DNA from: Enchytraeus crypticus | Taxonomy: Eukaryota; Annelida; Clitellata; Enchytraeida; Enchytraeidae | DNA length: 64,000 bases | Reading direction: 5' to 3' | NCBI GenBank assembly: GCA_905160935.1 | Contig: CAJHZI010000451.1 | Location: forward strand, 111,001-175,000 | In this document: in pieces, positions 1 to 64,000 of the stretch | How the letters are laid out: each line of letters opens with the position of its first letter | Position numbering within the stretch: position 1 is the stretch's first letter | Position numbers and translations under genes: made by a program | Notes under the pieces: generated by a model | What the model was told of the DNA's origin: nothing | The model's input: only the letters and a program-made list of their open reading frames with translations | Database searches by the model: none

Positions 1-26
1 GATTAATTAGATCGATTAGTACTTAC

Positions 27-157
27 AGATCGTTATATAAGAGCGACACATCAGCCGCAGCGTTGATGAGAAAAGAGTTGGTTTTTCCCGGATGATCCAA
101 GTCATGAACAATGGCTGATAACAGTGCTGCTACCTCGTCCACCTGGTCAAACAGGTT
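27..157 (-). CDS. PDE8: PDE8 exon 16: catalytic core, HDxxHxxxxN metal-binding motif
   Basis: Coding exon, 131 nt, entered in phase 0 after a ttttccag acceptor and left in phase 2 at CT|GTAAGT. It encodes about residues 585-628 of the assembled protein. The peptide contains [13 protein letters not shown], the class I cyclic-nucleotide phosphodiesterase signature HDxxHxxxxN whose His and Asp bind the catalytic metals, and ends in LLYND. This stretch is very close to vertebrate PDE8 as I remember it. It is the last exon visible: the remaining catalytic helices, including the glutamine that contacts the nucleotide, lie past base 1. A GATC/AATC-rich array begins about 8 bp upstream of the acceptor. 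Confidence 0.95.
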
Positions 158-164
158 CTGGAAA

Positions 165-480
165 ATAGTAATCAATCAATTAATCAATCAATCAATCAAT
201 CAGTCGATCAATCGATCACTTAATCAATCAATCAGTCGATCAATCGATCACTTAATCAATCAATCAGTCGATCAATCGATCACTTAATCAATCAATCAGT
301 CGATCAATCGATCACTTAATCAGTCTATCAATCAGTCGATCAATCGATCACTTAATCAGTCTATCAATCAGTCGATCAATCGATCACTTCATCAATCAAT
401 CAGTCGATCAATCAGTCTATAAATCGATCACTTAATCACTCAATCAATCGATCAATCAGTTGATCAATCGATTACTTAAT
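165..480. repeat. AATC-based minisatellite, about 32-bp unit
   Basis: Tandem units alternate CAATCAATCAGTCGAT with CAATCGATCACTTAAT. The array abuts the polypyrimidine side of the exon 16 acceptor. The GATT/AATC motif is the same one that forms the 3' tail of the D-type LINE, so it may have been seeded by an insertion. Confidence 0.9.
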
Positions 481-558
481 CAGTAAATCAACATATAAAT
501 CACACATCATTATCGAATAGGGAAACGTAATATTTTGCGTTTCATTTTGACCTTTATA

Positions 559-617
<59 letters not shown>

Positions 618-785
618 ACTTATATAGGCCAAGGGCACGCCGAGATTAGGTATGTTAAATGATTTAAAGATTTCATTCATATGTGGAAATGAAGAGGAAG
701 GCGTAATACAGAGAAGAGTGAGTGGAGGCGTTATATACCATGGACCTGCCAGTAGGCAGTGCGCACTAAGAGAGAGAGAGAAAGA
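618..785 (-). mobile_element. SINE-like family A copy
   Basis: Contains the family core: (CT)n, AGTGCACTGCCTACTGGCAG, CATGGTATATAACGCC and a CTCTTCATTTCCACATATG-like segment, here in reverse. Further copies with the same order are near 20.6, 23.4, 36.5, 39.1 and 46.3 kb. The AGTGCACTGCC..GGCAGG core is shared with family S3. Confidence 0.75.
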
Positions 786-850
786 TAAACACTAATGATA
801 CTAACCTTGGCAATTCTACTTAACCATGACGACAAAACATTTCCACTCAC

Positions 851-1049
851 CTTGACCTTGTCGCAGCCTAAGAAGTAGGAGGTAGCATGCATTACGTCAG
901 CAGCGTGGGTGGAGTTATGATATGGATTGACAGGTCTGTAATTGCTCTCAATCATCTTCAGCCAGCCAGCCATCATGGCGTCATCGACGTTAAGAAACTC
1001 CATCACCTCGAACCTGGTCAGGGTCCGCATGGCCAGGTGTAGCAACGGA
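851..1049 (-). CDS. PDE8: PDE8 exon 15: start of catalytic domain, HNSTH motif
   Basis: Coding exon, 199 nt, entered in phase 2 (AG|T, Ser) after ttcgtag and left in phase 0 at AAG|GTGAGT. It encodes about residues 518-584. The order LLHLAMRTLTRFEVMEFL, a WLKMIESNY helix, then NPYHNSTHAADVMHATSYFL matches the N-terminal half of the PDE8 catalytic domain. In YHNSTH the first His is the general acid of the family and the second binds metal (about residues 562 and 566). This is the most diagnostic exon for PDE8 (the human equivalent runs NPYHNSTHSADVLHAT). Confidence 0.97.
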
Positions 1050-1091
1050 CTACGAAATCAGCAAAAAATCTCATCTCATCGATCTATTCCA

Positions 1092-1175
1092 AACAACATC
1101 TCTATCTTGAACTCCCCGACATTGCCTTATGGCAAGGAACCGGATGTTAAATTCTTATTGATTGATTGATTGTAA
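1092..1175 (+). mobile_element. D-type LINE 3' end with (GATT)n tail
   Basis: CCCCGACATTGCCTTATGGC, AACCGGATGTTAAATTCTTA, then TTGATTGATTG. The same end occurs at 59.6 kb (+) and, reversed, at 9.56, 20.88, 24.74 and 49.8 kb. The oligonucleotide-repeat tail suggests a CR1/L2-like element. Confidence 0.7.
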
Positions 1176-1501
1176 CTGGATCAACAAGCTTAGCTCCAGC
1201 GTTTCTTAATCAATTAGAGATGAAGATTTAATTGGCGTAAAACTGAATGTATTAACCTGCCACTCAAGTGCACTTAAGTATCGCTGGCTAGTTACGTGAT
1301 CGTGTTCCTGTTTCTTATATTTTTAAAATAAAGAATTAAAACTGGTCTAACAAGACCAACCATTAATTTTGCTCGAACAGTTTAACAAGAATAACTAACT
1401 AATAATTAAATTGAATTGATAAAATAAGCTACTAAATAAAAGCATTGAACATTTCAATGTGCTACATTGTACATTGTACTTTTTAATGTACTGCATTGAA
1501 A

Positions 1502-1876
1502 TCTTTAATGCATTGTACTGTGCTGTTTTAATAAAAGCTAATAAAGCTAATGTTAACGTCAGTTTCATAACTCGAAAGCGATGTCAGTGACGGGAGAGCC
1601 CAGCATTTGAACCCCGCACATACTGATCCGCGGTCAAATACTTACCGACATGGCCGCTGGCTACAGCCAGTGACGACTAGTCAGACTGACTGACGACTGA
1701 CTGACTTTAATGCATTGTACTGTGCTGTTTTAATAAAAGCTAGTAAAGCTAATGTTAGCGTCAGTTTCATAACTCGAAAGCAATGTCAGTGACGGGCGAG
1801 CCCAGGATTTGAAACCCGCACATACTGATCCGCGTTCGAATACTTACCGACATGGCCGCTGGCTAAAGCCATAGTG
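1502..1876 (-). mobile_element. Two S2 SINE copies in a tandem duplication
   Basis: Two nearly identical segments, each starting TTTAATGCATTGTACTGTGC and ending in the reversed tRNA-like head (CATGGCCGCTGGCT), sit about 203 bp apart. They are joined by a short GACTGACTGACGACT linker. Both copies carry the flank as well as the SINE, so this is a segmental tandem duplication and not two insertions. Confidence 0.8.
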
Positions 1877-2095
1877 GCCATGTCGGTAAGTCTTCGAATA
1901 TCGCGGTCTCGCGAGTATCGCGGTCAAATATCTTACCGACATGTCAGTAAGATATTCGACCGCGTAATGTGCTACAATATACTGCATTATACTGCTTTAA
2001 TGTCCAACATTGTACTGTTTTAATGTGTTGCATTGTACTGCATTGTACTGTTATAATGTGCTACAAAGTAATGTCCTGTACTCAATGTTTGCAAC

Positions 2096-2189
2096 CTCTT
2101 TTCTGTTAACCGCTCCAGTTGAAGGATATCGAAGTCCCACCGCGGTTCATTTTCCAGTAAACTTTCCACTTCCGGCGGGAGAGTCTTGT
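2096..2189 (-). CDS. PDE8: PDE8 exon 14: linker into catalytic domain
   Basis: Coding exon, 94 nt, acceptor tattcgcag, phase 1 in (G|AC, Asp), phase 2 out at AG|GTTGCA. It encodes about residues 487-518: DKTLPPEVESLLENEPRWDF followed by DILQLERLTEK. This corresponds to the family segment DDVPPRIARAMENEEYWDFD that precedes the catalytic helices. The donor is non-consensus (GTTGCA), but exon 15 completes the split codon exactly. Confidence 0.93.
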
Positions 2190-2335
2190 CTGCGAATATA
2201 ACCGAGTGTTGTTCTAATAACAACAAATCAAACAACTGATATTGTCCGAGATGACATCGAGATACACAGTTTGACTATGCAATCTTATAACGTAGCAACC
2301 GTTCCAGTAATAATAGTACTGAAGCAGAAAAGCAA

Positions 2336-2456
2336 GGATTAACGTCAGTTTCCTCACTCGAAAGCGCTGTCAGTGACGGGCGAACCCAGGATTTGAACCT
2401 CACACATACTGATCCATGATTGAGTATCTTACCGACATCGCCACTAGCTCCTGGTA
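2336..2456 (-). mobile_element. S2 SINE copy
   Basis: Reversed S2: AACGTCAGTTTCCTCACTCG, GGGCGAACCCAGGATTTGAA (B box in reverse) and CCGACATCGCCACTAGCTCC. Confidence 0.8.
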
Positions 2457-3334
2457 TCAGTACTAGTACTAGTAATACTACTAGTCATAATATTATTATA
2501 AGTAATAAATACAAAGAATAGTAGGCCTAATGGTAGTAATAATAACGATAGCGGTATTTGGAGTAGTAATAAGAGTGTATTAGAAACTTCACCATGACAA
2601 ACGAAAAAATCACAAACTACGATGAAAATGTCGTATTGTTTATGGCTACATAGGTTACAGCCTTAAGCAAGCTGATTTACTCTCCAACCATCTAAGAGAA
2701 GTATAATGTGGATCTGATCAGTACACGATCTGACAACAGGACCGTGCAGCTAGCCGCATATGGGAATGGTCACGATTTCTCTTCCCTAATTTATATGGGT
2801 GTACATTTTTTAGAGGAAAAGGAAACTAACCAATTTTCCATTATTTCACACATTCGTTAGCTTCTTCTAGTATTTTAAGAATTAATTCACTATCAAATAA
2901 CAAGATAAATAAATAAGATAAAATTAAATAAAAAGTGAACATCGCCGACTTTTTCTCAACGACAAAAAGTCTTTCAAGGCAAATCATTATTTTCATTTAT
3001 TTTCGTAGAAATCGTAAAAGCAGCAATTAATAATTAGCTCGCATTACTCTTTGACGATAGCTCGAGTATTTCAAATAGTATTGAAGAGTAGTTTCGTTTT
3101 TAAAAGTGGATTTCAAATAATAACAATAATAATAAAGTTTTAATGCTAATAAATACTCTAATATTTCTACAAATGGCCTCAACAAAATGAGGATTTAAAG
3201 TTTGATTTCGAATCCAATAATGGATTTAATTAAAGCTTAAACATGCAGCAGAAATAGTTTTACTGACTAAGAAACAATTGTCTTTCCTGAAGCTTTCAAT
3301 AGTAAATAATAATAATAGCACGCAAAACCTCCTT

Positions 3335-3505
3335 TTCTATAATTTCCTTTATCTTTGGACTGATTTTTGGATTTTGGAATTTACACCGTTTTGGACCTTC
3401 TTTTTGTTCACCGACTTGGATTTGTCTCAATAGTGCTCGCTATTGTCATGGACGACAGTATCACGTTAATTTTTGTTATTATTATTATTATTATTACTAT
3501 TATTA
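3335..3505 (+). mobile_element. Family E retroelement end with (ATT)n tail
   Basis: TTGGACTGATTTTTGG, TTTGGAATTTACACCG, GTCTCAATAGTGCTCG, TTGTCATGGACGACAGTATC, then a TTATTATTATT tail. The same order is found at 19.85 kb (+), and reversed near 37.0, 48.4, 59.1 and 63.0 kb, with TTG or TTA tails. Class not identified. Confidence 0.65.
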
Positions 3506-4651
3506 CATGTATAAAGATAATTGTAAAATTTATGAACAATCGACAAATTATAATAAAGACACCTTAGCTCCAATGAAGAACTAAATTATATGGTTCCTAT
3601 TAAACTGATACTATAAGTTGATAAACTGAGAAAAAGATTTAACCGTCTTAATCATATTCAGTAACGTGCATTAATATTGTTTAATTATCAGTTGTTAACA
3701 AACACGATATGTTATTATACTTAGAGAACATCTTGAATACTAAATAACTATAAAACAAACATGAACACAAACGAAAATACTACTACTATGTAATGGTTTG
3801 AGAAGATTTAGATAGTTAAAATTTCAATATAGTCAATCAATCTATATATACAACTATATATTTATCAATAATCAATCAACCAACACATTAATCTAGCAGA
3901 GTCTTTCATATAGAGCATTTTATCATCTTAACTAAGTCTCAGAAGCACAATGAGTATAGAATAGCGAAGCCGCCAAAGCATAAGATCCTAAAAAGTTTAA
4001 AATTCAATTTAAAGCAAGCAAAAAAAATTGTTAGTCAACACTTGGAACGTAAAGCAAACTTAGCAAAGTTTAGCGTCTGTTCTCGTATCACAATGGAACC
4101 ATGCTAGAGACAATCCATCTGAAATTCAAATCCGTAGCTTCTACTTCTTAGGCAAGCACTCTGCAAAACTGTCCGTCCCACCGATAACCTTGAACTCTAA
4201 GTATTACGGTTATCATGGTAGTCAGTCAGCTAGATAAGATACTCTGTATCTTCACTGACGATCGATTTTTCTTGCATTAGATGTAGGAATTGCTGTTGAT
4301 GCATTGTATGTGGTTTATGCATTTTGTGTCTTTGCTGAGAAGAACACATTAGCTATCTATCTATAACTTAACTAATTGACCGGTTGAACGGCAGAGATAT
4401 TAACACGCTCGCCTAATGGGCCGAAAGCTATCGGTTTAAATCCCAACCGGGCCGTCTCAGACAACATCCCCAGCATTACAAAAACAGACGTTAAAGAATA
4501 AAATAACTAGAATTAAAATTATACTACATTAAATAGACTTATATTAATTAAAGACGTTGAAATTAAATTAATTGTTAATTAAAACTTTGAACGCTCTGTT
4601 ATTGTTAGTAGTAAATTAATGAACGCTAATAACCGATGAGAGGTGAGAGAC

Positions 4652-4712
4652 CTTTGTGCCTGAACGACATATTCATGTCCGAGTCGGTGGATCGGCGTTT
4701 GGCGTTAGAGAC
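4652..4712 (-). CDS. PDE8: PDE8 exon 13: basic linker
   Basis: Coding exon, 61 nt, acceptor tgttgctctgcag, phase 0 in, phase 1 out at AAAG|GTCTCT. It encodes VSNAKRRSTDSDMNMSFRHK, about residues 467-487. RRST is a possible basophilic kinase site (R-R-x-S/T class). It takes the place of the family's LRRLSGNEYVL-like stretch between the GGLM motif and the catalytic domain. The identification rests on phase, position and a strong acceptor more than on similarity. The donor is weak. Confidence 0.8.
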
Positions 4713-5454
4713 CTGCAGAGCAACAAGAGGAAATTAACACGCCGCTCATGAATATTTCATTAGAGCAAATCAGATGCTGCATTCTCAAAGGAATGCCAAC
4801 TAAAAATAAGTAAACGAGTTTAAAAGTCTCGTTCTAAAACGTGCAGGAATATTTAGCACAAGTTCAATGGCCGATCGGCAATATGCTGCTGGTTTAGTAA
4901 CAGGCTATGGAGTCAAACTTCAGTCGGACTATTTCTCTGATAGTATTCGTTGTGGTTCAAAACAGACGTTAAATATCAGCATTTATAACTGTTATATTAA
5001 GTCGCTACAACCAAATACTGAGAATGTAATAAGACATGAGAAAGCTTTAGCTGTAACACTGAATGACTGCGTATTTAGTAGTATTGATGTTGCGGACCAT
5101 TCGATAGCATAAAGTAGAGGTACGTAGAAAGTCGCGCAGTCGATTCCTTATCAGGTCCATCTCTAATGAGCATCGATGAGTTGAAGAAATAGACGTCAAA
5201 AAGTAGTAAAGAGCACATAACGACAATACAATAAATCTTAGGAAAAACAAAAACAGATTCTTCATATTAGGATGATGTCCCATATGTACCAACAATTTAT
5301 GAGAAATTGATAATTTTATAGAACTATCCGACAATTGGGCTTAATGACCGCTTTACTACAGCAACATGATTTCAAGCACAAGATTAAAATTAAAAACATT
5401 TAACTCCATCACTTAAATTAGCCCAGCATAGGGCTCCATTCAACTCATATACTA

Positions 5455-5705
5455 TACTCTCTCTCTCTCTCTCAAGTATTATGCCAAGTGGCAGATGCCT
5501 ATTCCAGGGAGCACATAAGTATTCATTTTCTACTGTCACACTCCACAAGGAGCCCTCTATCGATCAACAAGTTAATACCCTCATAAAAGGGTTTGCATGC
5601 GTTATCCGCAGTTTAACGTAAGCCATAGATTGGGAAAAGTGGCCACTGAGATAGGTTGCCTTTGCCTTCTTCAGTTTTGCTTAGTCGCCTCTTACTACAC
5701 GTGCA
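5455..5705 (+). mobile_element. S3 SINE copy
   Basis: (CT)n followed by TGCCAAGTGGCAG, GATCAACAAGTTAAT, the AGATTGGGAAAAGTGGC-like segment, GAGATAGGTTGCC and the 3' end CTTAGTCGCCTCTTACTACA. Best compared with the 57.7 kb copy, which keeps the tRNA-like head. Confidence 0.7.
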
Positions 5706-7523
5706 TATGCTTCATTGGCCCTGGACATAAAGGGAAAGGACACAATACTATGCATGTCGTCTAATCAGCTATTGTTTATCTCTATAAGAACCGATAGCCG
5801 TTTGGTAACATCATGCTAAAGTGATTTGCTCTTTCTAACGTGAGTCAAAGCAGATTCTAATTCTTAGCGAGCATATTGCAGAGTAAAATCACTAACTATC
5901 GCACCGGCATTCGGATAAGTGACTAAGCTGTCTTACAGTTTAACAACAGGTATAAAAAGTAATATATTTCAGCCGCTAATTTCACTTATCAATTTCACTT
6001 TTCACTAAGTAATTATTGAGTATATCTTTCATAAGAATTCACAAAACATGAGTAAGGAAGGTAAATATATATTCACATCGAGAATATAAAATACTTTCTA
6101 CAAATGGATACGACACTATCAATTGCGCTATACCAGCTAATGAATCAGACGGCCCTATGATTTCAAGCAATATTCTGGCCGTCTACAAGTCTAATGCGAC
6201 AGGTTAATCGTATCTCTAATCAGAGGTTCATCGGCGTAATATCTCTAAACCTACATACCCTGCGGTGGTACAATGAGTCATCATCCATCTGTTAGTAAAA
6301 TTAATTCATTAACAAGTTAATGCAAGAAAAAGAAATCAATCAATTATAAAATACTACGTCTACGTTAGATATCTCTACTTGTTACATCTACTCACACAAA
6401 ATAGATCGACCTAACACGTATAAAAACAAGAAGCTTGATAACAGATGCGCCGAAAACTGTGAGTGTTTGCAAGAGGCAAATGATTCAATCGACTCAAACT
6501 TCAGTATGCAATCATTAAGCCACTGCAGTGCAGCTGAAGCCGACCATTTCTCTCTACTTAATATTAAACTGGTGCTTTAGTCGACTCTTAAAAGCACTAG
6601 CAGTCTTAGTCTCGTCATTCTCAGTGTTTTCATTTACGAGGGATATTAATTGATTGATGGACGCATAGTCGGCGATTAACTAATGATTAAAGCAAGCAAA
6701 TCAAAGGATGAAAACTTCAAACATATAAATTGAGTTAATTAAATTGAATCTAAGTGAATGGACATATTTGATTCAATCTAACTTATTCACTCAAACGGAT
6801 TCATTCGTACTAATTCACTCAAGCAGAATCTATGAAACAGAATCAAGCAGATTCAATCAGATCGTATCAATCAGACTGAATCAATCAAACAGATCCAATT
6901 AAATTAATTCCGTCACACTGAAGACAATTTGCAAATTGAGCATAATCGGGTAATTCATCAAACATCTAAAGAAAAACTAAGATTCCGAAAGTTTACACTC
7001 TTATTCTAGCATTCTGCAAAAAGGCAGAAAGCATATTCACATTCAACCCGTCTTCATAAAATTATAAAGTACACACAATACGGCTAAAATGCTGAATCAT
7101 CACACGGGGTGACTGACTTTATTAAATCTTAAAGTAGCTTTTAGCTTTTAAAAATATGGCTTCGGCTATTATATTTGTAGCCTTCCTCAAGTTATGAACT
7201 AGTCGCCTCTTAAGACCGGAACGTGGGTTCTACACTGCAGTGAATAAGTGCAGACAAAAACATAAACGTTATCAAAATAGTTGTCGAAACCCATGTACTT
7301 CAGTTCAAATTAAAGTCACTACAGGGTGAATAGTTAGCCTACGATAAATCGTTAGAAAACCATAAAGCATTGCCCCACCATAAAACATTAGCCTACGATA
7401 AATTATAAACCTAAGGTTAATAAACTGCAAAAACTAATTAATCTTCGGAAAACCATTTTCTAACTGTAAACCATTAGCTAAAGATAAATAAGCCTGTATT
7501 GCCAGGGTGAATCACTAATCTGA

Positions 7524-7632
7524 AATATATCATTAGCCTACGTCAAATCATTAACCTACGTCAAATCATTAAACTACGTCAAATCATTAACCTACGTCAA
7601 ATCATTAGCCTACGTCAAATCATTAGCCTACG
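7524..7632. repeat. 18-bp minisatellite
   Basis: Six tandem copies of CATTAACCTACGTCAAAT with AAC/AGC variation. Confidence 0.9.
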
Positions 7633-7891
7633 GTAACACAAACTGCCTCACATCTCTAGAATAAATATCAACATTTTAAGAAAACGTGTGCAATGTATAA
7701 AAATATACATCTACTAAAGAGCTGATTAATTTTCGATGAATCAATTAATTTTTAAAGATCATACGTTGTTATGAGCTACATGGAGCGAGTATAGCGTGAA
7801 ACGCGAGTCACACAGAGTCACGCAATGGCACACGCACAAACTTACACCCAACTGAGAATTACTCTACGACATTAATACGGCTCTTCTTTTC

Positions 7892-7968
7892 CTAGGCTCG
7901 CCCTTCACTTACATCGCTTTCGAGTGAGGAAACTGACGTTAACATTCGCTTTATCAGCTTTTCAAGTA
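7892..7968 (+). mobile_element. S2 SINE 3' fragment
   Basis: GGCTCGCCCTTCACTTACAT, CGCTTTCGAGTGAGGAAACT, GACGTTAACATTCGCTTTA: the tRNA-unrelated body of S2 without its head. Confidence 0.7.
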
Positions 7969-8094
7969 TTTTTAAGTCGACGTCTGCAATTTGGTGTAGC
8001 AGCTGGTAGCACCGTTCAACCAGGGACGTCCCTGACATCGTGCGATGAAACAGAAGTTAAATGTTACAGAGCTGTATGGGAGATAAGCTACGTC

Positions 8095-8316
8095 TCAATA
8101 GCGTAAGGGTAACGTCATGAAGTTTTAAATGACAGATCCTGAGCTGAACTCTCGCGGGTTCGAATCCCAGCCGCGCTGATCTGAGGGCAAAATCTCGAAC
8201 ATTCACTGGACTGGTTATACGGAAAATGGACTAAATTGCCTAATGATTTAAACATGTGGTATTAAAATGTGATAGATATAAACATAGTTGATCATTTCAC
8301 TGTAATGTGTGTTTTA
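8095..8316 (+). mobile_element. S1 tRNA-derived SINE copy
   Basis: Head ATAGCGTAAGGGTAACGTC (A-box region), GCGGGTTCGAATCCCAGCC (B box), then GATCTGAGGGCAAAATCTCG and a body ending GTGATAGATATAAACATAG, ATCATTTCACTGTAATG. Seven further copies or fragments of S1 are in the window. The 3' end lies within about 10 bp of the exon 12 donor. Confidence 0.85.
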
Positions 8317-8330
8317 CTTTTTGTACGTAC

Positions 8331-8501
8331 AGAGTTCATGAGCCCGCCCACCAGATCCTGGGTAGTCTTATCGCCCTTGACCTGTTGAGAGAGGATCGGG
8401 TGGTAGAGCTCGCTAGATCTCAGCACATCCAAGATCGTATCGAGCGCTTCCGACACCGTGCCTGTGCTGTTGTCTCGTAACGAGTTCAGCATAAATATTA
8501 C
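8331..8501 (-). CDS. PDE8: PDE8 exon 12: post-PAS regulatory helix region
   Basis: Coding exon, 171 nt, acceptor ttttcaatgcag|GTAATA, phase 0 in and out, donor TCT|GTACGT. It encodes about residues 410-466. VSEALDTILDVLRSSELYHP and DLVGGLMN match the family's VTEALDRVLEILRTTELYSP and NDLVGGLMS. An S1 SINE sits just inside the downstream intron. Confidence 0.95.
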
Positions 8502-8552
8502 CTGCATTGAAAAGATAGAGTTAATCAGTAGTGATTTGATGAAGACTTGTCT

Positions 8553-8717
8553 CAGTCAGTCTCTCTCTCTCTCTGTCTCTCTCTCTGTCTCTCTCTCTCT
8601 CTGTCTCTTTGACCCTCTCTGACTCTCTCTCTGTCTCTCTCTCTGTCTCTCTCTCTCTGTCTCTCTCTCTCTGTCTCTCTCTCTCTCTCTCTGTCTCTTT
8701 GACCCTCTCTGACTCTC

Positions 8718-8758
<41 letters not shown>

Positions 8759-8775
8759 TTGACCCTCTCTGACTC

Positions 8776-8814
<39 letters not shown>

Positions 8815-8862
8815 CTTTGACCCTCTCTCACTCTCTCTCTCTCTCTCTCCCTCTCTTCTCGC
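8553..8862. repeat. CT-rich composite minisatellite
   Basis: (CT)n interrupted at irregular 60-90 bp intervals by CTTTGACCCTCTCTGACTC, four times. On the minus strand it is a Glu/Arg-coding purine run, on the plus strand Ser/Leu. These long open frames are a composition effect, not genes. Confidence 0.9.
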
Positions 8863-9159
8863 TCTCTCTAATGCACTGTCAAATGACTGGTTCACGTTAT
8901 ACGTATCGCAATCAATCAATCAGTTAATCAACGTTAATTATCGAGGATCCAAGGCTACGACAAGGCGGATTTACTTCATACTACTGATTTACGAGCATCT
9001 CTGCTACGTGCATTTGTTAACATAAATAAAGAACGCATTTACTAGCAAGGATTGTATGTTAACATAACAGTGACACACTAAAAATGAAAATATATATAGA
9101 TTGATTATTTATATATATTATATATATAATCATTATATATAATATATATATTAGTTTAG

Positions 9160-9433
9160 TTCTCACATTCCATGTGCCCACGCTTATCCTTTTGGGGCGC
9201 ATGGAATGTCCTCCTGGTATATCTGTGGGGCACCCATGGTGCCGACTGGCGCTGGTATTCTTACCACCCCCTCCCCATTTAAGGGGTGCACGGGACTGGG
9301 GGCGTTCATTTTTGTCGTGACATACCATTATTTTCTTGGGGGATATGCTTTTCGACGAGGTGGGCCCCTATGCCTTCCTCAGCTTTGACTGAAATTTACC
9401 TGGCAGGGGGCGTCAATCCCTGAGAAAACTATC

Positions 9434-9440
<7 letters not shown>
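9160..9440 (-). mobile_element. RTE-like LINE fragment, start of endonuclease domain
   Basis: On the minus strand the open frame around 9328-9155 reads MRPKRISVGTWNVRT, the opening beta-strand of an APE-type endonuclease as found in RTE/BovB-like elements. The upstream GC-rich leader contains GAGGAAGGCATAGGGGCCCA. The frame is cut after GTWNVRT by AT repeats, so only the 5' end remains. Confidence 0.7.
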
Positions 9441-9493
<53 letters not shown>

Positions 9494-9494
9494 C

Positions 9495-9545
<51 letters not shown>

Positions 9546-9559
9546 GATTTTCATACAAT

Positions 9560-9835
9560 AAAAATCAATCAGTAAGAATTTAACGTTCGGTTCCTCGCCA
9601 TAAGGCGATGGCAGGGACGTCTCTTGCAGACTCTACACAAACAGGCGCCAGAGCACCACACGATGACGACTGAGTACACAGAGACCACAAGAGAAAACGA
9701 GATCACAACAGTGCAAGTCCAAGATCCAAGGCAAGCGGGTCAAAATTTAGATCAATGGCGGAAAGAGATGGGTTTTTAGCTTGCAAGGAAAGTACCAATA
9801 CAACTACAAGATCGAAGATCTTGTGGTAGAGAGAT
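9560..9835 (-). mobile_element. D-type LINE 3' end
   Basis: Reversed: AATCAATCAGTAAGAATTTA, CCTCGCCATAAGGCGATGGC, AGGGACGTCTCTTGCAGACT, GCGCCAGAGCACCACACGAT. It is very similar to 20878-21345. Confidence 0.75.
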
Positions 9836-9972
9836 AATCCGCATTAGTCGTCACTTAATAGCTAATGCAGCTTCTTATTCCATTCTCTGCCGTCAGACGG
9901 ATTCCTGCCGATAAAATGTGGTAAAGTATATGCTGGCGAAAAATTGAAAGAAATACGAATAATCTGACGTAC

Positions 9973-10058
9973 CTTACTTATCGGCGTCTCAATGGACATA
10001 GACTTTAACCGGACTATGGACTCCTTCCTCGCTCTTCCACTTACCGGAGAAACCACCG
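9973..10058 (-). CDS. PDE8: PDE8 exon 11: conserved linker motif
   Basis: Coding exon, 86 nt, acceptor ctcttgttacag, phase 1 in, phase 0 out at AAG|GTACGT. About residues 381-409. RLKSMSIETPISK matches the family's ARIHSMTIEAPITK, a conserved stretch between the PAS and catalytic domains. The preceding ARKES has basic residues before Ser, in the place of the vertebrate RRxS phosphorylation region (inference). Confidence 0.94.
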
Positions 10059-10634
10059 CTGTAACAAGAGGCAGTACAGTGCAATACAGTACAATGCAGT
10101 ACAATGCAGTACAATGCATTACAATATAGTCCATTACAATACAATGCAGTGCAATACAGTACAATGTAGTACAATGCAGTACATTACAATGTAATGCAAT
10201 GAAATGCAGTACAATACAGTACAATGCAGTACAATGCAATACACTACAGTAATTTGCAGCACAATAGTGCACAATAAACTTGGGACAACGTCATACAATT
10301 AAATCTAATACAAAAAATTGTAATAGAAATAAATACAATGCAATTCAAACAATATAATGTAGTACAGTTAGCCTACATTCTATGCAATACATTGTAATAC
10401 AAAGCAGAGCGAAACAAGTTAATACAATGTAATTTAATACAGTTCAATGCAAAATTGTGCAAAACACAATAAAATAAAATACCAAGCAGTATATATTAGA
10501 ATACCCATTAACTTTCCGATTATATTATTTAGTTGCGTTTATAACGTTAAAGCAACAGTAACAAAATAAGTATAGACGAAATCAATGAAAAACCAGATTT
10601 CATATTTGCTCTCAAGCTAATGGCATCAGCTTAC
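10059..10634 (-). other. PDE8 intron 10
   Basis: Dominated by a 10-bp minisatellite (10072-10262), then AT-rich sequence with scattered degenerate copies of the same motif to about 10450. Donor A|GTAAGC. Confidence 0.85.
10072..10262. repeat. 10-bp GTACAATGCA minisatellite
   Basis: About 18 imperfect copies of GTACAATGCA. The reverse complement, TGCATTGTAC, is the same motif as the CATTGTACTG repeats in intron 14 (about 1440-2080). Confidence 0.9.
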
Positions 10635-10674
10635 TAGTCGATATAATATTCCTTGTATTACCATTCGTTGAATA
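10635..10674 (-). CDS. PDE8: PDE8 exon 10: 40-nt microexon
   Basis: Microexon with an exceptionally strong acceptor (CCATCTATTTCTTTTCAG, preceded by about 110 nt of pyrimidines) and donor ACTA|GTAAGC. Phase 0 in and phase 1 out are exactly what the neighbouring exons 9 and 11 need. It encodes YSTNGNTRNIIST plus a split Thr. The NGNT run compares with NGNN just after the PAS domain in vertebrate PDE8. A microexon of this size is easily missed by gene predictors. Confidence 0.8.
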
Positions 10675-10754
10675 CTGAAAAGAAATAGATGGAGTGGGAG
10701 AGAGAAAGGAAGAGAAAGGGAACGAAAAAAGACAGAGAAAGACAGACAAAGAAG

Positions 10755-10808
<54 letters not shown>

Positions 10809-11735
10809 ATATTACTTTAGTTTCCATAGTACTGTCATATCAGTACTTAGGATGTAGCGGACTAAAACAGTGAATACAATGCTGGACGAGCATTCTATTC
10901 AAGCGGGTATCGAATTCCCTCATCGGAAGCGGATCGAAAGCAGTAAGTTTCTAGTTTGCTCTTTAATATTCCAACAGCTCTGGAAATCCGAGCCTTGACT
11001 CAGAGACGTGTGTTAAATGTCAGCATGTGTCGTGAATTAATTTTAGTCTTGTTCAGCTTGCATGACGTGGCGCTAAATGGCGTATAATGTCGTGAAATAA
11101 TTTAATATCCATGGCGCTCAGGTGTAGAGGAATCATACAGGTAAAAAATAAATTTAGCCGATTTACCAACAGAAAATATTTTGCAAAATTAATTAATGGC
11201 ATTCTTTGTAGAAATAGCAAATTTCAAGATAGCTAATAGCAGCCTCAAAGCGCGATTTTCGTGAGAGATTAGATTCGATTGGATTAGATTAGATTGGATT
11301 AGATTAGATTAGATTAGAATAGATTAGATTAGATTATACTGGATTAGACTAGATTAGATTGGATTAGATTAGATTAGATTAGACTAGATTAGATTAGATT
11401 AGATTAGATTAGATTAGATTAGATTAGATTAGATTAGATTAGATTAGATTACAGAGGACTGGATTATTGCAACAAAATCAACTGATGAAATAGTATATTT
11501 CCAATGTTATATTTCCAATGTAATATTATATTGACAATGTCTGGAACTGTATAACATACATACAATATACAGTAATCATAAATATCGATGTGATTAGATG
11601 AATTATATTTATATAGCTATTTATTAAACGAACGTGTACATGATATTATTCGTTAATTTAGTATTTATTACTAATAATAATTTGAATTATTTACATACTT
11701 GCTATGGAACCGTTAGACTGCTGCGATTCACTTAC
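10675..11735 (-). other. PDE8 intron 9
   Basis: Contains the pyrimidine tract (TC)n (10757-10805 on plus as GA) serving the exon 10 acceptor, and a GATTA pentamer array (11268-11453). The remainder is AT-rich with nothing recognised. Confidence 0.8.
11268..11453. repeat. (GATTA)n pentanucleotide array
   Basis: Roughly 37 copies of ATTAG/GATTA with occasional GGATT and GACTA variants. Confidence 0.95.
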
Positions 11736-11769
11736 AGTACTTCGCATTGATACTATGTGATGTGTCTTG
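11736..11769 (-). CDS. PDE8: PDE8 exon 9: 34-nt microexon, last PAS strand
   Basis: Microexon with acceptor gtgataaatgcag and a near-perfect donor ACT|GTAAGTG. Phase 2 in (GG|C, Gly), phase 0 out. It encodes GKTHHIVSMRST, aligning with GKIRHYVSIIRV, the final beta-strand of the PDE8 PAS domain. Phase, splice sites and peptide all agree. Confidence 0.85.
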
Positions 11770-12080
11770 CTGCATTTATCACACGATACAGTAAAATACA
11801 ATACAATAAAAATTTAATTTCATACAGTACACACAGCAGCGTGGTAATAAATTCAAAGTTTCAAGCGACAAATTAGATTTCAGTTTGAATCAGCAATTTT
11901 AAATTTGTATCTCTAGTAGTACAGATAATCATAATGACAAAAACTTTATCTCACCGACCAGGTAAAGTGCTTACATTGTCCTTTCACAGTATTATAGTCA
12001 AACTATTAAAATCATTTATTCGCTGTGAATCATAAATCTTGAAAGTGATCCAAGGAATACAAAAGATCTCGATGTCTCAC
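11770..12080 (-). other. PDE8 intron 8
   Basis: Short intron (311 bp), donor GG|GTGAGA. AT-rich, nothing recognised in it. Confidence 0.85.
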
Positions 12081-12169
12081 CCAGACTGAGACTTGACCGG
12101 TATAACTCTTGATTTCTGAGTAATTTTCTCTCCATCTTTTCTCTTCATCTGCACAGTTCCCTCCCATAC
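12081..12169 (-). CDS. PDE8: PDE8 exon 8: PAS domain strand
   Basis: Coding exon, 89 nt, phase 0 in, phase 2 out at GG|GTGAGA. About residues 327-356: VWEGTVQMKRKDGEKITQKS then RVIPVKSQSG, aligning with the family's EWQGIYYAKKKNGDNIQQNV and KIIPVIGQGG. The acceptor CTGCAG|GTATGG also reads as a good donor. The acceptor and the first 15-16 exon bases are repeated upstream in a minisatellite (12157-12640). Confidence 0.92.
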
Positions 12170-12640
12170 CTGCAGCAACAACAACAACAACACTGCAGTG
12201 ATACCATGGAGTTCCTTCCCATACCTGCAGCAACAACAACAATACAGCAGTGCAGTGTTACCATGAAGTGCCCTCCCATACCTGCAGCAACAACAACACC
12301 AACACTGCAGTGATACCATGGAGTGCCCCCATACTCACATCAATAACAACAACAGCACTGCAGCGATACCATGGAGTGCCCTCCCATACCTGCAGCAACA
12401 ACAACAACAGCACTGCAGTGATACCATGGAGAGCCCCCATACCTGCAGCAACAACAACAGCACTGCAGTGATACCATGGAGTTCCTTCCCATACTTGCAG
12501 CAACAACAACAATACTGAAGTGATACGAAGAAATGTCCCCATATCTGCAGCAACAACAACAACAGCACTGCAGTGATACGAAGGAATGCCCCATACCTGC
12601 AGCAACAACAGCAACAGCTACTAGAAATAACCATCAGCTA
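12157..12640 (-). repeat. Minisatellite of duplicated exon 8 splice acceptors
   Basis: Nine tandem units of 50-57 bp. On the minus strand each reads (TTG)n CTGCAG, then GTATGGGAGGGAACT-like sequence, then CCATGGTATCACTGCAG. The unit nearest the gene supplies the real exon 8 acceptor. On the plus strand CTGCAG begins at 12170, 12225, 12282, 12390, 12442, 12545 and 12597, so at least seven units keep the AG. Six keep AG|GTATGG. The units at about 12334 and 12495 have lost the AG. Most decoys would shift the frame. Confidence 0.9.
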
Positions 12641-12849
12641 ATAGAAATGGTCTAATGAAAGAAGGGTCTAATCACAACTACTTAAGCAAAAGTTAAGTCT
12701 TACCCAACTGAACGCAGCTAAGCATGACACCCGGCAAGATAAATGATAAATCAGTCAATTAATCAATCAATCAAGTAATCAAAGATGACCATTAAGGTAA
12801 TGAACGTTAGACCTGCCACATGGAAGAACGCTAGAAAAAGATTTCTCAC
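12170..12849 (-). other. PDE8 intron 7
   Basis: Mostly the acceptor minisatellite (12157-12640), then about 200 bp of unique AT-rich sequence and a short (AATC)n run (12752-12780). Confidence 0.9.
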
Positions 12850-12990
12850 CTTTCCTTTCTTTAGAAGAGAGTTGAGGACATCAATGGTGGTAGATTGGTC
12901 GACATTTGGGGGCAGAAATTCGGCCAAACTTTTGCCCAAAACTTCTTCCTGGCTGTAACCCAGCGAACTCTCAAACGCTCTATTGACATA
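12850..12990 (-). CDS. PDE8: PDE8 exon 7: PAS domain core
   Basis: Coding exon, 141 nt, acceptor tttattttcag, donor AAG|GTGAGA, phase 0 both sides, so it can be skipped without a frameshift. About residues 280-326. YVNRAFESSLGYSQEEVLGK is a textbook PAS motif (compare YANPAFETTMGYQSGELIGK), then LAEFLPP and a helix ending LLKKGK. The PAS domain of PDE8 is thought to mediate protein contacts and regulate activity. Confidence 0.95.
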
Positions 12991-13478
12991 CTGAAAATAA
13001 AAGTCATCAAATTTGATAGCTATTTTCGTCCTTTTAATCTTGATAATCTCGAGTAACCGATTGATTATAAGCAAGTTCTTTTCGTTGAATAGTTTATTTT
13101 AAAACTACGGGCCGATATAATTAAATTTGCATATTATATTGCGCAGTTGCAAGAGCAAGTTTATTAACTGGAGTGTTACCACGTACATACCACATGCCAA
13201 ACATTAGATCTCTCGGTTTTTCAGTTATTTAATTAACACACGCTAACCAGTGTTTCTCTCAGAATTTTTAAGTTAATTAATTAACTCGAGCCAACAATTG
13301 TATCTCAGATTGTTTAATGAATTTAACTCACACTAACCACTATATCTCTTAGACTGTTTAATTAATTAACTCACAATAACCGCTATATCTCTCATATTGC
13401 TTAATTAATTAATTAATTAACTCACACTAACCACTATATCTCTCATATTGTTCAATTAATTAATTAACTCACACTAAC
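12991..13478 (-). other. PDE8 intron 6
   Basis: Donor GTG|GTTAGT. The half nearest exon 6 is a donor-containing tandem array (13235-13490). The rest is unique AT-rich sequence. Confidence 0.9.
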
Positions 13479-13490
13479 CACTATATCTTT
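13235..13490 (-). repeat. Tandem array of duplicated exon 6 splice donors
   Basis: About six units of 43-52 bp. On the minus strand the unit is GATATAGTG|GTTAGTGTGAG followed by TTAATTAATTAA and CAATATGAGA. ATATAGTG is the 3' end of exon 6. Donor-like hexamers (plus strand actaac or variants) lie at 13473 (real), 13426, 13375 (GTTATT), 13332 and 13242 (GTTAGC). One further unit near 13290 is degenerate. Use of a downstream decoy would add an in-frame TAA after GTTAGTGTGAGT. Confidence 0.88.
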
Positions 13491-13652
13491 TTGACAGTCT
13501 GCGGATGAGATGTCCACAGATTCGACGCTTTGGTCTACAGCAGCTAACATGGCTTCAGCCAGCCTCAATCTCTGCTGTAGCATAACATCTACCAGCTCTA
13601 TAACCATCAGCTCCCCCACACACACACCCACTGAGCAGCACTCGAGAAATTG
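13479..13652 (-). CDS. PDE8: PDE8 exon 6: linker helix between receiver-like and PAS domains
   Basis: Coding exon, 174 nt, acceptor gattgattgcag, phase 0 both sides, donor GTG|GTTAGT. About residues 222-279: QFLECCSVGVCVGELMVIEL, a helical VMLQQRLRLAEAMLAAVDQS, then DISSADCQKDIV. It corresponds to the family's MACYNELLQLEFGEVRSQLK to EITSEDRFIQ. The real donor is the last unit of a tandem array, and an AATC run forms part of the upstream intron. Confidence 0.93.
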
Positions 13653-14374
13653 CTGCAATCAATCAATCAATTAATCAGTCAGTCGTTAAATTAGACAAAT
13701 TGAGAATTAATCTAATGATCAAAAGTTTAATTATTCAATCACCTAGTCGGCCTAGTAAATTACAGTAAATTAGTAAATTATAGTAAATTATAGTAAATTA
13801 GCCTAATAACTTAATCACCCATAAATTAATTAATCTATTTAAGAATTAATGAATTAAATTATGGAAAGCGTCATTATCAATGTTCACTATGAAATATACA
13901 CTACAAATATTTAAACAGCAGAGATAGCGAGACAAAGTATTTGTGTACTCCGAGATTAAATTAACCGTTTAAAAAGTGTTATAAAGAATTTTTTGACTAC
14001 AAAAGGCTTCCATTCAATAATCAGAATACAATAAAATAGCGTAGAGTAGAATGAAATGGAATGGCATGTAATGGAATAGAATAGAATAGAAATAGAAACG
14101 AATGCACAGAAACGAATAGAAACAAATAGTATAGAAGCGAAACGAATAGAATACAAGAATAGAACAGAATAGAACAGAACAGAATAGAATAGAATACAAG
14201 AATGGAGTAGAATAGAATACAATAGGATAGAATAGAATAGAACAGAATAGCATAGAAACGAAAAGAAATGAATAGAAACGAAACGAATAGAATACAAGAA
14301 TAGAATAGAGAAGAACAGTATAGAATCCAATAGAATAGAAGCGCACAATGTTTAGAAGACGACTGATTACAAAC
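13653..14374 (-). other. PDE8 intron 5
   Basis: Holds a 10-bp AGTAAATTAT-type repeat (13750-13805) and a long degenerate GAATA pentamer array (14030-14345) that starts about 30 bp from the exon 5 donor (AGG|GTTTGT). Confidence 0.85.
14030..14345. repeat. Degenerate (GAATA)n array
   Basis: AATAGAATAGAAC-type pentamers with GAAACGAATA blocks. On the minus strand it is TTCTA-rich and open in all three frames (Phe/Tyr/Ser-rich), which explains three overlapping false ORFs. Confidence 0.92.
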
Positions 14375-14432
14375 CCTATTGAAGCCAGAAGCTATTAGTG
14401 AGGGAAGCTGAACGTCTGTCTTATTACTAGTT
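14375..14432 (-). CDS. PDE8: PDE8 exon 5: end of receiver-like domain
   Basis: Short coding exon, 58 nt, acceptor gtgtatttgcag, phase 2 in (CC|A, Pro), phase 0 out at AGG|GTTTGT. It encodes TSNKTDVQLPSLIASGFNR, matching the family's EELSVMPFISAGFTRR. The SGF/AGF element corresponds to the alpha5 region of a response-regulator fold. Confidence 0.9.
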
Positions 14433-15345
14433 CTGCAAATACACAACGTTACGCAAATCTGTCTTCAAAACAATCATTCAATTAATCAGCCATCAAATAA
14501 TATAATCAGTCAATTAATTACGAAATCAAGAAACCAACCAATTACTCATCAATAAATCACTCAATAAATCTACATATACATTGATCAATAAATTACACGA
14601 ATTAAATTCATAAAGTTTACCATGTGTCAAAGTTCTTAACCTTGCGGTTAACCCGATCACAATCGTTAAATTCCTCTAGACTATCGCCTCTTTCAATTAC
14701 AAAGTCCTTATAACTTTTTTCTGAACGGAAGAGACTCCAAGAGAGACCTATGTTTATTTCAATACACTCAAAATATACAGTGAGATACACAAACAAGGCC
14801 GCAAAGAGGTCACAAATAACCAATCTAGTTGACCACCCCTCCAAGACTGGCGCGAAGTAGCAATTCTCTGACATTCCTTTGCCTAAGCTTCTTCACTTCT
14901 TTATCAATTCATTGAATTCAATGCCGAGCAAAATCCGCGACTCACTCGCAGAAATTCGTCCGCCAAAAACAGGCTGTTACATTTAGTTTCGCACGCAGCA
15001 GGTCTCATCGCTGCTCAAGACGTCGAATTAATTTAGTTTCGCATCAGACATTTCCGCCATCCATCAGTCGATGCGGATTCAGAGCTTCCGTTTAGAAAAT
15101 AATTAATTCCGTTTTCGTACTGACTCGATTTTATGAAGATAAAGTCCGGCCTGCAACCCACAGATGCGTGATTCGATTCTCAATTCTGCCGGCAAGTCTG
15201 ACGATGACAAATAGGTAGGCCCATATGTCATGTTCGACATCAGTCACTATTACACTTGACAAGTTAATTTCTTGAGAACTAGATCAAGACCAAACTGTAA
15301 TATTTCAGTTGAACTCCTAAAGGCACTACTATTATTTACTCTCTC

Positions 15346-15443
15346 CTGCCTCTCTCTCTCTCTATATCTTTGCCCCTCTCTCTCTCCCTCTCTCTCTCTC
15401 TGTCTCACTCCTCTCTCTTTCTCTCTCTCTCTCTGTCTCACCT

Positions 15444-15483
<40 letters not shown>

Positions 15484-15545
15484 GCCTCTCTCTGCCTCTC
15501 TCTTTCTCTCTCTGCCTCTCTCTCTTTCTCTGTCTCTCTCTCCTG
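15346..15545. repeat. (CT)n array
   Basis: Imperfect CT repeat with CTGTCTCAC and CTGCCTCT interruptions. Open on both strands purely by composition. Confidence 0.93.
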
Positions 15546-15933
15546 TGTTTTGCAAGTTACAGGTCCAAGATACATTTTCCTACTCAGAGTATACCTTCAC
15601 TCTCGTCGTAGAGAAGTTTGTTGATTCTATCACACAGGCTAAACCCTTATTAGTGTAGTAAATAACTTGGAAAAATATTAATGAAAAAAATACTAATGCT
15701 GTGGTGGTTTCTCGTTGCCTTCCTCAGTTCTTATTTAGTCGCTTCTTACAACACGTGTAGTTTATGATCTTTATATTGCTCTTGTAGCCCGGAAACAAAT
15801 CATACAATACAGGCATTAGGATTACTAACGGGGTTAAAGTTTAATCTCACATTGAAAAATTAAAGAATAGCAAAAGCCATTATATGGAATGTTGTAATTA
15901 GTTAGAGCTCTCTCCTGGAATTACGTGTATTTC

Positions 15934-16076
15934 TGGCTGGAGCCAGTGGCGAAGTCGGTAAGATACTCGACCGCGGATCAGTATGTGCGGTTCAAATCCT
16001 GGGCTCGCCCGTCACTGAGATCGCTTTTGAGTGAGGAAACTGACTTTAACCTTAGCTTTACCAGCTCTACCATTAA
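15934..16076 (+). mobile_element. S2 tRNA-derived SINE, best copy
   Basis: GGAGCCAGTGGCGAAGTCGG, TAAGATACTCGACC (A-box region), GTGCGGTTCAAATCCTGG (B box), then GGCTCGCCCGTCACTGAGAT, CGCTTTTGAGTGAGGAAACT, GACTTTAACCTTAGCTTTA. Other copies lie at 1.5-1.9, 2.3, 44.3 and 61.9 kb, with fragments at 7.9, 35.8 and 62.3 kb. Confidence 0.82.
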
Positions 16077-17149
16077 TGACTTTGTCCCACCAGAATTCAT
16101 GAAAGAGATAACAGGGTTTAGGCTTAATCATAGCAATAACTGTTTACTCCGCTCAAGTTACAACTAGTTGACTTAACAGAATGGTTGTCGTCTTACAAAT
16201 ATTATAGTTAGCTTCTATATAAAACATTTTGCCTCAAAGATGGTTGCAATCTGACATCACTGTATTTAACACAATAATTATTATCTGATACATTAATACA
16301 ATAATTTCATTCTTATGCTACATTGTTAACATAAATTCTGTGTAAACGTAATGTTTTATAACCTGTTTTACACTACAGTGTTCAAGCAGAATAAATTATT
16401 TACTCGACTTCATTTAACAGTTTGTCAACTTGTACTACATAAGCAGAATGAAACAATAGCGCAGATCTTACATTAAACTATTTAGCGACAGACGAATATT
16501 TTCTTCTCACAATGAACTGAAAAACGTACTTCTGAATGTTTTTCTAAAAATCATGGTGACATCAAACGATGCGGTAATCAAACGACATTTAGCAAAGGTT
16601 ATATTGAAACGATAGTGGAAAGAAGCTTTATGCCAGCTATATTGCAAATGGAAATTGTGAATATGATTAGCTATATATGAATGTGAATAGCTAAGGATGG
16701 CATGGGAGGCCCACTTCGTCGTAAGCCGAATCCCCAAGTATAATGGAGCATCGAAAGGAATGATATAGATGATTTAAAGTTTTATGATTTAAATTCAATA
16801 TAAAAGCAGTCCAAAGATAGGGAATCAGCGAAAGGGAAAAAGTAAAGTCGGGTTAGACATAATCAAAGCATCCCGTAGAAATCATGCGCGACAGGTCGTC
16901 TAGAGGACTAAATCACCGAATCTAGCGAGAGGTCGACTGCTACACCAACAGCGGGTCAAAACTACAAGAATTTACTCCTAAAGTGGGGATGGAAACTTTA
17001 GAACAAACTGATTTATATTAGGATGGTGGGATAATGTTACCCTAACTCTGCTTGTTTTGGATGAACTAGCTGGTACATGATAGAACCGCTTATTCTGACG
17101 TTGTATATTGATTGATTTGGTTGCTTGTCGTTGCTGATGATGACTCCTT

Positions 17150-18850
17150 TGTTTTGATTGATAGACGAGTAGTTGTATAGAGTTTGTTTTCCCTTACATG
17201 TTTAGGGAAAAAATCTAAGCATCTAGTTCCTGGCAACATCACTGCTGACTCCCTTAACGATCATTATACTAATATATCAGCTGACCCTAAATACTCTACG
17301 CCTCTCTTCAAAAGTACCAATTCTAAGGCCGATTTTAGACCACTTTCTGAATTTCAAGTTTTTAATATATTGAACAACCTGAAGCCAACCGCTACTGGTT
17401 TGGATGGTCTAACTGCCTGGTTTCTCAGGTTATCTGCTCCTGTATTCTGTCAACCTCTAACAACACTTTTAAATGCGTCCATGGCACAGTCTGTTGTCCC
17501 TAATCAGTGGAAAACTTCTTGTATAATACCTTTGTGTAATGTTTCTAAACCCTCTACACTTTCCGATTTTCGTCCTATCTCAATCACCCCTGCTCTTTCT
17601 AGACTTTGTGAGAGAGTCATCATTTCAACTTACATTTATCCTGCTCTATTAAGTCCTCCTGCTACACTTTGTTTATATGACCAGTTCGCCTTCAGGTCAA
17701 CCGGATCTACCACAGGTGCCCTGATAGCACTCTATCAGAGTATCTCACAAATGTTGTCAAGTAGTTCCTTTGTCAGAGTCATTGTTCTAGATTTTAGCAA
17801 AGCTTTTGATCGGATCAGACATTCAACTGTTATTGAAAAGTTTGCTGATCTGGACATACCATCTAGCATCCATAATTGGCTTGTTAGTTTTTTTACTGGC
17901 CGTCAACATTGTACTAAATTTTATGGCAATGTATCCTCTACTGCAAATATTTCAGCTAGTGTTGTTCAAGGTTCAGCTATTGGTCCCGCTTCATATTCCA
18001 TTACTGCTTCAGATTTAAGACCTATCCACTCTTATAATGACATTATTAAGTTCGCTGATGATACAGTATCCCATCTCAGTATCTTTATACCACTGACGAT
18101 GAACTTGCTAACATTGACTTGTGGTCCAGTAAGAACAATCTACAGTTGAATAAGTTGAAATCCCTTGAACTTCTTTTCCGTCCTCCGCGATCTAGATTTC
18201 TAGCAAGTTCTGTGCCACCGCCCCTAGTTGGAATTGTCAGAGTGAACACCTTGAAGTGCTTAGGTGTTACACTGCAAATCCAACTTTTCTTTTTCTGTCC
18301 ACGTGGATGATATAATTAGCAGTTGCGCTTCTAATCTTTTTGCCATTCGCACTCTAAAATCAAAAGGTCTTAATTCTGACCTAATTGTCACTGTCTTTAA
18401 ATCTATTGTACTCTCCAAGTTAACATATGCATCGCAATTTTGGTGGGGTTATGTTGGTTCCTCTGAGAGTGAACGCCTTGAAGCCTTCCTCAGGAAGGCT
18501 ACAAGATGTAACTAATATGATGGAGTACGATCTTTTGCGGATATCGCTGCCAATGCAGATGAGAAATTGTTTAACGCTATCATCAGTAACAAACAGCATG
18601 TCCTGCACCGGCTTCTTCCGCCGCTTAAAGATAATTTTAACTTAAGCTCAGGGAGAGGGCTCACCCTTTCTCTCTATCATCTAAGCGCACACCTTTGATG
18701 GATAAGAACTTTATAATTAGAATACTATATAAAGACTCTTATTACGTTTTTTTAAACGATGTCTGCTTATGTTTATTACTTTCTATATTGCCATTTGTGT
18801 GTGTGTACGTTTTCTTCGGTATGTCAGATTTCATGTAATAAACGAATATA
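17150..18850 (+). pseudogene. CR1/Jockey-like non-LTR retrotransposon relic (reverse transcriptase)
   Basis: A 321-codon open stretch (17184-18149) contains reverse transcriptase blocks in order: TATGLDGLTAWFL, SDFRPISITPALSRLCER, DQFAFRSTGSTTGAL, VIVLDFSKAFDRIRHS (first catalytic Asp), SVVQGSAIGPASYSI and the FADD box IKFADDT. After 18.1 kb the frame shifts twice (18119-18310, 18264-18515) through LKCLGVTL and the thumb region, then degrades to a C-terminal NFIIRILYKDSYY-like end near 18.74 kb. The RNA-binding block order and FADD favour the CR1/Jockey group. No endonuclease upstream: 5'-truncated and dead. Confidence 0.85.
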
Positions 18851-19317
18851 ATATTACATCCAAAATCAACTAATTCATTTCCTGTTATTTAATAATACAT
18901 GAACGGCGTCTATCTAGAATTTACTATCTACAGACTAAATCTAGTCACCGAATCTATAAGCGTTATCTCGATATTATACTTTACACCTAGATAAAACTTC
19001 AAGCCAACTATCCGCACATCATACAATTCCATTTCCTCGAAAATTATGCCGTAGACTTACAACACCGCTATTACAACAATTCTTGCGCAAAATATCTGTC
19101 GATACAAAAATCACAATTGACCTGAGGGAAGCCCGTACCATCAGGCTTACAGAAGTGGAGATTTATTCCAGACTGGTGACTAAGTCCCTCCTCCTTAATG
19201 ACCACAAGATCTATAGCCAGAATGGCTGCGAGGCCGCTGACCGAACTTCTGAGTCAACGACTGCGGGTTCAAACATTGGTAGCGCGTAAGTTTACTGGGT
19301 GAAATAATAGTTCTAGA

Positions 19318-19668
19318 TCTATCCTCGTCCTTCATCCTAAGTACTTATCTTCAATAGAATCTTTCATCCTAAGTACTTATCCTCAGTAGAATCATTCCTC
19401 CTAAGTACTTATCCTCAGTAGAATCATTCATCTTAAGTACTTATCCTCAGTAGAATCATTCATCCTAAGTACTTATCCTCAGTAGAATCCTTCATCCTAA
19501 GTACTTATCCTCAGTAGAATCATTCATCCTAAGTACTTTTCCTCAGTAGAATCATTCATCCAAAGTACTTATCCTCAGTAGAATCATTAATCCTAAGTAC
19601 TTATCCTCAGTAGAATCCTTCAACCTTAATACTTATCCTCAGTAGAATCATTCATCCTAAGTACTAAT
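19318..19668. repeat. 32-bp minisatellite
   Basis: About 11 copies of CCTAAGTACTTATCCTCAGT followed by AGAATCATTCAT. Confidence 0.93.
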
Positions 19669-19849
19669 AAACCATGCGAATCAGGTCTGCATAGGACTAA
19701 TAAGAAATGGATTAATAAGGCAATATGTCTCATAATATAAGAGCTAACGGTCCCAACAAGTACTTCAGAAATCTTTAAAACGTCGTCCATCAAGTGGACA
19801 AGTCAAACCTACGAAGTAAGACACTCTTTATACTATTTTTTTTCTTTAT

Positions 19850-19992
19850 ACTTTGGACTGACTTTCTGGATTTTGGAATTTGCACCGTTTTTGGACCTTA
19901 ATTTTGCTCTCCTGCTTGATTTTGTCTCAATAGTTCTCGATGTTGTCATTGATGACCGTAGCACTCTAATTGTTGTTGTTGTTGTTCTACCA
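19850..19992 (+). mobile_element. Family E element with (TTG)n tail
   Basis: TTTGGACTGACTTTCTGG, TTTGGAATTTGCACCG, GTCTCAATAGTTCTCG, GTCATTGATGACCGTAGCAC, then TTGTTGTTGTTG. It is a sister copy of 3335-3505 with a different microsatellite tail. Confidence 0.68.
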
Positions 19993-20544
19993 GTCATCAC
20001 TTCGAGGAGAGGGGGTTGTCATTTCCTCTCAGGGGGGAGAGAGACACAAAAGCCTCAAAATCGCTCAACTGCCCCCGTCTCAAGGAAATATTTATGCCCC
20101 TCTTAGAAAACGTTTTACGCAGGAAACAGTTATGTAGACCAAGGTAAATGGGCACAGGTACGCGAGCATAGACACACACACGAGCGGGACAGGCAGCGAT
20201 ACAAGGGATGAGAGTCTGCCAAGCATCTCTTGAAGAATGACAGATTACTGAGGCCAAGGGCTTCCGATAAATCAAGTTCGGTGTCGCCTGATGTTAGAAA
20301 TTTCTGCTGACTGAAGAATTCACTGAGTTCAGCATTATTTATCTTTTTCTTTCACTCACGTCGCACGCAGCTGTTTTCTGACAATGCTAACACCTTGATA
20401 TATCTGTATTCCTCAGTTCATCCGCTAAATTCCAGATGACGCATCATCATTATCCTAAGATCAGACAACGTATGTTAAAAATTCATTATTATTATCATTG
20501 ACATCTCTATTAAATCTAGGTTGAAACAATAGTAAAATTCTAAC

Positions 20545-20720
20545 TAATCTCTCTCTCTCTCTCTCTCTCTCTCTTAGTGCACTGCCTACTGGCAGGTCCA
20601 TGGTATATAATTCCTCTACTCTTCTCTGTCTTCCGCTGTCCTCTTCATTTACACATATGAGTGGGTCTTTAAATCATCTCACCTACTCAATCTCGGCCTG
20701 CCTCTGCCTTTTCTTCCTTC
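20545..20720 (+). mobile_element. Family A SINE-like copy
   Basis: (CT)n, TTAGTGCACTGCCTACTGGC, CATGGTATATAATTCC, TCTTCATTTACACATATGAG, GGGTCTTTAAATCATCTCAC. The best full-length copy. Confidence 0.75.
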
Positions 20721-20877
20721 CAGTCTACCTTCTATGACCTCTAACTAATAGCAGCACGGTATTAACAGAAACCGGTCTTCCAGAGTACACTTGAAGGATT
20801 TAACAATTTACTACAATTATATATGTGTCAGAGGCCAGCGGTAGGAGTGCTATGAAATCCAGTTACTGATGTTGCAT

Positions 20878-21345
20878 AAATCAATCCATCAATAAGAATT
20901 TAACGTTCCGGTTCCTTGCTATAAGCAATGACATCTCTTGCGGACTCTACACAAACAGGCGCCAAAGCACCACACGATGACGACTGAGTACACAGAGACC
21001 ACAAGAGAAAGAGAGATCAAAACAGTACAAGTCCAATATCCAAGGCAAGCGGGCCAAAATTTAGACCTATGGCAGAAAGAGAAGAGTTTTCAAGCTACGA
21101 AACCTCAAATTCAAAGACTTTCCCAAGAAGATAAAAAAAACGTCTCTCAACTAGAGCTGCTGCCAACGAATTACAAAAATAAAACATCAGTTTCTTGCAA
21201 AAACATTCTAACAATATAAGGTCAAAAAAAACCGAATCACAACAAAGTCTGCCACCGTGTGTATAGGAAACAACCTTACAACGCGCTAAAGAAACGAAGC
21301 GAGCAAAGAAGAAGAAGAAGAAGAAGCTAAGACGAGAAAGAAAAA
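20878..21345 (-). mobile_element. D-type LINE 3' part, longest copy
   Basis: Reversed 3' end (AATAAGAATTTAACGTTCC) followed by about 450 bp of element, including GGCGCCAAAGCACCACACGA and a region with GAAGAAGAAGAAGAAGAAGC. It shares about 230 bp with the copy at 9560. Confidence 0.72.
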
Positions 21346-21445
21346 AAAGAGGATAATGCGAGAAACTTCCAAGCCGTCATCTTTAATTTACACTCTCTTC
21401 ATTATATTCTATGTACTCACTTTCATCTTTAACTAACACATTCGT

Positions 21446-21712
<267 letters not shown>

Positions 21713-21731
21713 ATATAGAAATGGAACTTAC

Positions 21732-21791
21732 GGTTGCGGCCTTACGGCGACCATAACAGCAAATTCACCGCCCTCAGACGATCTTATCTTC
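21732..21791 (-). CDS. PDE8: PDE8 exon 4: receiver-like domain strand
   Basis: Short coding exon, 60 nt, acceptor aattttacacag, phase 2 in (AG|G, Arg), phase 2 out at CC|GTAAGT. It encodes KIRSSEGGEFAVMVAVRPQ, aligning with SIRSSKLSENTVIVGVVRR of vertebrate PDE8 (a beta4 strand in the receiver fold). Both splice sites are strong and exons 3 and 5 fit the phase. Confidence 0.92.
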
Positions 21792-22048
21792 CTGTGTAAA
21801 ATTATTCATTTGCATTTCAATGTTACAATACACCGTATATACATGTATGTGATGTTGCATATCTTTACTATTATTTTTACTTATCTTCTGCGATATTTAC
21901 AAGTAATAGTCAACTAGATAGCAGAAAATCTGTAAATAGCAAACAGAAGACTAATTAAGCCTAAGCTGGTAAACAAATAGTGTAGAATAGGACGTTCAAA
22001 ACTCAGGAAAGGCAGCAGATAGTGAGATACAGATAAATAGATTGATTG

Positions 22049-22085
<37 letters not shown>

Positions 22086-22271
22086 AAGAAAGAGAGAGAG
22101 AGAGAGAGAAAGAGAGAAATAGTGAGAGAGTTTATAGACGAAAAAGAGAAAACGTAAACAGCCCGGAATTCATAAAGCTAATGCCTAACATATGTTTTTT
22201 AAACTTACGATAAAGGTCTAGAGCAATAAACAGATAAGACAGCAGACTTATTAGCAGTGATGCATATCAAC

Positions 22272-22355
22272 TGTAAAGCCGTTTAGTGCAGCGGTTAATG
22301 CACTCTTACTGTATGACATTGGTTCAGGGTTCTAATCTAGATTCAGCCCATTAAT
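22272..22355 (+). mobile_element. tRNA-like SINE head, family unassigned
   Basis: GCCGTTTAGTGCAGCGGTTA looks like an A-box region and CAGGGTTCTAATCTAG like a degenerate B box. No full tRNA fold is evident, so this is more likely a SINE relic than a tRNA gene. Confidence 0.4.
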
Positions 22356-22496
22356 TGTATATATCACAACAGTTCAGTTGGTAAAAAAAGGCTGCTAATA
22401 GAGCTCTTGACGCTAGAGTAGAGATACAATTAGAGTCTATATGATGATCAGCAAGTAAAATCTCGAACATTTGAATAGAATCCGGCAGAAAAGTTT

Positions 22497-22735
22497 GTTA
22501 AATTAATTAATTAGTTTGTTAAATTGTTGATTAATTGATTGATTAACTGATTGACTGACTGATTGATTTATTGATTAATCGATTGACTGATTGATTGATT
22601 AACTTATTGATTGGTTGATTGATTGATTAATTGATTTATTAACTTATTGATTGGTTGATTGATTGATTAATTGATTGATTAATTGATTGATTGACTAACT
22701 GACTGATTAATTGATTGATTGATTGATTGATTGAT
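22497..22735. repeat. (GATT)n array
   Basis: TTGATTGATTGATTAACTGA-like tandem tetramers with ACTGACT variants. It may be an expanded D-LINE tail. Confidence 0.93.
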
Positions 22736-23152
22736 AAGCTGATGATCTGATAGGATGACCACCTGATCGACTGTTGTTTGATATCATATTTTAGCTAGGA
22801 ACGGCCCTGATACGATACTTCGATAAGAAAACAGAAAAGGAACAGACAATGAATTAAGACAATGCCGACGGCTGTTCCAACTACCAAAAGGTCATCAGTG
22901 ACCAGCCTTATAACCATGAATACCACTCATCAGTCAGAATCCTAACCGACGAGGTCACTTACTAAGCCAAATTGAATGCCATTTGTGATCTTTATTCACC
23001 GAGATATGTGGCAGGAAGAACAGAAAAAGAAATGAGAAACAATAACGAAAAAAACAGAAAATATGGATCAACCTTACATGAAGTAAGTTCAACTAAAACT
23101 CTTCTCTTACAAAAGGATTAACTAATAACTGATGAAAACAACGGAAACGTAC

Positions 23153-23352
23153 CTGCAGAGATCGTCTGGGTGTATATTCTTCTTCTCGACGCCAGGTCGG
23201 GTGTCGACGATGATGATGGTGAACCTCTGAGACTTGACGGCATGAAGGGCCTCAGCGTCAGTGGTGGCTGTCAGGCAGTCCGTGCCTCTAGAAGTGGCTG
23301 CCTTGCAGAAGGCATCGCACTGGGGCGTCTTGTTGGGAAATACGAGTAGAAT
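23153..23352 (-). CDS. PDE8: PDE8 exon 3: receiver-like (REC) domain
   Basis: Coding exon, 200 nt, acceptor gcgctgacag, phase 0 in, phase 2 out at AG|GTACGT. About residues 116-182. ILLVFPNKTPQCDAFCKAAT aligns with VLLVFTKEDNQCNGFCRACE, and FTIIIVDTRPG with HDIIIIDHRNP. This is the CheY-like receiver domain peculiar to PDE8. The Asp after IIIV sits at the receiver phospho-acceptor position, but the acidic pair expected after the first strand is absent, so phosphotransfer is unlikely. The exon is more GC-rich than its surroundings. Confidence 0.95.
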
Positions 23353-23394
23353 CTGTCAGCGCATTGGACAGGATTTAAAATAGCAATACAACTG

Positions 23395-23565
23395 ATAGGC
23401 TCTCTCTCTCTCTCTCTCTTAGTGCACAGCCTACCCGCAGATCCATTGTATATAACGCCTCCACTCTTTTCTGTCTTTCGCTTCCCCTTTCATTTCTATA
23501 TATGTGTGGGTCTTTAAACCAACTAACATACCTAATCTCGGCCACCTCTATTAATAGACCTTCAT
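23395..23565 (+). mobile_element. Family A SINE-like copy
   Basis: (CT)n, TTAGTGCACAGCCTACCCGC, TGTATATAACGCCTCCACTC, GTGGGTCTTTAAACCAACTA. Confidence 0.72.
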
Positions 23566-24237
23566 CCTTAGAATGTGTTCTATCAAACTCTTCTTCCTAA
23601 ATCCTTCTGAATATGCCTTCTACAGGCATATTCAGAATATTGTGGAATATTATAATATTGTCCCTAACATAATCCTTGGATGAGGTAACGGAAGTGAAAT
23701 CTTTATTATAATCATAGTGATAAAATTAGGAAAATAATGAAGCGTTTGTAAAACATATTTTTGTTAAATGATATGAGTTGCTAGACTATATCATCATATT
23801 CATCGTTCTAGATCTCGTAAAGTTGTAATTTCCACCCAATGAGTGTGGCTGCTGCAGAATATTTCAAAGTTAGTAACACTTTTCAAAATCTTATAAAAGT
23901 CTTTCATAGCCGAGATGAATGGGCGGCCTGACCGTCGATCTACTAACATATATCACCTGTGTGCTTCACCACTTGGCTTCCATCTGCTCTCCATCTGGCA
24001 CTGAGAGGAAAGAGGAAAACATCAGCGCTCTGAACAGGAAGGTCAGCAGGAAGGTCATCAGGAAGGTCATCAGGAAGGTCATCAGGAAGGTCAGCAGGAC
24101 TCAAGTAGGACTGAGTCTCGAAGGACACGGAAGTGGGGACTGATTCTGACGTGAATCAATTTTGATGTCTACTGACTGGCCGAGAAGCTGAGATCTTTGG
24201 GGCAAATGTGAGCAGCACTTTCATAAGATGAGGCAGC

Positions 24238-24432
24238 TGCGGCAGAGTGATCTATGAGGCAGTAGATGAGCCAGCAGCTGGAGCAGCAACTGAGGCAGCA
24301 ACTTGGACAGCAATTGAAGCAGCAACTGAGGCAGCAACTGAGGCAACAACTGAGGCAGCAACTGAGGCAGAAGAGGCAGCAACTGAGACAGCAACTGAGG
24401 CAGCAACTGAGGCAGCATCAGAGGCAGCAGAG
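24238..24432. repeat. GAGGCAGCAACT array
   Basis: 12-bp GAGGCAGCAACT units with internal variants. The long open frames on both strands (Gln/Leu, Ala/Thr/Glu-rich) are artefacts of it. Confidence 0.9.
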
Positions 24433-25279
24433 TAATGCAGAGCATCAGCTCATAAGTATCGGAAGATTATTTGCTTTCAAAAAATTAATAAGAATATTAT
24501 AAACATTCGCTTTCAGTGTTCAGCCTAACTGCAGGGCCATGATATACAGATATTAGGCCTACTGCAATTTCTACCATCACATTTCCTTTTCATCCATTCA
24601 TTCGCCTGTGTTATTGAATTATCCACCAATCCTTGCCTCGATATGCCTCTTACCCATTCATCTCGCATTCATTCTTATAAATTATCTCTTTCAATAAGCC
24701 ATTCCACCTCATTAAGTCCAGTTACAGTTCTTCTATCTCATATTACATTATTTCAATCAATCAATCAATAAGAATTTTAACGTCCAGTTCTTCGACATAC
24801 GGCAATGGCAGGGACGTCGTATATTTCCTGTGAAATATACGATGTCGTAAAACTTCCACCAGGCACTGGTCGAGTTCGATTCAACTTTTAAATCATAAAC
24901 AACTGGACTTGATCCGGTTCTGAATTGTAGTTGGGACAGGCTGAGGGATGGATTAGGGGGGACTAGGGGGATTCGGATCAGAGGGAGACAGGAAGTGGAC
25001 CTGATGACGGGGCGGGCAGGATAAGACGTCGGAGCGGGGAAGTGGATAGCGGTTCCATGTGTAGCTGTATATAAGACGTCGAGGTGTGAGGGAGTAAAAA
25101 ACTGGATGAGAGTAAGTAGCGTTCTTGCATGACAAGCATGAGGTAATAGGTTCTAACGCCGACAGGACACTCTTTGATAGTAAATATCACTTATAAAGAT
25201 ACAGGAGTTCATTACTTAAGTAATTAATTTAAATTAAATTAAACTAAATAGTTAATTAATTAAGCGAGATTTTGCTTTT

Positions 25280-25592
25280 AGACATTGGGAGGTAAATATA
25301 GGGAGTCCAGTTAGGCAGGGGGAGGATGTGTGAGATCAGGCTAGGCAGGGAGGGGAGGATGTGTAGATCAGGCTAAGCAGGGGGAGGATGTGTGAGATCA
25401 GGCTAGGCAAGGGGAGGATGTGTGAGATCAGGCTATGCAGGGGGAGGATGTATGAGATCAGGCTATGCAGGGGGAGGATGTGTGAGATCAGGCTAGGCAA
25501 GGGGAGGATGTGTGAGATCAGGCTATGCAGGGGGAGGATGTATGAGATCAGGCTATGCAGGGGGAGGATGTGTGAGATCAGGCTAGGCACGG
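25280..25592. repeat. 30-bp minisatellite, highly uniform
   Basis: About ten copies of GGGGGAGGATGTGTGAGATC + AGGCTATGCA. Copies are nearly identical and alternate in pairs (TAGGCAA/TATGCAG), which indicates recent higher-order expansion. Confidence 0.95.
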
Positions 25593-25935
25593 GGGAAGGG
25601 GGCAGTGTCAGAACCTGCTGGACGACGGCGTAGACCTGGAGAGTGTAATCACGTGACCAGCCTTACTGGACGTGACAAGAATGTGACAGGAGTGTGACAA
25701 GAATGAGCGCAACTATGTGTCACTGCGCGTGTCACATGTGTGTATGTACACGTGTAATGTTGTGGAAGACCTGACTTGAAGTAGCTGGAATGTGTATATA
25801 TGTGCATAATTGTGTGAATAATGATGTGTGTGTGTGTTACTTAATGTTTTTATAAGACAGAGTATAATTACGTGATCAACCTCACTGAATGCGACAGAAC
25901 ACTGCTCCATGAGCTCAAGTATATGTGCTTCGCTC

Positions 25936-25966
<31 letters not shown>

Positions 25967-27081
25967 GTGCGTGTGTGTGTGTGTGTTTGCGTGCGTGAGT
26001 GTGCGTGTATATGTGTGTGTGCTACACAGTGTTTGCATGCGTTACACTAAGGCTGTACGTATCAACGACTATTTTCCACAAAGTTAATAAATGCAGAATT
26101 ATTATCGACGTTGTCATGAATGAATATTGATGGCAGTTTTACGCTATCAAACAGCAAAACTTGTTACAGTAGCCATGCCATAAACAGAAGAGTAGCTACC
26201 ATCACTATACAATATTGCTCGATAATATCACGGACGGTATTAGTACATTAACGACCAGAGCGGTAGATATGACAGCCGCTGTCGCATGATTGGATGATTA
26301 GCCAGGTACGTTAAGTATAGATTAGCAGAGCTGAGAGCTTTCATATGATCGAATGCATTACATCGTCTACCTCAATATTATCATTAGCATCATTCATCAT
26401 CATCATAATCACCATCATCATAGTTAAAGAGAATAAATCACCATTTCTACACTGGTGGCGTGGGAAGCAATGCGATGCAAAAATAGATATTTTAAAGTAT
26501 GCTAAAATGCAATAGAAGAACCGGGACTAAATTAGCAGTAGATTATACGCGATGTTGCCGATATTGTAGACATCTAACCTGCATATCTGTCGGCATATGT
26601 ACATATGTGTCACACATGTGTACGAATACATCTGCGCATAATTTTATGTATTCGTACACATGTGCGAATATATATGCTCATATGCAGACAGATATGCACG
26701 TTAGATGGACATCAATCGATAAATAATCTTCAATCAATCGGCAATCAGAAATCAATCGGCAATCAGAAATCAATCGGCAATCAGAAATCAATCGGTACAC
26801 TTTTACATGACGTCAATTATACTGGAAGATTCCTTGCACGCGTTTTAATCTATCCACGCGTATCTGAATAATATAAGTGGATAATCTACAATCTTGATTT
26901 CTTTAACTCATCCTGTTGTTTTTAATTTTGTCCCTTGTACTCGGCAGTAATTTTGTAATCACTAATGACTGCATTTAAGTAGAACTTTATCCTCGAATAA
27001 AGACAATGCCAGAGAGAGAAAGAGAGAGAGAGAGAGAGATTGAGAAAGAGAGAGAGAGAAAGAGAGAGAGAAAGAGAGAGT

Positions 27082-27131
<50 letters not shown>

Positions 27132-27776
27132 AACGAAAGACAGAGAGAGGCAGAGAGAAAGATAAGGCAAGCCAGAGGTGAGAAGGAGAGATATAGAGAG
27201 ATACAAAAGGACAGAAGGAGCAGTAAAGTTAGTGAAATAGTGAGAGAGAGATAAATATATAGAGAGAGAAACTCTTAAAACAAGACACTGATTACAGGAT
27301 TCAGAGTAGCTCTCGAGTCCAGTGCTCCTGGAATCCTGCTCTTCTTCAATCCTGCTCTTCTTCAATCCTGCTCTTCTTGAACCCTGCTCTCCTTCAATCC
27401 TGCTCTCAACCACTAATCATCGCCCAGCACTCTGCACATCTGACGTGCCAAAATGATCCATGCTAGCATTCTAACTCTGAATTTTATTGCTCGAAAGAAT
27501 ATTAGTGACGGTTGGCAATAAGTCGGCAATCTATTGAATCATAATCATTATCATCTTCTCTTAAAGTTTAGAATCTTCTATTAATATGCATATAATATTT
27601 CAATGCCGTATAGTTCAGACTATTCATTATCTTCTGCGGTCAATTCTCATTTCCTGCTACAAACGTATAAATTATTATTCCAAAAATTGTTTTAAAATTT
27701 TAATAATGAATTTACATTTGTGAAATACATAACAAGGCTCCGCTTTAAAAAAGTATTATACTGTAATTATACATAC

Positions 27777-27845
27777 CGACATTTTTGGTGGTTCAATCCG
27801 CATGGCGTTCAAATGAATCCGGACGTCTTTAGGCGACGACGGAGA
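27777..27845 (-). CDS. PDE8: PDE8 exon 2: lead-in to receiver-like domain
   Basis: Short coding exon, 69 nt, acceptor gtttatttgcag, phase 0 both sides, donor TCG|GTATGT. It encodes SPSSPKDVRIHLNAMRIEPP then KMS. MRIEPPKMS|ILLVF matches the family's MRFHQDQLQ|VLLVF. Splice sites are strong. Confidence 0.9.
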
Positions 27846-28522
27846 CTGCAAATAAACACAACGCAAAACACCATTTTAATCGGTTATTAATTACTTTATT
27901 AATTACCTTAGTAATGAATCTGTAATAATTCTACTATAAGCAACTTTATATAAGCAACATTTGTTACTTACTGTTACCTTAATCTTTGTGACGGTAGCTT
28001 TAGTGTGTCGAGTCGTTTTGAACATAAGCCTTGTGCTTCTGAACCTTGACGTTAAACACACTACAATCTACCTAATCTGTATTAATCCTAAATCTTAATT
28101 CTCGGAGTCATCTTTAGAAAAACCAAACAATCTGCCAATCAGTCATTGCCAATCAAATAATCTGCCTGCTCAAGATGTTCAGAGGTGAAAGCTGGGGAGC
28201 CCAGAGGAACATTCTTGTGCGGCTGTGCAAGTCATGTATCTAACAGCTTAACTGAGAATTCAGAGGCTGATTATCCTGACTATTTGGACTCCTTATCCGT
28301 TAAAAGAAAATATTCATTTGAGAGGCAAGACTCATTGGCATGAATCAAGTTTAGGAATTATTTTAAAGATTTATTGTCATAACTATTATTAACGATATTT
28401 GAGCAGGGATTGCTTTTGGTACTCCAGTTATTTCCTTTCTTTATTTCCTTTATGTGATTTTTGTTGTGTTTGATTTCTATTGTATGTGATTCTTACTGCC
28501 TTGAAGTTGGTGAAATAAAGAT

Positions 28523-28526
<4 letters not shown>

Positions 28527-28595
<69 letters not shown>
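28527..28595. repeat. (TA)n microsatellite
   Basis: Uninterrupted TA dinucleotides for almost 70 bp. Confidence 0.95.
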
Positions 28596-28598
<3 letters not shown>

Positions 28599-28764
28599 GC
28601 CGGTGCTTGGAGACTGAGCCACAGTTTTTAATGACAAAGGCAAGAGTATCTCGAAGCTTCTATAGAGCTGGCAGAAAGAAGATCCTTCGGAGTCGCCCTG
28701 AGGTTGAGATGAGAACACCAGTGGCTCACATCTATGAGATGGGAATAGATCCAAGCAATTGGTG

Positions 28765-28925
28765 AACTTTATTTCACTTTACCACACTTCCCCGTGTTTA
28801 TTCCGGGTGTGGTTGGGACCACTGCCGCACTGCAGAATAGGACAACCACAAACAAGCTGTTCGTAAGAGGCGACTAAGGCAGGAGTTGAGGAAGGTAGAG
28901 TGGACCCACCTCACTATGAAATATT
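28765..28925 (+). mobile_element. R-type (RTE-like) element, 5' region
   Basis: TTCCCCGTGTTTATTCCGGG, GGACCACTGCCGCACTGCAG, TAAGAGGCGACTAAGGCAGG, TGAGGAAGGTAGAGTGGACC. Similar to 47.65-47.88 kb. The GAGGAAGG..CCCACCTC segment also precedes the endonuclease start at 9.4 kb. Confidence 0.65.
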
Positions 28926-28954
28926 TCTCCAGGATTAAATGGCAGTTAATCCAT

Positions 28955-29165
28955 TACAAAACTGAGGAAGGCAACGGAAAACCATCTCAGAAGCCATATT
29001 ATTCCCAAGCTATACGCTACATTAAGGTGTGGATAAGGCATAGCCATTTGTGAAGAGATTCAGTGGTTAATCGATTGTGTGCTGTTTATGAAGCGTGAAA
29101 AGCAGCGTATGGGTAGGAATATTTACCTTGGAACTGCCGCTTGGCACTAGAGAGAGAGAGAGAGA
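28955..29165 (-). mobile_element. S3 SINE copy
   Basis: Reversed: ACTGAGGAAGGCAACGGAAA, ACCATCTCAGAAGCCATATT, GTGTGGATAAGGCATAGCC, TGCCGCTTGGCACTAG, then (GA)n. Confidence 0.75.
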
Positions 29166-29364
29166 CACTTAACAAAGAGAATAATGAAGGAGAAATCCTA
29201 CAATTAGAATTTTCTTGTATCAGAGTGATAAGAAGTGTCATAAATGTTGAACATATCAATTTTAGAATTTAAAAAAAGTCCCTTACGCTCTACGATTTGA
29301 TTTAATCCCAAAACAAAATGATAGGAAGCGGGTTTTACACTGACGTTAAGCAACTTTATTACAT

Positions 29365-29640
29365 GACACAAAGTTCCCCGTGGTGTGTCCAGGTTGCTTT
29401 AAGAATACATTAACCATGTACTGCCCGTGTCGTAAAAGGCGAGATAAAAGTAGGATTCATACCAACGTCAGTAAGGGCATTCGGTTGGTGAGCGGCTAAA
29501 GGCTCCAAAATTGCTACAAAAATTTAAATGAATGAATTGGTATGGGAATACTGTGATTGATGTGAGACAAAGACGATTGGAGAAGGCTTATTCGTATACC
29601 GACCCCGGTTAAACTGGGATTCTAGAAAAAATGATGATCA
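29365..29640 (+). mobile_element. R-type element fragment with 3' end
   Basis: GTTCCCCGTGGTGTGTCCAG, CATTCGGTTGGTGAGCGGCT, CTCCAAAATTGCTAC, then CCGACCCCGGTTAAACTGGG and ATGATGATC. It ends about 45 bp beyond the candidate exon 1b donor. Confidence 0.65.
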
Positions 29641-29685
29641 CAGGACACATTGATAAGAAGTGGGTTATACTCTATTCCATCATAC

Positions 29686-30117
29686 CTTACAAGGGTTGTC
29701 GACACTAAGACGTATCTCAAAGTTGGACAACTTCTTACTACAAGAAATTGTAGAAACTTCTGCAGACAACACCGAAGAACCCGTCCCTTTCTTCGGCGAC
29801 GTTTTGAGCATCAAAGAGGCCTCAGAGACGTCCGGGGACTTGAAGGAGGATTTTGACCCCCCATAAGAAACTTTATGTGCAGAAGATTGACGGGATTTAT
29901 TTTTAGCTAGAGTTTCAGATGTTTTAGATGAGAATGAAGACTTGTTTCTATCTTCAGATTTCCTGGATTCTGAGCCGGACTTAGTCCATTTTCCGATTTT
30001 ATTATTTTCTGGGCACTCCACTTGCTGCTTATTAACCTTAACGACCTCGTGCGAACCTTTATTAGGTTTGGATAACTCTTGTGTTTTTGCAGCCATGGAA
30101 ATGCGAGACTTTGGCCA
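29686..30117 (-). CDS. PDE8: Candidate extra PDE8 exon 1b, Ser/Lys-rich
   Basis: 432 nt, open, strong donor TGTAAG|GTATGA, phase 0 at both ends, so it fits between exons 1 and 2 without changing frame. From the acceptor ctaaccag it reads WPKSRIS then an in-frame Met (ATG at 30096), MAAKTQELSKPNKG. The 144 residues are rich in Ser and Lys with no hydrophobic core, so probably disordered. The acceptor has a poor pyrimidine tract. It may therefore be an alternative first exon starting at that Met, which would lack the MGC lipidation signal, rather than a cassette. I know no family counterpart. Confidence 0.5.
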
Positions 30118-31242
30118 CTGGTTAGTATTAAAATTATTAATGGCAATAACTCAATTAAAACCAATATAGAAATCGATCGAACAATTGTTTAGAGTATCAT
30201 CTCATAAATCAATTAATTAGCTCATTATGTTTAGAAGCCGACTAGTCAAGATCAAGAATTTATCCAGAAATCAGTTCCTTTCAAAATCAATCAATCTAGA
30301 TTTTAAAAAGGTTATTTAATCCGGATTTTTGATTAAAGATTCATCTTTAATTGACGAATTAATAATAATAATAATATTTATCCGCTCTATTCTAAATGCC
30401 ACAGTAGCGCTGAATGGATGGTGAAGGTCAAAAATATGTTTATACGTTTATGTTTGGTACACCTTTAAGCACCTATTGTATGATTTACATTCAATGGTAT
30501 TGGTTATACTCCTTTTGTATTAACTTGTGGCCGATTGTATGTCTGTTGTTGATCGTTTGAAATTAAACATAGTTCTCTCTCTATACATGTACATTGAAAG
30601 CAATATTTAGCGCATTAAATTGACAGTGGTTTGTGAAACTTTGTGGTTTCAGAGGAGCATTTAGGTCATCGAGCAGGTTATCTACAGCTTAACATATCAC
30701 ACGTAAATGTTAATCCAAATGAAATCTAGAGCAGATTATGATCTATGACATTCATAGACTTTGAGAGAGAAGACTTAGAAAATGTTCTAAAATCAAGTAA
30801 AAGCCATCGAAAGGCTGAGCTTATTAACTAATTTCATTATTTCACCAATACTGACAAAATCACAAAGTGCTACCTAATTATGCATATGAACTTGCGCAGA
30901 ATAACAGCAACTAGTCTAGTATTCGGCAAATATACGTGCGCTTGAATAATACGGTACAATATAATAAGTTATCGTTAACGAAAAGCTAAAAGTTAACGAA
31001 TTTACTAACGAAACTAAATAATAAGCTGCAGCCTTTACACTAAATATAGCCTGACAACATTTTCACTTAAACAACTTGACTCGCTCTATATCGGCTAATT
31101 TGCATTCAATGATTCGAACCCCTTAACGAGGCTCTAATAGTCGATAGATCAATGATTGTGATTGATTCGACTGATCGATTTGCCAATTGATTTTAGTGAA
31201 ACCTTCTCATAAAGATATCGATCCTCCTATAGTGACCCAGAT

Positions 31243-31506
31243 AGTAAAGTAAACAAGGTTAACACGCACTTTAGTGAAATGATCAACCATGTTTATATCT
31301 ATCACTTTTAATATCATATATTTAACCTAAATACGCAATTTAGTCTATTTTCCGTGTAACCAGTCTAGGGAATGTCCGCGATTTTACTCTCAGATAAGCG
31401 CGGCTGGGAATCGAACCCGCGAGAGTTCAATTCACCTCAAGGTCTGTCATTTACAAGTTATGACGTTACCTTTTGCCTCTAACTACTACGCAACTGAGCC
31501 ATTCAA
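31243..31506 (-). mobile_element. S1 SINE copy
   Basis: Reversed: AACACGCACTTTAGTGAAAT, TATCACTTTTAAT, AGCGCGGCTGGGAATCGAAC (B box) and ATGACGTTACC. Confidence 0.82.
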
Positions 31507-31894
31507 AGCCACAAACAAGATCACAAACCGATACTGTAGTTTCATAAAGATCTCGATCAGTTAGCGATTAATGCGCATAATCATATTACATTATAATATT
31601 ATATATTATATTATTATTGCTACTAGACTAGCAGCATGGCAACTAACGGCATTCATTGGCAGTTGTCAGTTGGCAAGCACACATGTAGAGCATGTCTATA
31701 CCTAATTATTTGATATTACAAAAAAATGGTGTCACTGCAAAGTCACCCATGCAGCAGGTTTTAATGATCCTTTACTAATAGTAGAATCACACTATCTAGA
31801 TAAAATGGTTCAACAAACTTACTAATGAAATAGTCATCCATTATGATATCTATCACTATTAATACCGAAACTAACAGGAGTGCGTTAATTACTG

Positions 31895-32115
31895 TCAAGA
31901 AATTTAATTTTAACAGCTGTTCCGGAGGTCCTAGGATCAATTCCCGGTAGAACTGATCAGAGAGTAAAATTTCTGATATTTAACAGGACTGAATAATTGG
32001 CTAAACATGGATGAATAGAAATAGCATGGATAATTGACTAAACTGCCTAATGGTTAAACGTGTGCTATTAAAAGTGATAGATATCATTCACAGATGACTA
32101 TTTACTAGAATGAGT
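31895..32115 (+). mobile_element. Diverged S1 SINE copy
   Basis: AGAACTGATCAGAGAGTAAA, AACTGCCTAATGGTTAAACG, TATTAAAAGTGATAGATATC, with a short internal duplication (ATGGATAATTGACTAAAC). The head has drifted (GGATCAATTCCCGG). Confidence 0.65.
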
Positions 32116-32410
32116 GTTAAACTTGATTTTAACTTCTTTTCATTATTGATTATGTCTAGACACAACACAAACAATAAAAACATAACGTCACGAGTAAAAA
32201 ATCTGCAACACAAACGAATGTCTTTACAAGATGCGCCTAAATAAGATATTGGCAACATTTAAATAAAATAAGAACCTACCAATCGTGATTTAAAAGAAGG
32301 TCTAATAATAATTACAATGGTAGAAATATGCGATATTTTGCTCACATCTGCTTCGTTAACTAAAGCTGTAGTTAAAACAAATTCTAAATCTAACGTAAGA
32401 TTTAATTCAA

Positions 32411-32553
32411 TGTCTTAAAAGCGTAGGGGTAACGTCATGAAGGTTGATGTTTTAAATGACAGATCCTGAAGTGGATAGAACCCTCGTGGGCTCAAATTCT
32501 AACCGCGCTGATCTGAGAGTAAAATCTCGGATAATCACCAGACCGGTTATAAA
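32411..32553 (+). mobile_element. Truncated S1 SINE
   Basis: AAAGCGTAGGGGTAACGTCA, GTGGGCTCAAATTCTAACCG, GATCTGAGAGTAAAATCTCG, then cut at GACCGGTTATA by a (GA)n array (32556-32775). Confidence 0.75.
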
Positions 32554-32742
32554 AAGAGAGACAGAGAGAGAGAGAGAAAGAGAGAGGGTGAGACACAGAG
32601 AGACAGAGCGAGAGAGAGAAAGAGAGAGGGTGAGACACAGAGAGACAGAGCGAGAGAGAGAGAGAGAGACCGAGAGAGAGATAGACCGAGAGAGAGAAAA
32701 AAAGAGAGGGACCGAGAGAGTGAAAGAAAGAGAGGGGTGTGT

Positions 32743-32777
<35 letters not shown>

Positions 32778-33227
32778 AACTCTCTAGGTGGATATTTTTA
32801 TCAGGCGATAGAGTCTCTACAAGCCTTCCACACGATCAACAGATATCCATCACAACACTGAGCTCAGGGTGGTGGAAGGGAGGTATGGGGGTGTGCTGAA
32901 AGGATTAGATATTTAATGTTACTGAATTGTTCAATCAACTTAAGCCAGGCTTCATCCAACGCTCTACCTCTCTTTGTAGTTGATACCGTAAAAACGGATG
33001 TAAAATTACTGAAAATAGAAATTCCTGTCAAATCGAAAAGATTAATTGATTTACTCTTATCGCTGAACTAAAAGATTTACTACAACAGATTGTATCTCGA
33101 GAGGAGGATGACGATTAGATTCTGCTGGAGGGTCACCCTTTCTATATTCGCCTTATTATGAATAATACAGAGACTACAGACCGCTAGTATTTAACTTTTA
33201 CTTTGATTATATTTTTAATTAAGTATA

Positions 33228-33271
33228 AGTAATTCGAATCCCGACCGTAGTTAAACTGGGATTCAAGGGAA

Positions 33272-33306
<35 letters not shown>

Positions 33307-33315
33307 CGATGATAA
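33228..33315 (+). mobile_element. R-type 3' end with (GAT)n tail
   Basis: ATCCCGACCGTAGTTAAACT, GGGATTCAAGGGAAGATGAT, (GAT)n. The same tail occurs at 57.33 kb (+), and reversed at 48.55, 52.36 and 56.16 kb. Confidence 0.75.
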
Positions 33316-34135
33316 ATAAGTAATGCTAATTTTGGCTTACTTCCAGTGAACATATTAAAATCATTGCAAGGCCTAGCGCGGTATATTCCTACTAGCACAG
33401 ATTTGAGATAAATCCTCAACAATATGAACTTCATTCACTGAGGAAATGCCTAAGAATCGAATCCAGGTCCTACGATTTCGAGTAGCAAGCTTTATAGGAA
33501 GAGCCCGTTTAAAGTTGCTTAGTTTCGAAAAAGTAGAATTTTAAATAAGCAGATACATTAATCCCAAACCGTATAACGCCATATTGCTATAGGTATCTAA
33601 AAATATTTCTAAGAAATATTCCAATAAGAGAGAGATTATATGTCTGTTTAAGTAAGAAAAAACATCACACAAAATGCAAAACGTCAGGCAAAAAGAATTC
33701 AAAATACACACAAACAGTATAGCAATTAATCCATTAGTCAATACACGTACAAATGGCTTTCTACGAGAACGCGACCCATTCTATCGAGTTGAGCACCTAC
33801 TATTCAGAGTTAAAATCAACAGAATTATACATGCAAAAAAGGAAAAAATAGGAAATAAAGAAGCAGTGTCACTATTTACCAGTAGAGTTAATACCATTGT
33901 AATTAAAGTTTTAAATAGATAATATAAACAGCAGATTACAGTTCTGAAATCTACAAACTAATACATTTATATACATTTCTGCATGAATGAATCTTTTTCA
34001 AACTGAATACATGGGTTGAAGTATTCATCAACCCCCCCCCCCCCCCCTTCATCTACTGTATATATTTCAATTACCTAGACCTCTGCAGAACGAGTTAGTC
34101 AGGTGTCGTGTGATAGCATTAAAATTAGATCAGCG

Positions 34136-34300
34136 AAGCGCCGCGCCTGACGCCGTTCTAGCGCTCCACTAATGCCTGACGCCGTTCTAGCGCTCCACTA
34201 ATGCCTGACGCCGTTCTAGCGCTCCACTAATGCATGACGCCGTTCTAGCGCTCCACTAATGCCTGACCGCCGTTCTAGCGCTCCACTAATGTCGCGCACT
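34136..34300. repeat. 29-bp GC-rich minisatellite
   Basis: Five copies of CGCCGTTCTAGCGCTCCACT + AATGCCTGA. Unusually GC-rich for this AT-rich region. Each unit contains the palindrome TAGCGCTC-like AGCGCT. Confidence 0.93.
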
Positions 34301-34479
34301 AGTACGGCTATTTCCTACACGCAGCCCTGGTCGATTGGTCGCATCGTTAGTCAATTATTTTTACAAAAATGAAAGCGAGAAAACTAGTGCGATGCTACAA
34401 AATAGATCATCACCTGTAGAGAATCAGTATCTAGCTGACCGCCAAAAGAAGAACGAATAACGAGAAAGGGATTGAGAGT

Positions 34480-35055
34480 CAGAAAGAGAGAGAGAGAGAG
34501 AGACAGAGAGAGTGAGAGAGAGAAAACTTAAGGTTGAGAGAGAAAGAGAGATCAGATGGAATAGAGAGCTACAGCATTAGATAGTATGATAATTATAAAT
34601 GAGAGAGAGAGAGGGAGGGAGGAAGGGAGGGAGTGAGTGAGGGAAGGAGGGAGGGATGGAGGTAGGGAGGGAGGCTGGAAGGGAAGGACGGAGAGAGAGA
34701 GAAAGAGAAAGAGAGAAAGGGAGGGACGGAGAGAGAGAGAGAACGACAGAGCGGAAGACCGAAGTAATCAAAACGTGAGAGAGACAAGAAGAGCAGCAGC
34801 AGCTATGCAGCAGCTGAGGCAGCAGCTATGCAGCAGTAGAAGCAGCACACGCAGCAGTAGATGCAGCAGCACAAGCAGCAGTAGAAGCAGCAGCTATGCA
34901 GCAGTAGATGCAGCAGGTATGCAGCAGTAAGTGCAGCAGTAAGTGCAGCAGTAAGTGCAGCAGCTATGCAGCAGTAGATGCAGCAGCTATGCAGCAGTAG
35001 ATGCAGCAGCTATGCAGCAGTGGAAGCAGCTAAGCAGCAGTAGAAGCAGCTGCGT
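34480..35055. repeat. GA/GGGA array followed by CAG-type array
   Basis: (GA)n and GGGAGGGA up to about 34750, then GCAGCAGCTATGCAGCAGTA units (34787-35055). Confidence 0.9.
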
Positions 35056-35564
35056 GAAAGACGAGCAGAAGATTTTTCTAATGATCCAAAACATCAAACA
35101 TGTGAAATCAACAGGTTTATCCATCAACCAGAAAAGCCAAAAACAAACTCAGTTCTAACTGTATGGGTTAGCCGCATGGAAAGGAGGCATCTACTTAGTT
35201 CTACCGTTGATGCGTCTTTGCGGTTCAACTTAAATCAATGGAAACTGGTGTATTCAAATACCGTTCAGTACTTAGTTACTGTAGTATCATATAAAATTGG
35301 CGTCCTAATCAATAGCAACACGAACAGTCCAATATATGTATGTATGTTAATAAATTTTTTGCCATTTCAAAGGAACTTTTCCGTTCTATATGTAAGCTCA
35401 CTCTGAAGTATTAAAACAGAAATCCATTAAATAAATCTCGACACTTTCCATGAAATTTCGCGTAGTCTAAATATTTCAGGTCAGTATATATGCAAAGCTC
35501 AAAATAAGTTAGATTACTTTACGTAATGCGTATCTGCTTATAAATAACTTAATGTCTGCTTTGA

Positions 35565-35760
35565 GGAAGGCTACGGGAAACCACCTTAGAAGCCATACTT
35601 TTCCCAAGCTATAGGCTACATAAGGCATGGATAAGGCATAGACTTTGTGAAGGGATTAACTTGTTGATCTAAGGAGTGCTCTTATGGAGCGAGAAAGCAG
35701 ACTTTGAGTAAGAATATGTACCTTGAACCTGACACTTGGCAGTTCAGTAAAGAAGACTGT
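35565..35760 (-). mobile_element. S3 SINE copy
   Basis: Reversed: GAGGAAGGCTACGGGAAACC, CCCAAGCTATAGGCTACATA, GGATTAACTTGTTGATCTAA, TGGAGCGAGAAAGCAGACTT, GACACTTGGCAGTTCAGTAA. Confidence 0.78.
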
Positions 35761-35805
35761 CTGCTTTTCTTTTTCTATTCACGTGTATGGCGTGGTTTAG
35801 AAATA

Positions 35806-35883
35806 ACTAACCAACATCGCTTTCTGACATCGCTTTCGAGTGAGGAAACTGACGGTAACATTAGCTTTACCTGCTTTACTAAC
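35806..35883 (+). mobile_element. S2 SINE 3' fragment
   Basis: GACATCGCTTTCGAGTGAGG, AAACTGACGGTAACATTAGC, TTTACCTGC. Confidence 0.65.
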
Positions 35884-36424
35884 TAAACAGGCATGTGCGT
35901 GATCTGATCATACAAAAAGGTTTTTTACTTCTCTATAAATAAATTTTAAATATACATCAAACATGCACTCTAGTTATTTTAAATATAACTCAAACACGCA
36001 TCCACTTTGTGAAATGGCAGCATACCACACACATTCCTATACACTATTGGCTAGAATATGCACAGAATTAAAACAAACAGATTTCAACACAAAAACCATC
36101 TAATCCTAATTTCCTAGTCAAACTAAATGTACTCCTTGGTCTAATAAATTACGCATATAGACCGCTACAATACCATTACTTCAGACGGCGTTAGTTGGTT
36201 TTCTGGAACAAATGCAGTTATGGATCAATAATTCCCTAACTACCTTACTACCTACCTACCTACCTAGCTACCTAACTAAATATCTAACTAATTAACTAAC
36301 TAACTATCTAACTAACTAACTCAGCAGGTCCAAAATGTCTCCAGTGCAAAATGTAATTGTAATATTTAAAATATAAAATAGTATATAGTGGAAAGTATAT
36401 AATGGAAAGGTAAAATGGAAGGAA

Positions 36425-36567
36425 AAAGAGGCAGGGCAGGCCGCGATTAGGAATGTTAGATGATTTAAAGACCCACTGATATCTGGAAATGAAGAGGAAA
36501 GCGGAAGACAGAGAAGAGTGGAGGCGTTTTATACCATGAACCTGCCAGTAGGCAGTGCACTAAGAGA
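36425..36567 (-). mobile_element. Family A SINE-like copy
   Basis: Reversed: GGCCGCGATTAGGAATGTTA, GATGATTTAAAGACCCACTG, AAGAGTGGAGGCGTTTTATA, CTGCCAGTAGGCAGTGCACT. Confidence 0.78.
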
Positions 36568-37009
36568 GAAAATATTATATTTCATTGGCATTCTCTGTAG
36601 GCGTTATATACAGACCAATCAGGTGCTCACCTATTGACTATTGAAGCGCAATCATACTGAAATCACTTTTGTTCGTTAAACACAACAATGCAGACTAATA
36701 AATCACTCTGGTGTTTCACAAGATAACGGTGTCTATTATTATACAGAAATCAAAGTTTTATTGTATCATGGTCGAGTAGCCATCAATGCAAATCATATTC
36801 TATTACTGCATATAGAGAGAGATATTTCGATATCCTGTTCAGTTATGACCGTGTTAAATTACAAATTAATTTAATTAATTAATTATTAAGTTTAATTAAT
36901 TAATTACTAAGTCCCGATCAAGATTTGCATATATATCTATTTAATGCAGTGTTGCCCAACACCCTGAACATTTGCTTCCTTTCTCATAACTTAACATAAC
37001 ATAATATAG

Positions 37010-37132
37010 CAACAAGTAGAGTGCTACTGTCGTCTATCGCAACAACTAGCACTATTAAGACAAATCCTAGCCGGTGAACAAAATAAGTTTCAAAATGGTG
37101 CAAATTCTAAATCCTGACAATCAGTCCAAAGA
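37010..37132 (-). mobile_element. Family E element
   Basis: Reversed: AGAGTGCTACTGTCGTCTAT, GACAAATCCTAGCCGGTGAA, CAATCAGTCCAAAGACAAAG. Confidence 0.6.
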
Positions 37133-38414
37133 CAAAGATATTTTAAGCAAAAGAGGTTTGCGAGCATAAAATAATATTATATCTAGGCCTATATGTATAA
37201 AAATTCTCAGATTTAAAATTAGAACAGGGTTCCTGAAACCTTAATGTTCATAAAATGTAGTTACTACACAACTGATATATCATGAAGCAGCTTTAAGAAT
37301 CGCTTATTTAAGAAATCTATGACATCAGTACCACTCCAGTGGGATGAGGTAACGGGCGTTGAATCTTCACATTAACAGAGAAATCATCGAAAGGCCACAA
37401 CGGTGCACATCCGCAAGGATTAGGTGGCTAGACTGAAATCAATGACAAATTTCTAAGCAAGAAGGTCTCGCTATGAATTTTTGTCTCTGCGTCACTAACC
37501 TTGTAAATGTTCCAATAACATTGACACAGACACGGGCTTCCCGTCTCGCTAATTTATTCTACCCTGACGCACAAAATTTCTACAATGTCTCACATTGATG
37601 GCTTCATTAGTAAATATAGTGATAATAATAATTCTACCTTATTATGAAATAGACGCAGAACAGATTGTCTATAAGTAAACGTTTTCGTTCAACTGATACA
37701 ACAAGCAAGTAATCGATATAATACAATTATGACGAAGAATAATGCTCCAACACCGTTGATAGGATTGTTATAATGACCTAGATGGTTATAACTGGAACGA
37801 ATGGTTATACATTGCATTATGCAGATTCATAGAATGGCTATAATGATAGAAAGAGTATAATTATGTTGATAAAGTCGATCTACGCCGCTAGAATGACTAA
37901 ACAGTGTGCTGATGAGACTGATTATAAGCAGATAAGTGACAATCCACTAGATGTTGCTTTAGCCGAAGGCTAGTAAAGCTTTAAATGGGAAGAGAAATGA
38001 CGGAATTAGTATTTCAGATGAAGGTTAAGCACGATCTAATGCAGCACTGATAAATCGCTACTAGTTAACGATTGTTATGTGATAGAGACTTTCTCCTCTA
38101 CGAAAAGGTCTAGGTTTGCTTCTAATTGCAAAGATATTTTTCGAAGCTTTATTTTTAGAAAGTTTAGAACTTTAGACTTCTAGGCATATACATGTACATG
38201 TACTTTAATATGGCTTTTGAGATCAGCAATTTCCTCTGTGATGTATGTTTGTTACTAATTCATCGACGATGTGATTGACATAAAACAATTCTTCATCTTC
38301 TTCTTGTTCAAGTGCAATAAAATTATAAAATAACATTTGGCAGTAAACTTCGAATTCGTATTATATTCACATTTATTTCCCTTTTGAAATTATCCATTCA
38401 GATACCACAACACG

Positions 38415-38700
38415 TGCTCCTATGTGATCTTATGTGATCCTATGTGATCCTAAGAGGCCCTATGTGATTCTATGTGATACTGTGTGATAACTATGTGGTA
38501 CTATGTGATCTTATGTAATCCTATGTGATACCTATGTGGTACTATGTGGTCCCATGTGATCCTATATGATCCTATATGAAGCTATGTGATACTATGTAAT
38601 CCTATGTGATCCTATGTGGTACTATGTGATCCTATGTGATCCCATGTGGTATTATGTGGTCTCATGTGATCCTATGAAATCCAATGTGATTATAAGTGAT
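38415..38700. repeat. 10-bp TATGTGATCC minisatellite
   Basis: About 29 copies of TATGTGATCC with TGTGGTAC and TATGTGATAC variants, roughly one helical turn per unit. Confidence 0.92.
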
Positions 38701-39104
38701 TCCAATAATATTCCAATTTCTGTAGTGTTTCCTCATTGCTTTTATATTATAGACTTTGGTATTCTCTAGCGTAACACGTTCAGTTTATATTTACTAAGAA
38801 TAGCCACATGGCAAAGCCCTAAATAACGTCAATATAAAATATAATATCTCAAAAAGACATCAGAGATGGGAAAGCTTCGGAATTGAACAATGCATTGATC
38901 TTCAATCGGAAACTTAACCTACCATGTTACAGGCTCAGCCACAATTAAATCTTTTCCAGATCCTACAAAGTGCAATGCGGAAGTAAAAAGCATCCAACAG
39001 AACTGACAAGTGCTACAGAGGTAGCAGTAAATTAAATAACGACCTGATTTTACGAAATAAAAAACGTTTGATCAGTTTTCAACAGATAGTCTTAAACTAT
39101 ATGA

Positions 39105-39215
39105 CTCAAAGACCCACTCATATGCGGACATGAAGAGAAAAGCGGAAGACAGAGAAGAGTGGAGGCGATATATACCATGGACCTTGCCAGCAGGCAATGC
39201 ACTAAGAGCGAGAGA
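39105..39215 (-). mobile_element. Family A SINE-like copy (partial)
   Basis: Reversed: CAAAGACCCACTCATATGCG, AGAGAAGAGTGGAGGCGATA, CTTGCCAGCAGGCAATGCAC. Confidence 0.75.
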
Positions 39216-39584
39216 GGAAAATCTTAAACATTTACTAGACAACATTAATTTTGGGTTAGATTAAGGTTAGGCCCTAAACCAAACCTAATCTTACCCAAAA
39301 CCATTACACTAAGAAATACCTAACATATTTGTGCATAGTGAAATAAAAAAGTTCACAATTCAATACTACCACTGGAACAGGTCGTTGTTTAAATGTTTTA
39401 GCGTAGGTATGGTGGAAGCACGGGGACGCATTAGGACTCGACCACAGGGATTTGCTTGGACCAGGGAAGAGCGGAGTGTATGCTGTCTGACAAAAGCTTC
39501 CTTATTAGCTTCGCTAGTGAAATTAAACGTTGTGGATAGAGGGAGCAGCGATCAGTGCTGCGTTAGCAACAGAGTCAATATTAG

Positions 39585-39587
39585 ATC

Positions 39588-39619
<32 letters not shown>

Positions 39620-40035
39620 ATGCTGATATTGTTGTTGATGTTGTTGCTGTTGTTGTGGCTGTTGCTGTTGCATCTGCAGCTGCTGTTGTTATTGATGCTG
39701 ATATTGTTTTGTTTCTTATGCTGTTTTGTTATTTCTGCTGTTGCTGTTGTTGTTATCGCTGTTGTTGTTTTTGTTGCTGCCTGTTGTTGTTGTTGCTGTT
39801 GTTGATGTTTCTGCTATTATTGCTTCTGTTGTCGTTGTCATTGCTGCTGATGTTGTCGCTTTTATGGTTGTTATTGTTGTTATTGTTTCTGCTTCTGCTG
39901 TTTTTTAGCTATTGCAGGTATTGTTGTTGCTTCTGTTGCTGCTTCTGTTGTTATTGACGATGTTGTTGCGGCTAATCTTTTTGTTGTTGCTGGTGTTGCT
40001 ATAGCTGATATTGTTGTTTTTGTTGTTATCGTCAC
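39585..40035. repeat. TGT/TGC trinucleotide array
   Basis: Imperfect (TTG)n/(CTG)n over 450 bp with TGATGCTGATATTG inserts. The Leu/Val/Cys-rich frames here are not genes. Confidence 0.9.
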
Positions 40036-40154
40036 CCATGATAGAAATTAAGCATCATACAGACTGCGTAAATCCGTCGAAAAAAAGAGGTCCGCTAAAA
40101 TCAGGAAAATCAGTTCAAGGATAAGCAAACAACGAGCAGCCGTACAGCAGTCAG

Positions 40155-40389
40155 AGCCACTGGAGCCATAGGATTCATTGGAGCCATTGAAGCCACAGGA
40201 ACTACAGGAGCTACAGGAGCCACTGGAGCTACAGGAGCTACAGGAGCCACTGGAGCTCCTGGAGACACTTGAACTACAGGAGCCACTGGAGCCACAGGAG
40301 ACAATGGAGCCACAAGAGCTATAGGAGCCACTGCAGCAAAGAGTCAAAGAACCCCTGCGAGCACGAGCAGAAAGTTACTAAACGGCGTG

Positions 40390-40440
<51 letters not shown>
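40155..40440. repeat. GGAGCCACT minisatellite and (AT)n
   Basis: 9-bp-based units of GGAGCTACA/GGAGCCACT (40155-40335), then about 40 bp of AT dinucleotides. Confidence 0.88.
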
Positions 40441-40744
40441 CATGTAAATATATAGATATATATATATATATCTACAGGGTACGCATTGAAAAAATATCCT
40501 CGCAGCACAATTGCGATAGCCTAGTCAATTCTTAATATTTTGCCTTGAAATTTTAAGGTTCTCTTGTGGTGGAATTTAGCCACAAGCTGACCAAATTTTG
40601 CAAAACTATTTTTAAGGGAACCGGAGTTATCCAAGTTTTGCGAAAAAATTGATTTTTTTCATTTAACACGCAACGTAAAACGCAAATTAGAATCAATACC
40701 TTTTGAAAATGTGCTGACCCTGAAAAAGAGCGAGAGAGACAGAC

Positions 40745-40789
<45 letters not shown>

Positions 40790-41064
40790 GACACAGAGAG
40801 AGAGAGAAAGAGAAAGAGAGAGACAAATCAGAAGAGACATGAAGAGATGCAGACTGAGCGAGTAACAGGGCAGCAGAGGGAGAGAGATAAAGAGTGACAT
40901 AGAGAAGGAGATTGAGAGAGAGGGGGCAGTACAGTGAGACCGACATGTGGACGGTGTTAGAAGTCTAGAAGAACCTGAAAGCTTTTGTTGATAGAAGTCA
41001 AGAGGCTTTGCTGTAGATAATTGTTTAGACTCCGAGGCTCAGCATTTGAAGTACAGACTCTAGA

Positions 41065-41395
41065 GCTGTACCACTTTACAGGACAATATTTAAACTCGGA
41101 CTACTTTACAGTACAATATTTAAGCTAGTACTGCTTTACAGTACAATATTTAAGCTTGTACTACTTTACAGTACAATATTTAAGGTAGTACTACTTCACA
41201 GTACAATATTTAAGCTTATAATACGTTACAGAACAATATTTAAAGTTATACTACTTTACAGTACAATATTAAAACTTATACTACTTTACAGTACCATATT
41301 TAAACTTGTACTACTTTACAGTACCATATTTAAACTTTTACAACTTTATAGTACAATATTAAACTTTGTACTACTTTATAGTATAATAACGTTCC
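41065..41395. repeat. 30-bp minisatellite
   Basis: About 11 copies of CTACTTTACAGTACAATATT + TAAACTTGTA. Confidence 0.92.
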
Positions 41396-41628
41396 ACCTA
41401 TTCGGAATTTCAGATTGTATCCAATTAGCATTCGCTAAATTGGCAATTCATTGCACACATTTCTAAATAACTTCTCTTCAAGACGAAGAGACACACTCGA
41501 GCTATCATCATAAAGACAAGGTCAAGCTAATTAAAGAGCTCATCTCACAAGAACACAGCCACTAAGCATCAAGCACTAATTAGGTCCCAAGCTTGAGCTA
41601 TTAAGCTTTATCATGCTTCGTCATGCTC

Positions 41629-42065
41629 ATCACAGGCTTTACCATACATATCATGCTTTACCATACATATCATGCTTTACCATACATATCATGCTTTACC
41701 ATACATATCATGCTTTACCATACATATCATGCTTTACCATACATATCATGCTTTACCATACATATCATGCTTTACCATACATATCATGCTTTACCATACA
41801 TATCATACTTTACCATACATATCATACTTTACCATACATATCATGCTTTACCATACATATCATGCTTTACCATACATATCATGCTTTACCATACATATCA
41901 TGCTTTACCATACATATCATGCTTTACCACACATATCATGCTTTACCACACATATGCTTTACTACACATATGCTCTATCGTGCATATCATGCTTTGCTAC
42001 ACATATGCTTTGCCGTGCATATCATGCTTTGCCGTGCATATCATGCTTTGCCGTGCTTATTATGC
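41629..42065. repeat. 19-bp minisatellite, open in three frames
   Basis: About 23 copies of CATGCTTTACCATACATAT. Because 19 is not a multiple of 3, every frame cycles through the same three phases, so all three plus-strand frames stay open for 480-500 nt. This is not a gene. Confidence 0.95.
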
Positions 42066-42449
42066 TCTATCATGCTATATCAAGCTTTATCAATTGCGTC
42101 TGCATTTTGAACTCTGCACAATTTAGCAACTCAAACTTTCGTTACTTATAATTTAAGACTAATGATAAATTTTTCATTAATAAAGTTGTGCAGCGTTTAT
42201 CAGTAAATCTCAAGAAAGTCTACCGGGCGACGCCTGAAACTAATTAGCCAACCTGTCTGCCTCGGCAACATTACATCTCAACATAAAACCGTCCGGCACC
42301 GAATCTTTCAACACCGCACTGGCGCCCCGGGTGCTAAATAATCTCTTTGCATTGCACTCAAACAAAAAATGACTACACCGAAAACTCACAGTTTATGTTA
42401 CAAGTAGTCCAACAATTCCTACTACTTGTTCCCAGACCCGTAAATTTAT

Positions 42450-42740
42450 TCCTACTCCATGCTACCAGGTACATCAATACATTCCTTCTCCATGATACTC
42501 CATGTCCATCAATTCATTCCTACTCCATGCTACCAGGTCCATCAATTCATTCCTACTCCATGCTACCAGGTCCATCAATTCATTCCTACTCCATGCTACC
42601 AGGTCCATCAATTCATTCCTACTCCATGCTACCAGGTCCATCAATTCATTCCTACTCCATGCTACCAGGTCCATCAATTCATTCCTACTCCATGCTACCA
42701 GGTCCATCAATTCATTCCTACTCCATGCTACCAGGTCCAA
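42450..42740. repeat. 33-bp minisatellite
   Basis: Eight to nine copies of CCATCAATTCATTCCTACTC + CATGCTACCAGGT, almost identical. The 33-bp unit gives an 11-residue repeat in each frame; nothing else supports coding. Confidence 0.93.
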
Positions 42741-43104
42741 AATCAGTAACGAATCTAAGGGCGGAAAACTTTTATTTAAAAGTTAATTAAAAACCCATGT
42801 GCGCACTTAACTCCGTTTGTCGGTCACACTCAAGACGTCACTAAAAGTAAGGCGTACCAAGTCCGTCCTTCAATCTACATGCAGATTTCTTATTACTTAG
42901 ATTCTGAAAAAGACTATTTAATTTTATTTGTCGCACGTTCATTGATGTGATTACTCTGTGAATTTTGTGAAATAAGACATCTTTTTTCTCTTTTTTCTTC
43001 ACGATGAAGGTGAAGAGAAAAATAAATTTTTCTTTACTCAAGAGCAGACGCACTAGGTCTGTCTAATTAATTCTGAATTAGAAGTAGAGAAGAAATGGAC
43101 TAAC

Positions 43105-43380
43105 CTCAGTTGTCATTCTCCAGGAAGGAGTAACTCGACCATTCGGCCCCTCCACTTCCCCTGTGTCCGTCAACGCAGTCGAGAGGTCTCTGGATCTCCC
43201 CTCCCCCTCACTTCCGTCACCTCCCTCTTCGTTGTCAATCAACCTTACACCACGCCTCTCTCCCTTCTTACCAGTCTTATTCTTGCCCCTCTCGCCTGTA
43301 TCAGACCCGCTTTCTCCGCCCACATCGGTATGATTGACATCTGACGCTTGGTCGACTCTCATGCTAGATGTACAGCCCAT
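43105..43380 (-). CDS. PDE8: PDE8 exon 1: N-terminus with MGC lipidation signal
   Basis: First coding exon, 276 nt, 92 residues, ending phase 0 at GAG|GTTAGT. It begins MGCTSSMRVD. Gly2 with Ser6 fits the N-myristoylation pattern and Cys3 is a palmitoylation candidate, as in vertebrate PDE8 (MGCAPS), so the enzyme is probably membrane-tethered. The rest is a low-complexity Gly/Glu/Lys/Arg-rich segment. I chose this ATG because its context GGCAGCATGG is strong and it restores the conserved start. A weaker in-frame ATG lies nine codons upstream (43407). It shares a short intergenic gap with a divergent ORF at 43509. Confidence 0.9.
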
Positions 43381-43508
43381 GCTGCCCCGGCACGGCTCTT
43401 CACACATACAGGGCCAGCCCACGGGTAGGCCCTATTGGACAGACTGGCCTAATGGGCGTGGTCTTGGTTGCAACGAATAGTTCGATTGGTTGACTGTGAA
43501 TCAGTAAT
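43381..43508. promoter_or_regulatory. Putative bidirectional promoter
   Basis: 128 bp between the PDE8 ATG (minus) and the ATG of the divergent ORF (plus). It has CCAAT motifs in inverted form (CTATTGG near 43430, CGATTGGTT near 43483), a GGGCGTGGTC GC/KLF-like box near 43453, no TATA box, and ATGGCGGC (a YY1-like core) at the plus-strand start codon. More GC-rich than its surroundings. Transcription start sites cannot be placed. Confidence 0.5.
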
Positions 43509-43748
43509 ATGGCGGCAACGACTGGGTTTTTTGATTCGCCAAAAATTATCCAATACGTTGTTGCTATATATTTAGCTGTGCTTTGTATCTATATAGCAAT
43601 TCTATTGGTAAATTTGAATTTTCTGATCGCATTCGATTGGTGTAAAAGAAATGCAAATAAGGCGTTGAGAGAACAGGCTCCTCCTTCTTATATAATTACG
43701 TATAATAAATTCCGTCGATTGCTGATACAAGTAGACCCAACTAGTTAA
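43509..43748 (+). CDS. Small membrane protein ORF or first exon, head-to-head with PDE8
   Basis: 79 codons from an ATG in strong context (AATATGG). It opens MAATTGFFDSPKIIQ, followed by a hydrophobic segment (YVVAIYLAVLCIYIAILLV, about residues 16-34) and continues partly hydrophobic into FDWCKRNANKALREQAPPSY. Basic residues after the helix suggest a type of membrane anchor with the tail in the cytosol. I do not recognise the family. It may be a complete small protein or the first exon of a longer gene (possible donors TTG|GTAAAT at 43607 and CAA|GTAGAC near 43733). The coding-like composition and position favour a real gene. Confidence 0.5.
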   Translation: MAATTGFFDSPKIIQYVVAIYLAVLCIYIAILLVNLNFLIAFDWCKRNANKALREQAPPSYIITYNKFRRLLIQVDPTS

Positions 43749-44295
43749 TCAATTCAGCCAGGCCAACTAAGTATAATCCTATTAGCTTATCTACTATTCC
43801 TATTCAATAGCGACAGAAATTAGCAATGTTCTGACCTTGTATAAGTACTATATACTAGCTAACCATTATGGACGAGCGAAGAGAATACTGCAGTACTGCA
43901 GTATTGCTAATAAGTTTAGTGAAGATAAATGCAGTCAAATCCAACTCGTCAACTTTAATCCAATTTAATCGATCCATGCTTAAGACAGAATTAGACATTT
44001 ATAGGTGCACCTATACATGTAGGCCAATATACCCGTATATTAAATTGTCTCTAAATCAGACTAAATTATTTTAAAATTACAAATTCATCAGAGTCTATAC
44101 ACTGTAAATAAAGAAATCAAAAAGTATTTTTAACAGCATAATAATTAGGTACAAATATATAAACAAAATTCTAGGAATTAATCCCGGCTTTATACGTATT
44201 GTATGTATGTAAGAGATACAGAAATCTTTCACTACTCTTCTAGTACCTTCTTGTAATTTTTCTTCCTATCGTTATTCTTATGAACAAAGGTCCAA

Positions 44296-44395
44296 AGTAA
44301 AGCGATGCCAGTGGCGGGCGAGCCCAAGATTTGAACCTCGCACATTCTGACCCGCAGGAGAGTATCTTACCAACATGGCCACTGGCTCCAGGCAA
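44296..44395 (-). mobile_element. S2 SINE copy
   Basis: Reversed: AAAGCGATGCCAGTGGCGGG, CGAGCCCAAGATTTGAACCT, ACATGGCCACTGGCTCCAGG. Confidence 0.8.
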
Positions 44396-44694
44396 TGCTA
44401 TACACAAAATATACGAAATTCAATCAATGACATGCACTTATATAGATAGATGATTTTACTATATGCGCGGTCAACCAATACTTAGTAGGCCTACTTCCAA
44501 GATATTAATGCTAACAATAAAAGCGGCACACGATAATCGAAACAATTCTCTGAAATTACAAAAAGATACGATATTCTTTCAATGACCCAAAACAATCTAA
44601 AGAATCGTTTAATTAAATAATGGTGCCGCTAGTCAAGGACAAATCTTATCGGTTGATCGTAGCTGGTATACCAGGCTAGCGATTGGGCCTTTAA

Positions 44695-44807
44695 CACTGG
44701 TAGAATAGTGAGAGTTAACGTTTAAAGCTACTGGTCAAACCTTATCATAGGCCATACACTGTATATACCAGTAGCATTAAACGTTAACCCTCACTATTGT
44801 ACCAGTG
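44695..44807. repeat. Inverted repeat, 41-bp arms
   Basis: Left arm 44695-44735 (CACTGGTAGAATAGTGAGAG..) pairs with right arm 44767-44807 (..CTCACTATTGTACCAGTG) with about four mismatches and a 31-bp loop. It could be a MITE-like palindrome or a hairpin. It lies 10-15 bp before an S1 SINE. Confidence 0.8.
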
Positions 44808-44817
44808 CTATAGAATG

Positions 44818-45045
44818 TCTTATAGCGCAGGGGTAACGTCATGAAGTTTTAAACGACAGATCCTAAGGTGAATTGAACCCTCGTGGGTTCGAATCCCAGC
44901 CGCGTTGATCTGAGAGTAAAATCTCAGACATTCACTGGACTGGTTATACGCAAAATGGTCTAAATTGTCTAACGGTTTAAACATGTGGTATTAAAAGTGA
45001 TAGGTGTCAACACGGTTGATCATTTCACTACAATGAGTGTTTAAT
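44818..45045 (+). mobile_element. S1 SINE, best copy
   Basis: TATAGCGCAGGGGTAACGTC (A-box region), CGTGGGTTCGAATCCCAGCC (B box), GATCTGAGAGTAAAATCTCA, GACTGGTTATACGCAAAATG, TATTAAAAGTGATAGG, ATTTCACTACAATGAGTG. Confidence 0.87.
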
Positions 45046-45892
45046 TTATACAGCCAGCAATCGCTTTATAAGAGAAGTTGACTGGGCGATCAGCCAGAAC
45101 TGGCCCATAGGTGATCCAGTCATCATAAATCAAAAATTGTACTTTTTATCATTTTAAAGGTGTCAGATCCCCGAACCCCTGAAAACCTGGAAAATTAGCG
45201 CATTGATCCATTTGAGCAGTCAGCGATTGTTTTACTAATGAAACCTAATTGTTAGCAATAATAATAATAATAACTAAGAAAGTTTAACGTCAGTTTCCTA
45301 GTCGATAAGTGACGGGAAGGCAATACGAATTCTGCACCTGCCGATCAGACAGAGGAAGGTAAAGGAGAATAACCCAAGATGTCTAATAACTCAATCTAGA
45401 GCATTGACGTCCATCAAGACCACATAAAAGCTTAGTCAAAGTGAAGGGACCCGCTGGACATGGTAGAAGGAATATGAATCTTGAACCTGCTACTTGTAAG
45501 AACACTAGAGAGAGACAGAGAGAGAGAGAAAGAGAGAAAGAGAAAGAGAATGATACTCATGCTAATATTATTAATAGGCCCTCTAGATAGGCCATACAGC
45601 TTAAACATGGCATTAGCCTATATGGCCTACCAACACAGCGCAACAATTAGGCCTGCTAATTAACCTGTTAGGCCTATAAATAAGCCGCAGGCCTGACTTT
45701 AATGACGCACTTTTGAATCAATTGAGAGCTGACTCTTCGAGTTATCGTCGAATGCTATCGATTTCTAACTACTCCGTATCAAGCACATTGTTGAGCTCAA
45801 GTGTCTCAACTTACGTCAGTCTCTCTTACCGCATTCGTCGGTATCATCCAATACTGACTCCACACAGCATTGTACTGCTGCTATAATACAGC

Positions 45893-46108
45893 TATAACAT
45901 AACATAACATAACACAACATAACATAACATAACATTTTTGTTTGTTTTAAGATCCCATGTTTTTGCGTGTATGTGTGTGTATATATTTATATGTGATGCA
46001 TATTGATCCTGTCTGTTTTTGACGAATAAAGAAATGAATATATCATAACATAACATAACATAACATAACTTAACATACCATAACATAACATAACATAACT
46101 TAACATAG
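45893..46108. repeat. (CATAA)n arrays, split
   Basis: TAACA/CATAA pentamers at 45893-45935 and 46042-46108, separated by about 100 bp of different sequence. Confidence 0.9.
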
Positions 46109-46284
46109 CGGCACACTGGGTCAGGAAGCACAGATGCTTGTTTAAGGCACATTTCCATCTGCCTATCCATGGTTATTAGTAATCGTTGCCTTTGATGGCG
46201 TATCAATTGCAGCCGGCGCGGATTTAAGAATAACCTTCCACTACCCTGGGATTTTTTCCTTCAAAGCTGTCAACACTCTCGTTA

Positions 46285-46368
46285 TATTGCTCTCGGTAGA
46301 CAGCGAAGAGTGGAGGCGTTATATACCATGGACCAGCCAGTAGGCATTGCACTAAGAGAGAGAAAGAG
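46285..46368 (-). mobile_element. Family A fragment
   Basis: Reversed: AGCGAAGAGTGGAGGCGTTA, TATACCATGGACCAGCCAGT, AGGCATTGCACTAAGAGAGA. Confidence 0.72.
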
Positions 46369-47649
46369 GCTATTGAAACAAATATTCTAAATACAGTCAG
46401 ATAAGCTCCAGATTACATCATCGATCATCATCATCATCATCCTCATCACATCATCATCATCTTCATCATCGATCAATGCCACAAGTCGTTCTCATCTTCT
46501 CTTTGACGAATGAAAAAATTCGAATGTTGAACGAAATATGTACAGTTCTATAAAGTATTTCATTTCTGATTCTCTCATCATATCATCGACTGCAAAGAGT
46601 CACGTGCAAAAATCGTTTGTATAATAATACAAACTGTAACAATCATCGGTTGAAACATACTCAAGTTTTAAAGATCTGGCCCTAAAAACCTTAAAAATCA
46701 TTTTTACATCACATGGCTCCATGGCTATGGGGTTATTTAACCTACTCTAGGGAGCATAAATTTAACTCAAACAAATTATTCCAGAAATTCAGCTTCGTTA
46801 AGCGATTTTAATCCAATTAATTTCATCGTTGCAGCAAAAGTGAAAATATTTCGAATTCAGATTCATGCCCTGTTAACAGTTAAATACTCTATTATTTCAT
46901 GAGCAAACTGCTACCTTTTATTTTTTTTTTTTTTTTTAATTAAGAAAACAATAAACTTCTGCCAACGGATTCATTTTGTTCTCAGAATTTAGATTTGAAA
47001 GCATCGAGTAGATCGCTATATTAGCACACGTAGTGATATCTGCGTCATGTTCTCTCCATTCACAGGAACTATCAAAGACTTCATTACGCATGCGCATTGA
47101 GCCTCTGACATTTTAATTCACGCTCTATAGGCTGCATTTTTCGGTCAAATTTTACAGGTCGGCAACAACTAAATACAAAACAAAATACTAGCTGAGAATA
47201 CTAATATATTTAAAGAGAGAGAGGAGTATGTTTAATTTCAAATTTCAAACGATCAACAACAGAAGTACAATCAGCCATAAGTAAATACAAAATGAATATA
47301 ACCATTGTAAGCAAATCATACAATTGGTGCATACAATTGAAACACATAATGGATGATGCAGATAAATAAAACAAGCCCAATACTATTCAATCGGTCCCTA
47401 GTGAGAGCGTTGCTCTATCTAGCTAGTCGCCGAGATGGTATGTGAAAGTGCTTCTATCAGTATATTTTACAAAGATGGTGACTTTAGTTAATAAATCCAT
47501 TTTCATCAATGACTAGTCAATGATGTGGTTATTTTTATATCACTGGATCGGTATGGGTTCAATTTATTAACAGCTTGTCAGGTAAAGTTAGACTGTTGCA
47601 TTGTTGCACTGACCCAGAGCTGAAAATTAATTTAAATTTACTATCAAAT

Positions 47650-47885
47650 CTTTTCCACCTTTTCCCCGTGTTGAGCCTGGGTGTGGTAAGGAAACCACTG
47701 CAGAATAGGGCAAACGCAAACAAGCTGCCGTGTGTACGTAAGAGGTGACTAAGGCAGGAGCTGAGAAAGGCAGCAGAGACCTACGTCATCATAAATTTTG
47801 ATTAAGATCCAAACCAACATCAAAAAGGGTATTCGGTTGGTGAGCGCCTAGGCTCCAGAAATTGCTGCAAAGCCACAAAACTAAT
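47650..47885 (+). mobile_element. R-type element fragment
   Basis: TTTCCCCGTGTTGAGCCTGG, CACTGCAGAATAGGGCAAAC, AGGTGACTAAGGCAGGAGCT, TATTCGGTTGGTGAGCGCCT. Confidence 0.68.
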
Positions 47886-48354
47886 TAAATATTCTGTTAT
47901 GCTGTATTATGAGTTACTTCACTCTACAGTGATTCCATTAGAATCTCATCACTTGATTTCAATTCAATATTTTTAAATAAAACAATCGAGCGCATAAAAG
48001 AACGATTAATTATTTTAATTCCAAACAATCACTTCTGCCGTAAATCCGATTGATAATCTAATTGACTGCAAGGTGGTTAATTAGAACTACCGAGAGGCAA
48101 TAAAAAGATTTCTAAGTGCTTTGATTGCCGTAATTAACCCAATAAAATTACGTTAAATTGACGGAATAGTCTTTATCACAAATCAATTTTAGCAAGTTTG
48201 AGCTAATATAAAAATGTCTCTATTTATCGATAACCCGATGCGAAATTTTAAGTATCCACGAGTAGATTTTGAAAAGGCTCAATAAAGTTATAAAACGTTA
48301 GGAATCAAAAGCTTACAATTTTCTAACCCTTGGGTTAAAAGACAGTAACATCAA

Positions 48355-48445
48355 CGATATTAGAGTGCTACTGTTGTCCTTGACAACACCGAGTACAAAG
48401 ATATTGAGACCTATGAATGTATGGGGCATCTCTGACATGATCATA
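48355..48445 (-). mobile_element. Family E fragment
   Basis: Reversed: TAGAGTGCTACTGTTGTCCT, TGACAACACCGAGTACAAAG. Confidence 0.55.
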
Positions 48446-48536
48446 ATCAACTGATCAACATCACTTTTATACAAAGATATTTTTCTTCAGTTCTGTTGAA
48501 AATGTAATAAGGATATAAGATTTTAGATTCACCTTC

Positions 48537-48735
48537 ATCATCATCGTCGTTTTCGCTAGAATTCCAGTTTAGCTCGGTTCGGGATAGGAAGATATCTAAA
48601 CTTTTTCATTGGTTTTAGGAACGGTTGCAGCAATTTCTGAACCTATGTGCTCACCAACTTATGTCCTTTCTGACGTTGGCTTGGATCTTAGTGCTTTGTC
48701 GCCTTTATGACAAGTGTAGTCTACGATTAGTCTAT
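48537..48735 (-). mobile_element. R-type 3' region
   Basis: Reversed: CATCATCATCGTCG tail, AATTCCAGTTTAGCTCGG, GCAGCAATTTCTGAACC, TGTGCTCACCAACTTATGTC, TTTGTCGCCTTTATGACAAG. Confidence 0.65.
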
Positions 48736-49085
48736 TTTTCAGTAACCCGGTGAGAATATGGATAACTTTAGATTATTATACAAAATTTAATGATACATAT
48801 ACGGAAATTGTGAAATAAATTTATAAAATTTTAGCGATACATATACTGAGATCGTGAAATAAATTTAGAAAAGTACTGTCTACTGAAAAGTAGCAGAGAG
48901 CATTGAAACAATAATTTTTCTAGAATTATTTATAAGATGAAGTTATGTAAATTACGTTGAAATCCCCCTTTTAAATACACTGCAAAGTTGGGCACCGGAG
49001 AATAGCAAAACATACTTGTCGAAGAATAGTGTGGCAGCACAGTTTATCTGCAGAATGTTTTAATACTAATGAGGCAGACCGTACC

Positions 49086-49251
49086 TACACTAAAGCTTCT
49101 AGCGGTAGAGTTTTACCGTTACGTTTTGGTTTAAAAATGAAGTTGTCGAGTTTAGGGTCATCGCTCTGCAGTTGGGTTTTGCAGTAGTGTATCATTTTAG
49201 CTTTGCAGTGAAACATTTGATTGTGTACACACAGCTTTATAATCTGCATTA
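49086..49251 (-). other. Orphan exon-like segment
   Basis: After a good acceptor (tatctcttaatgcag) about 50 codons are open in one frame only: IIKLCVHNQMFHCKAKMIHY, then KTQLQSDDPKLDNFIFKPKR and LPLEALV, ending at TAG immediately before GTACGG. Composition looks coding and the downstream AG|GTACGG is a fair donor, but splicing there would leave the stop in frame. It could be a terminal exon of an unseen minus-strand gene, a decayed exon or chance. No family recognised. Confidence 0.3.
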
Positions 49252-49789
49252 AGAGATAACCTAACGGAGCGATATATAAGTAAAAACAAGTTATTTGAAA
49301 CATATTTAGTCTGAAATGTTTACATGTTTACGCACTAAACCGAGAAAGTTTACTATAATTACCTAATTTGCCATCAAAGCGGCGCTCAAAAGTAATCGAC
49401 CGTGCATAATGCTACAAACAAGAAAGATGGGATTTCTAGTAAAAGATCGTCGAATGTCAAAGGAAGCCACGAGTAATCGACCACGCACTTTGGCGAAAGA
49501 GTAATAGCCACCGGTGACTACTTGGCTTTAGGGATAAATCTGCCAAGCCCAGGGCCGTCGGTCAATGTTCGAATCTAAGCAGAGGCAATCAATATCGTCA
49601 TCACCCGCAAAGACATTTAATATGATAGCATTAGGCGAAATATCTTCTAGAGAAATCTCTCAGTTATGCGATAGAAGCGAGCAAGCTGCAGTAGATATGT
49701 TATAGCGGTTTTGGGGGCTACACAAGTCAATAAATCAGTGAGATTTTAACTTTCGCCTAACTGACCTGTCTGCATTAAAAAAGTTTGTG

Positions 49790-49845
49790 ATAGAATTAAA
49801 ATTTAACGTTCTGTTCCTCGTCCAAAGGCGATGCAAGCAGGATTC
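49790..49845 (-). mobile_element. D-type LINE 3' end fragment
   Basis: Reversed: AAATTTAACGTTCTGTTCCT, CGTCCAAAGGCGATGCAAGC. Confidence 0.6.
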
Positions 49846-50109
49846 CTTTCCGAATTGGTTCCCAAAGACGTTCGTCTACACAAGAAATCTTTAAATGAAG
49901 GAACAGGCGTTAAATTGCATGCGTATGATAATAGGGACATGGTCTTTCACTTTCAGCGACAGCAAGATGGCACGTCCATTTCTTAAATTTCTCACCTTTT
50001 TTAGATATAAAAAGATAGGTTTAACGTCTGCATCGTATCACATCACACATGTACACTCTCAGGGATGATGGGCGTTTAGAACTTGAGACGTCGTGTTTAT
50101 CGAGCAAGC

Positions 50110-50580
50110 TACACCGAGGTAACTGTTGCTGTAGTAGCACCCGGCTACAAAGAGGTAACTGTTGCTGTAGTAGCACCAGGCTACAATGAGATAACTGTTG
50201 CTGTAGTAGCACCCGGCTACAAAGAGGTAACTGTTGCTGTAGTAGCACCAGGCTACAAAGAGGTAACTTGTTGAAGTAGCACCAGGCTACAAAGAGGTAA
50301 CTGTTGCTGAAGTAGCACCAGGCTACAAAGAGGTAACTTGTTGAAGTAGCACCAGGCTACAAAGAGGTAACTGTTGCTGAAGTAGCACCAGGCTACAAAG
50401 AGGTAACTTGTTGAAGTAGCACCAGGCTACAAAGAGGTAACTGTTGCTGAAGTAGCACCAGGTTACAAAGCAGCAACAGTTGCTGAAGCAATACCAGGCT
50501 ACAAAAAGCAACAATAGCTGAAGCAACACCAGGCTATAAAGAAGCAACTTTTGCTGAAGCAACCACAAGATACAAACCTA
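50110..50580. repeat. About 33/63-bp minisatellite
   Basis: Units of GAGGTAACTGTTGCTGTAGT + AGCACCAGGCTACAAA. In the middle the array alternates a full and a shortened form (GAGGTAACTTGTTGAAGTAG), a higher-order dimer. Confidence 0.92.
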
Positions 50581-50903
50581 AAAGCAACAACAGCGCAGCA
50601 ACAACAATAAAAAGAGCACCGTAGTGTTGTAATGAAGGCGGGGTTAAGAGCTGAGAGTAAAGTCTCACCGGTTGTACATAGATTTCTCTGACAGCTCCAC
50701 TCAGCCTCAGTTTAACAGATCTCATCTGATCTCTGCAACATCTTCTCTTATTGTTTCCTAACAATAAACTACTGAGCGAGATCTGGTCGAGAAAATTGAA
50801 TGAGAAAGTTAGAGAAAGAAAGATGAACAGAAAGTGAGGGAGAAAGAGAGCTAGAGGTATGGGAGAGAAGATAGAATGTTCAGGGAAGAGAAGCACGGCG
50901 AGG

Positions 50904-50954
<51 letters not shown>

Positions 50955-51059
50955 TGTGATAGAGAGAGAACGTGTGTGAGCGAAAGAGAGAGAGAGAGAG
51001 AGAAGAGAAAATGAGGAACAGAAAAATTAGATGTAACAAATGAAGAGATCATATCAGAG

Positions 51060-51548
51060 AAAAGCTACAACAGCTACAAGAGCAAGATCAAGATCAGTAC
51101 AACAGCTACAAGAGCAAGATCAAGATCAGTACAACAGCTACAACAGCAAGATCAAGATCAGTACAACAGCTACAACAGCAAGATTAGTACAACAGCTACA
51201 ACAGCAAGATCAAGATCAGTACAACAGTTACAAGAGCAAGATCAAGATCAGTACAACAGCTACAAGATCATGATCAAGATCAGTACAACAGTTACAAGAG
51301 CAAGATCAGTACAACAGCTACAAGATCAAGATGAAGATCAGTACAACAGCTACAAGATCAAGATCAGTACAACAGTTACAAGATCAAGATAAAGATCAGT
51401 ACAACAGCTACAAGAGAAAGATCAAGATCAGTAGAACAGTTACAAGAGCAAGATCAAGATCAGTACAACAGCTACAAGATCAAGATCAAGATCAATACAA
51501 CAGCTACAAGATCAGTACAATTACAACAATTACAAGATCAAGATTAAG
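51060..51548. repeat. CAAGATCAAGATCAGTACAA minisatellite
   Basis: Imperfect 24-36 bp units of CAAGATCAAGATCAGTACAA + CAGCTACAAGAG. Gln/Tyr/Asn/Ser-rich reading frames result from it. Confidence 0.92.
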
Positions 51549-52104
51549 TTCAGCACTGTAAATTGGTCACGATACCACGACCTTGGGTTCGAAAACATCA
51601 ATACAGATTGGAGGTTTATACAGTTTGGCTGATACGTGTATATCAACCAATCAGAGTTACCGACCTGACAACATAAACTATAAACACAACATCAAGAACA
51701 AAAGGTCACAGGCCATCCAAGCTATCTCCCCTTTCTCTCTCTCTCTCTCTCTCTCTTCAACCCTACGCTATGGCCTCCAATACTGACTGCAATAAACTCT
51801 CTAGCGCATGCCACGCTGTCAGTCATAAAGCACAGAGCTGTTTACATGGCGAGCATTAAGATCGTTGAGTGAATCAAACTGTTGTTGGTTTCTTCTTTTA
51901 ATTCTTAAACACTTAAACCTGAGTGTAAGTGCAGGGTTAGGAGATACTAAAGTATCATTCAATTTATACATTAACTTAATCGTCCTGTGGTGAAGGATGG
52001 GTTAATGGGAAGGTTAAATCAGTTATAGCAAAAGTCAATGCTAGTCAGCCGTAGTGCGATGGATGGTTCAGAAATAATGAATTGAACCAGAGATGTGGTC
52101 TGCT

Positions 52105-52682
52105 TTGTCATCATCATCATCGTCCTCACCATCATCATCAACATCATCGCCATCATCATCGTCATCATCATCATCGTAATGATGATGATAATGATGACGA
52201 TGATCATGACGACGATGAAGTTGATGATGATGATGATGATGACGATGATAATGACGACGATGAAGTTGATGATGATGATGACGATGATAATGACGACGAT
52301 AAAGTTGATGATGATGATGACGATCATCATAATCATTATCATCTTCACCGTCATCTTCCATTGAATCCCAAATTAACTAGAGACGGGATTAGACAAATTT
52401 TCAGCAATTTCTGGAGCCAAGGCGCTCACCAGCCGAATGCCCTGTCTGACTGTATCATCACCATCATCATCATCATCATCGTCATCATCACCATCATCAT
52501 CATCATCATCACCATCATCATCACCATCATCATCATCGTCATCATCACCATCATCATCACCATCATCATCACCATCATCATCGTCATCACCATCATCGTC
52601 ATCATCATCACTATCACCATCATCATCATCGTCATCATCAATATCATCATCGTCATCATCACCATCATCATCATCATCGCTA
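52105..52682. repeat. (CAT)n/(GAT)n arrays with inverted symmetry
   Basis: (CAT)n at 52108-52178 passes directly into (GAT)n at 52178-52330, which can form a long hairpin. A reversed R-type 3' end (52355-52455) follows, then a second (CAT)n array (52452-52682). His/Asp or Ile/Met-rich frames here are artefacts. Confidence 0.9.
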
Positions 52683-52684
52683 GA

Positions 52685-52790
52685 ATTTCTACAAAATCTC
52701 GCTTAGCACTATCTCCTCTCACCCAACTGTTTGACAGACTCGAGCAGTTTTCTCAGAACGAGATTCATTATGAGCCATTGAGGCAGCGCC
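52685..52790 (+). other. Orphan exon-like segment next to a (CAT)n array
   Basis: From ...CGCTAG the plus strand reads ISTKSRLALSPLTQLFDRLE then QFSQNEIHYEPLRQR, and ends at CGCCG|GTAAAG, a plausible donor. It looks protein-like and GC rises here, but part of the open frame is simply the tail of the repeat and no other exon links to it. Family not recognised. Confidence 0.28.
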
Positions 52791-52934
52791 GGTAAAGACT
52801 CAACGATAAAATGACGCAAGCAATTAAAGCCGCGGACGCGGGCTCACTAATTGAGCGTCAGAGCTTAGCGTCAACGTGCGTCCGTCATCATAACGAATAG
52901 CAAAAATATGCAGCGACCACACTAGTATCTGAAT

Positions 52935-53051
52935 ATATCTCTCTATCTCTCTTCGTCTATCTCTCTCTTTCCGTTTCTCTCTCTCTCTCTCCCTCTCTCT
53001 CTCTCTCAGTCACTCTCTCTCTCTCAGTCTCTCTCTCTCTCTCTCTCCGTC

Positions 53052-53088
<37 letters not shown>

Positions 53089-53350
53089 GTCTCAATACAC
53101 TCTCTAACAGTATGTTAATTAATCGCCTATTCTTTGCATTTATTGTCATCTCGAATGAATATACGAATACGACGAATACGTTATGAAATTATCCAACATA
53201 TCCCATATCATATCATATAATATCATATCATATCATATCCCATATCATATCATATCATATCATATATCATAGCATCGTATCACATTGTATCGTATCGTAT
53301 CGTATCGTATCTTATTATATCAGATCATAACATATCATATCATATCGTAT
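52935..53350. repeat. (CT)n and (CATAT)n arrays
   Basis: CT repeat to 53092, then CATAT pentamers with CGTAT variants (53193-53350). Confidence 0.9.
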
Positions 53351-53703
53351 AAAATACATTTCAAACAGTGTTAACCATCCATCGTACAACCTGTACAACA
53401 CTACGTTCTTTTAGTCGGTCCTCACTTTTACTTTACTCAGTTACCACAATAACAATAATTAAATTTTTCTGCTATTTTTCTACTACATTAACGGCAGCAG
53501 AGCCTTAAAGTAGTCACGAAGACCGGTTCTCGTTATCATTGTTGTAGATATGGGATTGATTGTTGTGATCTAACGAAGCATTTAATCAAGGTTTATTTTG
53601 CACTAATACAGCTATTTTATGTGAGCCCTGCTAAATGCAGATTTCATTCATCTCTCTCTCTCTCTCTCTGCCTCTCTCTCTCTGCCCCTCTCTCTCTCTC
53701 TGC

Positions 53704-53755
<52 letters not shown>

Positions 53756-53819
53756 TGCGAAATTTTCATAGCTATCTATTTACACTCACCAATATTCCTT
53801 TCCTTTCTGTATAGATATA

Positions 53820-53895
53820 GATGGCCGAATGAATATCTTACTTGCCCGAGAGTCAAAACTCTATTGGTTCGAATCCCAACCTAGCGTAGTGATAT
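53820..53895 (+). mobile_element. tRNA-like SINE head
   Basis: GATGGCCGAATGAATATCTT resembles an A-box region and TATTGGTTCGAATCCCAACC contains a perfect B box. No closed acceptor stem is visible, so it is more likely a SINE head than a tRNA gene. Confidence 0.45.
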
Positions 53896-54036
53896 GGAAA
53901 AGTAAGTTCAGCTTCTCTTTTAGCCTTTTTTGTTTGTTCCTTGCGGCATGATTATATATCTTACTATATGTCTGCAGACTGTTTGCCTACCGGTATCTGT
54001 CTGTCAACATATTTGTTTGCTTCTATCATTCCATCT

Positions 54037-54345
54037 AGGTCAATCCATCACTACCAAATCAAACTACCTTTATATCTAGGTCAATCCATCACTACCAAAT
54101 CAAACTATCTTTACATCTAGGTCAATCCATCACTACCAAATCAAACTATCTTTACATCTAGGTCAATCCATCACTACCAAATCAAACTATCTTTACATCT
54201 AGGTCAATCCATCACTACCAATCAAACTATCTTTACATCTAGGTCAATCCATCACTACCACATCAAACTATCTTTACATCTAGGTCAATCCATCACTACC
54301 AAATCAAACTATCTTTGCATCTAGGTCAATCCATCACTATCAAAT
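54037..54345. repeat. 41-bp minisatellite
   Basis: Seven to eight copies of CTAGGTCAATCCATCACTAC + CAAATCAAACTATCTTTACAT. Confidence 0.93.
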
Positions 54346-54689
54346 AATCTACCTATCTACTGTCTAAACCTATCCATCACTATCAAACTGAAATGCAAAA
54401 TATTTATATTACACCACCAAGTATAATAAAATCGTTGGTTGCCATACAATTGAATATTTTCAAATTATGAATTAGCCTAATGGCCAGACACTGGCAAGTG
54501 AAAACTCAAAATAATATTTTTAAATGATCGATCTTGATCTATCCAATTTTTTACTCTCTCCGTCAGACTATGCATAGTGTGGTCGATTATAGTCCGAATA
54601 TTTGACATGTAATCTTTAATATATGGACTATATATTAAACAATTAAATGAAGCGATTGTAGACAGGTAGATAGCATTCTCTCAGTGTAT

Positions 54690-54706
54690 CTTTCCGTCTC
54701 TCTCTC

Positions 54707-54746
<40 letters not shown>

Positions 54747-54882
54747 AGTATCTCTCTATGTCTACTGCAGCTGCTATCGTAAAAGAAGCTCAAGCAATCA
54801 TCGGCGTGAAATGACGTAAATGTGTTCCGCTGAAGTGCAGAGTGAAGATTGCGAGCGAGCGAGAGAGAGAGAGAGGGGGGGG

Positions 54883-54940
<58 letters not shown>

Positions 54941-55075
54941 TAGACAGAGAGAGAGAAAGAGAGTTAGGAAACAAGACAGAGATAGATAGATAGATAGGTA
55001 TGTTGGTAGGTAGGTAGGTAGGTAGGTAGGTAGGTAGATAGATAGGTAGATAGGTAGATAGCTAGGTATCCAGAT
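54690..55075. repeat. CT, GA and GGTA microsatellites
   Basis: (CT)n at 54695-54765, (GA)n at 54858-54935 and (GGTA/GATA)n at 54985-55070. Confidence 0.92.
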
Positions 55076-55724
55076 AGCGAGAGAGAGAGAGAGAGAGAGA
55101 CAAATAGAAGTAGGCAGAGAGCGGAAAAGAAAAGGATTTGTGCTGGAGAGAAGCTTTGCAAAAATTCAAGGGATTACAGAAATGCAGAAGCGCTAGAACG
55201 TAGAAGAGAAAATTCTAATGTATTGTAGATGAGAAAATTTCCTACATCTTGTAGAAGAGAAATTTCTAATGTATTGTAAATATTTCTTGATATTCGGCCA
55301 AACTTGAAGTCAGTTCATGTTTCGAAATCAAGTCGAAGCCGGAGAAAGCACTGGATTTGAACACTGAATCTACAAATCCACCGGCGGAAACCTAACCTGT
55401 CACGCTACGACTATAGTCAATTAGAATGCTCATATTAGAGAAATATTCATCGGTTATACGTCTCGACCTCTCTCCACTACTTCCGTACTAGAAACTCGAG
55501 ATGTAAGAGAAGTCCTAAGTTAGAGACACTGAAGCTGAATTATGTTGAACCTTAATAATAAAAATTGATACAATAGTTTAAATAGATAATAAAATAATTA
55601 AAATAGCTAATTCAAAATAGATAATTCAAAATAAATAATAAAAATTAGATAAATACTCTCTAGTTTTTTTTATTTACGGAATCGACAATTACATTGACGG
55701 TGGCACTGAAACATGAAGAGTAAT

Positions 55725-55774
<50 letters not shown>

Positions 55775-56162
55775 AGAGAGAGAGAGAGAGAGAAAGAGAG
55801 AATGACTCGGTCATTAATGTATGAAAGAGCATTGTAAGAGTGATATTAAGGTAACTTCAGGCTAAAAAGCTTTGAAATCAGAGTCTAATCGACTCGATAA
55901 CAGATCGACTCTCGTAGGCATAATAATAAAGTCGTCATGTAACGGACTAATAATAATGCCAGCAAAAATTGTGATTTATAGTCGACGATATAAATAAATA
56001 CGAGTACATCCTGATAATAGGACGAAATTTATAAAAATAGTTGTCATAAAGTTGAAGTCATTAACTAATGTCACATTGTAAGTGCAGTATATTTTAACCC
56101 GAATGACATAATATCTTTAGTTGTTTAGTTTTTTAGTATTTTTGTACAAGAATCATCAACAT

Positions 56163-56200
56163 TTTACCTTGAATCCCAGTTTAACTAGAGTCGGAATAAA
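56163..56200 (-). mobile_element. R-type 3' end fragment
   Basis: Reversed: ACCTTGAATCCCAGTTTAAC, TAGAGTCGGAAT. No trinucleotide tail remains. Confidence 0.5.
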
Positions 56201-56348
56201 TGTAATTTATTAATTTTTAAAATAAGATTAATGGTAAAATATAAAGCAAGAGAAGTTATACACCAGGTCGAGGCTTCTAAATTCACTGCTTTTTGCTGTT
56301 AGAGCCCACGTTAAACAGTGATTTGGTGTTGATGCTGAAATAAACACA

Positions 56349-56389
<41 letters not shown>

Positions 56390-56524
56390 CGAAAGAACTA
56401 TAAAATGAAAGAACTATAAAATGAAAGAACTATAAAATGAAGAACTACAAAATGAAAGAGCAAAAGATAAGAGGTATATAATAAGTGCTCAAAGACGAAT
56501 TCCAACATTATACTAATGTGTGTT

Positions 56525-56845
56525 AATCAATCAGAAGGAATAGTTCATACGCTGGTATTAACTATGATTGATTAACGCACTAACTAGTGTAAATTATGTT
56601 TGTTTGATTAACCGACTGGTGTGAACTATGATTGATTGATTAACAAACTAGGTCAAATATGATAGAAATATTAACCTATTAGTGTGGAATATGATTGATT
56701 TATTAATCAACTATGGTCAAATATGATTAAACGATTAACTTATTACTATGAAATATGACTGAGTGATTATCTGACCAATTTGAAATAAGATTGATTGATT
56801 AATCCAGTACATGAACTATGATTGATTAATTAAACTATTAGTATG
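56525..56845. repeat. Degenerate 45-60 bp repeat with GATTGATT cores
   Basis: Each unit has TATGATTGATTGATTAAC followed by a variable ACTAGTGTGAA segment. About seven units. Confidence 0.8.
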
Positions 56846-56954
56846 ACCCTTAACACATGAATCCTTCTTTATAAATATACGATGCAATGATTAGGTTATG
56901 CTTAGGTCGGATATGGTGTATATGGTGTCGTAAAAATATTTTATTCATATATAA

Positions 56955-56980
56955 AATACATATATATATATATACAGCAT

Positions 56981-57018
<38 letters not shown>

Positions 57019-57047
57019 AATTGCAATACAGTAATGTATATACAAAT

Positions 57048-57102
<55 letters not shown>

Positions 57103-57148
57103 CTATATATTGGTAAAATACATAGATGTATATATGAATATACTTTTC

Positions 57149-57180
<32 letters not shown>

Positions 57181-57310
57181 CATGTATGTATGTATGTATT
57201 TATGTACGTATGCATGTATGCATGTAAGTACGTATGTATGTATTTTTGTATGTATGTATATATACATGTATATACACATATACATGTATATATATAATAT
57301 AATATAATAT
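56955..57310. repeat. AT and ATGT microsatellites
   Basis: (TA)n runs, a GTATGTATGTAT section (57175-57255) and AATAT repeats. Confidence 0.93.
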
Positions 57311-57324
57311 AATATAATATATAT

Positions 57325-57347
57325 GGTTTATCTGGGATTTAAGGGAA

Positions 57348-57379
<32 letters not shown>

Positions 57380-57385
57380 CGATGA
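57325..57385 (+). mobile_element. R-type 3' tail
   Basis: GGTTTATCTGGGATTTAAGG, GAAGATGATGATGATG. Confidence 0.65.
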
Positions 57386-57703
57386 TATATAAACATACAT
57401 ATATATATATATATATACACATTATATATATATATATATATATTTATATATCGTACATTGCACATGGGTTATATATGCCCTGTATAATTATGTAAACATA
57501 CATTATATCCTCAATAAAGCTCAGTCGACAACCACCTCGTAAGTAAAAACGATTTATAAACATTGCAAATATTTAATAGCTAAAACATCGTCATAATAAA
57601 TTTTCTATACACAGATATTTCGAAAAATACAAACAGCCGTAGAATTTTAAGTCGCGACAATTCATGATAATACAATTGATGATTATATCTGGCACTACTA
57701 TTG

Positions 57704-57928
57704 AATGTCTCAATGGCGCAGTGGTTAGAGGCGTTAGGTGACGTTCTCTCTCTCTTCAGTGCACTGCCAAGTGGCAGGTTCAAGGCACATATTCATACTC
57801 AAAGTCTGCTTTCTCGCTCCATAAGAGCACTCCTTAGATCAACAAGTAAATCCCTTCACAAAGTCTATGCCTTATCCATACCTATAGGTTGGGAAAAATA
57901 TGGCTTCTGAGATGGTTTCCCGTTGCCA
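57704..57928 (+). mobile_element. S3 tRNA-derived SINE, best copy
   Basis: Head TCAATGGCGCAGTGGTTAGA (A-box region), (CT)n, AGTGCACTGCCAAGTGGCAG, GGTTCAAGGC (B-box-like), then TTTCTCGCTCCATAAGAGCA, TTAGATCAACAAGTAAATCC, CTTATCCATACCTATAGG, GAGATGGTTTCCCGTTGCC. It shows that the CT run lies between the A and B boxes. Confidence 0.8.
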
Positions 57929-58160
57929 GGTAACGTTATGAAGTTTTAAATGACAGATCCTACAGAGGTGAATGGAACCCTCGTGGGTGCGAATCCCACC
58001 CGCGCTGATCTGAGAGTAAAATCTCGGTCATTCACTGGACTGGTTACAAAGGAAATGGAATTAATTGCCTAACGGTTTAAATATGTGGTATTAAAAGTGA
58101 CAGATATTAGTTAATAGCAGTTAATAGATAGTACTTTCATAGAGAGTAATTGATCATTTT
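57929..58160 (+). mobile_element. S1 SINE copy
   Basis: GGTAACGTTATGAAGTTTTA, GGGTGCGAATCCCACCCGCG, CTCGGTCATTCACTGGACTG, TATTAAAAGTGACAGATATT. It abuts the S3 copy directly. Confidence 0.83.
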
Positions 58161-58261
58161 ATTTTAATTGAGTCATTATAATTATTACTGACTATGAAGA
58201 TTGTATAGAAAGATTTTGAAAAATAAACACCGTAATACATCCTGACTCATCACTTTCAAGG

Positions 58262-58480
58262 TTCTACATTTTCTATATACTAAAAGTAAAGTAAACACGC
58301 ATTATAGTGAATAATCAACTATGTTGATATCTATCACTTTTAACAAGACATGTTTAAACCGTTAGGCAATTTAGACCATTTTCCGTATAACCTGTCCAGT
58401 GAATGTCCGAGATTTTACTCTCAGATCAGCGCGGCTGGGATTCGAACCCACTAGGGTTCAATTCACCTAAGGATCTGTCA
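58262..58480 (-). mobile_element. S1 SINE copy
   Basis: Reversed: AAACACGCATTATAGTGAAT, CGCGGCTGGGATTCGAACCC, AATTCACCTAAGGATCTGTC. An ATT repeat follows. Confidence 0.83.
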
Positions 58481-58867
58481 TTATTATTATTACATTCTAC
58501 TACTACTATTATTATTACATTCTACTACCATTATTATTATTACTACTCAAAGGCACGAGTGTTTTCACATGCGTGTACATTTATACACATCTTATACACG
58601 TGCATGTATATGTAGAGTTGGGTCACTGCCCAAACGAAAGCAGACAAACGATGGGGTACGTAAATGTTTACCAATATCTATTTTTAATTAGTTATTTAGA
58701 CTCTTAATGCGTGATTGACAACACTGTATAATTTTAATCCAAAATAATTTCACCTGCATACAGGCATCAATGAGCTTATTCTACATACATGTATATGTTG
58801 AGTCTATATGACCACATAGGCAGCAAACACAGCATGAGATATTAGCATACTATACTAACACACACAC

Positions 58868-58900
58868 TCACACACGCACACACACACACACACGCACATT

Positions 58901-58943
<43 letters not shown>
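58868..58943. repeat. (CA)n and (TA)n microsatellite
   Basis: CACACA run then TATATA run. Confidence 0.93.
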
Positions 58944-58946
<3 letters not shown>

Positions 58947-59114
58947 TTCATACACACATCGTTTATAACGTAACAGTACCATACAGTTTTATGCCTCTAT
59001 AAAGTACAAAATGTCCTTTACAGTCAACTGGACATTCGTAGGTCAATGCTAAAATAATCTCATTCAGGTAATACCTTCCTTACATATCAACGTGCGTGCT
59101 TGCATGTGAGTGCA

Positions 59115-59230
59115 TGCCAACAACAATAACAACAATTAGAGCGGTACTATCGTCGATGACAAAATGGAGCACTACTGAACCAAATCCAAGACGAGCAAAT
59201 AATAAAAAGGTCCCAAACGTATCAATATCA
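59115..59230 (-). mobile_element. Family E element with (AAC)n tail
   Basis: Reversed: AACAACAATAACAACAATTA, GAGCGGTACTATCGTCGATG, GAACCAAATCCAAGACGAGC. Confidence 0.62.
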
Positions 59231-59439
59231 AACATTCAGTAATCCATTCCAAAAATATGAAATTTCAGAAACAAAGTTTTATTGTATGGGGGTAGCAACG
59301 CATGGACTATAAATCTGATGGAACATAATATAAATTGAAGGTAATAATATTAATGGAATATAACTTTAATAAGATGGTACTTTAGCATGCCTATGAGAGT
59401 ATCAATCTATGATCTCTTTCTCAAACGATGGTATCTTTC

Positions 59440-59655
59440 CGTCATAGGTCTTAATTTTGACTCGCTTACCTTGGTATCAAAGACTTGCACTGTTTTGATC
59501 TCGATTTCTCTTGTGATCTATGGTTATTCAGTCGTCATCGTGCTGTGTCTTGGCGTCTACTTGCGCAGAGTCTACAAGAGACGTCCCTGATATTGCCTTA
59601 TGGCGTGGAACCGGACGTTAAATTACAGATATTGATTGATTAATTGACTTTATTG
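59440..59655 (+). mobile_element. D-type LINE 3' end
   Basis: TCAGTCGTCATCGTGCTGTG, TCTACAAGAGACGTCCCTGA, TTGCCTTATGGCGTGGAACC, GGACGTTAAATTACAG, then ATTGATTGATTAATTGA. Confidence 0.72.
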
Positions 59656-60210
59656 AAAGGAGACTTTGAAAGGTGGCTCCTTAACTAACTACGGAACTGT
59701 TAATTGCAAAGGAAGATGTAATTGAAAGAAGACTTGAAAACAGTGTTATCACACGGTTATCTAAATGGTACTATGATACTAGAGATACCCGGAGCTCTGA
59801 TATCTAAACATATAAGAACATTATATGATTATACACTGATATTGTCCACTATAACCCGAGATGTAGAGATAAGTAATTGATACATTACAATGTATTATGC
59901 ACTGACAACTTTTTGAATGGTAGCTGACGCACGTGCATGTATGATATACATACAAACACTATTATATTGCTTCAAGCCCACCCAAAAGAAATAATACACA
60001 AAAGCCCACCAGCCATTAATATTCCTACTAAACGACAACATTTAAAAGAGACATCTACATTAATTATCGGCATAACTAAAATATACAGTAATTTTTATTT
60101 CTACCGATGTAGTACACAAATATATTTCGCAGTATGAGTATAAAATATTTAAAATCATTTACCAGCGCTTTATTTACATTTCTGATTGACTGAAGCTATT
60201 AGCATATTAA

Positions 60211-60450
60211 AGTAAACACGCATTATAGTGAAATGATCAACTATGTCGATATCTATCACTTTTTAACACCACATGTTTAATTCGTTAGGCAATTCAATCC
60301 ATTTTCCGTATAGACAGTCCAGTGAATGTCCGAGATGTTACTCTCAGATCAGCGCGGCTGGGATTCGAACCCACTAGGGTTCAATTCACCTAAGGATCTG
60401 TCATTTAAAAGTTCATGACGTTATCCATTGCGCTATTGAGACATTCAATA
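60211..60450 (-). mobile_element. S1 SINE copy
   Basis: Reversed: TAAACACGCATTATAGTGAA, GCGCGGCTGGGATTCGAACC, AGTTCATGACGTTATCCATT, GCGCTATTGAGACATTC. Confidence 0.85.
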
Positions 60451-60564
60451 AAATATAATATCTGAACGGAGCGTTAGAGTAGCAACCACGTTATAATCTA
60501 AAGAACAATACTGGCCTGAACGGTCATTAAGCCTACAACGTCGCTTTTAACGTCCGTATCGCAA

Positions 60565-60778
60565 TATCTGAGGAAGGCAGTGGTAATCTACCTCAGGAGC
60601 CACATTTTCAAAAGCTAATGGCTGCGTTAAGGTTTGGCAACTTTAGGTTTTGTAATAAGATAAACTTCTGGGTCAATAGTCTATAATTACTGAGCGTTAC
60701 AGCACTACGAGTGTGAGGAATATGATCCATGAACCTGCCGCACAGCATAACACAAGATAAGAGAGAGAGAGAGAGAGA
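60565..60778 (-). mobile_element. Diverged S3 SINE
   Basis: Reversed: CTGAGGAAGGCAGTGGTAAT, CTACCTCAGGAGCCACATTT, ATGATCCATGAACCTGCCGC, then (GA)n. Confidence 0.6.
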
Positions 60779-61851
60779 AGAAAGCAAGCTATTCGACAAA
60801 GCCATAAATCAACTCAATTAGGACACTTTGGAGTTGAGGAAGCACCAAGGATTTGTTCCTGTCTTAACTGTTGAACCCTCATCAGAATAGATATTTTAAA
60901 TATTTTATCTAGTTATTATTTTTGTATTATTATTATTACTATTACTATTATTAGTTATTTTATTTAGTTTACTTATGTTTGTAGTAAGGGCCTGACAGAC
61001 TCCATGTAATGATCTAAGCCCCCATTTAGTTACGAGACCATCGCAGTCAGCATCAACAAAGGAGCAGGTGATTGTTTTAAAATTTAATAAAATATAAAGT
61101 TTTGTGTAAGAGGCAAATGTACACTATCTCCCCATTTCGATAAAATAAATTAAAATATGAAATCAGGCAACAATGAACAATGTAGAATAGACCCTTCGCA
61201 TACTGCAGGTGTCATACGAGCCGACAAAGTGGATTCCGCGGAAGACAATGGAAACCACGATGGAAGTCATAATTTAAATAATTAAAGTCTTCATCAAACT
61301 GTGGGTTCAACAAGGAAAATCCTTTGTGCAATGAAGTTATTGGTATACCGACAGCTTCTATCAGGGAGAATCTGCACCTTAGACCTGAAATTCAGAAGAA
61401 TAAGAGACTGAGAGTTGGGTGGGATGGGTGAGAGAGAGAGGTATCTACAGTATACTGCACGTATTATGAGGCTCGTTCAACGCTTGATGTACATAAACGT
61501 TGCAACAGCCTGAAGTCGTCTAGGCCTAAACACTAAACGTTCTTGTTTGTAGCCATGCCTTCCTTTTACTCTTGACATCAGCTAGCAACGCCTTAATTTT
61601 CTTTAGAGTTAGGAATACTTTAACTCAAATTTAAAATCCTCTTTAAATCAAATCTACGCTTCACATAAGTAGTTTAGTTTAATTTTACAGTATCGTCTCT
61701 GGATATTTATCTTATCCAACAAACTCCAGAGAGTTTCAGATGCTGACTCGTCAGGATGTTTGTAACGGGTTTGGATTCGAATTCATCACCAATGACAAGG
61801 TTTAGGTTGAGCAAGGCAGTGGCGTTATTACTACTGAGCTTTAAAAAGCTT

Positions 61852-61982
61852 GTAAAGCTAATTTTAACGTCAGTTTCCTCACTCAAAAGCGATGTTAGTA
61901 ATGGTCGAGCCCAGGATTCGAATCCTGCACATACTGATCCGCTGTCGAATATCTTACCGACGTCGCCACTGGCTCCAATCAG
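61852..61982 (-). mobile_element. S2 SINE copy
   Basis: Reversed: TTAACGTCAGTTTCCTCACT, GAGCCCAGGATTCGAATCCT (B box), TTACCGACGTCGCCACTGGC. A short inverted echo (AGTGGCGACGTCGACG) follows. Confidence 0.82.
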
Positions 61983-63009
61983 TGGCGACGTCGACGTTTA
62001 CTAGTCAGGAATTATAACCAGGACCATACAGCAGGTAAATTGATCGAAAATCAATCAAGTGGTTTTAATGTTTGATTTTGGTCACTCAAACACAGGAAGA
62101 AATGACAATCCTATATCGCACGACCGACCCGCCGCAGAAATGCACCCGCCACGCACGGATGATAGCGCAGATATACGATTATCTGAATGTGTAACAACAT
62201 AAGAAATTGACATGATTATTAATTCCTCAAACGCTATCGGAACTGAACTCAAGAATCGATCTCAATAACTTGATACACATGACGCACTGAAAACTCGCAT
62301 TAGTATGTATATAATAAGGAAACTGACGTTAACATTAGCTAAACCAGCTTTATGTATATAATATGTATATAATGTTACTATTTCGATCAACGAGAGCACC
62401 ACTGATCAATCAGTTTCTTTGAATTTTTTAAAGAAAGCCCTCAGCGGGTTGCGACTTACATCAGTCAGAAGATAAATTAAAAGTGAAGAACACCTCTCTC
62501 TATCTTTCTAGCGATGAAGCAAAAGAGAAGGAACAAAAAAAACTGCGTAAACACTTACAAATTAATATTCAATAGGAGTTTATTATGCATATTATAATAA
62601 TTATGAATATTGTCATTCGTGCGATCAATATTATGAGAAATAAACAGAGAGGTCAAGCAGAGCAGAATTTCTAACTTTGACTTCGAATCCAATCAAAGGG
62701 AAGCCTCTGTTTGACTTTAGAGCGTTGATAAAACGTCAACAGTGCGATGGTGGGCTACAACCGTATTATGATAACTGATACAATCGCATCGATTCTAAAC
62801 ATCATAATATTGAATCACTACTGCGATACTACGATTTCGCAATATCCACACTCTTTGTATTGTTGTTGTTCGCCTTAGAAATCAGTCGTGATGCTGACAA
62901 ATGAATCAAAAGGGAGTTAACGCCATTTTCCTCAGCGCCAGGCCTTGTTAGGTATGTCACAAGAAGACCAAGCAATTACAAACATAACTACGCCTTTAGG
63001 GGCGACAGA

Positions 63010-63155
63010 AGAGGAAACAACAACAACAACAATAATACGATTATAGTGCTACTGTTGTCTATGACAACATTGAACACTGTGAGACCAAACCAAAGCCGAT
63101 GAGCAGAGTGAGAGGCCCATAAACGGTGCGAGCCAAAATCCGGGGAGTCAGTCCA
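63010..63155 (-). mobile_element. Family E element
   Basis: Reversed: ACAACAACAACAATAATACG, TATAGTGCTACTGTTGTCTA, GAGAGGCCCATAAACGGTGC, GGGGAGTCAGTCCAAGG. Confidence 0.65.
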
Positions 63156-63439
63156 AGGAAAGAAACAATTAGATACATTTTTCAGAATTGCTCATTATCT
63201 GCTTTAGTCGCCTGCGTCTCTTTCAAATATCGAATAGTTTCTGTAACATTGCAGTGGTGAAAAACAAAGAGACAAATCTATAATGTACTTTATTAAATAT
63301 TTGACAGAAAAGTTTACTTATTTTCTTATATATAAGAGATCTCAGCACTTCTTCATCTCTAGAGAGGGATGTGATAGAGGACTTGATCAATTCTGAAGTT
63401 AAAGAATCAAAGAATGTAGAATTAGCTCTACATGTATAT

Positions 63440-63785
63440 CACCCACAAAGTCAGCAGTAAGTAAATATATCCCACTACTCAAAAAGCACCATCAAACTCA
63501 GAAGCAAGTAATATACCCCACCTCGTTCAAAACACCCTCAAAATCAAAATGCAGTAATATACCCCACTACGCTCAAGCACCCACAAAATCAAAATGCAGT
63601 AATATACCCACCACGCTCAAAACACCCTCAAAATGAAAACGACGTAATATACCCCACTACTAATAAGGCACCATCAAAATCAAAATGCAGTAATATACCC
63701 CACCTCGTTCAAAACACCCACAAAATCAGAATGAAGTAAAACGCCTTCTGTACTCCAAGCACCCAAATTTCCACAAAATCAGAAT
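63440..63785. repeat. About 40-45 bp minisatellite
   Basis: Seven to eight diverged units of CAAAATGCAGTAATATACCC + CACTACGCTCAAAACACC. Confidence 0.85.
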
Positions 63786-64000
63786 GAATATTTATGCAAA
63801 GTGGAGACCGAGTCTCAAATTGACGTTTATTACTATCAGAACGTGTTTCAGATTTGACTCCTAATTTTCAATCTGTCCTATCGCGAAAACATCATCGAAG
63901 GCGAAATGTTATTTAACAGCTGCCTCAGACAACAGGCTGAAAACAGAATTTCGTATCTGATAGTGTATTTGTCGTACGTAGCTCGATTACAACAACATAT

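Follow-up and report, generated by a model that had tools for sequence, protein, structure and literature searches.

A minisatellite across the exon 8 acceptor of a PDE8 gene in Enchytraeus crypticus resembles the mirages of amphioxus

Tandem repeats that extend across exon-intron boundaries have been described in amphioxus under the name of "mirages," in the Adh3 and globin genes, with repeat units ranging in size from 10 to 160 bp (PMC3087553). Many of these units were reported to contain AG/GT signals, RT-PCR suggested that splicing is regular, and the lengths of the arrays were found to be unstable both in somatic cells and between alleles; one mirage had been misassembled in the draft genome (PMC3087553). 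Boundary arrays in TnC and PGBD5 have been added to the amphioxus set, and splicing is reportedly undisturbed in these genes as well (PMC3902484). In the human genome, internal tandem repeats located at exon-intron boundaries in segmental duplications have been associated with alternative transcripts and with novel introns in recent paralogs (PMC2812944). The literature on boundary-spanning minisatellites, as far as our partial coverage of it extends, thus consists of the amphioxus work and one human study, with no PDE8 case among the genes described.

Here, we describe two arrays of this type in a PDE8 gene located on a 64,000-nucleotide stretch of DNA from the annelid E. crypticus, which we refer to in its entirety as the window. 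The repeat unit spans an exon-intron boundary at positions 12155-12618 and again at positions 13208-13490, and many of the units have retained the splice dinucleotide, in one case as an array of acceptors and in the other as an array of donors. Judged by their sequence, both arrays fit the structural definition of a mirage, a kind of structure already known from amphioxus. The features shared with the amphioxus mirages, as these were reported, include units of tens of bases, the involvement of acceptors as well as donors, the retention of many splice signals and a working unit at the exon side. However, splicing and length data have been reported for the amphioxus mirages, whereas the PDE8 arrays are known here from one DNA sequence. 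The human arrays share the overlap with exon-intron boundaries, and in the account available to us a change of transcripts was seen.

The minus strand of the window contains part of the PDE8 gene. This identity is supported by Pfam matches of three exon peptides, to PDE8A_N (3.7e-12), PAS_9 (2.3e-11) and PDEase_I (1.6e-19), and by the best PDB match of the catalytic piece, which was to PDE8A of the human type (E 3e-37). Our gene model consists of 10 exons with 20 junctions, in which the exon numbers are labels only and the upstream exons are incomplete; exons are missing from the model between those labelled 11 and 12 and upstream of exon 6. The ends of exons 11 and 12 were placed by hand among the 20 junctions, and the donor of exon 12 is uncertain. 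Pfam matches and the exon model place the PDE8A_N domain in an exon at 23153..23352 and the PDE catalytic domain, here also with the PDB match, in exons at 851..1049 and 27..157. The reading frame of the model is unbroken from exon 6 to exon 11, and the shortest intron between neighboring modelled exons is 311 nt. Exon 6 is located at 13479..13652, exon 7 at 12850..12990, between the acceptor array and the donor array, and exon 8, which encodes PAS domain sequence, at 12081..12169. The latter is 89 nt long, with its acceptor AG at 12171-12170 and its own donor at 12080, and its frame is continuous with the exons on either side in the model. All of these exons, both boundary arrays and their splice sites and motifs discussed below are on the minus strand, and the coordinates are those of the window.

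The acceptor array occupies the 3' part of intron 7, which is 680 nt long, and runs across the 3' splice site of exon 8. It was recovered by TRF with a period of 55, 8.7 copies and a score of 564, and it corresponds to a nine-copy minisatellite at 12155..12618 with copies of roughly 54 nt and a core spacing of 51-57 nt. In outline, the unit consists of CATGGTATCACTGCAGTG and a TTG run, followed by CTGCAG (in some copies a variant of it), GTATGGG and a few further exon-like bases. The best copies include 15 exon-derived bases, the far copies fewer. The core, TTGCTGCAGGTATGGG, was matched nine times in the window when up to three mismatches were allowed, eight times inside the array and once elsewhere, at 53539, with an expectation from shuffles of 0.24 matches in the whole window; the ninth copy, at 12334, is too diverged for a core match. 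A sequence-only reading of this DNA had proposed that the acceptor, its TTG approach and the first exon bases form the unit of a nine-copy minisatellite in which at least seven copies keep the AG, and this description agrees with the TRF result, the core matches and the copy counts. CAG is present at the aligned position in seven of the nine copies, that is, in the true site and in six of the eight upstream copies, and the remaining two have the AG shifted one base later (CAAG ending at 12494 and TGAG ending at 12334). Across the last 20 nt, the decoy acceptors are nearly identical to the true acceptor. Furthermore, the juxtaposition AG|GT is preserved in the true copy and in five of the eight decoys, where it takes the form CAG|GTATGG, so that the core is also donor-like. 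We observed that the start of exon 11 (8501), behind the acceptor, is donor-like as well (CAG|GTAATA). A second series of AGs in the units comprises seven acceptor-like CAG|TG sites at offsets from 23 to 398. The sequence-only reading mentions neither this series nor the donor-like nature of the core. The exon 8 site is not a NAGNAG tandem acceptor, in which two acceptors lie 3 nt apart; the closest upstream CAG is 55 nt away in the core series and 23 nt away if any CAG is counted.

In an ungapped comparison with the true copy, the identity of the eight upstream copies was 62-94%. The positions that match the true copy number 75 of 80 in CAGGTATGGG, 128 of 138 within the TTG run, 114 of 133 in the sequence that precedes this run and 34 of 72 among the final bases derived from the exon. 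We do not claim from these figures that selection has kept the splice core in the decoys, since the copies are few, homogenization is likely and the ungapped alignment affects the last segment. We also considered an artefact of the assembly, affecting either the number of copies or the array as a whole. Tandem arrays are prone to misassembly, as the amphioxus mirage mentioned above illustrates (PMC3087553), but a false duplication should have produced identical copies, whereas the copies here differ in sequence and in spacing, and a second, independent array of like design is present in the same gene. We therefore consider an artefact to be very improbable.

To examine the coding outcome of decoy use, exon 7 was joined in one step to each AG and the product was translated. 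Four of the six CAG decoys, all of the form CAG|GTATGG, shift the reading frame, as their offsets from the true site are not multiples of 3: the decoys at 12282..12283 (offset 112), 12390..12391 (offset 220) and 12597..12598 (offset 427) give a frameshift and a stop, and the decoy at 12225..12226 (offset 55) gives a frameshift in which exon 8 is read through without a stop. The other two, CAG|GTATGG at 12443..12444 (offset 273) and CAG|ATATGG at 12545..12546 (offset 375), which lacks the GT, are in register at multiples of 3 and run into an in-frame TGA at 12335..12337. The same TGA stops the in-register CAAG copy, whose AG at 12494..12495 is located one base late (offset 324). The decayed TGAG copy likewise has its AG one base late, at 12334..12335 (offset 164). 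Thus, a normal protein was obtained in one step from none of the six CAG decoys. The earlier assertions that most offsets are not multiples of 3 and that a wrong choice is usually destructive are borne out, and the second holds for all six; of the offsets originally listed, 55, 112, 220, 375 and 427 are correct and 272 should read 273.

Some of the other AGs in the array could in principle extend the protein rather than truncate it, and minor isoforms might include intronic units as coding sequence. An open, in-frame extension of 45 codons would result from use of the CAG|TG site at offset 135, and one of 15 codons from use of an AAG at offset 45. However, such inclusions would put a Cys- and Leu-rich low-complexity run into the PAS domain, and the tract upstream of these sites is unfavorable or absent, which makes coding inclusion highly unlikely in our view.

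We think it likely that the array is a mirage in which splicing uses the last copy only, guided by a branch-point A, the skipping of a close AG and exon definition. The array would have arisen by local tandem duplication of a segment that bridged the 3' end of intron 7 and the initial 15 bases of exon 8, with the working splice site at the exon-side end of the array and the upstream copies left as decaying intronic sequence. In the last unit, the true AG follows 29 nt after a branch-point-like A at 12199, in the motif TCAC; an AG located between the two is only 6 nt from the A, probably too close for use. According to the literature, as far as we could consult it, an AG may be passed over if it is less than about 12-15 nt from the branch point, and in other cases scanning selects the first AG downstream (PMC1431707). 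If the A at 12199 is the branch point, the close AG would be skipped and the next AG would be the true one. Most of the decoys also have a branch-point-like motif and a TTG run and these features do not discriminate the true site, which means that the choice would lie between units. A point against this reading is that boundary arrays in human genes are often accompanied by alternative transcripts (PMC2812944).

What may favor the last copy over its equals is exon definition, since it alone is directly followed by a purine-rich stretch and, 89 nt further on, by an exon donor. The purine-rich stretch, a candidate splicing enhancer, is located at 12105..12154 and corresponds to exon bases 16-65. 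There are 20 GAR-type trimers in these bases after the true AG, compared to 0-6 in the corresponding bases after the eight other copies, and a count of 20 was reached by only 2.6% of 3000 50-mers sampled from introns. This contrast follows from the copied part ending at approximately exon base 15. The set of purine-rich trimers was our own choice; a list of hexamers, drawn up with the exon in view and hence circular, was left unused. Masking of the decoys by RNA structure, an idea prompted by the CTGCAG palindromes in the units, five of which read CACTGCAGTG, was also considered and rejected. The unpaired probability of the true AG was 0.009-0.032 in four settings, within the decoy range of 0.001-0.171, and the array folded no better than its shuffles (z -0.84, with 19 of 100 shuffles equally good).

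Another hypothesis is that the array tunes the amount of non-productive transcripts, such that use of a decoy leads to a frameshift or stop and to nonsense-mediated decay, and the dose of PDE8 falls with the copy number. The near-identity of decoy and true acceptors across their last 20 nt and the non-productive outcome of all six CAG decoys in one step are as expected from such a dial, as are the reports that the lengths of amphioxus mirages vary between somatic cells and alleles (PMC3087553) and that boundary arrays in human genes can lead to alternative transcripts (PMC2812944). On the other hand, the amphioxus mirages are described, in the accounts we could draw on, as leaving splicing undisturbed (PMC3087553, PMC3902484), and junction-spanning arrays occur in the PDE8 gene at the frequency expected by chance. 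TRF arrays, 88 after merging, cover 20.4% of the window, or 10.4% if only periods of at least 20 are counted. Two of the 20 modelled PDE8 junctions are inside TRF arrays, and circular shifts gave expectations of 4.1, 2.8, 2.1 and 1.8 at minimum periods of 2, 10, 20 and 30, respectively (P 0.88 to 0.48). Likewise, a local copy with at least 20 matches was found for two of the 20 junction 28-mers, compared to 17% of 400 random positions. An enrichment of arrays at splice junctions was rejected on the basis of these two tests, and the junction arrays are the chance yield of a repeat-rich stretch. There is consequently no sign that the exon 8 array has been kept for a purpose, and we regard a copy-number dial as quite improbable. 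Of the two options offered by the sequence-only reading, strict site selection is in line with the anatomy of the array and the amphioxus precedents, whereas the copy-number dial found no support. Three more arrays end 13-19 nt short of PDE8 junctions, at 171-491 beside the acceptor of exon 14, at 10077-10265 beside the acceptor of exon 10 and at 2011-2082 beside the donor of exon 12, the position of which is uncertain. More generally, boundary arrays bear on the idea that introns are gained from duplicated AG/GT segments.

The second array mirrors the first. Here, the donor of the exon preceding exon 7 recurs as six further copies within the adjoining intron, and TRF and alignment place the array at 13208..13490. 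The true copy consists of the exon 6 donor with about 12 exon bases, and the six that follow it downstream are decayed. The true copy, GATATAGTG|GTTAGTGTGAG, is located at the exon edge and the decay of the copies grows with the distance from the exon. GTG|GTTAGT is exact in two of the six donor copies and GT is present at the aligned position in five of the six, in an alignment that was counted by eye; use of the first copy would lead to TAA after four codons. For exon 6 itself, we favor the donor GTG|GTTAGT at 13478 over one located 6 nt downstream, based on comparisons with PAS profiles, in which the two choices scored 51.3 versus 48.8 bits for PAS_9 and 44.0 versus 39.7 for PAS. An approximate donor matrix instead prefers the downstream site (2.49 versus 1.56). 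Because an acceptor array and a donor array flank one and the same exon, the tolerance of both kinds may be compared within a single gene.

Yet another hypothesis concerns the fused acceptor-donor sequence in the units of the acceptor array, which might serve as tandem recursive-splice points. Use of a decoy would then regenerate a donor, AAG|GTATGG, which would be re-spliced to a later copy or to the true site, leaving the mRNA unchanged. The five decoys and the true copy in which AG|GT is intact have the juxtaposition that characterizes ratchet points, and the regenerated donor scores 4.28 compared to 2.94 for exon 8's own donor, according to the approximate donor matrix. The donor-like GTATGG of the next copy follows after 51-57 nt, where it is intact, with a strength judged by this approximate matrix only. 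This spacing is close to that of the cryptic exons of about 50 nt that flank Drosophila ratchet points, which, from what we could consult of their description, share with the PDE8 array the juxtaposed AG|GT and a similar spacing, of about 50 nt, up to the next donor-like sequence (PMC8605326). However, the Drosophila ratchet points are reported mainly from long introns (PMC8605326), whereas the PDE8 array, which is known here from DNA, is located in the short intron 7 and consists of many near-identical tandem copies. Hops over single units would also be far below the length of the shortest modelled intron, and the EJC is thought to suppress regenerated splice sites (PMC8605326). The presence of AG|GT in the units is explained more simply by the position of the intron at a Lys-Val codon junction, and the donor-type array exists without any such self-correction. 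For these reasons, we consider recursive splicing through the array unlikely, and it is equally doubtful that the fused acceptor-donor array makes the choice of acceptor fault-tolerant, so that it could grow and shrink without a change of the mRNA. If this were the case, the minisatellite would provide the spliceosome with a ladder that corrects itself, and AG|GT boundary arrays would be tolerated because of it. If AG|GT boundary arrays are spliced faithfully, they offer natural tests of how an acceptor is chosen among near-identical tandem sites, and also of whether recursive splicing absorbs mistakes.

In the window, searches against Rfam at gathering thresholds gave no match and ARAGORN with the bacterial code found no tRNA. 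A fragment of a reverse transcriptase was identified on the plus strand at 17181-18149 (RVT_1, 2.5e-16), with similar frames extending up to approximately 18695. Dispersed repeats, defined as self-matches of at least 90 nt located at least 1500 nt apart, formed six groups with 8, 6, 5, 4, 3 and 3 merged places.
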